Below are positions 1 to 64,000 of a DNA stretch of 64,000 nucleotides, in pieces. The translations under genes and the position numbers were made by a program. The stretch lies in assembly GCF_000331735.1 (NCBI RefSeq), contig NC_020126.1, positions 2,914,001 to 2,978,000 of the forward strand, given 5' to 3'. Below the pieces are notes generated by a model. It was not told where the DNA came from. It worked only from the letters and a program-made list of their open reading frames with translations, and did no database searches. Each line of letters starts with the position of its first letter. Position 1 is the stretch's first letter. Source of the DNA: Myxococcus stipitatus DSM 14675. Lineage in GTDB: Bacteria > Myxococcota > Myxococcia > Myxococcales > Myxococcaceae.

Positions 1-1199
1 TCCTTGAGCGCCTCGGCGGCGTCCTCGAGGATGCCCAGCTTCTCGAGGCCCTTGGCCAGGACCTTCATGGCGGCGCGGTTGGGCTCCATGAAGTCGTTGC
101 CCGGCTTCACCGCGGCGAAGGCCGCCTCCTGCGAGGCATAGACGAGGTCGTAGATGGCCTTCTGCTCCGGCGAGAAGCGGCCGGTGATGGGCAGCGTGCG
201 GGTGATGTCCGCGGTGTAGAGCGTGTGGCCCTCGACGCCCGCGTCCAGGAGCAGGAGCTCACCGGGGACGAGCGGGCCGTCATTGCGCGTCCAGTGCAGC
301 ACGCACGCGTGCGAGCCGCTGGCGGCGATGGTGTTGTAGCCCACGTCGTTGCCTTCCACGCGGGCGCGCAGGTTGAAGACGCCCTCGACGTAGCGCTCGC
401 TCTTGGCGTCCGCCTTCATGCTGCGGATGACGTCCTCGAAGCCGCGCTGCGTGGCGTCGATGGAGGTCTGCAGCTCGCGCAGCTCCTGCGCGTCCTTGAT
501 GAGGCGCATCTCCGACAGCGTGGTGGCCAGCGCCTTGTCGCGCTCGCCGCCCTCGGCCACCGCGCCGTCCGCCTTGGCCGAGTGGCCCCGCAGCACGCGC
601 GTCGACGCCGCCTTGAGCCCCTTCAGGTAGTCGGCCAGCGTGTCGAGGCCGCGCGCCTCGTCCACGTCATGCCGCGCGCGGCTCTCCGGCACGCCCAGGC
701 GCGGGCCCACCCACAGCTCGCCCTTCACGCGGTCCGTGTAGAACGTCGCGTCGGAGCGGCCCGGGTTGGGCTCCACGAAGAGGATGTCCGTGTGCCCGCC
801 GCCGTCCTTCGGCTCGAGCACCAGCACGCAGTCCGGCTCCAGGTTGCCGGTGAGGTAGTAGAAGTCCGTGCCCGGCCGGAAGCGGTAGTAGGTGTCGTTG
901 GCGCGCACCTTCTCGTGGCCGGTGGGGATGACGAGCGTCTCGCCGGGGTACGCCTTCGACAGCGCCTGACGGCGCGCCTTGAAGGCCCCGGCGTACTTGA
1001 TTTTCGGAGGGAGCTTCTGCGCGGCGGGCTTCCAGCTCTTCAGCATGAAGTCCAACAGCGCGGGAGGAGGCGCCGAGTCGTGGCTGGCGGGCTTCGCCGC
1101 CGGAGCCTGGGGCTCGGACGTGACGAGGGGCTGCTGCTCACCGATAGCGGGCTGCGTGCTGTCGGAAGCGACCGAGGACGACGGGATGGACGTGGCCAT
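1..1199 (-). CDS. pepP: Xaa-Pro aminopeptidase (aminopeptidase P, M24B), C-terminus cut by window edge
   Basis: Cytosolic metallopeptidase that removes an N-terminal residue preceding proline. Reading the minus strand from ATG at 1199 gives an Ala/Pro/Ser-rich lead of about 45 residues, then an aminopeptidase P N-terminal domain (motifs NDTYYRFRPGTDFYYLTG and VLEPK) and the start of the pita-bread catalytic domain, including HWTRNDGPL and LLLDAGVEG followed by YTADITRTLP, which carry the first metal-binding Asp residues. The remaining metal ligands lie beyond base 1. It follows rsmE on the same strand after a 33-base gap, so the two may be cotranscribed. The long N-terminal lead is not typical and does not look like a clear signal peptide. 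Confidence 0.93.
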   Translation of the reverse strand, partial: MATSIPSSSVASDSTQPAIGEQQPLVTSEPQAPAAKPASHDSAPPPALLDFMLKSWKPAAQKLPPKIKYAGAFKARRQALSKAYPGETLVIPTGHEKVRANDTYYRFRPGTDFYYLTGNLEPDCVLVLEPKDGGGHTDILFVEPNPGRSDATFYTDRVKGELWVGPRLGVPESRARHDVDEARGLDTLADYLKGLKAASTRVLRGHSAKADGAVAEGGERDKALATTLSEMRLIKDAQELRELQTSIDATQRGFEDVIRSMKADAKSERYVEGVFNLRARVEGNDVGYNTIAASGSHACVLHWTRNDGPLVPGELLLLDAGVEGHTLYTADITRTLPITGRFSPEQKAIYDLVYASQEAAFAAVKPGNDFMEPNRAAMKVLAKGLEKLGILEDAAEALK

Positions 1200-1232
1200 G
1201 GCGCGGAACTCTTGAACAGCGGCCAGGGCCCT

Positions 1233-1997
1233 TCAAGCCCGAGATGCATCCTGACGCGGAGCATTGTCTTCCGCGAGAAGGGCCACTTGCCCGACGAGCA
1301 CGGGAACCGCCGTCTCCACCCGGAGGATTCGAGGCCCCAGCGAGAAGGGGCGAAAACCGTGGGATTCCAACAGTTGCGCCTCGAAAGACACCCAACCCCC
1401 ATCTGGGCCGATGGCGAGGACGGAGCGCTGGCCCGCCGCCGCGGCCACGGCGCGCAGGGGCTGGGTCGCCGGAGGGTGGGGGAGCAGGCGGGCGGCGCTG
1501 GTGGGAAACACGGCGTCGAGCTCGTCCTCGACGAAGGGGCGGAAGCGCTCCCGGACGAGGACCTCCGGGAGGTGGGTGTCGCGGGCCTGTTCCAGGCCTT
1601 GGAGCAGGAGGTCCCGGACGAAGGCGCCATCGAGGACCTTGGAGTCGAAGTAGCTCTTCTCCACGCGGGCGGCGTTGACCAGGACGATGCGGTCCACGCC
1701 GAGGGAGGCCAGGGCGGGGAGGACCTTCTTGAGGGCCTTGGGGCGGGGGATGGCGAGCAGCAGGTCGATGCCGGCTCGGGGGGGAGGGGGCTCGGTGAGG
1801 GTGGCGCGCAGGTGGAGGACGCCAGGGGTGTTCTCCAGCACCTCGCCCGTGCCGATGAGGCCCCCCAGGCGGCCGACGCGCAGGGACTCGCCGGGTTCGG
1901 CGCGGAGGACCTCTCGGGCGTGCTGGGCCCGGCGGCCGGTGAGGCGCGCGGTTCCGTCCGGCAGGAAGTCCTCGTCGAAGAGCAGCAGCAGGTTCAC
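1233..1997 (-). CDS. rsmE: 16S rRNA (uracil1498-N3)-methyltransferase RsmE
   Basis: SPOUT-class methyltransferase that makes m3U1498 in 16S rRNA using SAM. The 254-residue length is normal for the family. An N-terminal PUA-like segment (RRAQHAREVLRAEPGE) is followed by the SPOUT knot, with the signature GPDGGW near residue 215 and LGPRILRVETA near residue 235, the SAM-binding trefoil loops. The start is GTG at 1997 and the protein begins MNLLLLFDEDF. It is divergent from the DTW-domain gene starting at 2137 (139-base shared upstream region) and precedes pepP on the same strand. Confidence 0.95.
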   Translation of the reverse strand: MNLLLLFDEDFLPDGTARLTGRRAQHAREVLRAEPGESLRVGRLGGLIGTGEVLENTPGVLHLRATLTEPPPPRAGIDLLLAIPRPKALKKVLPALASLGVDRIVLVNAARVEKSYFDSKVLDGAFVRDLLLQGLEQARDTHLPEVLVRERFRPFVEDELDAVFPTSAARLLPHPPATQPLRAVAAAAGQRSVLAIGPDGGWVSFEAQLLESHGFRPFSLGPRILRVETAVPVLVGQVALLAEDNAPRQDASRA

Positions 1998-2136
1998 GAG
2001 CGCCTGTGTACCCCGCCCACGAGGGGTGGTGGGGGGCTTCTTCCGGACGGGGGCGGGCGCCAGAGCGCCAGGCGGGCCGCTGGTTCCTCCACCGGCAGTG
2101 CTTGCCCGGCCCCGGGCCGTGCCGTAAAGCCGGGCT

Positions 2137-3327
2137 GTGCGTTCCCTTTGTCTTCGTTGCTACCGCCCCGAGAGCGCTTGCTACTGCTCGCAACTGCCGC
2201 CCCGGTTGGACACGCGCACCCGCGTCGTCTTCCTCCAGCACCCGCGTGAGCGGCGTGTGGCCATTGGCACGGCGCGCATGGCGCACCTGGCGCTGGCGAA
2301 CTCCGAGCTGCACCAGGGGGTGGACTTCACCGGACATGCGCGGCTGGAGGAGCTGGCCGCGCGGCCCGAGTCCGTCGCGGTGCTCTTCCCGGGGGAGGAA
2401 GCCATCTCGGTGGAGCAGGCGCGGATGCGTCCGCCGGAGACGCTCATCGTCGTGGATGGGACGTGGCCGCAGGCGAAGAAGGTCGTGAGCCGCAACCCGG
2501 TGCTCGCGGGGCTGCCTCGCATCGGCTTCGTGCCGCGGCGCCCGAGCAACTACCGCATTCGCGCGGAGCCCGCGGACCACTGCGTCTCGACCATCGAGGC
2601 GGTGGTGGAGATTCTGGGGTTGCTGGAGGGCGAGCCCGAGCGCTTCGACACGATGCTGCGCGCGTTCGAGTACATGGTGGACACGCAGCTGGGGCGACAG
2701 TCGACGCGCACGTCGCCCAATCGACGCCGCATCCACTATGGCCCGTGGCGTCCGCCGCTGGAGTTGCGCGAGCTGGCGGAGGGCTTCGAGAACCTGGTCG
2801 TGTTCTACGGCGAGGCGAACGCGCACCCGACGGGGGCGGACATTCCGGCGGAGCTGGTGCATGTGGTGGCGAGCAGGCCTGCCTCGGGAGAGCGCTTCGA
2901 GGCGGTCATTGCTCCCGAGCAGCCGCTGGCTCGCAGCACGCCGCTGCATGTGGAGTTGTCCGAGGACGTGTTGAGGGCGGGGGAGCCTCGGAGCGAGGCG
3001 CTGGCGCGGTTCGAGCGGTTCCTGCGTCCGAGTGATGAGCTGGCGGTGTGGACGTCGTTCGCGCTGGATTTGTTGTGGGAGGGCGGTGTGAGCCGCAGGC
3101 CCGCGCGGAACGTGCGGCTCGCCACGGCGCGGGCGCTGGAGGGGAAGGCTGGGAGCGTGGAGCACGCGATGGCGCTCTTGAGCGGTCCGGAGGTGCCGCT
3201 CTGGGCGCCTGGGCGCGCGGGGGTTCGCATCCGCGCGCTGGAGTCCGTGCTGCGTGTGCTCGTCGACCGGGGCAACGCGCGCGAGCCGATGAAGCGCGTG
3301 AAGCAGCCCGAGGTCGTGCAGGGCTGA
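2137..3327 (+). CDS. DTW-domain tRNA aminocarboxypropyltransferase-like protein with a C-terminal extra domain
   Basis: DTW-domain proteins (TapT/TuaA family) transfer the 3-amino-3-carboxypropyl group of SAM to uridine in tRNA. Visible here are a zinc cluster at the N-terminus (C5, C8, C15, C17) and the family motif DGTWPQAKK at residues 107-115, with RRPSNYRIR after it. The DTW domain ends near residue 200. The last 190 or so residues are not part of the usual family length (about 200-250 aa). Their order of strands and helices resembles a DnaQ-type exonuclease fold without a full set of acidic catalytic residues (inference). Start is GTG at 2137 with only a weak ribosome site; no better upstream start fits. 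Confidence 0.85.
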   Translation: MRSLCLRCYRPESACYCSQLPPRLDTRTRVVFLQHPRERRVAIGTARMAHLALANSELHQGVDFTGHARLEELAARPESVAVLFPGEEAISVEQARMRPPETLIVVDGTWPQAKKVVSRNPVLAGLPRIGFVPRRPSNYRIRAEPADHCVSTIEAVVEILGLLEGEPERFDTMLRAFEYMVDTQLGRQSTRTSPNRRRIHYGPWRPPLELRELAEGFENLVVFYGEANAHPTGADIPAELVHVVASRPASGERFEAVIAPEQPLARSTPLHVELSEDVLRAGEPRSEALARFERFLRPSDELAVWTSFALDLLWEGGVSRRPARNVRLATARALEGKAGSVEHAMALLSGPEVPLWAPGRAGVRIRALESVLRVLVDRGNAREPMKRVKQPEVVQG

Positions 3328-3512
3328 TGGAAGGGCGCGCACGCTGATGTTCGGGCTGCGCAGGCGTGAGGCGACGAAGTGCGTGACGCCTCCGCTTGCT
3401 CCCTCGGGCCGACGGCCTGTGTGCGCGCGCCTCGTCGTGGCTTGGGTGGGGATGCACCGTGGCGGGCGAACCCCGAGCCCACGCTGGCGTCGTGCGGTGC
3501 GTGAGCCGGTTA

Positions 3513-5237
3513 TCAGGGGAGGATGGCGGCGCCTGCCTCGCGGACGTAGCGGCCGCGTGGGAACTCGTTGAGGTATTGGCGGTACTCCATCTTCGCGTCC
3601 TGTCCCTGGAGCCGCTCCTCGAAGCAGCGCGCACGGAGATAGCGCGCCTGCTCGCGATGGTCCGTGCGAGGACTTCGGTCCGCGATCTCCTCCAGCCCCG
3701 CGAGGAAGTTCTCGCACGTCCGAGGCCCCATCTGGAGCCGTGCATAGCCAAGGAACCGCTCGTCCGAATCCTTCGACAAGAGCGACATCGAGATGAGTCC
3801 CTCCGACTTCTTCTTGGGCGGAGGCGTCTGTGCCATCTGAACCGGTGGCGCGGGAGGCGGCACGGCGGGCGCGTTGTTCGTCGGGGGAGGTGGCGGCAGC
3901 GACTCCGCCACCGAGGGCGCGGGGTAGGGCGCGAACTCCTGCTCTGGATTCCCCGAGGGCGTTGACGGACTGCCTGCTTTCGCCACGGCCGTCGTGGCCC
4001 GAGGCTCTTCAGGAACCATCGTCTCCGGCGCAGCGCGCGGCACCGCCGACGCGGGGCTCTGCGGCTTGTCGTGCTTCATCGCCATGGACGCGGACATGAC
4101 CTTCGACCGGGGCTCCGGCTGCGTCGATGGCGTGGTCGCGAGCGCCGGCTTCACCGTGGACGGCGCATGAGGCGCATGCGCCACGGCCGGGCGCACGGCC
4201 TGGGCTGCCTCCGGTGTGTTCGCGGCCGTGGGTACGGTGAGTCCGGCTTCCGGCAGCGCAGGCTCTGGAGACTGATTCACCGCATCCAGCGCTTCACGGT
4301 CTGGCTCGGACAAGGGCTCTTGCTTCAGCTCACTCTCGCGCTCGCTCAGCTCGATGCGCTCTCCCGCGCCCACCATCCGTGGCGGCTGGCCATCGCGCTC
4401 CACTCGCACGCGGCCCTCGGCCACCGCGACCGAGGCCCCTTCGGCTGTCCGCTCCACCGTGAACACCGTGCCCACCACCCAGACGCGCAGGTCCGCGACG
4501 TCCACGCGGAAGCCGCGTCGCTCCGCGTGCGAGGCCTTCACCGACAACCGGCCCTGATGCACCGTGAGGTGGACATCCCGAGCCTCCGCGCGAGACAGCT
4601 CCACCTCCGACTCCGCCGAGAGCTTCGCCCGACTCGCGTCCGGCAGCCGCAACATCGCCGATGCGCGCGCCGGAGTCTTGACCGCCGTGCCCGCGCTCAA
4701 GCGCATCCCGGCACGAAGCTCACGCAGCTCGCCCCCGCGCTCCTTGAGCATCGCGCCCGTGGTGCTCTCCGCATGCGCGGTGTCGCTGTCCGGCGACGAC
4801 GTTGCCCCCGTCTCCGCGACCTGTGCCCCTGAGTCCGTGGGTCGCTGCTCCGCAATCACCGTGTCCGCGGGGCTCGCCTGCGTCGAAGGCTCCCTCGGAA
4901 TCGCGACCCAGAAGGCCACCATCGCCGCGACAGCGCCCGCGAGCGCGAGCCCCCACGGCCACTGCACCGCCGGCAGCCTGGGCCATCGCCACCGCGCTGC
5001 ATCCTCCGCCAGTCGCGCCGCCGCCTGACTCCGCAGCTTCGCCCCCAACGCATCCCACGGCACCGACGGCTGCTCCGCCCGAGCCTCCTGCACCATCGCG
5101 CGCGTCGTCCGCACGCGCTCCCATTCCTCCGCGCACTTCGCACACTGGCTCAGGTGCGCCTGCGCGCGAGTCGTCTCCTCGGCGCTCGATTCATGGGCCG
5201 CCAGCGCCCACAGCGCCTTGGTCTCAAGGTGCGCCAT
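3513..5237 (-). CDS. FecR-domain anti-sigma factor with zinc-finger N-terminus and one membrane segment
   Basis: Probable membrane-bound regulator that holds the adjacent ECF sigma factor. The N-terminus has a ZAS-type motif, H28-x3-C32-x2-C35. One membrane segment follows at about residues 93-113. The outside part holds a FecR domain (LRAGMRLSAGTAVKTPARA through VADLRVWVVGTVFTVERT), a Pro/Ala-rich linker of some 200 residues, and a C-terminal helical segment of about 90 residues that looks TPR-like (DHREQARYLRARCFEERLQG). At 574 aa it is far longer than simple anti-sigma factors. ATG at 5237 has GGAGG six bases upstream and overlaps the sigma gene by 14 bases, which suggests translational coupling. 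Cognate pairing is inferred from position. Confidence 0.85.
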   Translation of the reverse strand: MAHLETKALWALAAHESSAEETTRAQAHLSQCAKCAEEWERVRTTRAMVQEARAEQPSVPWDALGAKLRSQAAARLAEDAARWRWPRLPAVQWPWGLALAGAVAAMVAFWVAIPREPSTQASPADTVIAEQRPTDSGAQVAETGATSSPDSDTAHAESTTGAMLKERGGELRELRAGMRLSAGTAVKTPARASAMLRLPDASRAKLSAESEVELSRAEARDVHLTVHQGRLSVKASHAERRGFRVDVADLRVWVVGTVFTVERTAEGASVAVAEGRVRVERDGQPPRMVGAGERIELSERESELKQEPLSEPDREALDAVNQSPEPALPEAGLTVPTAANTPEAAQAVRPAVAHAPHAPSTVKPALATTPSTQPEPRSKVMSASMAMKHDKPQSPASAVPRAAPETMVPEEPRATTAVAKAGSPSTPSGNPEQEFAPYPAPSVAESLPPPPPTNNAPAVPPPAPPVQMAQTPPPKKKSEGLISMSLLSKDSDERFLGYARLQMGPRTCENFLAGLEEIADRSPRTDHREQARYLRARCFEERLQGQDAKMEYRQYLNEFPRGRYVREAGAAILP

Positions 5238-5973
5238 GGTCGCCTCCGGGGCGGCGGGTGACGAGCAGTCGCTGCATGGCCTCGTGGAACTCCCGTCGCG
5301 CGTGGTGGAGGCGGCTGCGGACGGTGTTGGGGGAGCTTCCCACGGCCTCGGCGATTTCGTCGGGGCTCATGCCGCACAGCTCGTAGTACACGAAGACGAT
5401 TCGCTTCTTGGGCTTCAGCCGCTCCAACGCCACCTCCACCAGCCGAGCCGCCTGCCGCCGGGCCGCGGCCCGCTCCGGGTCCTCTCCCGGCGCCTCGCAC
5501 TCCGGGGGCTCCGCGACGGAGTCCTCCGGCCTTCGCCGCTTCCAGCGCAGATGCGAGAGCGCGACGTTGGAGCACACCCGGTAGAAGAACGTGCGGAAGC
5601 GCGACTCGCCCCGGTACCCCTTCACGGCCGTCAGCAGCCGCAGGTACGTCTCCTGGAGCAGGTCCTCCACGTCGACGCGATTGCCCACCAGGTGCCGCAA
5701 GGTGCGCGCGGCGTCCACCCGGGTCAGCTCGTAGATGTGGTCAAACGCCGTGAGGTCCCCCTCCTGGAGCCGGCGCACGAGCAGGTGGAGCTGCTGGTCA
5801 TCCGACGTGGGAGGTGACGAGGACTCGGGCCCCGGGCGCTCCTCGGGCGACACCGTCGCGGACAGCACCTGGGCTTCACGGAAAATCACCGGACGCTCTC
5901 CCTCCGGGACGCGCCATGAGGTCCCCCCCTGGAGGAACTCCCCGCCGTCCATGTGAAAGGTCCAGGTCAGCAC
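5224..5973 (-). CDS. ECF-type RNA polymerase sigma factor
   Basis: Directs RNA polymerase to a dedicated regulon. After an N-terminal extension of about 60 residues come region 2 (LQEGDLTAFDHIYELT, then DVEDLLQETYLRLL, which contacts the -10) and region 4 (LKPKKRIVFVYYELCGMSPD and SPNTVRSRLHHARREF, a helix-turn-helix for the -35). GTG at 5973 has GGAGG close upstream; ATG at 5952 is an alternative. It is the first gene of a two-gene unit with the FecR-type anti-sigma and is divergent from a Cys-rich lipoprotein gene, a possible target. The intergenic region carries an AT-rich palindrome. Confidence 0.93.
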   Translation of the reverse strand: MLTWTFHMDGGEFLQGGTSWRVPEGERPVIFREAQVLSATVSPEERPGPESSSPPTSDDQQLHLLVRRLQEGDLTAFDHIYELTRVDAARTLRHLVGNRVDVEDLLQETYLRLLTAVKGYRGESRFRTFFYRVCSNVALSHLRWKRRRPEDSVAEPPECEAPGEDPERAAARRQAARLVEVALERLKPKKRIVFVYYELCGMSPDEIAEAVGSSPNTVRSRLHHARREFHEAMQRLLVTRRPGGDHGAP

Positions 5974-6014
5974 ACTACCTCCGCGCCCCCTGGGTCGCCG
6001 CCGCGACAGCGAAC

Positions 6015-6035
6015 GATCAAAAAAGATTTTTGATC
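6015..6035. promoter_or_regulatory. Perfect AT-rich palindrome between divergent sigma-factor and lipoprotein genes
   Basis: Arms GATCAAAAA and TTTTTGATC flank a 3-base centre (AGA). This is 9 perfect pairs in a strongly AT-rich patch of a GC-rich genome, lying 42 bases upstream of the sigma-factor start and 91 bases upstream of the lipoprotein start. An operator for a dimeric repressor or an early hairpin in either transcript are both possible; the sequence alone does not decide. Confidence 0.5.
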
Positions 6036-6125
6036 ATCCGTCAGCGGCCAGGAGACGAACGCGGGAGAAACCGGACAACCCACCCGGTGGCCGGACCGGT
6101 TCCTGAAAGCTCGGAGTCCCCGCCC

Positions 6126-7283
6126 ATGAGGCATCCCCCCGCCGTACGCGGTTTGCTGACGCCACTCGTCTTGCTGTTGGCCTTCCTACAAGGCTGCATC
6201 ATTCGCGAGAGCGATGACGGCTGGATGGATGAAGACGACCTCTGTGCCTGCGTCTCGAGCAGCGACTGTGAGTCGGACCAGTTCTGCCGTGCCGGTTACT
6301 GTCGGGACCGCTCACCGAACGCTCGGGATTGCTTCTCGTCCACGGACTGCGAGCGCTCCGAGGTCTGCATCAACTCCGTCTGCCTCCAGCCCTGCTCGCG
6401 TCCTGGGGACTGCGGCGCGGGAGGCAAGTGTGAAGCGGGCTTCTGCGCGCCCACCACGCCTCCGTCGAGAGATGGTGGCTCCGTCGATGGAGGCCCGCGT
6501 CCCGATGGCGGCTCTCGCCCCGATGGGGGCCCGCGTCCGGACGGCGGTCATCCGCCCACCGATGGTGGCCCGGGTCCGCAGTGCTGGGTGAACAAGGATT
6601 GTGGGGCGGGGAACTACTGCATCAACAACCAGTGCTTCCGCGGCTGCACCACGGATGGGCAGTGCTCCAGCACGGAGACGTGCAGCGCCAATGTCTGCCG
6701 TCCGCGTCCCAGGGACCCGAACGCGTGCTACTCGGCGACGGACTGCTCGGGTGGCAAGGATTGCGTGAACGGCCAGTGCCGCGCGCAGTGCTCGTCCACC
6801 ACGGAGTGCGCCGCGGACCACGCCTGCGAGATTGGCTACTGCCAGCCCATTCCCCACGGCGGCGAGTGCCGCGCCAACTGCGACTGCCCCTCGGGCCAGG
6901 TCTGCACGAATGGCCAGTGCCGCTCCTCGCAGCCGGACCCGGGCAAGGCGTGCCTGGCCAACTGCGACTGCCCCTCGGGTGAGGTGTGCAAGGAGGGCTA
7001 CTGCCGCGCGCCGCCGCCTCCTCCGGATGCGGGCCCGGGCCCCGGTCCCGCGTGCACGGCCAACTGCGAGTGCCCCTCCGGTCAGGTCTGCACCAACGGC
7101 GCCTGCGAACAGCCGCAGCCCTCGCCCGACGCGGGCACGGTGTGCCGCGCCAACTGCGAGTGCCCCGCGTCGCAGGTGTGCGTGGAGGGGGCCTGCAGGC
7201 CCCAGGGCAGCGGCAATGCCTGTCAGGCGAACTGCGAGTGCCCCGCGGGCGAGCGCTGCGTCAACAACGCCTGCTGGCGGTAG
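6126..7283 (+). CDS. Cysteine-rich repeat lipoprotein
   Basis: Secreted lipoprotein of 385 residues. The signal peptide MRHPPAVRGLLTPLVLLLAF ends in a lipobox, LQGC, with the lipidated Cys at about residue 23. The mature part has two sets of Cys-rich modules separated by a Gly/Pro/Asp-rich linker (repeats of PRPDGG type, about residues 115-150). The second set contains five closely related copies of an NCxCPxxxxC core (such as ANCDCPSGQVC), likely disulphide-bonded small domains resembling Dickkopf-N or EB-type modules. No enzymatic motif is seen. ATG at 6126 is chosen because it gives a complete signal peptide; the frame stays open further upstream. Surface or adhesion role is inference. Confidence 0.85.
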   Translation: MRHPPAVRGLLTPLVLLLAFLQGCIIRESDDGWMDEDDLCACVSSSDCESDQFCRAGYCRDRSPNARDCFSSTDCERSEVCINSVCLQPCSRPGDCGAGGKCEAGFCAPTTPPSRDGGSVDGGPRPDGGSRPDGGPRPDGGHPPTDGGPGPQCWVNKDCGAGNYCINNQCFRGCTTDGQCSSTETCSANVCRPRPRDPNACYSATDCSGGKDCVNGQCRAQCSSTTECAADHACEIGYCQPIPHGGECRANCDCPSGQVCTNGQCRSSQPDPGKACLANCDCPSGEVCKEGYCRAPPPPPDAGPGPGPACTANCECPSGQVCTNGACEQPQPSPDAGTVCRANCECPASQVCVEGACRPQGSGNACQANCECPAGERCVNNACWR

Positions 7284-7310
7284 TGCGTGAGGGGTGGCGC
7301 CCGGCTGTGT

Positions 7311-8294
7311 TCAGGGCGCCACCATCCGCCAGCAGCGGTGGATGTCCTTGCGTTGGAAGTCCTCGGGGATGGAGGCGGGCGTGAGCTCTTCCACGGACTT
7401 CCAGCCGCGCGCGGCCTTGGCGTCGAGCTGGAAGCCGAGGAAGTTGTTGGAGAAGTAGAGGACCCCTCCGGGCGCGAGCAGCGTCCGGAGCGCATCCAAG
7501 AGCCGTACGTGGTCCCGCTGCACGTTGAAGGAGCCCGTCATCTTCTTCGACGTGGAGAACGAGGGCGGGTCGCAGACGATGAGGTCATAGCGCTCGGCGC
7601 CCTCGGCCTGGGCGTCCACCCACGCCTTCGCGTCCGCGCGGATGAGTTCGTGGCGTGAGTTCGCCAGGCCATTCAAGTCCAGGTTGTCCTCGGCCCAGTC
7701 CAGGTACGTGTTGGACAGGTCCACCGTCACGGTGCTCGAGGCGCCCCCCGCCGCGGCGTAGACGGTGAAGGCGCCCGTGTACGCGAAGAGGTTGAGGAAG
7801 CGCTTGCCCCGGGCCTCCTCGCGCACCCGCTGACGGGTGTCCCGGTGGTCCATGAAGAGGCCGGTGTCCAGGTAGTCGCCCAGGTTGACCCAGAACTTCA
7901 GCCCGCGCTCCTCCACCACGAGCCGCCCGCTGCCCTCGCCCACCCGGCCGTACTGCGCGCGGCCCCAGGGTTGGGGCGTGTGCGTCTTCACGAAGATGCG
8001 CTCGGCGGGGACCTCCAGCACGGCGGCCACGGCCTCGAGCACTTCGGTCCGCTGCGTCTCCGCGGTGCCGGACTTGAGCGCGCGGCGGCGCGGGTACTCC
8101 GTGACGTGGACGCAGTCGCCGTAGAAGTCGATGGCGAAGGGGTACTCGGGAATGTCCCGGTCATAGACGCGGAAGGCCGTCAGCCCCTGGGCGCGGGCCC
8201 ACTTGCGAAAGTGCTTCGCGCCCTTGCGGAGCCGATTGGCGAACATGCCCGCCTCGTCGCCGCCGTTGCCTCGAGTGCCTTCGGGTGCAGCCAT
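7311..8294 (-). CDS. Class I SAM-dependent rRNA methyltransferase, RlmK-like (23S rRNA m7G2069 type)
   Basis: Matches the C-terminal (RlmK) half of E. coli RlmL along its length: FRVYDRDIPEYPFAID, WVNLGDYLDTGLFMDHR, FLNLFAYTGAFTVYAA (SAM-binding motif I), TVDLSNTYLDWAEDNL, and DLIVCDPPSFSTSKKM (motif IV). The RlmL N-terminal half (m2G2445 activity) is absent, so this is a stand-alone m7G-type enzyme of 327 residues. ATG at 8294 (MAAPEG...) is chosen with GGAAGGA upstream; ATG at 8246 (MFANRL...) is also possible. The frame stays open far upstream, but that part is antisense to the crotonase gene. RlmI-type activity cannot be excluded by eye. Confidence 0.87.
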   Translation of the reverse strand: MAAPEGTRGNGGDEAGMFANRLRKGAKHFRKWARAQGLTAFRVYDRDIPEYPFAIDFYGDCVHVTEYPRRRALKSGTAETQRTEVLEAVAAVLEVPAERIFVKTHTPQPWGRAQYGRVGEGSGRLVVEERGLKFWVNLGDYLDTGLFMDHRDTRQRVREEARGKRFLNLFAYTGAFTVYAAAGGASSTVTVDLSNTYLDWAEDNLDLNGLANSRHELIRADAKAWVDAQAEGAERYDLIVCDPPSFSTSKKMTGSFNVQRDHVRLLDALRTLLAPGGVLYFSNNFLGFQLDAKAARGWKSVEELTPASIPEDFQRKDIHRCWRMVAP

Positions 8295-8481
8295 GCCCAC
8301 GCGTCCTTCCGTCCAGACCACCGGGCCCCACTCATCCCCGACTCTCCCTCGAACGACAAGCGCGGAGAGGGCGCCGCGTTCCGGCCAGGGGCGGGGGTGT
8401 CCGTTCCTCGAAGCCCGGGACAGACGCCTGGCCCCCCGAGGAGCATTGCGGCGGCCGCCCGGCGGAGGAAGACTTCCGGCC

Positions 8482-9243
8482 ATGAGCGTGCGCATCGAGA
8501 AGCGGGGCCCCGTCACCACCGTCATCCTCCAGCGGCCCGAGGTGCGCAACGCGGTGGATGGCGTCACCGCCCAGGCCCTGGCCGACGCGTTCCGCGCCTT
8601 CGACGCCGACACCGAGGCTCGCGTGGGGGTGCTGTATGGAGATGGTGGGACGTTCTGCGCGGGCGCGGACCTGAAGGCCGTGTCCGAGCGCCGATTGCCT
8701 CGGCTCGAGGTGGACGGGGACGGGCCCATGGGGCCCTCGCGCATGGTGTTGAGCAAGCCCGTCATCGCGGCCATCAGCGGCCATGCGGTGGCGGGAGGGC
8801 TGGAGCTGGCGCTGTGGTGTGACCTGCGCGTGGTGGAGGAGGACGCGGTGCTGGGCGTCTTCTGTCGGCGCTGGGGCGTGCCGCTCATCGATGGGGGCAC
8901 GGTGCGGCTGCCCCGGCTCATCGGCCTGTCCCGGGCCCTGGACCTCATCCTCACGGGGCGTCCGGTGCGGGCCCCGGAGGCGCTGGCCATGGGGCTGGCC
9001 AACCGGGTGGTTCCTATCGGACAGGCGCGCGAGGCCGCGGAGGCGCTCGCCCTGGAAGTGGCCGCGTTTCCGCAGGCTTGCATGAACGCGGACCGGGCTT
9101 CGGCCTATGCGCAGGTGGGGCAGGGGCTGGAGCAGGCGCTGCGCCAGGAGTTCCTCTGCGGGGTGAAAGTGTTGGAGAGCGAATCCATGGCCGGCGCCAC
9201 CCGCTTCGCGAAGGGGGCCGGACGACACGGGACGTTCGAGTAG
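8482..9243 (+). CDS. Enoyl-CoA hydratase/isomerase (crotonase) family protein
   Basis: Crotonase-fold enzyme acting on acyl-CoA thioesters; 253 residues is the usual length. The N-terminal strand IEKRGPVTTVILQRPEVRNA, the oxyanion-hole segment GDGGTFCAGADLKAV and the second oxyanion segment ISGHAVAGGLELALWCDLRV are all clear. The two glutamates used by true hydratases seem absent: the PEI-type position reads FCRRWGVP and the second reads ALDLILTG, so the reaction may not be hydration. ATG at 8482 begins the family-typical N-terminus; the frame extends upstream without recognisable domain. It is divergent from the methyltransferase and 48 bases before the PLP enzyme. Confidence 0.87.
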   Translation: MSVRIEKRGPVTTVILQRPEVRNAVDGVTAQALADAFRAFDADTEARVGVLYGDGGTFCAGADLKAVSERRLPRLEVDGDGPMGPSRMVLSKPVIAAISGHAVAGGLELALWCDLRVVEEDAVLGVFCRRWGVPLIDGGTVRLPRLIGLSRALDLILTGRPVRAPEALAMGLANRVVPIGQAREAAEALALEVAAFPQACMNADRASAYAQVGQGLEQALRQEFLCGVKVLESESMAGATRFAKGAGRHGTFE

Positions 9244-9291
9244 CGCCGTCGAGGTAATGCGCGGCAAAGGGGGCTGTGTTAGTCCCCGCCC

Positions 9292-10437
9292 ATGCGCTTC
9301 GACACCCTCGCGATTCATGCCGGCCAGGAGCCGGATCCAACTACGGGCGCCATCATGACTCCCGTCTACCTGAGTTCCACCTACGTCCAGGATGGGCCAG
9401 GGGAGCACAAAGGCTACGAGTACAGCCGGACGCACAACCCCACGCGCAAGGCGCTCCAGGACTGCCTGGCGGCGCTCGAGGGTGCGAAGCACGGCGCGGC
9501 CTTCGCCTCGGGCCTGGCCGCCACGGACATGTTGATGCACATGCTGGACGCCGGTGACCACGTCGTCGTCTCCGACGACGTGTACGGCGGCACCTTCCGC
9601 ATCTTCGACAAGGTCTTCAAGCGCAGCGGACTGAACTTCTCCTTCGTCGACCTGTCCCAGCCGGGGGCCTTCGAGGCGGCCATCACGCCCAAGACGAAGA
9701 TGGTGTGGGTGGAGTCGCCCACCAACCCGATGCTCAAGCTCATCGACCTGGCGCGCATCGCCGAGGTCGCCAAGAAGCGGGGCATCCTGGCCGTCGCGGA
9801 CAACACCTTCATGACGCCGTACTTCCAGCGCCCGCTGGACCTCGGCTTCGACGTGGTGACGCACTCGACGACGAAGTACCTCAACGGGCACAGCGACGTG
9901 GTGGGCGGCTTCGTCTGCACCAGCCGCGAGGACGTGGCGGAGCGGATGTACTTCCTCCAGAACGCCGTGGGCGGTGTGTCCGGCGCGTTCGACAGCTTCC
10001 TCGTGCTGCGTGGCGTGAAGACGCTCCACGTCCGCATGGACCGGCACGCGCTCAACGCGATGAAGGTGTCCCAGTTCCTCGTCTCGCACCCGAAGGTGAA
10101 GAAGGTCACCTACCCGGGCCTGGAGACGCATCCGCAGCACGCGCTCGCCAAGCAGCAGATGAAGGGCTTCGGCGGCATGCTGACGTTCGACATCCACGGC
10201 GGCCTGGAGGCGGCGCGCCGCTTCCTCAAGACGACGAAGGTGTTCGCGTGCGCCGAGTCGCTCGGCGGCGTCGAGTCCCTCATCGAGCACCCGGCCATCA
10301 TGACCCACGCGTCCGTGCCGAAGGAGACGCGTGAGAAGCTGGGCATCACGGATGGCTTCATCCGCCTGTCCGTGGGCATCGAGGACTCGCAGGACCTCAT
10401 CGACGACCTGTCGCAGGCGCTCGACGTGGTGAAGTAG
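9292..10437 (+). CDS. Cystathionine gamma-lyase / gamma-synthase family PLP enzyme
   Basis: Cys/Met-metabolism PLP enzyme of 381 residues. Visible motifs are MRFDTLAIHAGQEPD, the YSRTHNPTRKALQ active-site segment, and the Schiff-base lysine in HSTTKYLNGHSD. The C-terminal ESLGGVESLIEHPAIMTHAS is shared by gamma-synthases and gamma-lyases, so motifs alone do not choose between making cystathionine and cleaving it to cysteine. A cystathionine beta-synthase gene at 16224-17594 makes a reverse transsulfuration role attractive (inference). The gene ends before a 13-bp inverted repeat. Confidence 0.92.
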   Translation: MRFDTLAIHAGQEPDPTTGAIMTPVYLSSTYVQDGPGEHKGYEYSRTHNPTRKALQDCLAALEGAKHGAAFASGLAATDMLMHMLDAGDHVVVSDDVYGGTFRIFDKVFKRSGLNFSFVDLSQPGAFEAAITPKTKMVWVESPTNPMLKLIDLARIAEVAKKRGILAVADNTFMTPYFQRPLDLGFDVVTHSTTKYLNGHSDVVGGFVCTSREDVAERMYFLQNAVGGVSGAFDSFLVLRGVKTLHVRMDRHALNAMKVSQFLVSHPKVKKVTYPGLETHPQHALAKQQMKGFGGMLTFDIHGGLEAARRFLKTTKVFACAESLGGVESLIEHPAIMTHASVPKETREKLGITDGFIRLSVGIEDSQDLIDDLSQALDVVK

Positions 10438-10462
10438 GCCAGGGTCCTCTTGGGCGGGTTCG

Positions 10463-10503
10463 AGGGCCTTCGTGCTCCCTGCGGGGGATTGCACGAAGGC
10501 CCT
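10463..10503. terminator. 13-bp inverted repeat between convergent genes
   Basis: Arms AGGGCCTTCGTGC and GCACGAAGGCCCT pair perfectly around a 15-base loop. It lies between the ends of the convergent PLP-enzyme and S74-lipoprotein genes and could stop transcription in both directions. No T-tract follows on either strand. Confidence 0.65.
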
Positions 10504-10519
10504 TCGTCCATCGGGAGAC

Positions 10520-11878
10520 CTACGGGCGCGCGTCCTTCGCGAGGACCGCGGCCTCGAGTCGGGACATGGTGCGCTTGAGCTCGGCCATCTCGGACTTGAG
10601 GGCGTCGACCTCGGCGCTCTTCTCGCGCAGCTCCCGGGTGCGGACCTCGAGCGCCTGGATGGCCGCGAGGTTCACGCCGGAGATATCGAGCAGGCCGATG
10701 CTCTTGTTGTCCGTGCCGAGACCGAACGTGGCGCGGAAGTCCTGCGCGACGGGGCCCATGTGGCGCACGTCGGACTGCTCGGCCTTGTAGCGCCAGGTGG
10801 AGATGGGGAGGTTGGCCACCTTGCCGAGCAGGGCCTCGCCGTCGACCTGCCGGAAGTCGTCCTTCTCGTTGCGGTCGGACGTGCAGCGCAGCTCGGAGGT
10901 GTCGGACGGCACGTCACAGCCCAAGGCGAGGTTGGAGCTGGTGCGAAGCCGGATGCCGCCAGAGGCTCGCACGAGGAACTGATTGGGCGCGGTGACGGCG
11001 TGGACGTCGAGGCTCGACTGGTCACCGAAGACGAAGGAGCCAGGGAAGTTGCTGGTCGACACCCGATAGCCCAGCGCGATGCTGGAGTCGCCGGCGGCAC
11101 TGCTGCCGTTGCCCAGGCACACGGAGTTGCGGCCGCTGGCGGTGCAGCGCTCGCCCATGGCGAAGGCTCCCTGCCCGTTGGCGGTGGTCAGGTTGCCACC
11201 GGCCCAGGAGTACAGGCCCACGCTGGCGCTGTCCCATTGGCCCTCCGCATTGCCCGCGCGGAAGGCGGCCTGGCGAGGCCACCACATGAGGCGCACGCCC
11301 GCGCCCGTCATCGGAATCAGTCCTTGGCCCGTCTCGCCGCGCGCCAGGATGCTGCCCGCGGAGTCCACGGTGAGCAGGGGGAACTTGTTCCACTTCACGC
11401 CCGTGCTGGCCGTGTTCTGGAGCCTCAAAAGCGTGGTGGGGGAGGTGGGAGGGGTGGTGGGGATTTCGGCCGCGACGTCGACGAGCAGCTCGGTGTTCGT
11501 CGTCATCCTTCCTTTCGTGGTGCCCTCACCCTTGAGGGAAAAGGAGGCGTCCTGGACGTTGTTGTTGAGGGCGTTCTGGATGTAGCTCCCGCTGTTCGGC
11601 AAGGGCTCGCGCGGGTTGGAGAGGCGCAAGTCATTGTCCGAGACGGGGAACTCCGCCCCGTTTCCGAACCGGAGGTTAAGCACGTTGTTGCTCAGCGCCA
11701 GGCCCGTGCCCACCTGCCACGTGGGACCGGGTGGCCCCGCGGGGCCTCGCTCTCCCTGCGGGCCGGGCGTGCCCTGGGTGCCCTGGAGACCTTGGGACCC
11801 CGTTGCACCGTCATCTCCACTGCAGCCGAGCCCCACGGCCGCGAACCCCAGCGCGACCAGCCACGTCTTGGCACTCAT
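10520..11878 (-). CDS. Lipoprotein with collagen-like stretch, YadA-like head repeats and S74 self-cleaving chaperone domain
   Basis: Signal peptide with lipobox GLGC (Cys19) implies an outer-membrane or surface lipoprotein. Next come about nine Gly-x-y triplets (residues 24-52), a beta-rich stalk, and a YadA/trimeric-autotransporter-like head segment (ASGRNSVCLGNGSSAAGDSS and following SIALGYR). The C-terminus matches the peptidase S74 / tailspike intramolecular chaperone domain, with SDRNEK giving the Ser334/Lys339 dyad and HMGPVAQDFRATFGLG, then a heptad-like helix to the end. Family knowledge: such domains trimerise, fold the preceding beta structure and cut themselves off. Function on the cell surface is unknown. 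ATG at 11878; the 3' end faces the 10463-10503 hairpin. Confidence 0.85.
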   Translation of the reverse strand: MSAKTWLVALGFAAVGLGCSGDDGATGSQGLQGTQGTPGPQGERGPAGPPGPTWQVGTGLALSNNVLNLRFGNGAEFPVSDNDLRLSNPREPLPNSGSYIQNALNNNVQDASFSLKGEGTTKGRMTTNTELLVDVAAEIPTTPPTSPTTLLRLQNTASTGVKWNKFPLLTVDSAGSILARGETGQGLIPMTGAGVRLMWWPRQAAFRAGNAEGQWDSASVGLYSWAGGNLTTANGQGAFAMGERCTASGRNSVCLGNGSSAAGDSSIALGYRVSTSNFPGSFVFGDQSSLDVHAVTAPNQFLVRASGGIRLRTSSNLALGCDVPSDTSELRCTSDRNEKDDFRQVDGEALLGKVANLPISTWRYKAEQSDVRHMGPVAQDFRATFGLGTDNKSIGLLDISGVNLAAIQALEVRTRELREKSAEVDALKSEMAELKRTMSRLEAAVLAKDARP

Positions 11879-12233
11879 TTCGGTTCCTCCTGGAAATAGG
11901 GACCGGAGCTTAGCGCCCTACGCGCCAGGTCTTCCTGGGTGTTGATGCACCCGTGATGTCGCACCCGTTGGCGGCGGTCGGTGAGACGGCTCAACGTGTG
12001 GGTTCCCGCCCTGTATGAGGGCGGGCCCGGCACTGGCGGGCCAGAGGTGTCCGTCCAAGTGCGCCCGCCTGCGGGCAGCGGTCGAGGGTCCCCTCGGGGG
12101 GATGCTCGGCGAGGTGTGGCGTCAACACGCCTCGAGCCGTGGAGTGTCCGCTTGCGGCGGCCTGGTTCCCGGACGTCAGCGGGGAGCCGGGCCGACGCCG
12201 GACACACGCAGGTGTCCGGCGCGCGGCGAGGAA
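11879..12233. other. Intergenic stretch, no gene seen
   Basis: No open frame here has a convincing start or protein-like composition. It contains the 5' region of the S74 lipoprotein (minus strand) and the region downstream of the small Cys-rich gene. A short palindrome (CGAGGG-TC-CCCTCG, near 12083) is present; no clear promoter could be read. Confidence 0.5.
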
Positions 12234-12491
12234 TCACATACAGCGGTTTTCACAGACACCGATGACACAGGTCCAGCACGGCCCCACACAGGTGGGCCGG
12301 CACGCCGCGTTGGAGTATTCGCTGTCGGCGAGCACCATGCTGGGCGGGGTGCTCACCTGCTCACTGCACAGCGCATCCCCGTCCTCCCCGGTGAGCGCGG
12401 CGGGAGCTTCTCCCAACGACAGGGCGGCGAATCCCAGCACGAGCAACATGGACAGCAACATGGACCGCTGGCTCTTGAGCTTCGCGAACAT
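12234..12491 (-). CDS. Small secreted cysteine-rich protein
   Basis: Eighty-five residues from ATG at 12491. The N-terminus (MFAKLKSQRSMLLSMLLVLG) is a good signal peptide with a cut likely after ALSLGEAPA. The mature part of about 55 residues has seven cysteines, six of them in the last 22 residues (pattern C-x3-C-x3-C-x2-C-x4-C-x3-C). No TonB box, lipobox or enzyme motif is seen. The upstream in-frame region adds only low-quality sequence, so the ATG giving the signal peptide is preferred. It may be an exported disulphide-rich peptide or the precursor of a modified peptide; no modification enzyme is encoded next to it. Confidence 0.72.
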   Translation of the reverse strand: MFAKLKSQRSMLLSMLLVLGFAALSLGEAPAALTGEDGDALCSEQVSTPPSMVLADSEYSNAACRPTCVGPCWTCVIGVCENRCM

Positions 12492-12651
12492 GGTGTCTCC
12501 TGGTGATGCATGTCGGGTGTGGCTCGCCCATCTTGTCATGGGTGGAATGAAACGAGAAAGACGCGGAAGTGTGGTCACCTGTCGTGGCGGAGATTTCAAT
12601 CCGTTGCCTCGCTCCCGGGGGCGGCCTATGGAGTGCGGGGAGAGGAGTTTC

Positions 12652-13110
12652 ATGCGCTACTTCGAAGACTTCCAGCCCGGTGAGACGAGCGAGGCCGGGC
12701 CCTACGTCATCTCGCGCGAGGAGATCATCGCCTTCGCGAAGCAGTTCGACCCGCAGCCCTTCCACCTGAGTGACGAAGGGGGGCGCGAGGGCATCTTCGG
12801 CGGCATCATCGCGAGCGGATGGCACACCGCGTCCATCTGCCACAAGCTCGTGGTGGAGCACCTGCTGAAGGGCTCCGCGAGCCTGGGCTCTCCAGGGCTG
12901 GACGAGCTGCGGTGGCTGCGTCCGGTGCGGCCTGGGGACGCGCTGACCGCGCGGTTCGAGGTCGTCTCGACGACGCCCTCGCGAAGCAAGGCGGACCGAG
13001 GCGCCATCAAGTTCCGCTTCGAGGTCCGCAATCAGTCTGGCGAAGTGGTGATGACGGAAATCGCCAACGCGCTCTTCTCCCGGCGCCCCGAGGGCACGGA
13101 GGCGAAGTAG
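12652..13110 (+). CDS. MaoC-family hot-dog dehydratase
   Basis: Single hot-dog-fold protein of 152 residues, related to (R)-specific enoyl-CoA hydratases. The catalytic segment AFAKQFDPQPFHLSDEGG contains the Asp and His of the MaoC hydratase motif, and GGIIASGWHTASI forms the central helix. ATG at 12652 has GAGAGGAG just upstream. It sits divergently from the small Cys-rich gene and converges on the PEP-mutase-family gene. Substrate not predictable. Confidence 0.9.
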   Translation: MRYFEDFQPGETSEAGPYVISREEIIAFAKQFDPQPFHLSDEGGREGIFGGIIASGWHTASICHKLVVEHLLKGSASLGSPGLDELRWLRPVRPGDALTARFEVVSTTPSRSKADRGAIKFRFEVRNQSGEVVMTEIANALFSRRPEGTEAK

Positions 13111-13116
13111 CGCGGC

Positions 13117-13146
13117 GGGCGGCTCGCGGAAGACGCGGAGCCGCCC
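13117..13146. terminator. 9-bp inverted repeat between convergent genes
   Basis: GGGCGGCTC and GAGCCGCCC pair perfectly around a 12-base loop, in the 56-base gap between the MaoC gene and the minus-strand PEP-mutase-family gene. No T-tract; a two-way terminator is likely from position. Confidence 0.6.
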
Positions 13147-13166
13147 AGGTCCGTCGGTGACGCAGC

Positions 13167-13982
13167 CTAGCCGCGGGTCAGCAGGGCGTTGAGGGCGGGG
13201 TAGGTGATGCCCGCTTCCGGCGGCGACACGGCGCCGCCATTGCGCAGGAACTCCGTGGTGAGCGCCGCCACGCGTCCCAGGGTGGCCGTGGCGATGTTCG
13301 CGCCCGAGCTGAGGCGGCGCGCTCCCAGCGCCTCCAGCTCCGAGGCATGCGCCATGCCCACCATCGCCATGACGTTCAGGGGCAGGCCCGCCTCGGAGGC
13401 GATGGCCTTGATGTCCGCGGGCGCCTTCACGCCGGGGACGAAGAGGCCATCCGCGCCCGCGTCGCGCAGGCGACGGGCGCGGGCCAGCGTCTCCTCGACG
13501 CGGCGCTCCGCCGGGCCGACTCCCCGCAGGAACACATCCGTGCGCGCGTTCACGAACAGGTCCGTGCCCTTGCGCGCCGCGGCGAGCTTCACGGCTTCAA
13601 TCTTCGCGCACAGCAGGTCCACCGTCCCCGAGCCGTCCTCCAGGTTGATGCCGACGGCCCCCGCGTCCAACACCCCCGCGGCCAGCTCTCCCACCGCATG
13701 CGGCTCGCTCGAGTAGCCCCCCTCCATGTCCACCGTCAGCGGCACTTTCACCACCCGTGCGATGGAGGCCACCGCGTCCAGGAGCCGGCTCACCGGGAGC
13801 AGGTCTCCATCCGGGTAGCCCTGGGACCAGGCCAGGCCCGCGCTCGTCGTGGCGATGGCCTTGGCCCCCAGGCTCTCCATGACGCGGGCGCTTCCGGCGT
13901 CCCACGCATTGGCCAGCAACAGCAGTCCCGACTGGTGGAGCTGGCGAAACTCACGGAGGGAACTCGGCGGAGCAAGGGGCAT
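13167..13982 (-). CDS. Isocitrate lyase / PEP mutase superfamily protein
   Basis: TIM-barrel enzyme of the ICL/PEPM superfamily, 271 residues. Seen are LLLANAWDAGSARVMESLGA, ATTSAGLAWSQGYPDGD, the metal-binding VDMEGGYSSEP, NLEDGSG and FVNARTDVFLRG. The usual isocitrate lyase KKCGH-type catalytic loop is absent, so the protein belongs with the oxaloacetate-decarboxylase / carboxyphosphonoenolpyruvate-mutase-like branch, whose reactions involve C-C or C-P bond chemistry on 2-oxo acids. Exact substrate is not determined. ATG at 13982 with GAGGA about nine bases upstream. Confidence 0.87.
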   Translation of the reverse strand: MPLAPPSSLREFRQLHQSGLLLLANAWDAGSARVMESLGAKAIATTSAGLAWSQGYPDGDLLPVSRLLDAVASIARVVKVPLTVDMEGGYSSEPHAVGELAAGVLDAGAVGINLEDGSGTVDLLCAKIEAVKLAAARKGTDLFVNARTDVFLRGVGPAERRVEETLARARRLRDAGADGLFVPGVKAPADIKAIASEAGLPLNVMAMVGMAHASELEALGARRLSSGANIATATLGRVAALTTEFLRNGGAVSPPEAGITYPALNALLTRG

Positions 13983-14038
13983 GGAAAGGGTCCTCGAAGG
14001 GGAAGCGTTGGGCCGACTGCATAATGCCGAGGGGGATT

Positions 14039-14575
14039 TCAGGCAGCGGAAGAAGCGCGTGCCTTCGCTTCATGCGCCAGCAGCCAGCGCTTGCGCTCGA
14101 TGCCACCCCCATAGCCGGTGAGCGAGCCATTGGCGCCCACCACGCGATGACACGGGACGACGATGCCCACGGGGTTCGCGCCATTGGCCATCCCCACCGC
14201 GCGCACCGCCGCGGGCCGGCCGATGCGCTGGGCCAGCGCCGAGTACGAGACGGTGTCTCCGCAGGGGATTTCGCGCAGCGCCGCCCACACCTCGCGCTGG
14301 AACGCGGTGCCCGCGGTGCGCGAGGGGAGGGGGTCGATGGCGTCCAGCCTCCCCGCGAAGTACGCCCGCATCATCTCGGTGAGGCCGCCGGGGTTCCGCC
14401 CTGCCTCGAGCACGTAGCCCTTCTCGCCATAGTGCAGCCGCAGCAACTGCCGCATGCGCCCGTCATGCTCCGTCCAGTCCACCGCGCGCAGGTGGCCCTC
14501 GGGGTCCGCGACGACGATGAGCTCGCCGATGGGCGTGTCCGTCTTGTCGATGATGAAGCGAAGCGTCTCAGCCAT
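14039..14575 (-). CDS. ogt: Methylated-DNA--protein-cysteine S-methyltransferase (Ogt)
   Basis: Suicide DNA-repair protein that moves the methyl group from O6-methylguanine or O4-methylthymine to its own cysteine. The 178-residue protein has an N-terminal ribonuclease-like domain and the C-terminal winged helix with TAFQREVWAALREIPCGDTV, the arginine-finger region RAVGMANGANPVGIVVPCHR (the PCHRV cysteine is the acceptor) and GYGGGIERKRWLLAHE. ATG at 14575 overlaps the end of the Ada-AlkA gene by 8 bases, so the two are translated from one message. Confidence 0.95.
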   Translation of the reverse strand: MAETLRFIIDKTDTPIGELIVVADPEGHLRAVDWTEHDGRMRQLLRLHYGEKGYVLEAGRNPGGLTEMMRAYFAGRLDAIDPLPSRTAGTAFQREVWAALREIPCGDTVSYSALAQRIGRPAAVRAVGMANGANPVGIVVPCHRVVGANGSLTGYGGGIERKRWLLAHEAKARASSAA

Positions 14576-16085
14576 GACGTGCCTCCGGAAGTCGTGTGCG
14601 AGGGCCCGGGTCCGAGGCCCACAGGTGCTGCGCGGCATAGGCCCGCCAGGGCCTCCAGGGCTCCGCGCGTTGCAACAGGTCCTCGGGCGAGGGGCGCGCG
14701 CCCTCATCCGTCGCCGCGCTCCGCAGCAGCGCGACATCGCTGGCCGGGAAGGCGTCCGTCTCTCGCAGGGCGCGCAGTGCGATGTACTGCGCGGTCCACT
14801 CACCCACGCCTCGGATGGAGCGCAGCCGGGCGATGCCTTCCTCGACGGTGCCGAACGGATGGAAGAGGAGCGGGTCCGCCAGCGCCGCGTCCGCCAGGGC
14901 CTTCAGCGTGCCCTTGCGCGCGGAGGGCATCCCCAGGGCGGTCAGGTCCGCGCTCGCCACGCGCTCGGGGGAGGGGAAGGTCCGTCCCAGCTCCGGTGGC
15001 AGTCCCTCCGGCATCGGGAGGCCCTCGCCGCACAAGGCCACGAGCCGGCCGGCGAGCTTTCGCGCCGCCTCCACCGTCACCTGCTGGCCCAGAATCGCTC
15101 GCACCGCCAGCTCGAAGCCGTCCCACCCGCCCGGCGCTCTCAGCCCGGGCCGCAGCGCGACGAGGGGCGCGAGGAACGGGTCCTTGGCGAGGTGGGCGCC
15201 AATCACCTCGATGTCCGCGCCCACGTCGAACACCCGCCGCACACGCGCGACGACGGCCGGCAGCGACGCCACCCGCGGGAAGCGAATCGTCACCACCAGG
15301 TTGTTGCGCGCCGGCTCGTGCGACACCTCCACCGTGCCCACGCCACCGTCCTGGGACACCATCCGCCGGTAGCTCGTGCGAGAGACCTGCTCCACGCCGT
15401 CGATGGCGCGCGCGGCGAGGTACTCGAGCATCGAGGCCCAGTCATACGGAGGCCGGTAGCGAAGCCGCAGCGTCACGCCCGCCTCCGCCACCGCGCTGGA
15501 GGACTCCGCGGAGGCCGCGTGCTTGCGGCGGAGCGCGCCAGGCGGGCGTTGGTAGAGCGCCTGGAACGTCTCGTTGAAGCGGCGCACGCTGCCAAACCCC
15601 GAGGCGAGCGCCACCTCCGCGAGCGGCATCCGGGTCTCCTGGATGAGCTGCTTGGCGAACAGCACGCGGCGCGTCTGCGCGACGGCCACGGGGGTGGCGC
15701 CCAGGTGCTGCTTGAAGAGGCGGCGCAGCTGGCGCTCGCCCACGCCCAGCCGCTCGCCCAGGGCCTCGACGCCCGCCTCGCCGCTGTCCAAGGCGCCTTC
15801 CGCGATGAGGGCCAGCGCACGCGACACGGTGTTGGAGGTCCCTCGCCAGGAGGCCAGGTCCGGCGCGGTCTCCGGACGGCAGCGCAGGCAGGGCCGGAAG
15901 CCCGCCTCCTGCGCGGCGGCGGCGGACGCGTGGAAGGTGCAGTTCTCCTGCTTGGGCGTGCGGGCGGGGCAGATGGGGCGGCAGTAGATGCCGGTCGACG
16001 TCACTCCGACGAAGAGCCGGCCGTCGAAGCGGGCATCCCGCGTCTGAAGGGCGCGATAGCAGGCGTCGGAATCGAGCAGGTCCAT
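14568..16085 (-). CDS. alkA: Ada zinc domain - AraC HTH - AlkA glycosylase fusion
   Basis: Three repair modules in 505 residues. Residues 1-75 match the Ada N-terminal domain with zinc/acceptor cysteines C35, C39, C66 and C69 (motif YCRPICPARTPKQENC), which can accept methyl from DNA phosphotriesters. Residues 85-180 form an AraC-type HTH (LGERLGVGERQLRRLFKQHL). The rest is AlkA: an N-terminal beta domain, then the HhH-GPD core with GVGEWTAQYIALRAL and FPASDVALL, where the Asp should be the catalytic residue for removing alkylated purines. Methylation of the Ada part probably turns on this operon (inference from E. coli Ada). Ogt follows with overlapping ends. Confidence 0.93.
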   Translation of the reverse strand: MDLLDSDACYRALQTRDARFDGRLFVGVTSTGIYCRPICPARTPKQENCTFHASAAAAQEAGFRPCLRCRPETAPDLASWRGTSNTVSRALALIAEGALDSGEAGVEALGERLGVGERQLRRLFKQHLGATPVAVAQTRRVLFAKQLIQETRMPLAEVALASGFGSVRRFNETFQALYQRPPGALRRKHAASAESSSAVAEAGVTLRLRYRPPYDWASMLEYLAARAIDGVEQVSRTSYRRMVSQDGGVGTVEVSHEPARNNLVVTIRFPRVASLPAVVARVRRVFDVGADIEVIGAHLAKDPFLAPLVALRPGLRAPGGWDGFELAVRAILGQQVTVEAARKLAGRLVALCGEGLPMPEGLPPELGRTFPSPERVASADLTALGMPSARKGTLKALADAALADPLLFHPFGTVEEGIARLRSIRGVGEWTAQYIALRALRETDAFPASDVALLRSAATDEGARPSPEDLLQRAEPWRPWRAYAAQHLWASDPGPRTRLPEARHG

Positions 16086-16157
16086 GCCGGAACAGTGTCA
16101 CCCACGCGCTGCCCGCGCTCGCGGTTTTCGGACATGAATGGCGCGGCCCCCCGCAAG

Positions 16158-16196
16158 CGTGAAGGGCCCCCCACCCGAGGTGAGAGGCCCTTCGCG
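16158..16196 (-). terminator. Hairpin downstream of cystathionine beta-synthase
   Basis: Arms CGTGAAGGGCC (16158-16168) and GGCCCTTCGCG (16186-16196) give 11 pairs with one G-U, about 28 bases after the stop of the minus-strand cbs gene. No T-tract follows. It also lies upstream of the ada-alkA start. Confidence 0.55.
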
Positions 16197-16223
16197 TGAA
16201 TCAACGGACGGACGGGGCGACGG

Positions 16224-17594
16224 CTAGGACGCCGTCGTGCGGTGCAGGAAGTCGATGAGGTCGATCTTCGTGACGATGGCGACGACCTTCTCGCCTTCCT
16301 TCACGACGGCGACGTTGTCCATCGCGAAAATCTCGCGCAGGCGGGCGATGCTCGTGTCCAGCGACAGCGCGCCCTGGAGCGGGGCGACGATGGAGTCGAT
16401 GGCGTCGGCGAACTTCACCTTCCCGGCGACCAGCGCGTTGAGCAGGTCATACTCGTGCACCATGCCCACCGCGCGGCCGTCCTCGGACACCACGGGCATC
16501 TGGCTGATGCCGTGGCCGCGCATCGTCTCCACCACCTGGTCCACGCGGTCGCCCTTGCGCGCCGTCTTCACGTCGCGCTGCTTGGCGCCGATGATGTCGC
16601 GCACGGTGCCCGTGCCCTTGTCCTCCATGAAGCCGTTGTCGCGCATCCACTCGTCCGAGTGGAACTTGCTGATGTAGCTGCTGCCGGAGTCGGGGAGCAC
16701 GACGACAATGGTCTTGCCCTTGCCCACTTCCTTCGCGAGCTGCACCGCCACGTGCACCGCCGCGCCGGAGGAGCCACCCGCGAAGATGCCCTCCTCGCGC
16801 GCCAGCCGCCGCGCCGCGATGAAGCACTGGCGGTCATCCACCTGGCGCACGTCGTCCACGACCTTGAAGTCCATGGCGCCGCACAGCATGTCCTCGCCGA
16901 TACCTTCCACCTTGTAGACGTGCGGCTCGGTCATCTTGCCCGTCTTGAAGTAGCCCTCGTACACGGAGCCGACCGGGTCCACGCCCACGTTCTTCAGGCC
17001 CGGAATCTTCTCCTTGAGGTACTTGCCCGCGCCGCTCATCGTCCCGCCGGTGCCCAGGCCGGAGACGAAGTAGTCAATCTTGCCGCTCGTCTGCTCGTGA
17101 ATCTCCGGACCCGTGAGGGCGTAGTGCGCCGCGATGTTGTCCGGGTTGTGGTACTGGTTGAGCATGAACGCGCCCGGCGTCTCGCGGTGCAGCCGCTTGG
17201 CCGTCTCGTAGTAGCTGCGCGGGTCCTCGGCGGGGACGTTCGTCGGCGTCACCACCACCTGGGCGCCCAGCGCCTTCAGGCGGTTGATCTTCTCCAGCGA
17301 CATCTTGTCCGGCATCGTGAAGATGCACTTGTAGCCCTTCACCGCCGCCGCCAGCGCCACGCCCATGCCGGTGTTGCCGGAGGTGTTCTCGACGATGGTG
17401 CCGCCGGGCTTGAGCTTCCCCTCCTTCTCGGCCTTCTCGATGATGTACAGCGCCATGCGGTCCTTGATGGACGCGCCCGGGTTCATGAACTCGCACTTGA
17501 CCAGCACGGTCGCGTCGTTGGGACCGACGAGCTTGTTGAGCTTGACCAGGGGCGTGTTGCCAATGGCGTTGAGGATGTTGTCGTGGATGTCCAT
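16224..17594 (-). CDS. cbs: Cystathionine beta-synthase with C-terminal CBS pair
   Basis: PLP enzyme condensing serine (or O-acetylserine) with homocysteine to cystathionine, or in some relatives making cysteine directly. Residues 1-320 are the fold-II PLP domain: NPGASIKDRMALYI carries the PLP lysine, ENTSGNTGMGVALAA binds phosphate, and GTGGTMSGAGKYLKEK is the glycine loop. Residues 335-456 hold two CBS repeats (GHGISQMPVVSEDGRAVGMV and IFAMDNVAVVKEGEKVVAI), probable regulatory sites. The 456-residue length fits cystathionine beta-synthases rather than short cysteine synthases. Stands alone, divergent from amgK. Confidence 0.9.
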   Translation of the reverse strand: MDIHDNILNAIGNTPLVKLNKLVGPNDATVLVKCEFMNPGASIKDRMALYIIEKAEKEGKLKPGGTIVENTSGNTGMGVALAAAVKGYKCIFTMPDKMSLEKINRLKALGAQVVVTPTNVPAEDPRSYYETAKRLHRETPGAFMLNQYHNPDNIAAHYALTGPEIHEQTSGKIDYFVSGLGTGGTMSGAGKYLKEKIPGLKNVGVDPVGSVYEGYFKTGKMTEPHVYKVEGIGEDMLCGAMDFKVVDDVRQVDDRQCFIAARRLAREEGIFAGGSSGAAVHVAVQLAKEVGKGKTIVVVLPDSGSSYISKFHSDEWMRDNGFMEDKGTGTVRDIIGAKQRDVKTARKGDRVDQVVETMRGHGISQMPVVSEDGRAVGMVHEYDLLNALVAGKVKFADAIDSIVAPLQGALSLDTSIARLREIFAMDNVAVVKEGEKVVAIVTKIDLIDFLHRTTAS

Positions 17595-17910
17595 CGCGGC
17601 TTCCAGAAAAAGAGGGGTTCGCGGCGCGTCTTATATGCCGCCGGCGAGGCCCGGTCGACAGCGGGAGAAGGGCTCCCGTGTCGAGGGGTAACAGTGTCCA
17701 CCGGGGAGATTTTCCAGGGGGGGCCGTCCAGGGGCCGGGCGGCCGGGGGCTCGCGACGCGCCGCGACTAGAGTCCGCTGGGCTGCGTTGTCGCCGTTGCC
17801 TGCGCGACAGGGGAGGGGGCTTGGGGGCATTCCCCCCGCGGGGCCTTTGACGCGCACCGACGCCCCTCCGATACTCTGGCGCCACTACCCCCTTGGAGAA
17901 CCCCGTCGAT
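17595..17910. other. Divergent upstream region of cbs and amgK
   Basis: A 316-base non-coding stretch that must hold both promoters. It has no good open frame and no convincing -10/-35 pair that I can read. The amgK ribosome site GGAGAA lies at its right end (17895-17900). Confidence 0.5.
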
Positions 17911-18951
17911 ATGGAACTCGAGGCCGCCCTGCGCGACCAGGTGGGACAGGCCATTGGCCGTCCCGTGCCCATGGCTCCCATCAAGAAGCTGAAGGGAGAC
18001 GCGAGCAATCGCTCGTACTACCGCGTGGGTGCCCCGCCCGAAAGCTGGGTGGTGATGGAGATGCCGCTCAACGCGACGAAGAAGAGCGAGGAGGCCACCA
18101 AGGGTGAGCCGCCGAAGGAGCTGCCCTTCGTCAACGTCCACCGCTACCTCCAGAAGCTGGAGGTCCGCGTGCCCCACATCCTGCGCTACGACGAGCCCGC
18201 GGGGATGATGGTGCTGGAGGACCTGAGCGACATCACCTTCGAGTCCGCGCTGGAGGGCGGCAAGCACCATGAGGCGCTCTACACCCGCGCCATCGACCTG
18301 CTCGCGCGCCTGCGCGCCAAGGCGGAGAAGCACCAGGACCCGGACTGCCTGGCCTTCACGCGCTCCTTCGACGAGGACCTGTACGACTGGGAGCTGCACC
18401 ACTTCCGCGAGTGGGGCCTGGAGGCCTGGAGCGGGAAGCAGCCCACGCCCGCCGAGCGCGCGGAGCTGGACAGCACCTTCCGCGCCATCGCGAAGCAGCT
18501 GGCCGCCGCGCCCCGAGGCTTCACCCACCGCGACTACCAGAGCCGCAACATCATGGTGAAGGAGGGCGAGCTGGTGGTCATCGACTTCCAGGACGCGCTC
18601 CAGGGCCCGCGCCAGTACGACCTGGTCGCGCTCTTGCGCGACAGCTACGTGGAGCTGGAGCGGCCCTTCGTGGAGGCCATGCTGGACCGCTACATCGCCA
18701 CCTTCGAGGAGGCGAGCGGCGAGCGAATCGACGCGGTGGAGTTCAAGGCGTTCTTCGACCTGCTCACCGTGCAGCGCAAGCTGAAGGACGCAGGCCGCTT
18801 CGAGTTCATCAACCGCGTGAAGGGCAACCCGGGCTTCCTCGTCTCCATCCCCGCGTCGCTGCGCTACGTGCGCGAGGCGTTCCGTCAGCGGCCGGAGCTG
18901 CGAGGGCTGCAGGCGCTGGTGTCGAAGTACGTCCCCGAGCTGGCCCCCTGA
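17911..18951 (+). CDS. amgK: Anomeric sugar kinase AmgK (MurNAc/GlcNAc kinase), APH fold
   Basis: Aminoglycoside-phosphotransferase-fold kinase of 346 residues. Motifs are GDASNRSYYRVG, VLEDLSD, the catalytic loop FTHRDYQSRNIMV (H206, D208, N213) and VIDFQDALQGPRQYDLVALL (metal-binding D225), matching AmgK, which phosphorylates the 1-OH of N-acetylmuramate during peptidoglycan recycling. ATG at 17911 has GGAGAA ten bases upstream; an in-frame TTG at 17893 is less likely. A MurU-like nucleotidyltransferase follows after 28 bases, the known AmgK-MurU partnership, which strengthens the call. Confidence 0.85.
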   Translation: MELEAALRDQVGQAIGRPVPMAPIKKLKGDASNRSYYRVGAPPESWVVMEMPLNATKKSEEATKGEPPKELPFVNVHRYLQKLEVRVPHILRYDEPAGMMVLEDLSDITFESALEGGKHHEALYTRAIDLLARLRAKAEKHQDPDCLAFTRSFDEDLYDWELHHFREWGLEAWSGKQPTPAERAELDSTFRAIAKQLAAAPRGFTHRDYQSRNIMVKEGELVVIDFQDALQGPRQYDLVALLRDSYVELERPFVEAMLDRYIATFEEASGERIDAVEFKAFFDLLTVQRKLKDAGRFEFINRVKGNPGFLVSIPASLRYVREAFRQRPELRGLQALVSKYVPELAP

Positions 18952-18979
18952 GCCACTCATCCCAGGAGGGGAGTCGACG

Positions 18980-20011
18980 ATGAAGGCGATGGTCCTCTGC
19001 GCGGGTCTGGGCACCCGCCTGCGTCCGTTGACGGAAGCCTGGCCCAAGCCGGCGCTTCCCTTCCTGGGGCAGCCGCTCCTGCGCTACCACCTGGCGGTGC
19101 TGAAGGCCGCCGGCGTGACCGCGGTGGGCATCAACACGCACCACCTGCCGGAGACGATGGAGGCGGTGGCTCGCGAGGAGTGTGAGCGCGCCCGGCTTCC
19201 GCTCCACGTGGTGCGCGAGCCCGTCATCCAGGGCACGGGCGGCGGCATCCGCGGCCTGCGGGACTTCCTCTCCGACGGGGACTTCATCGTCTACAACGGG
19301 GACATCCTCTACCCGGTGGACCTGCGGCCGGTGGTGGCGATGCACCAGGCCTCGGGCGCCATGGCCACCATGGTGTTGCTGCCCATGCCGGAGGGAGAGA
19401 AGTACGCCTCGGTGGAGATGGACGCGGCGGGGCGCGTGCGCCGCATCGCGGGCCGAGGGCCGGGGGGCGAAGGGCTGATGCCGTGGCACTTCACCGGTGT
19501 CCACGTGATGTCCCCGCGCGTCTTCGACTTCATGAGTCCGCAGGGGGCCGAGGACATCTTCCGGGACGTCTTCGCGCGCGCGATGGAGGCGGGGCAGGGG
19601 GTGCGGGGCGTTCGCGTGGACGGGTACTGGTCCGATTTGGGCACGCCGTCGCGCTATCTGGCCACGGTGCGGGACGTGCTCGCGGGTCGGGTGCGGCTCG
19701 AGTGGCTGGGCGCGGACTCGCCGCTGGCGGGCACGGTGCGCGGGCCCGGCTCGTCGTGGGCGCACCCGGATGCCCACGTCTGTGGGGCGACGGTGGAGGG
19801 CCCCGCGTACTTTGGCCGGGGCGTGCGCGTCGCCGATGGGTCCTTCGTGGGCGCCTCGGTGTCGCTGGGGACGGGGGCGAAGGTGGGCTCGGGCGCTCGG
19901 CTTCAGAGCACCGCCGTCTTCGAGCAGACCGAGATTGCCTCGGGTGAGACGCTCACCGAGGTGCTCGCGTGGGGAGCGCACCGCATCCCCGCGCCGTTGA
20001 CGGGGCGCTGA
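18980..20011 (+). CDS. murU: MurU-like nucleotidyltransferase with left-handed beta-helix tail
   Basis: NTP-transferase of 343 residues. The pyrophosphorylase signature AMVLCAGLGTRLRPLTEAWP with KPALPFLGQPLLRYHL opens the protein, and DFIVYNGDILYPVDL contains the metal-binding Asp. In the AmgK-MurU pathway it converts MurNAc-1-phosphate to UDP-MurNAc, bypassing new synthesis and fosfomycin-sensitive steps. From about residue 245 the sequence shows hexapeptide-like repeats (HVCGATVEGPAYFGRGVRVA), a beta-helix that short MurU proteins lack, so activity on another sugar-1-phosphate is possible. GGAGGGG lies before ATG 18980. Confidence 0.78.
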   Translation: MKAMVLCAGLGTRLRPLTEAWPKPALPFLGQPLLRYHLAVLKAAGVTAVGINTHHLPETMEAVAREECERARLPLHVVREPVIQGTGGGIRGLRDFLSDGDFIVYNGDILYPVDLRPVVAMHQASGAMATMVLLPMPEGEKYASVEMDAAGRVRRIAGRGPGGEGLMPWHFTGVHVMSPRVFDFMSPQGAEDIFRDVFARAMEAGQGVRGVRVDGYWSDLGTPSRYLATVRDVLAGRVRLEWLGADSPLAGTVRGPGSSWAHPDAHVCGATVEGPAYFGRGVRVADGSFVGASVSLGTGAKVGSGARLQSTAVFEQTEIASGETLTEVLAWGAHRIPAPLTGR

Positions 20012-20069
20012 CGACGGCTGGGTGGGGCCTCGCGAGGTGCCCGGCTTCCAGAGGCCGCTGCTGGCTCGA

Positions 20070-20096
20070 GCGCCGCGCGAGTCCTCCGCGCGGCGC
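20070..20096. terminator. Perfect 10-bp hairpin between convergent murU and phosphatase genes
   Basis: GCGCCGCGCG and CGCGCGGCGC pair around a 7-base loop (AGTCCTC), midway between gene ends at 20011 (+) and 20110 (-). No T-tract; probable two-way terminator. Confidence 0.65.
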
Positions 20097-20109
20097 CGGG
20101 GGCCGAGGC

Positions 20110-20874
20110 TCAGGCCGGGTGATAGCGGGCCAGCACGCAGGTGACGTTGTCGTTGCCGCCCGCGGCGTTCGCCATGTCGATGAGCTGGGAGCACGCCTTG
20201 TCCAGCTCCGGCGTGCGCCCGAGAATCTCCTGCATCTGCGGGTCCGTCACCATGCCGCTCAGGCCGTCCGAGCACAGCAGGAAGACGTCGCCCGGCTGCG
20301 GCTCCACGCGGGAGACGTCGACCTGGACGGCCTCTTTCATGCCCAGGGCGCGGACGATGACGTTCTTGTGCGGGAAGTTCTCCACTTCCTCGGGCGAGAG
20401 CTTCTTCGCCTTGAGGTAGTCGTTGAGAAGGGAGTGGTCCTCGGTGATCTGCTTGAGGACGCCCGAGCGGAAGAAGTACACGCGGCTGTCGCCCACGTGG
20501 CCGACGTAGGCGACGTCGCTGGCGAAGTGCACGCTGACGATGGTCGTGCCCATGCCCTTGTACTTCGACTCGCTGCTGGCCTTCTCGAAGATGCGCGCAT
20601 TGGCGAGCTTGATACCGGTGGCCAACCGGTTCTCGTCATAGTTGCGCTGCTTGTCCATCTTGAAGGGCCAGGTGCTGTCCTGGTCCTTGGACGTCATCTT
20701 GTAAAACTCACCCAGCTCGTCCACGGCGATGCGGCTGGCGATTTCGCCCGAGGAGTGACCTCCCATGCCGTCCGCGACGATGAAGAGGAACTCGTCGGGC
20801 AACATGAGGAAGTTGTCCTCGTTGTGGTTCCGCTTCATCCCGACGTGGGTGCTGCCGGCTACCTCGATGCGCAT
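20110..20874 (-). CDS. PP2C-type Ser/Thr protein phosphatase
   Basis: Metal-dependent phosphatase of 254 residues, the likely counterpart of Hanks-type kinases such as those elsewhere in this window. All the PP2C metal and core motifs are visible: GMKRNHNEDNF, FIVADGMGGHSSGEIAS, VGDSRVYFFRSG, LLCSDGLSGMV and AAGGNDNVTCVLA. ATG at 20874 (MRIEVAGSTHVG) is the family-typical start with AGAAGAG upstream; a GTG at 20916 in the same frame is an alternative adding 14 residues. Soluble, with no membrane segment. A DUF192 gene lies upstream on the same strand. Confidence 0.92.
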   Translation of the reverse strand: MRIEVAGSTHVGMKRNHNEDNFLMLPDEFLFIVADGMGGHSSGEIASRIAVDELGEFYKMTSKDQDSTWPFKMDKQRNYDENRLATGIKLANARIFEKASSESKYKGMGTTIVSVHFASDVAYVGHVGDSRVYFFRSGVLKQITEDHSLLNDYLKAKKLSPEEVENFPHKNVIVRALGMKEAVQVDVSRVEPQPGDVFLLCSDGLSGMVTDPQMQEILGRTPELDKACSQLIDMANAAGGNDNVTCVLARYHPA

Positions 20875-20964
20875 GCGCGGGGACTCTTCTAAGGGGACGA
20901 GAAACTGGCGGCGCACGTTAACAAAGCGCTCGGAAAACGGTCAAAAGACGTGCTCTCCCGCCGG

Positions 20965-21342
20965 TCAGGCAGGGGACACCGGGGCCTGGGAGGCAGGCTC
21001 GAAGCTCAGCCGGTCCCCCTCCTGGGTGCCGCTGGCGGCCAGGACCCCCGCGGGAAGCTCCAGGACGGAGCGTGCTTGGAAGTACACCGATGTCGCACGC
21101 CATGGGGGGAGTGCAAGCATCTGCTTGACGATGCGCCCCTGGGCGTCCAGGAAGGCGACGTCAATGGGGATGCGCATGAAGAACGTGTGGATGGAGTTGC
21201 AGGGCTGGATGTGGAGGCCCTCGCCCACGGCGAGCTCGGCGCGGCCCATCAGCCCCTTGAAACGCTGGACGAAGTTCGTTGCCTTCTCGGCCCGGTCCGC
21301 CAGCGGCCGTTGCCGCGTCTCGTTGGTCACCTTCCAGCGCAT
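20965..21342 (-). CDS. DUF192 family protein
   Basis: Small protein of 125 residues with the DUF192 core: ERAEKATNFVQRFKGLMGR-like N-terminus, GLHIQPCNSIHTFFMRIPID, VAFLDAQGRIVKQMLALPPW and ARSVLELPAG. The family has no established biochemical activity. Unlike many members there is no signal peptide. It faces trmL divergently with only 17 bases between starts, so the two promoters must overlap each other's coding regions. Confidence 0.85.
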   Translation of the reverse strand: MRWKVTNETRQRPLADRAEKATNFVQRFKGLMGRAELAVGEGLHIQPCNSIHTFFMRIPIDVAFLDAQGRIVKQMLALPPWRATSVYFQARSVLELPAGVLAASGTQEGDRLSFEPASQAPVSPA

Positions 21343-21359
21343 GTAGCGCGTTCTACCCC

Positions 21360-21863
21360 ATGCTCGAGCCCCTGGCGCGTCCTCTGCATCTGGTTCTGGT
21401 CTCTCCTCAGATTCCCCCCAACACGGGCAACGTCGCCCGGCTGTGCGCGGTGACGGGCTGCCGGCTCATCCTGGTGGAGCCCCTGGGGTTCTCCATCGAT
21501 GACCGCCAGCTCAAGCGGGCGGGGCTGGACTACTGGGACAAGGTATTTCTACGGCTGTACCCGACCTATGCGGCGTACGTGGAGGCGTACCCGGACGCCC
21601 GGCGGTGGCTGTTCTCGGCCCGGGCGGAGCAGTCCTTGTATGAGGCCCGCTTCGAGGAGGGGGACCACCTGGTGTTCGGCTCGGAGGTGACGGGGCTGTT
21701 GCCGGAGGTGATGGAGGGGGGGACGGGGACGGCGCTGGGGATTCCCATGCTGGAGGGGCGGCGGAGCATGAACCTGTCCACGGCGGTGGGGGTGGGGACG
21801 TACGAGGCCCTGCGACAGGTCTGTTTCGCAGGGGCGGGCAGGCGGGCCCCCTCGGCAAGTTGA
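21360..21863 (+). CDS. trmL: tRNA (cytidine/uridine-2'-O-)-methyltransferase TrmL
   Basis: SPOUT methyltransferase acting on the wobble ribose of tRNA-Leu isoacceptors. The 167-residue protein has SPQIPPNTGNVARLCAVTGC, LDYWDKVFLRLYPTY, FGSEVTGLLPEV and IPMLEGRRSMNLSTAVGVGT, the trefoil-knot SAM site of TrmL. ATG at 21360 gives the normal N-terminus. It ends 27 bases before the giant PATAN/DnaJ gene. Confidence 0.93.
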   Translation: MLEPLARPLHLVLVSPQIPPNTGNVARLCAVTGCRLILVEPLGFSIDDRQLKRAGLDYWDKVFLRLYPTYAAYVEAYPDARRWLFSARAEQSLYEARFEEGDHLVFGSEVTGLLPEVMEGGTGTALGIPMLEGRRSMNLSTAVGVGTYEALRQVCFAGAGRRAPSAS

Positions 21864-21890
21864 GGGGCGGTGTGGAGGGACTAGAGTGCG

Positions 21891-24800
21891 GTGAGGATGA
21901 ACTCGTCGCAGGCCGCTGAAGCGCTGTATTCCGCTCACAAGAACCGAGCCACCGGATGGCTGACGCTGTCCGCGGGAGGGCGCGAGTCGCGGCTGATGCT
22001 GCGCGAGGGAGACCTCGTGGGGACTCGGCTGGGGTTCGGGTATCAGAGCCCGGCGCAGGCGTTGTTGCAGAGTGGACTGTTGAGCGCGGAGGCGTTGGAT
22101 GCGCTCTGGGCGCGGGGTGGGGCGGGGGCGGCGGACGAGGAGTTGTTGGAGGAGCACGGGCTCGAGTCGGACGCGGTGGTGGAGCAGCAGGTGCTCGCCC
22201 ATGTCCGGCGGCTGAGTGAGTTGGCGGAGCGCGCGGCCTTCGAGCCGGGGAGTGTGGAGGCGGAGTTCCAGCCCATCTCCGGCGTGAGGGTGGTGCGAGC
22301 GGCACTGGAGCGGGCGGGGGCGGGTGGGGCGAAGGGGCGGGTGTTCCGGTGCGCGGATGTTTCGGTGTGCGAGCCGTGGATTACGGATGCGTCCGAGCGG
22401 GAGTTGTTGGCGACGCTGGGGGAGTTCCGGGCGCCGGAGGCGCTGACGCCCGCGCGTGAGGCGCTGTTGCTGGTGCTCGAGCGCGAGGGGGGCGTCGAGG
22501 CGCTGTCGGTGGAGGAGTGGGAGGCGCGGGAGGAGGCTCGGCGGCGGGAGGCGGAGGAGGCCCGGCTTGCTGAAGAGGCTCGGCTGGCGGAGGAGGCGCG
22601 TCGGGTCGAGGAGGCTCGGCTTGCTGAAGAGGCTCGGCTGGCGGAGGAGGCGCGTCGGGTCGAGGAGGCTCGGCTTGCTGAAGTGGCTCGGCTGGAGGAG
22701 GAGGCACGTCGGGTCGAGGAGGCTCGGCTTGCTGAAGAGGCTCGGCTGGCGGAGGAGGCGCGTCGGGTCGAGGAGGCTCGGCTTGCTGAAGAGGCTCGGC
22801 TTCGTGCGGAGGAGGAGCGCCTCGCCGAAGAGGCTCGATTGGCGGAGGAGGCGCGACTCGCTGAAGAGGCTCGGCTTCGCGCGGAAGCGGCGCGTGTCGC
22901 CGAAGAGGCTCGGTTGGCGGAGGAGGCGCGGCTCGCCGAAGAGGCGCGGCTTCGTGCGGAAGAAGAGCGCCGTGCGGAAGAGGCTCGACTCGCCGAAGTG
23001 GCGCGGCTGGCTGAGGAGGCCCGTCGTGCCGAAGAGGCTCGGCTCCGTGCGGAGGAAGAGCGTCGTGCCGAGGAGGCACGACTTGTCGAGGCTGCTCGAC
23101 TCGCCGAAGAGGCGCGGCTTCGTGCTGAAGAAGCGCGCCGTGCTGAGGAGGCTCGGCTCGCAGAAGAAGTCCGCCTCGCTCAGGAGGCTCGACTCGCAGA
23201 AGAGGCTCGCGTCGCTGAGGAGGCCCGACTCGCTGAAGAGGCTCGACTCGCTGAAGAGGCTCGACTCGCAGAAGAGGCCCGCCTCGCTGAGGAGGTTCGA
23301 CTCGCAGAAGAGGCTCGACTCGCAGAAGAGGCTCGACTCGCAGAAGAGGCTCGCATCGCTGAGGAGGCTCGCGTCGCAGAGGAGGCCCGCCTCGCAGAAG
23401 AGGCTCGCGTCGCTGAGGAGGCTCGACTCGCTGAAGAGGCTCGCCTTGCTGAAGAGGCTCGCCTTGCTGAGGAGGCCCGTCTCGCTGAGGAGGCTCGACT
23501 CGCTGAAGAGGCTCGCCTTGCTGAAGAGGCTCGCGTCGCAGAGGAGGCTCGCGTCGCAGAGGAGGCTCGCGTCGCTGAGGAGGCCCGCGTCGCAGAGGAG
23601 GCCCGCCTCGCTGAGGAGGCTCGACTCGCAGAAGAGGCTCGACTCGCAGAAGAGGCTCGTGTCGCTGAGGAGGCTCGTGTCGCTGAGGAGGCCCGCCTCG
23701 CTGAGGAGGCCCGACTCGCAGAAGAGGCTCGACTCGCAGAAGAGGCTCGACTCGCAGAAGAGGCGCGACTCGCAGAAGAGGCTCGACTCGCAGAAGAGGC
23801 GCGTGTCGCTGAGGAGGCTCGACTCGCAGAAGAGGCTCGTGTCGCTGAGGAGGCTCGACTCGCAGAAGAGGCTCGCCTCGCTGAAGAGGCTCGCGTCGCA
23901 GAGGAGGCCCGACTCGCTGAAGAGGCTCGCGTCGCAGAGGAGGCTCGACTCGCAGAAGAGGCTCGACTCGCTGAGGAGGCCCGACTCGCTGAAGAGGCTC
24001 GCGTCGCAGAGGAGGCTCGCGTCGCAGAGGAGGCTCGCCTCGCTGAAGAGGCTCGCGTCGCAGAGGAGGTCCGACTCGCAGAAGAGGCTCGCGTCGCAGA
24101 GGAGGCTCGCGTCGCAGAGGAGGCTCGCGTCGCTGAGGAGGCCCGACTCGCTGAAGAGGCTCGACTCGCTGAAGAGGCTCGACTCGCAGAAGAGGCTCGA
24201 CTCGCAGAAGAGGCTCGACTCGCAGAAGAGGCTCGACTCGCAGAAGAGGCTCGACTCGCAGAAGAGGCTCGTGTCGCTGAGGAGGCCCGCCTCGCTGAGG
24301 AGGCTCGACTCGCAGAAGAGGCTCGCGTCGCTGAGGAGGCTCGCGTCGCTGAGGAGGCTCGACTCGCAGAGGAGGCCCGCCTCGCTGAGGAGGCTCGACT
24401 CGCAGAAGAGGCTCGCCTCGCTGAGGAGGCCCGACTCGCTGAAGAGGCTCGTGTCGCAGAGGAGGCCCGACTCGCAGAAGAGGCTCGCGTCGCAGAAGAG
24501 GCTCGCGTCGCTGAAGAGGCTCGCGTCGCAGAAGAGGCTCGCGTCGCTGAGGAGGCCCGCCTCGCAGAGGAGGCCCGCCTCGCAGAAGAGGCCCGTCTCG
24601 CAGAAGAGGCCCGTCTCGCTGAGGAGGCGCGGCTTCGTGCGGAAGAAGAGCGCCTTGCTGAGGAAGTTCGTCGCGCTGAAGAGGCTCGGCTAGCAGAGGA
24701 GGCCGCGCGGCTCCGCGCAGAAGAAGAGCGTCGTGCTGCCGAGGAGGCTCAGCTCGCAGAAGAGGCTCGACTTCGTGCGGAAGAAGAGCGCCTTGTTGAG

Positions 24801-34127: not shown

Positions 34128-34982
34128 ATGACGCCCGCCGTCCTGCGCACCGTGGAAGAAGTGAAGACGTGGGCGGCGGGCTTGCGCCGTGAGGGGCGCC
34201 GGCTCGCGCTGGTGCCCACCATGGGCTACCTGCATGAAGGGCACCTCTCGCTCATTCGCGAGGGGCGCCGTCGCGCCGACGTGGTGGCCGTCTCCCTCTT
34301 CGTCAATCCGACCCAGTTCGGGCCTCGGGAGGACCTCTCGCGTTACCCGCGAGACTTCGAGGGAGACCTGGCCAAGTGTGGCGCCGCGGGGGCGGATGTC
34401 GTCTTCGCGCCCGGGCCTGAAGCCATGTATCCCCCCGGCTACCAGACGTACGTGGAGGTCACGGACGTCAGCCAGGGCCTGTGTGGTGCCCGACGTCCGG
34501 GGCACTTCCGAGGCGTGGCGACCATCGTCACCCAGCTGTTGGCGCTCTTCCGTCCGGAGGTCGCGCTCTTCGGGGAGAAGGACTACCAGCAGCTCCAGGT
34601 CATCCGGGCGTTGAACCGCGACCTGCACCTGGGGGCGGACATCGTCGGGATGCCGACGATTCGCGAGCCCGACGGGCTGGCGATGAGCAGCCGAAATGCC
34701 TACTTGTCCCCAGAAGAGAGGCAGCGCGCGCTGTCTCTGTCGCGAGGACTGAGGGCGGCGCTCACGTTGCTGCAGGGAGAGACCCGGGACGCGGCGGCGC
34801 TGACGGGGGCCGTCCGGCACGAGCTGGCGGCGGCCGGGCTGCGCGAGGACTACGTGGAGCTGGTGGACGCCGAGCGCCTCACGCCGCTCGACTCCGTGGC
34901 TCCTGGACAGACTGCTCGCTTGCTTGTGGCGGCTTTCAGCGGCACGACACGGCTCATCGACAACATGGCGTTGGGCGGTTAG
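34128..34982 (+). CDS. panC: Pantothenate synthetase PanC
   Basis: Joins pantoate and beta-alanine using ATP. 284 residues, with the nucleotide-binding PTMGYLHEGHLSLIREG, SLFVNPTQFGPREDLSRYPR, FGEKDYQQLQVIRALNRDL and SSRNAYLSPEER, all family signatures. Placed two bases after panB, so the pair is an operon and likely translationally coupled. No panD is visible in the window. Confidence 0.97.
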   Translation: MTPAVLRTVEEVKTWAAGLRREGRRLALVPTMGYLHEGHLSLIREGRRRADVVAVSLFVNPTQFGPREDLSRYPRDFEGDLAKCGAAGADVVFAPGPEAMYPPGYQTYVEVTDVSQGLCGARRPGHFRGVATIVTQLLALFRPEVALFGEKDYQQLQVIRALNRDLHLGADIVGMPTIREPDGLAMSSRNAYLSPEERQRALSLSRGLRAALTLLQGETRDAAALTGAVRHELAAAGLREDYVELVDAERLTPLDSVAPGQTARLLVAAFSGTTRLIDNMALGG

Positions 34983-34998
34983 GAGACCCCAGACACGT

Positions 34999-35490
34999 AT
35001 GGCATCGGGCGGAAAGTCGAAAGGGCCGGCGGGCGGCGAGCAGGCAATCAAGGTGGTCGCCGAGAATCGGCGTGCGCGCTTCGACTACACCGTCGATGAG
35101 AAAGTGGAGGCGGGTCTGGAGCTGACGGGAAGTGAGGTGAAGTCGTTGCGAGAAGGGGTGGCCAACCTCTCGGACGCCTATGCGCTTCCCAAGGGCAGCG
35201 AGCTGTTCTTGCTCAATGCCCACATTGGCTCCTACAAGTCCGCCAGCGTGTTCGACCATCTGCCCACGCGCGGCCGGAAGCTGCTGATGCATCGGGCGGA
35301 GATTGACCGTTGGGTCACCAAGGTGCGGGAGCGTGGTTATTCCATCATCCCGCTTGTGCTGTATTTCAAGAAAGGGCGCGCCAAGGTGGAGCTGGGGCTC
35401 TGTCGGGGCAAGACACACGAGGACCGGCGCCAAGACATCAAGGAACGGGAGACGAAGCGGGAGATGGACCGGGCTGTGCGCCGTCGTTGA
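34999..35490 (+). CDS. smpB: SsrA-binding protein SmpB
   Basis: Partner of tmRNA in rescuing stalled ribosomes. 163 residues; the core has AENRRARFDYTVDEKVEAGL, LTGSEVKSLREGVANLSDAY, LLNAHIGSYKSA and the basic C-terminal tail KTHEDRRQDIKERETKREMD. A 20-residue Gly/Lys-rich N-terminus is extra. ATG at 34999 follows panC by 16 bases with AGGAGA upstream. Downstream is an SspB-type adaptor, a functional neighbour. Confidence 0.95.
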   Translation: MASGGKSKGPAGGEQAIKVVAENRRARFDYTVDEKVEAGLELTGSEVKSLREGVANLSDAYALPKGSELFLLNAHIGSYKSASVFDHLPTRGRKLLMHRAEIDRWVTKVRERGYSIIPLVLYFKKGRAKVELGLCRGKTHEDRRQDIKERETKREMDRAVRRR

Positions 35491-35524
35491 GGGGCGCTCC
35501 CGAATTTCTACCGCCGTACACCGG

Positions 35525-36049
35525 ATGGACGACTCGAAGGATTTGGACAAGAAGGAACGACTGCTCGCCGCGCTGGACCAGGGGATGGTGATGATCCACC
35601 TGGATGCGCGCCGGCCGGGTGTGCTCGTTCCCGTTTCGCTGCGGGGTGAGGCGCATCTGCGTCTCAACCTGTCGTATCGCTTTGACCCGCCGGACCTGAC
35701 GGTGGGGGAGTGGGGCGTGCGTTGTACGCTGAGCTTCTCGGGGTCTCGCTTCAAGGTGGCGGTGCCCTGGTCGGCGTTGTTCGCCATTGCCAGCCATGTG
35801 ACGAAGGAGTCGTGGATGTACATGGAGGACATGCCGCCGGAGCTGCTTCAGCAGCCGGTGGCGCCGCGTCCTTCGCCGCAGCCGGTGCCGGTTGCCTCGG
35901 AGCGTCCGCGCACCTTCCTGCGCGAGGTGCCCGCGGAGCCGGTGGATGAGGCGCCTCCCGTGGCCGCTGCTGCGGCGGAAGTCCCGCCGGAGGGGCCCAA
36001 GGATGATGCACCGCCGCCGCGTCGGGGACACCTGCGCCTGGTGAAGTGA
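35525..36049 (+). CDS. sspB: SspB-family ClpXP adaptor
   Basis: SspB tethers SsrA-tagged proteins to ClpXP. The first 95 or so residues match the SspB substrate-binding domain in layout (KERLLAALDQGMVMIHLDAR, PGVLVPVSLRGEAHLRLNLS, and FKVAVPWSALFAIASHVTKE). A flexible Pro/Ala/Glu-rich tail follows, and the very end, RRGHLRLVK, resembles the short XB motif with which SspB docks on ClpX. Location 34 bases after smpB, whose tmRNA system makes the tagged substrates, supports the call. 174 residues from ATG 35525. Confidence 0.83.
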   Translation: MDDSKDLDKKERLLAALDQGMVMIHLDARRPGVLVPVSLRGEAHLRLNLSYRFDPPDLTVGEWGVRCTLSFSGSRFKVAVPWSALFAIASHVTKESWMYMEDMPPELLQQPVAPRPSPQPVPVASERPRTFLREVPAEPVDEAPPVAAAAAEVPPEGPKDDAPPPRRGHLRLVK

Positions 36050-36054
36050 GTCTT

Positions 36055-36083
36055 CGGAAGGGCGCGGGTTGTGCGCCCTTCCG
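36055..36083. terminator. Perfect 11-bp hairpin between sspB and the convergent kinase gene
   Basis: CGGAAGGGCGC and GCGCCCTTCCG pair around GGGTTGT, six bases after the sspB stop and 100 bases before the kinase stop on the other strand. No T-tract follows. Confidence 0.65.
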
Positions 36084-36183
36084 TCCCCGCGGGGATGCCC
36101 GGGTACACGGTGCAGTGCATCGAGTGTCGGGTTGAGGCTGTGCGGCTTCGGTGATTGGGTGATGTGGAGCCGCGCGGAGGCCT

Positions 36184-38067
36184 TCAGCGGTGGAGCTTCA
36201 CCTCGAGCTGCGTCGCTTCGCCGCCGGGGAAGGACCCCTTCCATGTCCGGTAGCCCTTGAGGCGAACCTGGACGTTGACGGGGCCCTCGGGGAAGAGGTT
36301 GTCGAGGGCGAGGGGCGTCGTCCCCACGGGCCTGTCATCGACGAGGACGGTGGCTCCGGAAGGCTCGCTCATGAGCATGAGCACAGGGGTGGCCACGGGC
36401 TGGTTGAGGCTGGCCTTGAGGCGACTCGAGATTCTGTTTCGCTGCGGCCACAGCCACATGCTGCCGCCCACGGCGACCCCGATGCCCAGAAGCGCGATGA
36501 CGAGTCGACCCCATCGTCGCGAAGGCGCGGCGAACTGGGGGCTCCCCTCCCAATCGCCCGCCGGGCGAGGCGCTCGCTCCTCGAGCTCCAAGGCATCCGC
36601 GCCGGCCCGAAGCACGCTGGGCGCGGAGGGGCGACGACCCACGGACTCGACGCTGTCCGCGAGGCTCAACGTCCCGGCGGCAGGCTGCGATGCTGAATCC
36701 GGGAGAGGGCGCTGCGGAGCACCACCGGCGAGCGCACCCACGCCAGGCGGAGTCCTGGCTCCAGGGGGACCCTGCGGTACGCCTCCCGGTGACGAGTCCC
36801 CAGAACGCGTGCCCGCATTCATGGAGCGCCGACCCTCGCCGTTGCCATGGCTTGGCACAGAGGCCTGACCCGGATGCACTGCTGGTACACGGTTCACGCC
36901 GCCGGTCATCGGCCCGCTCGCGGAAGCCATCGCATGGGCGTGAAGCACGAGATCCGAATCGCAGACGGAGCAAGCCGCACGGGGCGCGGACAGAGGAGTC
37001 AGACAGCGCGCGCAGCGATGGATGAGCCGTCCACTGGAGCTCATCTCGACGCCCGCCATCTCTGACGGCTCTTGCTCCTGCATGAGCATGTCCACCGCGA
37101 AGCTGGACATGGACGACGCGGGCACCTCGGGCGCGGGAGGCGCAGCCGCTTCACCTTGCTCCTGGAGCGTGGGGGGCGGAGCCAGCGTCGACAGGAAGGT
37201 GGTGAGTACGTCGGCGGTCGTGGGCTCGCCCGACTGTGACAGCCATCGCGCGAGCACTCCCCCCACGGCCTGGGCCGAGGGGAACCGGGCTTCCGGCGCA
37301 CGGGCCAGCATGCGGCGGACCGCATCGGCGAGTGGTGCGGGAACCCCTGGTGGCAATGCCGGCACTTCGCGCGAGACGATGGCCACCGCGACCGAGCCCG
37401 ACGCCGTGATGCCAGCGAACGGATGCGCACCCGTGAGCAGCTCGTGAAAGACGAGCCCCAAGGAGAACTGGTCGCTGAGCTCCGTGGCGGGGGCGCCTTG
37501 AAGGACCTCGGGAGCGCTGTAGGCCTCCTTGCCCCTGAAGAGCCCAGGCTCGGTGAAGGACGCACCGCTCAGTCGGGCGATGCCGAAGTCCGTCACCTTC
37601 ACCTCGCCCTCACGGGACACGAGGATGTTGGACGGTGAGACGTCCCGGTGGGCGACCATGACCGGCCGTCCCTCGTGCGTCTTGCGGTAGGCGTGGTGCA
37701 GGCCCGCGAGTGACTGGAGCGTGATGAACGCCGCGAGGTGAGGAGGAAAGCGCCGCCCCTGCCTGGCGGCGAGCCGCAGCAGCACGCCCAGATCCCAACC
37801 GTCCACCAGCTCCATCACCAGGAAGAGGCCCGATGCGTCTTCGCCCACGTCGAACACCGTGGCGATGTTCTGGTGCTGAAGCTGGGTGGCGAGCCGAGCC
37901 TCCGCCAGGAACATCCGAGCGATGTCCGGCTCCTTCGCCAGGTGCGGCAGGATGCGCTTGATGGCGACGGTGCGCTCGAAGCCCTCCGCGCCGCGCGCCA
38001 CCCCGAGGAAGAGCTCCGCCATGCCTCCAGAAGCCAGGGGCCTGATGAGCCGATAGCGTTCATTCAC
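36184..38067 (-). CDS. Hanks-type Ser/Thr protein kinase with zinc ribbon, TM and PEGA domain
   Basis: 627 residues. The kinase domain (about 1-275) has the Gly-loop LASGGMAELFLG, K37 in VAIKRI, the catalytic HRDVSPSN (H140-R141-D142) and DFG (160-162), so it should be active. A four-Cys ribbon follows at C352, C355, C366, C369 (RCARCLTPLSAPRAACSVC). One membrane segment (VIALLGIGVAVGGSMWLW, about 525-545) and a C-terminal PEGA-like domain (SEPSGATVLVDDRPVGTTPL, about 560-627) predict an external domain. DUF971 lies upstream on the same strand, 22 bases away. Substrate unknown. Confidence 0.93.
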   Translation of the reverse strand: MNERYRLIRPLASGGMAELFLGVARGAEGFERTVAIKRILPHLAKEPDIARMFLAEARLATQLQHQNIATVFDVGEDASGLFLVMELVDGWDLGVLLRLAARQGRRFPPHLAAFITLQSLAGLHHAYRKTHEGRPVMVAHRDVSPSNILVSREGEVKVTDFGIARLSGASFTEPGLFRGKEAYSAPEVLQGAPATELSDQFSLGLVFHELLTGAHPFAGITASGSVAVAIVSREVPALPPGVPAPLADAVRRMLARAPEARFPSAQAVGGVLARWLSQSGEPTTADVLTTFLSTLAPPPTLQEQGEAAAPPAPEVPASSMSSFAVDMLMQEQEPSEMAGVEMSSSGRLIHRCARCLTPLSAPRAACSVCDSDLVLHAHAMASASGPMTGGVNRVPAVHPGQASVPSHGNGEGRRSMNAGTRSGDSSPGGVPQGPPGARTPPGVGALAGGAPQRPLPDSASQPAAGTLSLADSVESVGRRPSAPSVLRAGADALELEERAPRPAGDWEGSPQFAAPSRRWGRLVIALLGIGVAVGGSMWLWPQRNRISSRLKASLNQPVATPVLMLMSEPSGATVLVDDRPVGTTPLALDNLFPEGPVNVQVRLKGYRTWKGSFPGGEATQLEVKLHR

Positions 38068-38089
38068 GGCGAAGCTCCGGGCAGATGCT

Positions 38090-38428
38090 TCAGTTGATGG
38101 GCTGGGTGAGTTCGCGCAGCAGCTTCCAGGGGTAGATGCCGGTGGTGTGGCCGTCGCTGAAGGCGAACGTCAGCGCGTAGTTGCCCACCGGGTGCACCTG
38201 CTTCACCTGCAGGTTCGCGGGGACCTGGGTGGTGTCCAGCGTGCGTTGGTTGGTCCACTCGTCCACACAGCCAGCGCAGGGGCAGTGTTGGCGAAGTGCC
38301 TGCGCGGTGGCGGTCGACTTCGCGCCATCATCCCAGGTCAGCTCCAGACGGGAGCCATCCGACGACAGGCGAGCGTCCGTCGCGGTGGCGGTGGGGGTCG
38401 AGGGCTTGATGCGGTCCCAGAAGCTCAA
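38090..38428 (-). CDS. DUF971 (GBBH-like N-terminal domain) protein
   Basis: Single-domain protein of 112 residues with the DUF971 pattern: LELTWDDGAKSTATAQALRQ, CPCAGCVDEWT and the end motif FSDGHTTGIYPWKLLREL. The two close cysteines (CPCAGC) fit metal or cluster binding; relatives are linked with iron-sulphur cluster handling or found fused to Mrp-type proteins. Starts with TTG at 38428, with AAAGG eight bases upstream. Located between the HD-GYP gene and the kinase on one strand. Confidence 0.85.
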   Translation of the reverse strand: MSFWDRIKPSTPTATATDARLSSDGSRLELTWDDGAKSTATAQALRQHCPCAGCVDEWTNQRTLDTTQVPANLQVKQVHPVGNYALTFAFSDGHTTGIYPWKLLRELTQPIN

Positions 38429-38498
38429 CGTTGCACCTTTCCGAGTCTCAACAGCGAGGCGCCTTCCCTAACATTCTTCACGCTCGCCGGCGCGGGCA

Positions 38499-40205
38499 TC
38501 ACGAGGCCAGCTTGACGGGCAGCCGGTGGCCTTCCAGGCGCACGCCCTTCTTGGCCAGCACTCGCCGGAGGGCCGCCACCACCTGCGGGTCCAGCTGCGC
38601 GCCGGTGAGGGCGTCGAGAATCTCCATGGCCTTCTCCAGCGGCATGGCCTTCTGGTACGGCCGCGTGGAGGTGCACGCATCGAACGTGTCCGCGCAGGCG
38701 ACGATGCGCGCCAGCAGCGGAATGTCCTCGCCGCGCAGCCGGTCCGGATAGCCCGTTCCGTCCCATCGCTCGTGGTGATGGCGCACGCACGCGCGCACCG
38801 CGCCCAGGAAGCTGACGGGGCCGATGATGGCGTCGCCGATGGCGGGGTGCTCGCGCATGATGGCCATCTCCTGGTCCGTCAGCTTCGACTGCTTGCAGAG
38901 GATGGACTCGACGATGCCAATCTTGCCGATGTCGTGGAGGATGCCGCCGTACTGGAGCTGACGCAGCTCGCGCTCGGTGAGGTTCAGCTCGCGGCCAATC
39001 TCCACCGCCACGTCACCCACCCGCTGGCTGTGGCCCCGTGTGTAGGCGTCCTTCGAGTCGATGGAGTTGGCCAGCGCGACGATGGTCTCCAGGTAGCCCT
39101 TCTCCAGGCTCTCGTAGAGGCCGCGGTTCTCCATGTCGTACGCGAGCAGCTGCTTGCTCATGTAGTTGAAGGTCTGGGCCAGCTCTCCCAGCTCGTTCCG
39201 CTGCGGAATCTTCACCTCCACGCCGAACTTGCCGCGCGCCAGCTCCAGCGCGCCGTCGGTGAAGACCTTGAGCGGGCGGGTGAGATTGCGGGAGAAGAGG
39301 GCCGCCATCACCAACGCGACGAGGATGGCCGCGCCGAGGCCCACGAGGATGCGCTGCTCCATCGTCTCGACCTGCCGGTAGGCGTGCTCCACCGGCTGCT
39401 CGGAGAGGATGGCCCAGCCCGTCTCGGGCAGCACCGTGTACGCGGCGACCACCGCGTCGCGGCCCTCGCCGAAGTTGCCCACGTGGAACAGCTCCGCGTT
39501 GGGCGTGGAGGCCAGCTGCCGCAGCAGGTGCGCCACCGGGCTGCGCTGGGACACATCACCGCCCAGCGACGCCACGCCGCCTCCGCCGACGACGAGATGC
39601 CCGCGAGGGTCCGCCAGATACGCGAAGCCCGTGCTGCCCACGCGCTCCTGCTCCAGCATGTGGCGCAAGCCCGCGAGTGACAGGTCCGCGGCGATGAAGC
39701 CCTTGATGGGCTCGCCCACGGAGAAGGCCAGCGTCACGACGGGACCACCGCCGCTCACGGGCACCGCGTTCGAATAGCGAGGCCCGTCCGTGCCGCCCTC
39801 GAGCAGCACGCGGCTGCGCTCCTCATGCGAGGCCAGGTCGGTGGGGGACACGTCGTGGCGGGAGAAGGCCTGGAGCCCTGGGAGCCGCTTGGCGTCGGGG
39901 CCGAAGACGGTGATGGCCAGCACCTCGCGCCGCTGGGAGAGCACCGAGGCCAGGTGCGTCTGCTGCGCGGGCAGGGGCAGCGCGAAGAAGTCCGGGACGC
40001 GGGCCAGTCCCATGACGGCCTCGGTCGGCTCCCCGAGGAAGATTTCGGCCTTGAGCCGCAGCTGCTTCACCCGCTCCTGGGCCAGCTCTTGCGCGTCGCG
40101 CACCAGGAGCTCGCGCGTGTGCGAGACGGACAGCCACCCCACCATCAGCGTGGGGACGATGCTGACCAGCAGCATCAACAGGAGGATGGCTTTGAACAGG
40201 CGCAC
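38499..40205 (-). CDS. Membrane HD-GYP phosphodiesterase with Cache and HAMP domains
   Basis: Predicted cyclic-di-GMP phosphodiesterase sensing an outside signal. 568 residues: TM1 about 5-27, a periplasmic dCache-like region about 30-280 (SNAVPVSGGGPVVTLAFSVG, GSTGFAYLADPRGHLVVGG), TM2 about 286-304, HAMP about 305-357, and HD-GYP from about 370. The metal HD is at 424-425 (LHDIGKIGI), and the signature HHERWDGTGYP is at 477-487, complete. GTG at 40205 has GGAGGAG upstream. Third gene in a run with two envelope proteins, 19 bases behind the LysM-like one, which suggests those proteins provide or shape its input. Confidence 0.93.
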   Translation of the reverse strand: MRLFKAILLLMLLVSIVPTLMVGWLSVSHTRELLVRDAQELAQERVKQLRLKAEIFLGEPTEAVMGLARVPDFFALPLPAQQTHLASVLSQRREVLAITVFGPDAKRLPGLQAFSRHDVSPTDLASHEERSRVLLEGGTDGPRYSNAVPVSGGGPVVTLAFSVGEPIKGFIAADLSLAGLRHMLEQERVGSTGFAYLADPRGHLVVGGGGVASLGGDVSQRSPVAHLLRQLASTPNAELFHVGNFGEGRDAVVAAYTVLPETGWAILSEQPVEHAYRQVETMEQRILVGLGAAILVALVMAALFSRNLTRPLKVFTDGALELARGKFGVEVKIPQRNELGELAQTFNYMSKQLLAYDMENRGLYESLEKGYLETIVALANSIDSKDAYTRGHSQRVGDVAVEIGRELNLTERELRQLQYGGILHDIGKIGIVESILCKQSKLTDQEMAIMREHPAIGDAIIGPVSFLGAVRACVRHHHERWDGTGYPDRLRGEDIPLLARIVACADTFDACTSTRPYQKAMPLEKAMEILDALTGAQLDPQVVAALRRVLAKKGVRLEGHRLPVKLAS

Positions 40206-40224
40206 GGGGCGGCTCCTCCAGGGA

Positions 40225-41127
40225 CTACTGCCACTGGCCCTTCTGGACTTCGAGTTTGAGTCGCTCGGGGACCAGCTCGAACCGGCGGACTCCCGACGGC
40301 TCCGAGCGTCCCAGGGGCCCCACCGCCCTCACCGTCCACCAGTAGCGCCCCGCGGGCAACACAGGCAATTGCAGCTCGGGCGAAGAGGCCGTCTGCGTGA
40401 GCACGGCCGCGCCCTGGGCATCCCGCGCGACCTCGACTTCATAACGCTCCGCTCCCGGCTGCGCCGCCCAGGACAGCTTCACCGGACCCAGCAGTCCCTT
40501 GCCATCCGCGCGCCGCTTGAGCACCGCGCCCTCCTCGGGCTGGTCTGGCAAGGGTGTCGCGAGCGGCGGCGCGGGGCGAGCCGGAGGCCGACCCTTCTCC
40601 ACGAGCACCGTCTCCCCCGGTGCCACGGGATGGGTGACGCCCTCTGCCTCGACGCGCACGGGAGGGCCTCGAACGACGGTGACGGTGGTGGTGCCGGCAT
40701 CCGGCTCCACGCGCACGCTGAAGGCGGAAGAGGCGGGTGGGCGCGCGGCGGTCACCAGGGCCCCCGCGGCGTTGGCGGCCTCCGAGGCGAGCGCATAGCG
40801 CGCGGTGCGGAAGTGGACCTCGGCTTCTCGCAGCCGAGTCTCGGCCTCGGTGGGGCCGCCCACGTCCTTGGCCTGGGACACGAGCGTGCGCGCTGTCTCC
40901 AGCGCCTTGAGGGCCAGTGCCCGTTCCTGGCCGGGAAGCTTCAGCCGGGTGCCGGGGGGGACGGAGTCCGACGGGAGCGAATTGAGCGCGCGCAGCTCCG
41001 CCGAGGCATTCGCGTCACCCAGCACGCGGACCGCCACGTCCTTGAGGGACTCCTGGGGGCCCACCACCGTCGAGGGGTCCGCGGGCGCGGCGCTCAACCA
41101 CGCGAGCAGGAGCAAGGGTGTCCTCAT
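40225..41127 (-). CDS. Exported LysM-like / fibronectin-like protein
   Basis: 300 residues. A signal peptide (MRTPLLLLAWLSAAPA) precedes a degenerate LysM-like segment (QESLKDVAVRVLGDANASAE, VPPGTRLKLPG), a helical region (about 70-130), a Val/Pro-rich middle, and a C-terminal fibronectin-III-like fold (PVKLSWAAQPGAERYEVEVA, LPAGRYWWTVRAVGPLGRSE). LysM would bind peptidoglycan (family knowledge; here degenerate). Start ATG overlaps the FecR lipoprotein stop as ATGA (41124-41127), and HD-GYP follows by 19 bases, so the three are cotranscribed. Confidence 0.78.
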   Translation of the reverse strand: MRTPLLLLAWLSAAPADPSTVVGPQESLKDVAVRVLGDANASAELRALNSLPSDSVPPGTRLKLPGQERALALKALETARTLVSQAKDVGGPTEAETRLREAEVHFRTARYALASEAANAAGALVTAARPPASSAFSVRVEPDAGTTTVTVVRGPPVRVEAEGVTHPVAPGETVLVEKGRPPARPAPPLATPLPDQPEEGAVLKRRADGKGLLGPVKLSWAAQPGAERYEVEVARDAQGAAVLTQTASSPELQLPVLPAGRYWWTVRAVGPLGRSEPSGVRRFELVPERLKLEVQKGQWQ

Positions 41128-41597
41128 TGGAAGACAATCTCCCTTCCCGCCTGGATGGTGGCCGCTGGCGTGGTGACAGAGAGCGACTGGGTCGAGGGCT
41201 GCTCCAGCTCCGCGTCGATGCGGCCGCGCAGCACCGTCAGGTCCGTGCGCTGCCGCCCGGGCCTGGGCCGGGTCTCCGCGATGCCGATGAGCGAGTCCCC
41301 GCCCAGGTGTACGGTGCTGCCGTTGCCGCTGAAGACCAGGTCCGCGCCCGCGCCCTCGACGGTGCGCACCTTGTCGTTCTCGAACAGGGGCACGCCTTCA
41401 CTGGCGGTGCTCCACTCGTCGGCGGTGGCGCGCTTGATTTGAACGTTCCCCTTCAGCCCGCGCAGGTGTGCTCGAGGCGAGGGCGGCGGCGTGGTCGACG
41501 TCGTGGCCACGGTGGGCGCGTCCTCGGCGGTGCAGCCGAGTGGCGAAGCCGAGAGCGCGAGCACGAGCAGCATGGGGAGCCAGCGTCGACGATTCAC
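41124..41597 (-). CDS. FecR-domain lipoprotein
   Basis: 157 residues. Lipobox SPLGC puts the lipidated Cys at about residue 22. The mature protein is one FecR-like beta domain (LKGNVQIKRATADEWSTASE, LFENDKVRTVEGAGADLVFS, LTVLRGRIDAELEQPSTQSL, TTPAATIQAGREIVF). In other bacteria this domain stands with LysM proteins and signalling enzymes at the envelope. First gene of the operon with the LysM-like protein and the HD-GYP enzyme; it ends with a 4-base overlap. Confidence 0.85.
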   Translation of the reverse strand: MNRRRWLPMLLVLALSASPLGCTAEDAPTVATTSTTPPPSPRAHLRGLKGNVQIKRATADEWSTASEGVPLFENDKVRTVEGAGADLVFSGNGSTVHLGGDSLIGIAETRPRPGRQRTDLTVLRGRIDAELEQPSTQSLSVTTPAATIQAGREIVFQ

Positions 41598-41633
41598 GAG
41601 AAGGGGTCCGCCTGGAGGTCCAAGGGCCCCAGG

Positions 41634-42437
41634 CTAATCCAATCGGCGGTGTCGCAGGCAGGGCAGGTCGCGGCGAATGCGCGCCTGGAGTGCCGGGTCC
41701 ACGGGCGCCAGGGCCAGGCCCTCGCCTTCGGAGGCCCGCGCCGTCACCAGCCCCCAGGGGTCCACCACCATCGCGTGGCCATATGTCTGACGCTGGGCCG
41801 AGTGCCGCCCACCTTGCGCGGGAGCCAGCACGTACGCCTGGTTCTCGATGGCGCGGGCCCGCAGCAGCACCTCCCAGTGGTCCTTGCCCGTCATCATCGT
41901 GAAGGCCGCCGGGACCGCGAGCAGCGTCGCGCCGTCCTTCGAAAGCCGCCGGTACAACTCCGGGAACCGCAGGTCGTAGCAGACCGACATCCCCAGCCGC
42001 CCCACCTCCGTGTCCGCCGCGACGACCTCCGTCCCGGGGGCCACCGCCGCCGACTCCTGGTAGGTCGCACCATCACCCACCTCGACGTCGAACAGGTGCA
42101 TCTTCCGGTAGACGCCCAGGCGCTCGCCGTCAGGGCCGAAGAGGACGCTGGTGTTGTAGAGCCGCCCGCCTGGCGCGCCCGTCTCCAGGACGCTGCCGGC
42201 CAGCAGGGTCACCTTCCGCTCGCGCGCCAGCTCGGCCATGCGGGAGAGGGTGGGGCCGTCCAGGCCTTCGGCTGCTCCCTGCCGCTCGGGCTCCGGACCC
42301 ATCCACGCGAAGTTCTCGGGGAGGCCCACCAGCCGAGCGCCCAGCTCACTGGCGCGCCGGACGAGGCGAGTGGCGGCTTCCACGTTGTGGGCCTTGTCCG
42401 CGGTGGACACCATCTGAGCGGCGGCGATGAGGTGCAT
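41634..42437 (-). CDS. Carbon-nitrogen hydrolase (nitrilase superfamily, deaminated-glutathione-amidase-like)
   Basis: 267-residue amidase fold with the full catalytic triad: E41 in LVGLPENFAW, K112 in VYRKMHLFDV and C153 in GMSVCYDLRFPELYRRL. The motif YDLRFPELYR and the length fit the Nit1/NitC branch that cleaves deaminated glutathione to 2-oxoglutarate and Cys-Gly, a metabolite-repair job; other amides remain possible. Cytosolic, no signal. The FecR operon starts 36 bases after its stop on the same strand; upstream it is divergent from rimP. Confidence 0.9.
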   Translation of the reverse strand: MHLIAAAQMVSTADKAHNVEAATRLVRRASELGARLVGLPENFAWMGPEPERQGAAEGLDGPTLSRMAELARERKVTLLAGSVLETGAPGGRLYNTSVLFGPDGERLGVYRKMHLFDVEVGDGATYQESAAVAPGTEVVAADTEVGRLGMSVCYDLRFPELYRRLSKDGATLLAVPAAFTMMTGKDHWEVLLRARAIENQAYVLAPAQGGRHSAQRQTYGHAMVVDPWGLVTARASEGEGLALAPVDPALQARIRRDLPCLRHRRLD

Positions 42438-42574
42438 GGACCCGTTATAACGCCCGCCCGGCTCGCGGAACCCCTGGGAATTCCTTGCCCTGTTGGCCAG
42501 GTTTCACGGGACCCTAGAGGGAGCGTCCTTCCTTTACACCCTTTGGGGGGGTGTGTTACGGACGCGCCCGACAT

Positions 42575-42596
42575 TTTTCGATGTGCACCTCGAAAA
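42575..42596. promoter_or_regulatory. Inverted repeat in the rimP-nusA leader
   Basis: TTTTCGA and TCGAAAA, separated by TGTGCACC, lie 51 bases upstream of the rimP start. The short AT-rich arms stand out from the GC-rich setting. A leader hairpin or protein site controlling the rimP-nusA-infB cluster is possible; no known motif is matched. Confidence 0.4.
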
Positions 42597-42646
42597 GTGG
42601 GCCGCCGTGCCCGCTTTTCGCGTTTTTGGAGTCTGGTTTCCTGGCT

Positions 42647-43132
42647 ATGTCGGAGAAGAACCTCAAGCAGACGGTGGAGGACCGGGCGGGGGCAGTGCTC
42701 GACCCCATCGTTGCGGGCGAGGGCCTGGAGCTCGTGGACCTGGAGTTCGTCCGGGAACGCGAGGGGTGGGTGCTTCGACTCTTCATCGACAAGCCGGGCG
42801 GACGGGTTGGACTGGACGAGTGCAGTCAGGTCTCCCGCGCGGTGGACCCGGTGCTGGACGTGGAGGACTTCATTCCCCACGAGTACAGCCTGGAGGTCTC
42901 CAGCCCAGGAGTGGACCGGCCGCTGAAGAAGCCGGCTCACTTCGAGCGCGTCCAGGGTCAGAAGGTGAAGGTGAAGACGTTCGGCCCGGTGGGTGACCCG
43001 CCGCGCAAGAACTTCGCCGGCACGCTGACCGGGGTGGTGGGAGACGGTATCTCGGTGGAGGTGGAAGGTGCCGGAACCTTCCACATCCTCTTCAAGGACA
43101 TCGCCAAGGCGAACCTGGAGTTCGAGTTCTAG
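42647..43132 (+). CDS. rimP: Ribosome maturation factor RimP
   Basis: Assists 30S assembly. 161 residues with the RimP core: EGLELVDLEFVREREGWVLR, LFIDKPGGRVGLDECSQVSR, YSLEVSSPGVDRPLKKPAHF and the C-terminal SH3-like barrel (FAGTLTGVVGDGISVEVE). ATG at 42647 starts the standard MSEKNLKQ; the frame runs further upstream without family similarity. First gene of the conserved rimP-nusA-ylxR-infB group; nusA begins 61 bases later. Confidence 0.95.
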   Translation: MSEKNLKQTVEDRAGAVLDPIVAGEGLELVDLEFVREREGWVLRLFIDKPGGRVGLDECSQVSRAVDPVLDVEDFIPHEYSLEVSSPGVDRPLKKPAHFERVQGQKVKVKTFGPVGDPPRKNFAGTLTGVVGDGISVEVEGAGTFHILFKDIAKANLEFEF

Positions 43133-43193
43133 ACGTCGACATACAGGGCACCCTGCCGCGCGGGGGGCCCGTGGACCCATTCAGGAGAAGACC

Positions 43194-44894
<1,701 letters not shown>

Positions 44895-44914
44895 GCTAGA
44901 AAGGAAGGCAGGAC

Positions 44915-45196
44915 GTGGGGCGCCCGACTGGCCGTTCTGTGCCAGAAGAGCCAATCGCCAGGTCAGGTCCGGTCCGGATGTGCGTCGGGTGCGGGTCCAA
45001 GCGACTTCAAGCGGAGCTCACCCGGTTCGTGATAGGGCCCGAAGGTGCCATCGTGGTGGACAGGGAGCGGCGGCTGCCCGGACGGGGCGCCTACCTGTGC
45101 GGTGTCGGTTGTATGACGGCAGCGCTGAAGCGGAAGGCGTTCAGTCGTGCCTTTCGCGGAAAGGCGGGGTTGGTAGACCCGTCGCAGCTCGGGTAG
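44915..45196 (+). CDS. YlxR family protein (DUF448)
   Basis: 93 residues. The YlxR core MCVGCGSKRLQAELTRFVIG, GRGAYLCGVGCMTAAL and AFSRAFRGK is clear and its place between nusA and infB is the conserved one. Structural relatives bind RNA or nucleic acid and some regulate RNase P or transcription; no definite role here. GTG at 44915 with AAGGAAGGCAGG upstream, 20 bases after the nusA stop. Confidence 0.92.
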   Translation: MGRPTGRSVPEEPIARSGPVRMCVGCGSKRLQAELTRFVIGPEGAIVVDRERRLPGRGAYLCGVGCMTAALKRKAFSRAFRGKAGLVDPSQLG

Positions 45197-45333
45197 GCAT
45201 AGGAGCCTGCGCCATGAGGGCGGAGGGGTGTTGGGGGGGAGTGGGTGTTAAGGACCACTCGCACACATTTTCGGGTTTGAGCTAGGGTGCTGCGCCCCGG
45301 GGTCACCGGGTGCGGCAGGCCAACAAGGGCAAT

Positions 45334-48300
45334 ATGTCGAAGAAGCGCGTCCACGAAATCGCCAAGGAGCTCAAGGGCCACGGCATTGAGCTCGACAACA
45401 AGGAGGTCGTAACCGAGCTGTCCGCGCTCGGGTACGACGTCAAGAGCCATTCGTCCTCCCTCGATGACGACCAGGCGACCGCCGCCGTTCAGAAGATTCT
45501 GGACAAGCGCAAGCCGAAGCAGGCCGCCCCCCCGGTGACGGCGAAGGGGTTCGTGGTTCGCCGCAAGGTGGGCCCGGCCGCCGGTTCCTCCGCGGATGCC
45601 GGCGCGGACATGCAGGGCATGGAGTACGCCGAGCAGGCCTCCATGTCGGCGCCCGCCGTCGATACGCCGCCTCCCGCCGCCGCGGAGGCTTTTGCTCCTT
45701 CGCAGCACCAGGATGAGCCTTCTCACTCGGTGGAGGCCTCGGCCCCCGTGGAGCCTCCCCAGGCTCCCGTGGCCGTGGAGCCACCTCCCGCCGTCGCCGC
45801 GCCAGTCGCGCCGCCCGCCGCGTCCCCCGCGGTCGAGTCGCCGGCTGCTCCCGCGGTCGCCGCCCAGACCCCTGTCACGACCGAGGCCCCCAAGGCCCCG
45901 GCCGCCGAGGCGCCTCGCGCCCCTGTTTCACCTCCCGCTGCCGCCGCGCAGCCTCGTTCCCCCGCTCAGGAGAGCACCCACTTGCCGCAACCCCCTCCGC
46001 GCTCGCCGGTCCCGCCGACTGTCCGGACGCCGTCTTCACCGTCTTCGTCCGCGACCGTCGTGTCTCGGGGGCCCGCGCCGGGTTATGGGCAGCGGGGTGC
46101 GCCCTCGGGCGGACGCCCCGGTGGTCCGGGTGGCCCGGGTGGCCGTCCCGGTGGTCCGGGTGGCCCGGGTGGCGGACGTCCAGGTGGCCCGGGTGGCCCC
46201 GGGGGTCGTCCTGGCGGTCCGGGTGGCCCGGGTGGTCGTCCTGGGCAGGGGGGGCGTCCGAGCTACTCGTCCTATCAGGGACAGGGCGCGCGTCCGGGGC
46301 AGGGCGCGGTGCGTCCCAGCTCGGCGCCGGGCTCCTTGCAGGCCACGGGGGGCGCGGTTCCCTCGGCGCCGCAGGGTCCCACCATCATGGTGGGCGGCAT
46401 TCCTCACGCCCAGGTGTCTCCGACGGGCGGACAGGCGCGTCCCACGGCCACGCAGGCCGTCGTCATCTCGCGCCCGCTCATCCAGGTCCGCCGCGTCACT
46501 CCGACGGCGGGTCAGGCGAAGCAGTACCCCATGGCGCCGGGTCGCGCGGGCATCCCCGAGCGGCGTGAGTACAAGGTGGTCCCGGACCACCTGGGCCGTG
46601 GCCGCGAGCTGGTGGACGTCTCCAAGAACAAGGAGCGTGGCCAGCGCAAGCGCACCAGCGGCGATACGCAGAGCGTGTCCAAGCAGGAACTGACGGACAT
46701 GGTCTGGGGCCGCGTCACCATCCCGGTGCGTGGCAAGAAGAAGAAGCCCACGAAGAAGGGCGCCAAGACGCAGATCACCCAGATGGCCGAGGAGAAGAAG
46801 GTCATCAAGCTGCAGGAGGGCATCAGCGTGTCCGACCTGGGCCAGCGTATGGGTGTGCGCAGCGCGGACATCATCAAGAAGCTGATGGGCCTGGGGAAGA
46901 TGGCCACGGCCAACCAGATGGTGGACGCCGACACCGCGGAGATGATTGCCGGCGACTACGGCTGGAAGATCGACCGCGTGGGCTTCGAGGTGGAGGACTA
47001 CCTGCCCGAGGTGGAGGCGCGTCCCGAGGACGAGCGTCCGCGTCCGCCGGTCGTCACCATCATGGGCCACGTCGACCACGGCAAGACGAGCTTGCTGGAC
47101 GCCATCCGCAGCGCGAACGTCGCGGCGGGCGAGGCGGGCGGCATCACCCAGCACATCGGCGCGTACAGCATCTCCACGGCGCGCGGTGACGTCACCTTCC
47201 TGGATACCCCTGGTCACGAGGCCTTCACGTCCATGCGCGCCCGCGGCGCCAACGTGACGGACATCGTGGTGCTGGTGGTGGCCGCCGACGACGGCGTGAT
47301 GCCGCAGACGGTGGAGGCCATCAAGCACGCGAAGGCGGCGGAGGTGCCCATCGTCGTCGCCATCAACAAGATGGACGTGCCGGGCGCCAACCCCGACCGC
47401 GTGAAGAAGGACCTGGCCAACCACGAGCTCGTCCCCGAGGAGTGGGGCGGCGACACCATCATGGTGCCCGTGTCCGCCAAGACGAAGCAGAACCTGGACC
47501 TCCTCCTGGAGAACTTGGCGCTGCAGGCGGAAGTGCTGGAGCTCACGTCCAACCCGAACCGTCCGTCCGTCGGCGCCGTCATCGAGGCGAAGCTGGACCG
47601 CGGCCGGGGCCCGGTCGCCACGGTGCTGGTGCAGGAGGGCACGCTCAAGCTGGGCGACGCCATCGTCACCGGCTCGCACTACGGCCGTGTCCGCGCGATG
47701 AACAACAGCCGCGGCGAGATGGTGAAGGAAGTCAAGCCGGGCTACTGCGCGGAGGTCGTCGGCCTGTCCGGTGTCCCCAGCGCGGGCGACGCCATCAACG
47801 TGGTGGCGGACGAGAAGGCGGCCAAGCAGATCGCCGAGCACCGCAACATGAAGGAGCGGCAGACCGAGCTCAGCAAGGTCAGCCGCGAGTCCCTGGAGCA
47901 GCTGTTCGCCAAGACGAAGGCGGGCGGCGGTCCCAAGGAACTGCGCGTCGTCATCAAGGCGGACGTGCAGGGCTCGGCCGAGGCCGTCAAGCAGGCGGTC
48001 CAGAAGCTCTCCACGCACAAGGTCAAGGTGGAGGTCGTCCACACGGGTGTGGGTGCCATCACCGAGGGCGACGTGATGCGGGCGGCCGCCTCCAAGGGCG
48101 TGGTGCTCGGCTTCAACGTCAACCCGGAGTCCGGCGCCGAGGCCGCGGCCAAGGCGCAGGAAGTCACCCTGCAGAGCTACTCCATCATCTACGAGCTCAT
48201 CGATGGGGTGCGCACGGAGATGGAGAGCCTGCTGGAGCCCATCCGCACGGAGAAGAAGCTGGGCCGCGCGGAGGTCCGCAACACCTTCAACGTTCCTCGC

Positions 48301-48549
48301 CTGGGCACCATCGCCGGCGCGGCGGTGCTGGATGGTGTGATGAAGCGTGGCTCCTTCGTTCGCCTCATGCGCGAGAACAAGCAGTTGTTCCAGGGCAAGA
48401 TGGCGTCGCTGCGGCGCTTCAAGGACGACGTCAAGGAAGTCGCGCAGGGCTTCGAGTGCGGTATCGGCATCGCGGACTTCAACGACCTCAAGGCCGGAGA
48501 CATCATCGAGGCCTACGAGATTGAAGAGACCCGGCAGAGCCTGACGTAA
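45334..48549 (+). CDS. infB: Translation initiation factor IF-2, long form
   Basis: GTPase that places initiator tRNA on the 30S subunit. 1071 residues: an IF2-N domain ([20 protein letters not shown]), a low-complexity region of about 300 residues (Pro/Ala first, then [10 protein letters not shown] repeats at about 46,090-46,260), a second IF2-N unit ([20 protein letters not shown]), the G domain from about residue 575 ([19 protein letters not shown]) and domains II-IV. Myxobacterial IF2 is known to be unusually long. ATG at 45334 gives the usual MSKKRV; a GTG at 45310 in frame is less likely. A hairpin follows the stop. Confidence 0.97.
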
Positions 48550-48567
48550 GCCTCGCGCCTCGTCTCC

Positions 48568-48594
48568 CCCTGGGAAGGCCCCACCTTCCCAGGG
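48568..48594 (+). terminator. 11-bp hairpin after infB
   Basis: CCCTGGGAAGG and CCTTCCCAGGG pair perfectly around CCCCA, 18 bases after the infB stop. Only AGGTTTC follows, so it may be a partial terminator or mRNA-stability hairpin inside the operon. Confidence 0.6.
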
Positions 48595-48650
48595 AGGTTT
48601 CACCCCAGGGGCCTCGCGTGCTCGCGGGCCCCGAGGGTCGGGGGATTGGC

Positions 48651-49262
48651 ATGTTCGTAGGTGTCGCACGTCTCACCCTCCAGATTCCGGAGAGCGGCTC
48701 GCTCAAGGCCAAGCGGCAGGTGCTTCGCCGGGTGATGGACCGGGTGAGGGCTCGCTTCAACGTGGCCATGGCCGAGGTGGAGGACCAGGACCTCTGGCAG
48801 AAGGCCACGCTCGCTCTCTCGGTGGTGGGCAATGACCGCCGCCATGTGGACGAGCAACTCGAGAAGGTCATCCACTTCATCGAGGAGATGTACGTCGCCC
48901 CGCTGATGGCGCGGGAGACGGAGATATTGGGCTTTGGAGACCAGCTCTTCGCGAGTGGCCCCACGATGTCCGCGGCGGGTGCGCGGGCGGTGGAGCCCTT
49001 GGATGACGAAGAGGACCTGCTGTCGCCCGAGCGGGCGGCGGAGCACTCGGAAGCGGCCATTGCCCGGTTCTTGCGGGGCGAGCGGGCCTCGCTGGCCGAG
49101 GCTGAGGGGTTGGGAGATTGGGAGCGCCGTCATGACGGCGATAACGACGGTGGCCCCGGTACGGGCCGCCCGTCTCCGTCGGGCGGTGGACGGATGACGC
49201 TGGACGAGGCGCGGGCGAGAGCCCGTTCCCTGCGCAACCCGCGAGACTGGGAGAAGAAATGA
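48651..49262 (+). CDS. DUF503 (YlxP-like) protein with C-terminal extension
   Basis: 203 residues. The first 95 match DUF503/YlxP ([60 protein letters not shown]). Residues 100-203 are an added acidic and then Gly-rich tail ([19 protein letters not shown]) unlike the short family members. Location between infB and rbfA is conserved in many bacteria. ATG at 48651; the stop overlaps the rbfA start as ATGA. Confidence 0.88.
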
Positions 49263-49618
49263 CGACGCATTCCCGACCCGAGCGAGTGGGGCAGGAAATC
49301 CAGGTGGCCCTCGGGGACTTGCTCTCCCGGGGCGAGCTGAGGGACCCGCGCATCGGATACATCACGATTACCGGGGTGAAGGTCTCCCCGGACCTTCGCG
49401 TGGCCCGTGTCTTCTATTCGATGATGGGCACCCCCGAGGAGCGGTCCGAGACGCAGAAGGGCCTGGAGGCGGCCAAGGGCTTTGTGCGGCGCGCCGTGAC
49501 GGCGGCCGTCAACCTGCGCGTCTCTCCGGAAATCTTCTTCTCCTTCGACGAGTCCATCGGAGAGGGCGACAAGATTGACCGTCTTCTGCGGGAGGTCCGT
49601 AACAAGGAAGGCTGGTAG
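49259..49618 (+). CDS. rbfA: 30S ribosome-binding factor RbfA
   Basis: Cold-shock and 30S maturation factor acting on the 16S 5' helix. 119 residues of one KH-like fold: [50 protein letters not shown] and [20 protein letters not shown]. Its ATG overlaps the stop of the upstream DUF503 gene (ATGA), suggesting coupled translation; truB follows after 32 bases. Confidence 0.96.
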
Positions 49619-49650
49619 TTCGGGCTCGGCGCCCACAGGATGGGTCTGAC

Positions 49651-50523
49651 ATGGACGGCGTCCTCGTCATCGACAAGCCCACCGGCCCCACGTCCTTCGA
49701 CGTGGTGCGACAGGTGCGCTCGCTGTTGAAGCTCAAGAAGGTGGGCCATACGGGGACGTTGGACCCGATGGCCACGGGTGTGCTGCCGTTGTGCCTGGGT
49801 GAGGCCACGAAGGTGGCCGGGTTCATCACCGAGGGCGACAAGGCCTACGACGCCACGGTGCGTTTGGGCTCGGAGACGGATACCCAGGACGCGGAGGGGC
49901 AGGTGACGGCGACGGCGCCCGTCCCGGCGCTGACGCCCGCGCTGCTGGAGGCCGCGCTCGCGCGCTTCCGAGGCAGCTTCGACCAGGTTCCGCCGATGTA
50001 TTCGGCGGTGAAGGTGGCCGGCAAGCGCTTGTACGAGCTGGCCCGGGCGGGTGAGGAAGTGGAGCGCGCCGCCCGCCATGTGACGGTGTACGAGCTGGTC
50101 CTGCGCGACTTCTCGGCGGACCGGATTCACCTGTCGGTGCGCTGTTCCAAGGGCTTCTTCGTGCGCACCCTGGCCTTCGACCTGGGGCGTGCCCTGGGGT
50201 GTGGGGCCCACCTGGAGGCCCTGCGGCGCACGGCCAGCGGCCCCTTCGTGCTGGCCCGGGCCCTGCCCCTGGCGGACGTGGCCGCGCAGGCGAAGGAAGG
50301 CACGCTGGCCTCACGCCTGGTGTCGCTCGGCGATGCCCTGGTGGACATGCCCGAGGTGCGGGTAGGGGCCGAGGATGCGCGGCGCGTGTCCCACGGTGTC
50401 CCGGTGGAGGTCCCCGCTTCGTCGCGCCCCGGCCGGGTGCGTGTGACGGGACCCGACGGGACGCTCCTGGCCGTGGCCGAGGGCGCGGGTGGGCGTCTGC
50501 GCTACCTGCGGGTGCTCGTCTAG
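49651..50523 (+). CDS. truB: tRNA pseudouridine(55) synthase TruB
   Basis: Makes pseudouridine 55 in the T-loop of tRNAs. 290 residues with [20 protein letters not shown], the catalytic Asp in [39 protein letters not shown], and [20 protein letters not shown]; the C-terminal PUA-like part has [11 protein letters not shown]. Start ATG at 49651. Confidence 0.97.
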
Positions 50524-50593
50524 CAGCACGCTTTGGGGCTGTGCGTCTTCGCACGCTCCAGCTCTCGCGGGGCGCACGGGCAGGCGTCCAAGG

Positions 50594-50622
50594 TTGACCC
50601 TGGGTAGGGTGAAGCTTATAAG
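50594..50622 (+). promoter_or_regulatory. Sigma70-like promoter upstream of rpsO
   Basis: TTGACC (50594-50599) and TATAAG (50617-50622) are separated by 17 bases, close to the housekeeping consensus and the best such pair I found in the window. Transcription would start about 50629, giving rpsO a leader of about 100 bases independent of the upstream operon. Confidence 0.65.
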
Positions 50623-50725
50623 CCCCCCGCTCGTTAGAAGCATGAGACCCGGTCTGTACCCCTCCGCGGACCCGGGCGACTCAGTCGGTAACCACCCGGA
50701 GCGGGACACGAAGGTCGAGAATCAC

Positions 50726-50995
50726 ATGTCGCTGCATCAGGAGCGCAAGTCGGAGCTGGTGACGAAGTTCAGGACCCACGAGTCGGACACCGGGTCCCCC
50801 GAGGTGCAGGTTGCGCTGCTGTCCGAGCGCATCAACATGCTCACGGAGCACTTCAAGACGCACAAGAAGGACCACCACTCGCGGCGCGGTCTGCTGAAGC
50901 TGGTCGGTCAGCGTCGTCGGCTTCTGGACTACCTGAAGTCGAAGGACGTCACCCGCTACAAGAAGCTCATTGAGGGCCTCGGCATCCGCAAGTAG
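50726..50995 (+). CDS. rpsO: 30S ribosomal protein S15
   Basis: 89 residues, exactly the usual size. The sequence shows [60 protein letters not shown] and [12 protein letters not shown], which form the four-helix fold that binds the 16S three-way junction. It has its own likely promoter at 50594 and is followed by a strong hairpin before pnp, as in the classical rpsO-pnp order. Confidence 0.98.
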
Positions 50996-51012
50996 GCACC
51001 TCGGCAGGACCC

Positions 51013-51037
51013 GGGGCGCTGGTTCATCCAGCGCCCC
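51013..51037 (+). terminator. Perfect 10-bp hairpin between rpsO and pnp
   Basis: GGGGCGCTGG and CCAGCGCCCC pair around TTCAT, 17 bases after the rpsO stop. With no T-tract it may be a leaky terminator, or an RNA-processing hairpin like the RNase III site that controls pnp in E. coli (analogy only). Confidence 0.65.
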
Positions 51038-51370
51038 GCGCATTTCAGACGTCGAAGTCGGTTGTTGGAAGCAGTGAGAAGCGGTGGGTGGTGGCGGGCG
51101 AGGGAGTGGTGCCGACGGAGGTTTTGGTTTCCGTTCGGACCGGCTGACAGGTGTCGGCCGGTGCGATCAGGGATCAAAAGCTCCGAGACATCCCTCCGGC
51201 GCTCCGCAAGCGCCCTTCCGCAGTACAGGCTGGCGGTTGCCTGTCATGCGCCTGTCCCAGGCCTTGGCGACCGCTCAAACACCCCGAGGGCCCTCCCGGG
51301 GTGCCTGACCGCATTTGCGGGCCAGGTGCGTGCGGTGGGGTCCTCGCCCGAAGCATATCGAGGCACGGAC
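51038..51370. other. pnp leader region
   Basis: 333 bases without a supported gene. The pnp frame stays open through it but its translation shows no PNPase similarity. It likely contains a pnp promoter and a long 5' leader; no clear -10/-35 pair was read. GC content is slightly lower around 51090-51140. Confidence 0.5.
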
Positions 51371-53539
51371 ATGTTGAAGAAGAGCGTCAAGATTGGTGAG
51401 AGCGAGCTGAGCATCGAAGTGGGCCGCATGGCCAAGCAGGCCGACGGCTCCGTGGTGGTTCGCTATGGCGACACCATGCTGCTGGTGACCGCGGTCAGCG
51501 CGCGCGAGAAGAAGGACGTCGACTTCCTGCCGCTGACGGTGGAGTACCAGGAGAAGCTGTACTCGGCCGGCCGCATCCCCGGCAGCTACTTCAAGCGCGA
51601 GGGTCGCCTCACGGAGAAGGAGACGCTGGCCAGCCGCCTGGTGGACCGCTCCGCGCGTCCGCTGTTCCCGGAAGGCTACGCGTACGAGACGCAGATCATC
51701 GCCAGCGTCATCTCCGCGGACCCGGAGAACGAGGGCGACGTGCACGGCATCACCGGCGCCTCCGCGGCGCTGTGGGTGTCGGACATCCCGTTCAACGGCC
51801 CCATCGCCGGCATCCGCGTGGGACGCGTGGGTGGTCAGCTGGTGGCGAACCCCACCGCGAAGCAGCGTGAGCAGAGTGACCTGGACCTGGTCATGGCGGT
51901 CAGCCGCGAGGCCATCGTCATGGTCGAGGGCGGCGCCGAAGAGGTGTCCGAGGCGGACATGGTGGCCGCGCTGGAGTTCGGCTTCAAGTCCGCGCAGCCC
52001 GCGCTGGACCTGCAGGACGAGCTGCGCCGCGAGCTGAACAAGCAGGTGCGCGCGTTCGACAAGGCGCCCGCGGTGGACGAGGCGCTGCGCGCCAAGGTCC
52101 GCGACCTGGCGATGGCGGGCATCAAGGCCGGCTATGAAATCAAGGAGAAGGGCGCCCGCTACGACGCGCTCTCCAAGGCGAAGAAGGAGACCATCGTCAA
52201 GCTCAAGGAGCAGATGGGCGAGACCTTCACGTCGCAGGTGGAGAAGCACGCCAAGCAGGTGGTGGAGGACCTGAAGTACGAGCACATGCGCGAGATGACG
52301 GTCAACGGTGGCCGCATCGGTGGGCGTGGGCACGACGTGGTCCGCGCCATCACGTGTGAAGTCGGCGTGCTGCCGCGCACGCACGGAAGCGCGCTGTTCA
52401 CCCGTGGCGAGACGCAGGCCCTGGTCGTCACCACGCTGGGCACCAGCGAGGACGAGCAGCGCCTGGAGATGCTGGGTGGCATGACGTTCAAGCGCTTCAT
52501 GCTGCACTACAACTTCCCCCCGTTCAGCGTGAACGAGACCAAGCCGCTGCGTGGCCCGGGCCGCCGTGAAATCGGCCACGGTGCGCTGGCGGAGCGCGCG
52601 CTGCGCAACATGGTGCCGAAGAGCGACTCGTTCCCGTACACGGTGCGCCTCGTGTCGGACATCCTGGAGTCCAACGGCTCCTCCTCCATGGCCTCTGTGT
52701 GCGGTGGCACGCTGGCGCTGATGGACGCGGGTGTCCCCATCAAGTCGCCGGTGGCGGGTATCGCCATGGGTCTGGTGAAGGAGGGCGACAAGGTCGCCAT
52801 CCTGTCGGACATCCTCGGTGACGAGGACCACCTGGGCGACATGGACTTCAAGGTGTGCGGCACCACGAAGGGCATCACGTCCATCCAGATGGACATCAAG
52901 ATCACCGGCCTCACCACGGAGATCATGAGCCGCGCGCTGGAGCAGGCGCGTCAGGGCCGCATCCACATCCTGGGCGAGATGCTCAAGTCGCTGGCGCAGC
53001 CCCGCAAGGAGATCAGCCAGTACGCTCCGCGCATCACCACCATCCAGATTCGTCCCGAGTTCATCAAGAACGTCATCGGGCCGGGCGGCAAGGTCATCAA
53101 GGACATCATCGCGCGCACCGGCGCGGCGATTAACATCGAGGACTCCGGCCGGGTGGACATCGCCAGCGCGAACGGCGAGGCCGTGAAGGCCGCCATCGCG
53201 ATGATCCAGGCGCTGACCCGCGAGGCGGAGATCGGGAAGATCTACACGGGCACCGTGCGGAAGATCGCCGAGTTCGGCGCCTTCGTGGAGCTGTTCCCGG
53301 GCACCGACGGCCTCATCCACATCTCCGAGCTGTCCGACAAGCGCGTCAAGAGCGTCTCCGACGTGCTGAAGGAGGGCGATGAGGTGCTGGTGAAGGTGGT
53401 CAGCATCGACAAGACGGGCAAGATTCGTCTGTCGCGCAAGGAGGCGATGGCGGAGCGCGCGGCGCAGCAGCAGGGCGCGGCGGACACCGTCGCGGCGCAG
53501 CCGGCCCCCGAGGCCACCCAGCCCAACGCCAAGGCCTGA
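51371..53539 (+). CDS. pnp: Polyribonucleotide nucleotidyltransferase (PNPase)
   Basis: Phosphorolytic 3'-5' exoribonuclease of the RNA degradosome. 722 residues: first RNase PH core ([40 protein letters not shown]), a helical linker, second catalytic core ([20 protein letters not shown] and [20 protein letters not shown], followed by [16 protein letters not shown]), KH ([20 protein letters not shown]) and S1 ([20 protein letters not shown]). ATG at 51371 gives the standard N-terminus. A strong terminator lies downstream. Confidence 0.98.
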
Positions 53540-53587
53540 TTCCCGGCCCCACGCGGACCTCTCCATGAGGTCCGCCGTGGCACCCGA

Positions 53588-53622
53588 CGCCCCCTTCCGC
53601 AGCTCGCGGGAGGGGGTGTTTT
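53588..53622 (+). terminator. Intrinsic terminator after pnp
   Basis: CGCCCCCTTCCGC and GCGGGAGGGGGTG pair over 13 positions (two G-U) around AGCTC, followed at once by TTTT. A smaller 9-bp hairpin (GCGGACCTC/GAGGTCCGC, 53553-53575) precedes it. Confidence 0.8.
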
Positions 53623-53702
53623 CGTTGGGGGCGGGAATGGCTTAGACCTGGGGTTCGGGGTCGTGCGTTGGAGGTGCGAGCCCCGTCTGCCCGGAGGCCT
53701 CG

Positions 53703-54503
53703 TTGCCGCCTCGTCCATCATCCGCCACCTCACCCAGCGCTCCTGGTGTCGTCTCGTGGGTCTCCCGCGCGCTGGGCGCCTTCCGGTGGGCGTTCATGCC
53801 CCTGGGGCTGCTGGCGCTGGTGGCCGTGGGCGTGCACGCGGCGGCGGACACGTTGGATGACCGGCTGTTGTCGTGGGTGGACCGCGCCGACGCGGCCTTC
53901 GATGGCTGGGTGGGCCAATACGACCTGACGGCGCCGATGGTGGAGTGGGTTTCACTCGAGCTGCGCACGCGCATCGCGCGCGTCCTGGCGCTGACGTGGG
54001 AGCTGGCCGCGGACCTGGTGCTCGCGCTTCCTGCGTTGGGGTACCGCGAGGCCTCCGCCGCGCGTCCCGCGGAGGCCTGGCGTGCGGCGATGGAGGGCCC
54101 GAAGGAGCAGCCTTCGTGGCGTGCGTTGTGGCTGCGCTGTGTGCGCCGGCCCACGCCGATGCGGTGGTTGAGGCCGCTCGCCACGGCGGCGGTGGTGGTG
54201 GCCGGAGCGTGCGCGGTGGCGCGGCTGCTTCAAGGCACGGTGTACCTGTCCTGGCGCGAGCTGATGGGAGACCGGGTCGCGGACTGGGGCGCGAGGGGAC
54301 TGGCGCTCGGGGCGCTGGTGGGCGTGCTGTCCACGCTGGGTTGGCGTGCGGTGCTGCGAAACCTCCAGCACGCGGACACGGCCTGTGCACAAGAGACCGG
54401 TCGCCGGGCCTTCACTCGAGGCCTGCTGGGGTGCGTGGTGGTGGTGCCGTTGGCCGTGGCCGCCGCGCTCGAAGCGTCTCCTCTCTGGTCGTTCTTTCGC
54501 TGA
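53703..54503 (+). CDS. Hypothetical multi-pass membrane protein
   Basis: 266 residues, family not recognised. Membrane segments are seen at about 30-48 ([18 protein letters not shown]), 160-180 ([18 protein letters not shown]), 198-218 ([16 protein letters not shown]) and 240-260 ([17 protein letters not shown]). Between the first two lies a helical, partly charged region. The likely start is TTG at 53703 with GGAGG five bases upstream; an ATG near 53797 would lose the N-terminal 31 residues. The M23 peptidase gene begins 11 bases after its stop, so both are likely one envelope unit. Confidence 0.72.
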
Positions 54504-54514
54504 GGCGCCCACCC

Positions 54515-55525
54515 ATGTTCTCGAGCCGAGCCCGAGGGCTGCTGGACTTCTGCATGGCGGTGCTGTGCGTGTGGACGGCGTACCACCACACGCCCGCGGG
54601 GGCGCTGGTGCGCAAGGCCTCCGCGTGGGCCTTCTCCACGCAGAGCACCGCGCGACCGTTGTTGGCGTTCTACGACGGCATGACGGGCACGACGCTGGCC
54701 GCGCCCATGGTGGCTCCGGAGGTTTCGCTGGTGCGCGCGCTGACGAGCGCCGAGGCGCTGGCATGGGGCACACACCTGGCGCTGAAGGGAATGGACGCGC
54801 GCGCGCGGGCTCCCGCGACGGCGCTGGCGCAGGAGCAGGGCATCTCCATGTCGACGCTGGTGGACCCGGTGGAGGGGCCCGTCGCGGCGCGCAGGCTCCT
54901 GTCGGGGCTGGCGGAGGACTTTCCGCGCGAGGAGGCCCGGGTGACGGCCGTCTTCGTCGGACGCGTGCCCGCGCGCTATGCGCAGGAGCGTGCCGAGGCG
55001 GAAGGGGGCGCGTTGACGCTCGAGGCGCTGAGCCGGCAGCTTCCTCCTGGCTTCGAAGCGGCCTCGGTGGGAGCGGCGCAGGCGTTGGCCCTGTCCACGG
55101 CTTTTGGTCTGGCGTGGCCCGTGTCCGAAGGGGCACGTGTGACGAGCCCGTTCGGTGAGCGCAATCACCCCGTGCTGGGCACTCGGAAGATGCACACGGG
55201 CGTGGACCTGGGTGTCCCCACGGGCACGGCGGTGGCGGCCGTGGCGGAGGGCGTGGTGCGGCGCGCGAGTGAAGACTCCGTGAACGGCCGCGTGCTCGTA
55301 TTGGACCATGGCCGAGGTGTGACGACGGCGTACTGCCACAACTCGGAGCTGCTCGTGCGGGTGGGGGAGCAGGTGACTCGGGGGCAGCTCATCGCTCGCT
55401 CCGGCAATACGGGCCGCTCCACGGGACCCCATCTGCACTATCAGCTCGAGCTGGCCTCGCGGCCCATGGACCCTCTCAAGTTCCGCGCTTCTGTTAGGAC
55501 CGTGTCCCAGGACGCGCCTTTTTGA
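54515..55525 (+). CDS. M23-family (LytM) metallopeptidase
   Basis: 336 residues. An N-terminal hydrophobic segment (about 8-24, LLDFCMAVLCVWTAYHH) may anchor or export it. The middle, about 60-200, is helical. The C-terminal M23 domain has the zinc-binding HTGVD and GPHLHYQ motifs with SPFGERNHPVLGTRKMHTGV, ASEDSVNGRVLVLDHGRGVT and GEQVTRGQLIARSGNTGRST, so it should be an active cell-wall endopeptidase. ATG at 54515 is taken; the frame remains open upstream antisense to nothing useful. It follows the membrane protein closely. Confidence 0.88.
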   Translation: MFSSRARGLLDFCMAVLCVWTAYHHTPAGALVRKASAWAFSTQSTARPLLAFYDGMTGTTLAAPMVAPEVSLVRALTSAEALAWGTHLALKGMDARARAPATALAQEQGISMSTLVDPVEGPVAARRLLSGLAEDFPREEARVTAVFVGRVPARYAQERAEAEGGALTLEALSRQLPPGFEAASVGAAQALALSTAFGLAWPVSEGARVTSPFGERNHPVLGTRKMHTGVDLGVPTGTAVAAVAEGVVRRASEDSVNGRVLVLDHGRGVTTAYCHNSELLVRVGEQVTRGQLIARSGNTGRSTGPHLHYQLELASRPMDPLKFRASVRTVSQDAPF

Positions 55526-55660
55526 CGGAATGCGAGTTCCTCGGAGGAGGGCGGGTGTTCCAGGGAGCGTGTCTTTGCTCGGCCGTGGGGGCTTGCGGGG
55601 ACTACCCGTGACGTTGGCGAGGGAACTGGAGACGGCGCGAGGCTGTGGTACATCCGCGCC

Positions 55661-56116
55661 ATGGCCTCGTCCCTGACTGTGCAGGTGCGCCGTGTTCGCG
55701 CGCACCCAGAGCCCTTGCCGCTTCCCCGCTACGAGACCGAGCTCGCCGCCGGGCTGGATTTGCGGGCGGACATCGACGAGGAGCGAGTCCTCCAACCCCT
55801 CGCGCGGATGGCGGTTCCCACGGGGCTCGCGCTGGGGTTGCCGCCTGGGTACGAGGGCCAGGTGCGACCTCGCTCGGGGTTGGCGCTCCGACATGGAATC
55901 ACCCTGCTGAACTCACCTGGGACGGTGGACGCGGACTATCGGGGCGAGGTGCACGCCGTCCTGGTCAACCTCTCCAACGAGCCCTTCACCGTGCGTCGGG
56001 GTGACCGGGTCGCCCAGCTGGTGGTGGCGCCGGTGACCTCGGTGACGCTGGCGGAGGTGGAGGTGCTCGACGCGACGGCGCGGGGTGGGAGTGGGTTCGG
56101 GTCCACGGGCCGATAA
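55661..56116 (+). CDS. dut: dUTP diphosphatase
   Basis: Hydrolyses dUTP to dUMP, keeping uracil out of DNA. 151 residues, trimeric family, with all five motifs: AGLDLRAD, RPRSGLAL, GTVDADYRGEV, RGDRVAQLV and the C-terminal GGSGFGSTGR arm that closes the site. ATG at 55661. Stands alone between the M23 peptidase and the kinase gene. Confidence 0.96.
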   Translation: MASSLTVQVRRVRAHPEPLPLPRYETELAAGLDLRADIDEERVLQPLARMAVPTGLALGLPPGYEGQVRPRSGLALRHGITLLNSPGTVDADYRGEVHAVLVNLSNEPFTVRRGDRVAQLVVAPVTSVTLAEVEVLDATARGGSGFGSTGR

Positions 56117-56229
56117 GGCCGACGCGGACGGCATCGTTCCTTGATGACAGGGGAGTGTGCAGAATATGAGGCCCGGACCGCGTCCCCGCTGGTGGTCCTT
56201 CCTCGACTGGCCCCTGGAGTCCGACTGCT

Positions 56230-59200
56230 TTGCTTTGCTACCGCTGCGGAAGCCACGTCCCCGAGACGAATGACACCTGTCCCACCTGCGGGATGAAGTA
56301 CGACGCGACTGCTCGACAGGCAGCCGGCGTCGCTCGCAAGCGGGGTCTGGAAGGCGCGCCCTACAAGCCCGGGGACGTCCTCGCCGGCCGCTACTCCATC
56401 AAGGAAGTGGTGGGCTCGGGCCCCATGGGCTTCGTCTTCCGGGCCCAGGACGAAGAGATAGACGTCGAGGTCGCGCTGAAGACCGTGCACCCGCGGCTCG
56501 TGCAGCAGCCCGAGGAGCGCACCCAGTTCTCCTTCTCGATGCGGGTGGGCAAGAAGCTCAACCACCCCAACCTGTTGCGCGTCTACGAAGAGGGGCTCGA
56601 TGGCGAGCGGCCCTTCTTCACCATGCAGCTGTTGGAGGGATTGACGCTGCGGCGGATGATGGAGCAGCGCGCCTCGCGCGGGCAGCTCTTCTCGCTCAAG
56701 GACGTGGAGCCGCTGCTCGCGCAGATGGCCGCGGCGCTGGATGCCGCGCATCGCTTCGGTCCGCACTCCGACGTCAAGCCCGAGAACGTCATCGTCCTGC
56801 CGGACCTGCTGAAGGTGACGGACTACGGGCTGGGGCTCGCCGTGCCGCAGCTGCCCTTCGTCCAGGCGCAGAAGGGACATCGCTCGGATGTCTACATCGC
56901 GCCCGAGTACGTGGCGGGTGGTGAGCTCGACACGCGCATGGATGTGTACTCGCTCGGCGTGGTGATGGGTGAGCTCCTCACCGGGCTGGTGCCGACGGAA
57001 GGCGTGGTGCCGGGACTCACGTCGCTGCACCCGGACCTGCCCACGTCCTTCGAGGCGCTCTATCGCCGAGCGCTCAACATCAACCCGCTGGCCCGGCCGA
57101 AGTCCGCGGGGGAGCTGCACGCCGAGTTCGCCAACATCCTCGCGCGCTCGCCGGCCGCGGTGACCACGCGGGTGCGCGGTGTGCCGCCTCCCCCTGGGTC
57201 CGCGCAGGCCGCCGCGGTGAGGATGTCCGCTCGGCCTCCGCCGCCGGTGCCCACGGACATGATGCCGATTCCCACGGGCATCGTGTCCGCCGCGAAGCCG
57301 CCGCCGCCGGTGGCTGCTCCGCACGAGGAGGAAGAGCCGCCTCCGCCGGATGCGACGCAGCCGCTGGATGCGGCGACGCTCGCCGCCATCATTGGCGCGA
57401 ATCCCCATGCGTCGCATCAGCGCCTCACCGAGCAGGCGATGCCGTTCATCTCCGGCCCGGCGGCTCGTGCCGCGATGGAGTCCGCGCAGGGGGGGCGTGC
57501 CTCGTCCGATGCCGGACGCGGCGGTGGTGAGTCGCCGTACGGTGGTCGTTCCGCGCAGGATGCCGCGCATGGCGGACGCGCGGGCGCCGAGGGCGGGAGG
57601 TCCGCGTCGGAGTCCTTGCACGGGGGCCGCTCTAGTGGCGAGTCGTCGCAGAGCGGACGCGGCGGTGGTGAGTCATCGCAGAGCGGACGCGGCGGTGGCG
57701 AGTCGCTGCAGAGCGGTCGCGGCGGTGGCGAGTCGTCGCAGAGCGGACGCGGCGGTGGTGAGTCGTCGCAGGGCGGTCGCGGCGGTGGCGAGTCGTCGCA
57801 GAGCGGTCGCGGCAGTGGTGAGTCGTCGCAGGGCGGTCGCGGCGGTGGTGAGTCATCGCAGAGCGGTCGCGGCGGTGGTGAGTCGTCGCAGAGCGGACGT
57901 GGCGGTGCTGAGGCCTCGCAGAGCGGTCGCGGCGTTGGTGGCTCGTCGCAAGGCGGTCGCAGCGGTGGCGAGTCGTCGCAGAGTGGTCGCAGCGGTGGTG
58001 AGTCGTCGCAGGGTGGTCGCAGCGGCAGTGAGTCGGCGCACGGTGGCCGCGCTGGTGCTGAGGCATCGCAGAGCGGTCGCGGAAGTGGTGAGCCTTCGCA
58101 GGGTGGTCGCGGCGGTGGTGACCCTTCGCGGTCCGGAGCGGATTCGAACCACAGTGGACGCTCGGGCGCGGAGAGCCTCTCGCGAGGCTCTTCAGAGCCG
58201 TCCCTGAGTGGACGCTCCAGTGCGGAGCCATCTGCGCGTTCGGGAGGCCCCGCGCCTCGCGCCTCCGGTCCGATGCCCTCGGCACAACCGCGAGCATCGT
58301 CGCGAGGCCAGGACTCGGTGGCGGGCGAAGCCGCTCCCTCCGTCTCCGGTGCCCGGTCCGCGCGCGGGCTGGAATCCTCTCCCGCGACGTCTGGTGCCCG
58401 CCCCGTGTCGCGGACCCTGGAAGCGCCCGTGGTGCCGAGCATCCGCACGGCACGCACGCTCGAGACCGTGCCGGCGATGTCGGGCGCGCGCACCGCGCCT
58501 CGGGCCCTCGACTTCGACCCGAGCATGTCGGGAGCGCGCTCGGGGGCACGCATCGCGCCGACTCAGCGGGGCAATCGCCCGCAGAAGTCCTCGGCCAAGC
58601 GTCGTCGTCTGGCGTTCGTCTGGATGGTGGTGCTGACGGTGGGTGGCCTCGCGCTCGGCGCGGGCGGCGGCTATCTGCTGTTGAACTACTGGAAGTCTCG
58701 CGGCACCCCGAAGCCGTCTGCTCCCTCCGCGGGTTCAGTGTCGCGGCAGGGGGGCAATGAAGTGGCGCCTCCGCTGGTCGTGGCCCTGTCTGAGAAGTGT
58801 CAGGACGGGATGCGGCTGGTGAGCGGAGGGTCCTTCAAGCGAGGCAAGGTCCGCGACGACGAACTCGCCAAGGTGGACGAGCGTCCCAGCGAGAACGTCA
58901 TGGTGAACTCCTTCTGCATCGACGAGTTCGAGTTCCCGAACCAGCGGGGAGCGACCCCTCGAGTGGACGTCACCTTGGCTCAGGCACGTGCGCTGTGCGA
59001 GGCGGCGCAGAAGCGGCTCTGCACAGAGGACGAGTGGGAGAAGGCATGCAAGGGACCGGGCAACGCGCGCTTCGCGTACGGGAACGATTACCTTCAGGGC
59101 ACGTGCAATACGAAGATTCCCCAAGCGGGCATCGTGCCTTCCATCGCGGCGTCCGGGACGTCACCTCAGTGCGTCTCGCCGGGCTATCGCGTGGCCGACC

Positions 59201-59379
59201 TCTCCGGCAACGTCGCCGAGTGGACGGAGACCCGCATCGAGCGCCGGGGCACCATCCAGAAGGGTGGAGCCTTCAACGAGCCCTACGCCGACTCCCGCTG
59301 CAGCGCGGTGAAGTATGGCGACCCCGAGATGGCCTCCGCGTCGGTGGGCTTCCGTTGCTGCTCGAGCGCACAGCCATGA
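56230..59379 (+). CDS. Zinc-ribbon / kinase-like / 30-bp-repeat linker / TM / SUMF1-like fusion protein
   Basis: 1049 residues. A zinc ribbon (C3, C6, C17, C20) opens it. The kinase-like domain (about 55-310) keeps K84 in VALKTV, D181 and N186 (HSDVKPEN), but the HRD Arg is Ser and DFG reads DYG, so activity may be altered. A Gly/Ser/Arg repeat linker (468-637), one membrane segment (about 793-818) and a SUMF1/FGE-like domain from about 856 (GMRLVSGGSFKRGKV, LCTEDEWEKACKGP, LSGNVAEWTETR, GFRCC) follow. FGE cysteines of the catalytic pair are not evident, so it may be a ligand-binding domain. TTG at 56230 is the only start that keeps the ribbon. The next gene overlaps by ATGA. Confidence 0.88.
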   Translation: MLCYRCGSHVPETNDTCPTCGMKYDATARQAAGVARKRGLEGAPYKPGDVLAGRYSIKEVVGSGPMGFVFRAQDEEIDVEVALKTVHPRLVQQPEERTQFSFSMRVGKKLNHPNLLRVYEEGLDGERPFFTMQLLEGLTLRRMMEQRASRGQLFSLKDVEPLLAQMAAALDAAHRFGPHSDVKPENVIVLPDLLKVTDYGLGLAVPQLPFVQAQKGHRSDVYIAPEYVAGGELDTRMDVYSLGVVMGELLTGLVPTEGVVPGLTSLHPDLPTSFEALYRRALNINPLARPKSAGELHAEFANILARSPAAVTTRVRGVPPPPGSAQAAAVRMSARPPPPVPTDMMPIPTGIVSAAKPPPPVAAPHEEEEPPPPDATQPLDAATLAAIIGANPHASHQRLTEQAMPFISGPAARAAMESAQGGRASSDAGRGGGESPYGGRSAQDAAHGGRAGAEGGRSASESLHGGRSSGESSQSGRGGGESSQSGRGGGESLQSGRGGGESSQSGRGGGESSQGGRGGGESSQSGRGSGESSQGGRGGGESSQSGRGGGESSQSGRGGAEASQSGRGVGGSSQGGRSGGESSQSGRSGGESSQGGRSGSESAHGGRAGAEASQSGRGSGEPSQGGRGGGDPSRSGADSNHSGRSGAESLSRGSSEPSLSGRSSAEPSARSGGPAPRASGPMPSAQPRASSRGQDSVAGEAAPSVSGARSARGLESSPATSGARPVSRTLEAPVVPSIRTARTLETVPAMSGARTAPRALDFDPSMSGARSGARIAPTQRGNRPQKSSAKRRRLAFVWMVVLTVGGLALGAGGGYLLLNYWKSRGTPKPSAPSAGSVSRQGGNEVAPPLVVALSEKCQDGMRLVSGGSFKRGKVRDDELAKVDERPSENVMVNSFCIDEFEFPNQRGATPRVDVTLAQARALCEAAQKRLCTEDEWEKACKGPGNARFAYGNDYLQGTCNTKIPQAGIVPSIAASGTSPQCVSPGYRVADLSGNVAEWTETRIERRGTIQKGGAFNEPYADSRCSAVKYGDPEMASASVGFRCCSSAQP
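57631..58140 (+). repeat. 17 tandem 30-bp units coding GGGESSQSGR
   Basis: Units run exactly in register every 30 bases (for example GGCGGTGGTGAGTCGTCGCA plus ten more). Interior units differ by few bases; first and last are degenerate, with related but decayed units before 57631. It encodes a flexible linker inside the kinase-SUMF1 protein. Confidence 0.95.
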
Positions 59380-60320
59380 GCCGGCTGGCACTCGTGCTCT
59401 GCCTCTCCCTGTTGCCAGCCGTCGCGCTGGCCCAGGGGAGTGCTCGCCCACGAGTGGTGGCGGTGAAGTCCGCCAACCTCGCGCCCTACGCCTCCGTCAT
59501 CGCTGGCTTCTCCGCGGAGGCTCGCGCGGACGTGCAGGAGATGATGCTCGACGAGAGCCCGGGCGCCGCCGCGCGTGTCTTCAAGAAGCTGGCGGCGCAG
59601 AAGCCCGCACTGGTGCTGGCCCTGGGCCCCCTGGCGGCCAATGCCGCGAGGCGCTCCCTGGGCGAGGACGTGCCCGTCCTCTTCGCCATGGTGCCGTACT
59701 ACGAGAAGTACGGACTGGAGGGCCCCAACGTCACCGGCATCTCGCTCACCAGTGACTTGGGACCGGAACTGGAGGCGCTCGTCGCGGTGGCCCCCAAGGT
59801 CCGCCGCGTGGGCATGGTGCATGACCCCCGTTTCTCCGCGAGCACGGTGACGCAGGCGCAGAGCGCCGCCGCGTCGAGGAGCCTGTCCATCCTCGCGCTG
59901 GAGGTCGACTCTCCGGCGAAGGTGGAGAAGGTGCTCGAGGGTGCCGCGGGCCGAGTGGACGCGCTGCTCATGGTGGCGGACAAGACGGTGGGCAACGCCG
60001 CCGTCGTTCAAGAGCTCATCGCCTTCGCGCAGTCGAAGCGGCTGCCGCTCATCGCGCTCACGCCCAGCCAGGTGAAGGAGGGCGCGGCGCTGGCGTTGTC
60101 GCCCAGTCCCCTGGCCATCGGCCTGCAGGCGGGGCGGCTGGCCAATCGCATCATCCACGAGAAGGTCGACCCGGGGGCGCTGGCGGTGGCGCAGCCGGAA
60201 GGGTTGGACCTGTCCATCAACCTCACCACCGCCAAGAAGTTGGGTCCGTCCTCCGAGCCCGTGCTGGAGCTCCTCCGGTTCGCGGCGCGGCGGGACTTTG
60301 CCGTGAAGGTCTACGAGTGA
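59376..60320 (+). CDS. ABC transporter substrate-binding protein (TrpX/DUF534-like)
   Basis: 314 residues with a signal peptide (MSRLALVLCLSLLPAVALAQ, cut after AQ likely). The mature protein has a periplasmic-binding-protein fold of the pfam04392 kind (PALVLALGPLAANAARRSLG, VPVLFAMVPYYEKYGLEGPN, RRVGMVHDPRFSASTVTQAQ, LPLIALTPSQVKEGAALALS). No permease or ATPase gene is adjacent, so it may act as a sensor partner rather than in uptake (inference). ATG overlaps the kinase-SUMF1 stop (ATGA), and its own stop overlaps the purB GTG start (GTGA). Confidence 0.85.
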   Translation: MSRLALVLCLSLLPAVALAQGSARPRVVAVKSANLAPYASVIAGFSAEARADVQEMMLDESPGAAARVFKKLAAQKPALVLALGPLAANAARRSLGEDVPVLFAMVPYYEKYGLEGPNVTGISLTSDLGPELEALVAVAPKVRRVGMVHDPRFSASTVTQAQSAAASRSLSILALEVDSPAKVEKVLEGAAGRVDALLMVADKTVGNAAVVQELIAFAQSKRLPLIALTPSQVKEGAALALSPSPLAIGLQAGRLANRIIHEKVDPGALAVAQPEGLDLSINLTTAKKLGPSSEPVLELLRFAARRDFAVKVYE

Positions 60321-61630
60321 TTCCGCGATACAGCCGACAGGAGATGTCCAACCTCTGGTCCGACGTGGCCCGCCTGCGCCGCTGGCGCGACGTGGAGCTC
60401 GCCGCGCTGGAGGGAATGGTGGAGGCGGGACTGGCCCCTCGTGAGGCGCTGGAGGATTGTGTCCAGCGCGCGGGGGACTTCACGCCCGCCGACGCCGCGC
60501 GCATCGAGGAGATCGAGCGCACCACCAAGCACGACGTCATCGCGTTCCTCACCTTCATGGAGGAGCGCGTGGGGCCCAGCGCACGCTGGCTGCACCTGGG
60601 CATGACGTCCTCGGACGTGCTGGACACGTCGCTGGGGATGACGTTGCGCGACGCCATGGACCTCATCCTCCAGGACCTGGAGCGGGTGATGGCCGCGGTG
60701 GAGAAGCGCGCCTTCGAGCACAAGCACACGCTGCAGATGGGCCGCAGCCACGGCATCCACGCGGAGCCCGTGACGTTCGGCCACAAGCTGGCCATCTGGT
60801 ACGACGAGCTCCGCCGCGCCCGCACGCGCCTGCTGTCCGCGCGCGAGACCATCGCCACGGGCATGATTTCCGGCGCCGTCGGCACCTTCGCGCACCTGCC
60901 TCCCGCCGTGGAGGAGTACGTCTGCAAGAAGCTGGGCCTGAAGCCCGCGCCCGCCTCCAGCCAGGTGGTGCAGCGTGACCGGCACGCCGAGTACTTCACC
61001 GCGCTGGCGCTTCTGGGCGCGAGCATCGAGAAGTTCGCGGTGGAGATTCGCCACCTGCAGCGCACGGAGGTGCGCGAGGCGGAGGAGCCCTTCACCGCGG
61101 GGCAGAAGGGCTCCAGCGCGATGCCGCACAAGCGCAACCCCATCCTCTCGGAGAACCTCACGGGCCTCGCGCGCCTCTTGCGTGGCTACGCGGTGAGCGC
61201 GATGGAGGACGTGGCGCTGTGGCACGAGCGGGACATCTCCCACTCGTCCGTGGAGCGCGTCATCGGCCCGGACGCCACCATCCTCGCGGACTTCATGCTG
61301 ATGCGCTTCGCCCGCCTGATGGAGGACCTGCGCGTCTACCCCGAGCAGATGAAGAGGAACCTGGACCTGCTGGGCGGAGTGGTGAACTCGCAGCGGCTCC
61401 TGTTGGAGCTGGCGCGCAAGGGCATGGACCGCCAGGCCGCCTACGTCATCGTCCAGCGCAACGCGATGAAGCTCTACGAGGAGGGCGTCGACTTCCGGCA
61501 GGCCCTGCTCGCGGACGCGGACCTGTGCAAGATGATGACGCCCGAGGAGATCAACGACTGCTTCTCCCCGGGCTACCACACGCGGCACATGGACGACATC
61601 TTCCGCCGCGTCTTCGGCCGGAGCGAGTAG
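60317..61630 (+). CDS. purB: Adenylosuccinate lyase
   Basis: Acts twice in purine synthesis, splitting fumarate from SAICAR and from adenylosuccinate. 437 residues with IPRYSRQEMSNLWSD, TKHDVIAFLTFMEERVG, LHLGMTSSDVLDTSLGMTLR, the catalytic His region QMGRSHGIHAEPVTFGHKLA, and signature GSSAMPHKRNPILSENL. GTG at 60317 overlaps the previous stop by four bases, so it is read as the third gene of that unit. purC lies convergently after it, giving two purine enzymes side by side on opposite strands. Confidence 0.97.
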   Translation: MIPRYSRQEMSNLWSDVARLRRWRDVELAALEGMVEAGLAPREALEDCVQRAGDFTPADAARIEEIERTTKHDVIAFLTFMEERVGPSARWLHLGMTSSDVLDTSLGMTLRDAMDLILQDLERVMAAVEKRAFEHKHTLQMGRSHGIHAEPVTFGHKLAIWYDELRRARTRLLSARETIATGMISGAVGTFAHLPPAVEEYVCKKLGLKPAPASSQVVQRDRHAEYFTALALLGASIEKFAVEIRHLQRTEVREAEEPFTAGQKGSSAMPHKRNPILSENLTGLARLLRGYAVSAMEDVALWHERDISHSSVERVIGPDATILADFMLMRFARLMEDLRVYPEQMKRNLDLLGGVVNSQRLLLELARKGMDRQAAYVIVQRNAMKLYEEGVDFRQALLADADLCKMMTPEEINDCFSPGYHTRHMDDIFRRVFGRSE

Positions 61631-61657
61631 CCCCGGCCTGTTGTGAAACCGCGCGGG

Positions 61658-61678
61658 AGGGCTACTTCAGGTAGCCCT
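61658..61678. terminator. Hairpin at the convergent purB/purC ends
   Basis: AGGGCTAC and GTAGCCCT pair around TTCAG. The stem includes the purC stop codon and its last codons, and lies 28 bases after purB. Probable two-way terminator overlapping coding sequence. Confidence 0.5.
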
Positions 61679-62621
61679 TCTGCCGCAGGTTCCGCTCGAT
61701 GCGCGCGTGCACGTCGCCCGGCTCCAGCGTCAGCGACGTGCCCGTGATCTGCTCGAAGGCCGCCACGTACTTGGTGGCCAGCTCCACGCGGACGTCATCC
61801 GGAATCGCCGGCGGTGTGCCGTGGCCGGAGAAGCCCCGCTCGCGGATGAGCCACTGGCGGATGTTCTCCTTGTCCAGCATGCGCTGGTCCTCGCCCTTGG
61901 CGAAGCGCGCCTCGTACTCGTCCGCCACCCAGTAGCGGCTGGAGTCCGGGGTGTGCATCTCGTCGATGACGTAGATGTCGTCGCCCACCTTGCCGAACTC
62001 GTACTTCGTATCCACGAGGATGAGGCCTCGGGTGCGCGCCCACTTCTGTCCCTCCGCGAACAGGCCTCGGGCCGCCTCGGTGATGCGGGCCCAGTCGCGG
62101 GTGCTGGCCAGGCCCCTGGCGAGAATCTCCTTCTCGGAGATGGGCTCGTCGTGCTGCCCGTACTCGGCCTTCGTGGACGGGGTGATGATGGGCGAGGGGA
62201 AGGCCTCGTCCTTGCGCATGCCCGCGGGGAAGGGGAGGCCGTAGGCGGTGTGCGTGCCCTTCTCGTAGTCGCGCCACAGGCTGCCGGTGAGGTAGCCGCG
62301 AATCACCACCTCCACCGTGAAGGGCTGACACGCGCGCGCCACGGTGACGTTGGCGTCCGGCACGTCGAGCACGTGGTTGGGGCAGATGTGCTTCGTTCTC
62401 TCGAACCAGAAGGACGAGAGGCGGTTGAGCACCTCGCCCTTGAAAGGGATGGTGGTGAGGACGTGGTCGAACGCGGAGAGCCGGTCCGTCGTCACGAGGA
62501 CGAGCGAGTCGCCCTGGCGATACGTGTCCCGGACCTTGCCACGGTAGTGCTGGCCGAGCGCCGGCAGGTCCACCTGGCGGAGCGTGAGGGGAAGCTGAGC
62601 GTGGAGTGCGGAGGTATTCAC
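61662..62621 (-). CDS. purC: SAICAR synthetase (phosphoribosylaminoimidazole-succinocarboxamide synthase)
   Basis: Joins CAIR and aspartate with ATP in purine synthesis. 319 residues, the longer form. Motifs are YRGKVRDTYRQGDSLVLVTT, DRLSAFDHVLTTIPFKGEVL, VEVVIRGYLTGSLWRDYEKG and LILVDTKYEFGKVGDDIYVI, then EMHTPDSSRYW. GTG at 62621 begins MNTSALHAQLPL. Convergent with purB; a lipoprotein gene lies upstream on the same strand. Confidence 0.97.
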   Translation of the reverse strand: MNTSALHAQLPLTLRQVDLPALGQHYRGKVRDTYRQGDSLVLVTTDRLSAFDHVLTTIPFKGEVLNRLSSFWFERTKHICPNHVLDVPDANVTVARACQPFTVEVVIRGYLTGSLWRDYEKGTHTAYGLPFPAGMRKDEAFPSPIITPSTKAEYGQHDEPISEKEILARGLASTRDWARITEAARGLFAEGQKWARTRGLILVDTKYEFGKVGDDIYVIDEMHTPDSSRYWVADEYEARFAKGEDQRMLDKENIRQWLIRERGFSGHGTPPAIPDDVRVELATKYVAAFEQITGTSLTLEPGDVHARIERNLRQKGYLK

Positions 62622-62693
62622 TGGCGCCTCGCGGCCCGCCCCTCGGGAAGGTGAAGTCCGACGAGGAGGGGGGGCTGCTTCGGGCGCGGGACT

Positions 62694-63284
62694 CTACTGG
62701 AGCGCGGCCGGCATGGAAGCAGGACCGTAGGCAGCCGCCAGATAGAGGAAAGCTGGATTGATACGCAGGATACCATCCACGTAAGCAACCGCGTACGGCG
62801 CGCTGGACGCCCGGTCCACCTGCACCACGCCCTCGGGCTGGATGCCCCAGTGCGCGAGCAGCGTGCGGGCCACCAACTCGGCCGCTTCCCGCTCGGACAG
62901 GCCCTGCAGGCTCTCCCGGCGGTCTTCCGGCCAACGCTCACCCGCGCGAGCCTCCAGCACGAGCTGCAACCCCTTGCCCGCATCGGGCGCCTGGAACAGG
63001 TCCATGCGCACATCGAAGCCCGGGGCCGCCAGCAGCTCCCCGTTCTGGCTGATGGGGAAGAGCACCAGCGCCTGCGCCGCCTGACCCGCTTCCACGTCCG
63101 ACTGACGCGCCACCTCGCGGAACATCTCCAGCCGCGTGGCGGGAGACTCGAACTCGAGGAACTCGGGCGGGTGTGCGAGCGCCTGACGGGCACTCATGGT
63201 CGCGCGCACGGGCGTGCCCGCGCCACCACAAGCGGTGAGCACGGCGACGACCGACAGGAGCAAGCCAGGAAGCACGCGACGCAT
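62694..63284 (-). CDS. Hypothetical lipoprotein
   Basis: 196 residues, family not recognised. Signal peptide MRRVLPGLLLSVVAVLTAC with lipobox LTAC (Cys19). The mature protein is soluble, mixed helical/beta, with repeated acidic stretches (DVEAGQAAQALVLFPISQNG, FDVRMDLFQAPDAGKGLQLV, ERWPEDRRESLQGLSEREAA) and a hydrophobic-aromatic end (LRINPAFLYLAAAYGPAS). No enzyme motif. An AATATA/TATATT box just 10 bases before the ATG (63294-63299) could be a -10 of a very short-leader transcript. Confidence 0.75.
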   Translation of the reverse strand: MRRVLPGLLLSVVAVLTACGGAGTPVRATMSARQALAHPPEFLEFESPATRLEMFREVARQSDVEAGQAAQALVLFPISQNGELLAAPGFDVRMDLFQAPDAGKGLQLVLEARAGERWPEDRRESLQGLSEREAAELVARTLLAHWGIQPEGVVQVDRASSAPYAVAYVDGILRINPAFLYLAAAYGPASMPAALQ

Positions 63285-63828
63285 ACAGCCGGGAATATAC
63301 CGATCTGCTTCAGGATCAACCAGCTAAACTCGGTGTCATGCGTCCAGCGGCACAACTCTCCGTTGTCCCGCATGAAAGGCCCTCGCCAGGGACAGTCGCC
63401 CCTTCTCCGATCGGTCCTTTCCGACCCGGCCACCCCGGGGCTCGGTGGCTCCGAGCGGCTCGCCAGCAACGGTGATGCGGTGCTGAAGGGCTGTGTACGC
63501 GGGCGGCCCTCCGGCTCGTACCCAGGCGCGAAGAGACGCACGGCGCTGGTGTCCGGTGATGCGTGGAGGAGGGCGGCCTCGCCATCCCGACCGGGGACGT
63601 CCAGCGGTCCACGAACCGGGCTCGGTGCTCCACGGTCCTGTTGAATCCCCGTCACCCTCACGAGCTGAGGCGGGAGTGCTTCGAGCGGACCCGGCGCGAG
63701 GCGGAGCAAGGGCTCACGGCCTTCAAGCAGCTGGGACACGCGGTGGCGCGGGGCACTTCTCCCTGACCGGATGAATCACCTGGTAGGGAAAAGTCCCCGG
63801 CGCCGCTGAGAGCACGACGGCGGGAGAC
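63285..63828. other. Intergenic stretch; one doubtful small frame
   Basis: 544 bases without a supported gene. A plus-strand frame at 63563-63766 (GTG start, 67 codons, LRRECFERTRREAEQGLTAF) has G/C-rich third positions like real genes but no ribosome site and no known family, so it is not called. No repeat, tRNA or terminator with a T-tract was seen. Confidence 0.45.
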
Positions 63829-64000
63829 TTACGCCGCGTCCTTCTTGTACGTCTCGGCGTGGTGCTTCTCGCACAGACCGGCCTTGAGGACCTTGGTGCG
63901 GCACTCGGGCTTGGAGCAGGTGCGGTAGCGCGAGTGGGGCAGGTCGCCCTGGCGCCAGGTCTTGTAGTGGAAGAAGCAGTAGCTCTTGGCGCGGTAGGGG
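63829..64000 (-). CDS. Cys/His-rich probable zinc-binding protein, C-terminus only
   Basis: The minus strand encodes 56 residues ending at TAA (63829-63831); the start lies beyond the right edge. The visible part has Cys/His pairs in zinc-finger-like spacing: YCFFHYKTW, RTCSKPECRTK and LCEKHHAETYKK. The first and last are similar to each other (C-x2-H followed by an aromatic/acidic run), suggesting a duplicated metal knuckle. No family recognised. Might bind RNA or DNA; this is inference. Confidence 0.75.
   Translation of the reverse strand, partial: PYRAKSYCFFHYKTWRQGDLPHSRYRTCSKPECRTKVLKAGLCEKHHAETYKKDAA

Follow-up and report, generated by a model that had tools for sequence, protein, structure and literature searches.

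The locus, its neighbors, and its relatives

The window analyzed here, a 64,000-nucleotide stretch of Myxococcus stipitatus DSM 14675, comes from a host genome that is a single contig of 10,350,586 bases. On its plus strand, positions 21891..27083 (1,730 codons from the GTG at 21891) encode a protein made up of a DUF4388 domain, an ARLAEE hexapeptide array, a J-domain, and TPR repeats; because Met is found at that column in several relatives, translation may actually begin at the ATG at 21897 rather than at the GTG. A folded N-terminal domain of the DUF4388 (PATAN) type (residues 3 to 206; 21897..22508) is followed by the array (residues 215 to 1086; 22533..25148), which comprises 872 residues with a net charge of -120. 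Within it, a strict core of 80 consecutive hexads (residues 433 to 912; 23187..24626) is flanked by a degenerate N-terminal edge with longer units (residues 215 to 432; 22533..23186) and a degenerate C-terminal edge (residues 913 to 1086; 24627..25148). The stretch from 22560 to 25133, which an earlier note had singled out as the array, is indeed in frame (residues 224 to 1081), and the full array is larger. Beyond the array lie a Pro- and acidic-rich linker (residues 1087 to 1500; 25149..26390), probably disordered as judged by eye from its composition, the J-domain (residues 1501 to 1567; 26391..26591, with HPD at 26475), and TPR repeats matched by Pfam (about residues 1603 to 1705; 26697..27005), all on the plus strand. 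The linker contains a RRQRLLRRAMENMG motif (26190-26231, plus strand) ahead of the J-domain, and an RRQRLL-type motif was found in 36/41 proteins. Motifs resembling RRQRLLRRAMENMG were also seen by eye in array-free relatives from other families.

The earlier note had set the array between PATAN-type and DnaJ ends, and Pfam, hhalign, and domain scans supported both. The J-domain matched Pfam DnaJ with an E value of 2e-13 (50.7 bits, cut-off 27.8), and an HPD was present within the C-terminal 330 residues of all 41 proteins. At the N terminus the DUF4388 model (PF14332) scored 20.7 bits (E 4.5e-4), under its Pfam cut-off of 25, and matched 9 of the 11 sequences of the N-terminal alignment A1 at an E value of ≤0.1. 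Comparison of this region with six sister-family DUF4388 proteins, every one of which matches DUF4388 itself at an E value of ≤0.01, gave an hhalign probability of 96.7 (E 4e-10). AlphaFold2 (AF2) modeling of residues 1 to 240 with 11 sequences predicted a folded domain up to residue 206 (mean pLDDT 87) and a helix, residues 207 to 239, that runs from it directly into the array. A Foldseek search with the N-terminal model returned no match at an E value of ≤0.001, and a fold comparison (VIA) was uninformative, with a best Z score of 4.8 and type IV pilus ATPase N-domains at about 3. Two further open reading frames overlap the array, one of 938 amino acids on the minus strand and one of 745 in a second frame; both are expected, since a stop-free repeat yields such frames as by-products. 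Which frame is the coding one is settled by the domains flanking the array, by the single open frame kept in 40/40 relatives (themselves selected for long frames), and by codon statistics.

A SpoU-family RNA methylase gene (21351..21863, plus strand, with a tentative start codon) ends 27 nucleotides before the GTG; the two genes are possibly cotranscribed. Farther upstream, on the minus strand and in conserved positions, are genes for a DUF192 protein (20965..21342) and a PP2C phosphatase (20110..20916). A gene for a receiver-DUF4388-TPR protein (27218..29905, plus strand) lies just downstream, as it does in 27/27 named family loci (L072 to L098); loci L099 to L130 look like generic J-domain matches and were left out of this count. 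The order PP2C, DUF192, methylase is kept upstream in 11 of the 27, and the contigs of the other 16 (L073, L074, L079 to L081, L083, L085, L086, L088, L090 to L093, and L095 to L097) end within the array-protein gene, so drafts often cut the array. Two more repeats were noticed elsewhere in the window: a 30-bp repeat in 16 GGESSQSGRG-like copies (57635-58121) within an open reading frame (56230-59379) that looks protein kinase-like by eye, and a Gly/Pro-rich repeat (46106-46241) in one (45310-48549) that by eye resembles translation initiation factor IF-2.

The C terminus was matched at an E value of ≤1e-20 in 90/96 family genomes, with paralogue-level scores only in G027, G049, G080, G089, and G090, and at orthologue level (E value of ≤1e-60) in 85/96, the window's own genome included. 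Named relatives include Myxococcus, Corallococcus, Citreicoccus, and Pyxidicoccus records, M. xanthus AM003, and several metagenome bins; the named loci overlap the family-genome set (e.g., L072 and G065), and the two sets are therefore not independent. One record labeled Comamonas sp. KCTC 72670 (L087) carries an orthologue that is 82% identical and has the same neighbors, and is probably a mislabeled Myxococcus. The first 40 relatives were chosen for long open frames and contigs, and in all 40, so selected, the N terminus, array, and C terminus lie in one open frame. Statistics on 41 arrays (38,260 residues) refer to the window and these 40 relatives only. Among 19 later relatives, 8 are complete with an array of 486 to 995 residues, 8 are cut by a contig end, L149 is a draft with its frame broken inside the array, L151 contains a run of N, and L165 is complete and has no array; from the remaining 25 orthologue-bearing genomes only short ends were taken. 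In L165 (G046:C19) the array is replaced by an Ala/Arg/Glu-rich, helix-like stretch of about 65 to 75 residues, as judged by eye, and the array is thus not indispensable for the protein family.

Across the class, 118/138 genomes gave a match, 30 of these outside the family, and 14 of the 30 were fetched. Eleven of the 14 have the J-TPR C terminus after a short, often Pro-rich linker in place of an array, and DUF4388 was present in all six of these 11 that were tested; in L135 to L137 the contig ends before the N terminus, and other charged helix-like stretches are present. The simplest history that these sequences suggest is that the linker of a DUF4388-linker-J-TPR protein became a giant array within the family. 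A paralogue lies in the same genome (L131, G000:C1 at about 1436600-1440000; match 1436615-1437238), and each of the genus's 27 genomes gave a second C-terminus match; the paralogue's layout was read from end to end in L131 and L132 and at the C-terminal end in L133 and L134. Like the array protein, the paralogue has a repetitive spacer followed by a J-domain and TPR; unlike it, the spacer is a Gly/Pro/Ala/Met repeat and there is an extra N-terminal region. A region before the spacer looks DUF4388-like by eye; comparison of the array protein's N terminus with the paralogue gave a BLASTP E value of 0.011 and an hhalign probability of 3 (E 0.014). The occurrence of such unlike linkers at the same place (array, Pro-rich, Gly/Pro/Ala) suggests a spacer role.

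Units and coding constraint of the array

Tandem Repeats Finder (TRF) reported 133.7 copies of an 18-bp unit at 22557-24999. The figure of about 140 ARLAEE repeats given in the earlier note holds as a measure of length (872/6, or about 145 unit lengths) and fails as a count of the exact hexapeptide, which occurs only 73 times. The whole array contains 106 hexads of this kind, namely 73 ARLAEE, 28 ARVAEE (101 AR(L/V)AEE units together), and 5 of four other near-forms; the remaining units, mostly at the edges, either deviate further (e.g., ARRVEE) or are longer (e.g., ARLRAEE and ARLRAEEERLAEE). The strict core consists of 50 ARLAEE, 27 ARVAEE, 2 VRLAEE, and 1 ARIAEE. Charged residues make up about 52% of the array and Ala, Leu, and Val 47%, with only one Lys. 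That not one of the 872 residues is Pro or Gly and that self-identity at period 6 is 0.78 shows that the array did not arise by chance. A PDB sequence search with the array gave no matches at an E value of ≤0.001, and the motif letters ARLAEE were not found in the literature search.

In the 80 core hexads, pS was 0.44 and pN 0.04 (pN/pS 0.09). Nearly all DNA differences within the core fall at third positions, with the CTC/GTC (Leu/Val) exchange as the main exception. Variation that is almost entirely synonymous, together with one open frame in 40/40 relatives, establishes the array as coding. These values bear on the proposal that a selfish or neutral tandem repeat expanded in a linker whose structure is not under selection. 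Such an expansion would account for array lengths of 383 to 1317 residues between species, for the 148 residues by which the window differs from a relative with a 98% identical C terminus, and for the absence of the array in L165. It is nevertheless very unlikely, given the low pN/pS, the retention of Arg2 and Glu5 at 96 to 97% over 41 arrays, the diversified synonymous codons, and a DNA identity of only about 85% between core units, with a longest exact repeat of 83 bp. The last two values rule out recent expansion by slippage.

Codon use sets the array apart from its flanks: G/C-ending codons are rarer in the array for Ala (39/41), Arg (41/41), Glu (41/41), and Leu (37/41), and the similarity between adjacent units exceeds the average in only 15/27 testable arrays. 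From this pattern, synonymous diversity seems to be either maintained or tolerated, which would lower recombination between units. Codon diversification as a trait specific to the array is weakened by the paralogue, in whose unrelated repeat GC3 is lowered as well, at Pro, Ala, and Gly codons; the tendency may therefore be general to repeats here.

Conformation and association of the array

The continuous alpha-helix proposed in the earlier note was supported computationally. AF2 was given a 300-residue piece of the strict core and no alignment; the five models had pLDDT values of 80.6 to 88.9, and the best of them (88.9), from which alone secondary structure was taken, is one helix spanning residues 2 to 299 (298/300). 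According to passages of one study, AF2 leans to beta-solenoids for perfect repeats, a bias that the helix obtained here runs against, and AF-type programs can produce false long helices (PMC11795689). Because such programs can also invent helices, we take the AF2 helix as support rather than proof.

Conservation points the same way. With a register model seeded with ARLAEE and then re-estimated, identity over the 41 arrays was 97.3% at Arg2, 96.2% at Glu5, 87.8% at Glu6, 84.7% at Ala4, 80.7% at Ala1, and 70.4% at Leu3. Position 3, the least conserved of the six, is Leu, Val, or Ile in 78% of cases and Arg in 11.5%, with some Gln, Lys, and His. That Arg2 and Glu5 are kept best and Leu3 least favors a helix, since a beta-helix or a packing seam would keep Leu. 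Among the 38,260 residues there are only 23 Pro and 21 Gly, and 1,001 register shifts, a freedom that fits a helix because a helix tolerates such shifts. The pairing of Arg with Glu at i+3 and i+4, as the earlier note had claimed, exceeded that of shuffled sequences in 41/41 arrays (z 14 to 26); in the window, opposite-charge pairs per residue numbered 0.339 at i+3 and 0.192 at i+4, and like-charge pairs 0.003 and 0.007. We consider it very probable that the array is alpha-helical. Its stability could come from intrinsic propensity, as it is composed almost only of Ala, Leu/Val, Arg, and Glu, and from a continuous Arg2-Glu5-Arg8 chain at i+3 with an extra Arg2-Glu6 bridge at i+4.

Hexapeptide periodicity also raises the prospect of a left-handed beta-helix (LbH) solenoid with three hexads per coil. 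Hexads of this fold carry a conserved inward aliphatic residue, and LAEEAR fits the LbH hexapeptide motif, [LIV]-[GAED]-x2-[STAV]-x. The array indeed matched NCBIfam models for YdcK (3.7e-34), LpxD (1.3e-33), and LpxA (1.3e-24) and passed the Pfam LbH_EIF2B cut-off (9.9e-17, 61.3 bits over a cut-off of 54). However, all 18 of the listed NCBIfam families scored below their curated cut-offs (118 bits against 350 for YdcK, 116.6 against 207 for LpxD, 86.8 against 231 for LpxA), and the array also passed the Pfam cut-offs for the unrelated Plasmodium HRP (8.9e-30) and LED_rpt (3.2e-16) repeats. Since HRP and LED repeats score above cut-off too, the LbH scores appear to reflect low-complexity periodicity. 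The would-be inward Leu is the least conserved position, the window array lacks Gly and Pro, no three-unit period in Leu/Val use was found in the core (P value of 0.14), and the frequent register shifts and the AF2 helix also speak against a solenoid. On conservation, NCBIfam cut-offs, the absurd parallel matches, and AF2, we rejected this fold, despite the passed LbH_EIF2B cut-off, as the least credible of the alternatives considered.

Whether a helical array stands alone or packs against others is a separate matter. As the earlier note had pointed out, Leu positions rotate by 240 degrees per unit, which follows directly from the sequence, and its view that an ordinary heptad coiled coil is disfavored stands: there is no 3.5-residue a/d stripe, and mean power at 96 to 108 degrees in the window was 1.03, whereas shuffled sequences gave 2.01 and an ideal heptad, as control, 13.7. 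Hydrophobic triplets were below the shuffled mean in 41/41 arrays and heptad-angle power was below shuffled in 37/41, the latter partly because of the six-residue period itself. In five arrays of genus g6 (L053 to L057) heptad-angle power was about that of shuffled sequences, equal or above in L053 to L056 and slightly below in L057.

A helical but oligomeric array, in which copies pack through Ala/Leu stripes (by even-period stacking or as Alacoil-like pairs) into a stiffer rod, is the one rival with appreciable weight, though we regard it as unlikely. Ala, Leu, and Val account for nearly half of the residues, and the five g6 arrays are free of depleted heptad-angle power. Passages of a study of designed repeats report that the Ala-enriched AEEAKKA apparently dimerized and that the Arg-rich AEEERRR and AEEEKRR aggregated (PMC5347031). 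The comparison of AEEAKKA and AEEERRR with the array is inexact, because these heptads align Ala on one face and the hexad does not. Against packing, a six-residue period spreads Leu over three faces and leaves no seam, the depletion of hydrophobic triplets and (in part from the period itself) of seam power is nearly universal, Leu3 tolerates Arg and other polar residues, and the net charge of -120 should repel parallel copies. Our own unweighted salt-bridge count for the array is about 0.31 of that of an EEEEKKK repeat, a raw value that is not comparable with the Waggawagga cut-off of 0.25 for single alpha-helices (SAHs), which is a weighted score. This count and the dimerizing and aggregating designed repeats make a monomer less safe a claim than a helix, and we judge the array to be probably monomeric.

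Array length and possible function

At 872 helical residues the contour would be 131 nm, and the earlier note had read the array as a molecular ruler of about 129 nm. A ruler of fixed length is very unlikely and was not supported, as the 41 arrays range from 383 to 1317 residues and a long single helix bends. Array length was taken as the longest composition run, which may undercount interrupted arrays in L058, L059, L061, and L062, where the rest of the protein measures 1006 to 1103 residues. In nine same-genus genomes on contigs of 8.97 to 13.2 Mb the array is 880 to 1109 residues long, with a coefficient of variation (CV) of 8% compared with 0.7% for the protein outside the array; the corresponding values were 0.12 and 0.007 in 21 genus proteins and 0.24 and 0.08 in all 41. 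One relative with a 99% identical C terminus has 880 residues where the window has 887, with a unit order that differs by eye, and the relative with a 98% identical C terminus has 1,035. Net charge across the 41 arrays runs from -39 to -181. With the persistence length of about 15 nm given for SAHs in part of a published study, the root mean square end-to-end distance for a 131-nm contour would be about 59 nm (PMC5347031). Because repeat chemistry is kept and length varies, the array is better described as a flexible boom than as a fixed ruler; selection would keep the salt-bridge chemistry and the continuity of the helix, and its length only roughly.

On balance we favor one continuous, most likely monomeric, semi-flexible helix of about 130 nm that serves as an acidic boom between a DUF4388 anchor and an Hsp70 co-chaperone. 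The DUF4388 domain would anchor one end to a partner, the long, solvent-exposed acidic helix would let the J-domain and TPR repeats sweep a volume tens of nanometers across, and Hsp70 (DnaK) would be drawn to the neighborhood of the anchored complex and stimulated there. By analogy, this arrangement could possibly operate at a motility or signaling complex. For a cyanobacterium, a title cited in PMC9239167 names the pilus motor ATPase PilB1 as interaction partner of a PATAN-CheY-like regulator, and in cyanobacteria a DnaK system is reported to link pili with polysaccharide secretion. M. xanthus is credited in passages of two studies with 16 J-domain proteins (PMC10313047) and several Hsp70 homologues (PMC11019930). 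The array protein was not found in literature on Myxococcus with DnaJ, PATAN/DUF4388, or single alpha-helices, covered mostly by titles and passages, and the searches made found no partner, localization, or phenotype for it.

Trichohyalin, a vertebrate structural protein, is proposed to form a very long single-stranded, charged alpha-helical rod, and the predicted helix of the array resembles such a rod in a different setting. SAH or ER/K helices (myosin-6, caldesmon, CAF-1 KER) share with the predicted helix of the array a Glu/Arg-rich, seamless make-up with opposite charges at i+3/i+4 and a place between two domains. The array differs in its length (SAHs typically have 40 to about 200 residues, according to part of PMC5347031), its high Ala/Leu/Val content, strict hexad core, and single Lys, and its place in a bacterial J-domain protein. 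Domain II of E. coli TolA and of TonB is a repetitive alpha-helical element that sets a working domain apart from its anchor, the role proposed for the array. TolA repeat copy number varies from 8 to 16 among E. coli isolates (PMC3477136, in part), much as array length varies, and TolA/TonB relatives have a helix or a Pro-rich spacer (PMC12204202, in part), as do relatives of the array protein. Unlike the array protein, TolA and TonB are periplasmic, with spacers of 110 to 335 residues in the proteobacterial sample described in a passage of PMC12204202. Pfam scans of the array protein revealed no domain shared with TolA/TonB, and we regard TolA as the best working analogue, with no sign of kinship.

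A monomeric array helix would be several times longer than the usual SAH, and its dozens of natural variants, built on a simple six-residue code, would offer material on SAH cohesion and bending. More tentatively, the array, with 872 residues in this protein and up to about 1,300 in relatives, may be one of the longest monomeric single alpha-helices in nature, with a hexad salt-bridge code and a role as semi-flexible boom for an Hsp70 co-chaperone, and its codon diversity may hinder recombinational collapse. Should a bacterial co-chaperone indeed be carried on a boom, the array-free relatives would be ready-made controls, L165 being a natural control for what the array contributes.
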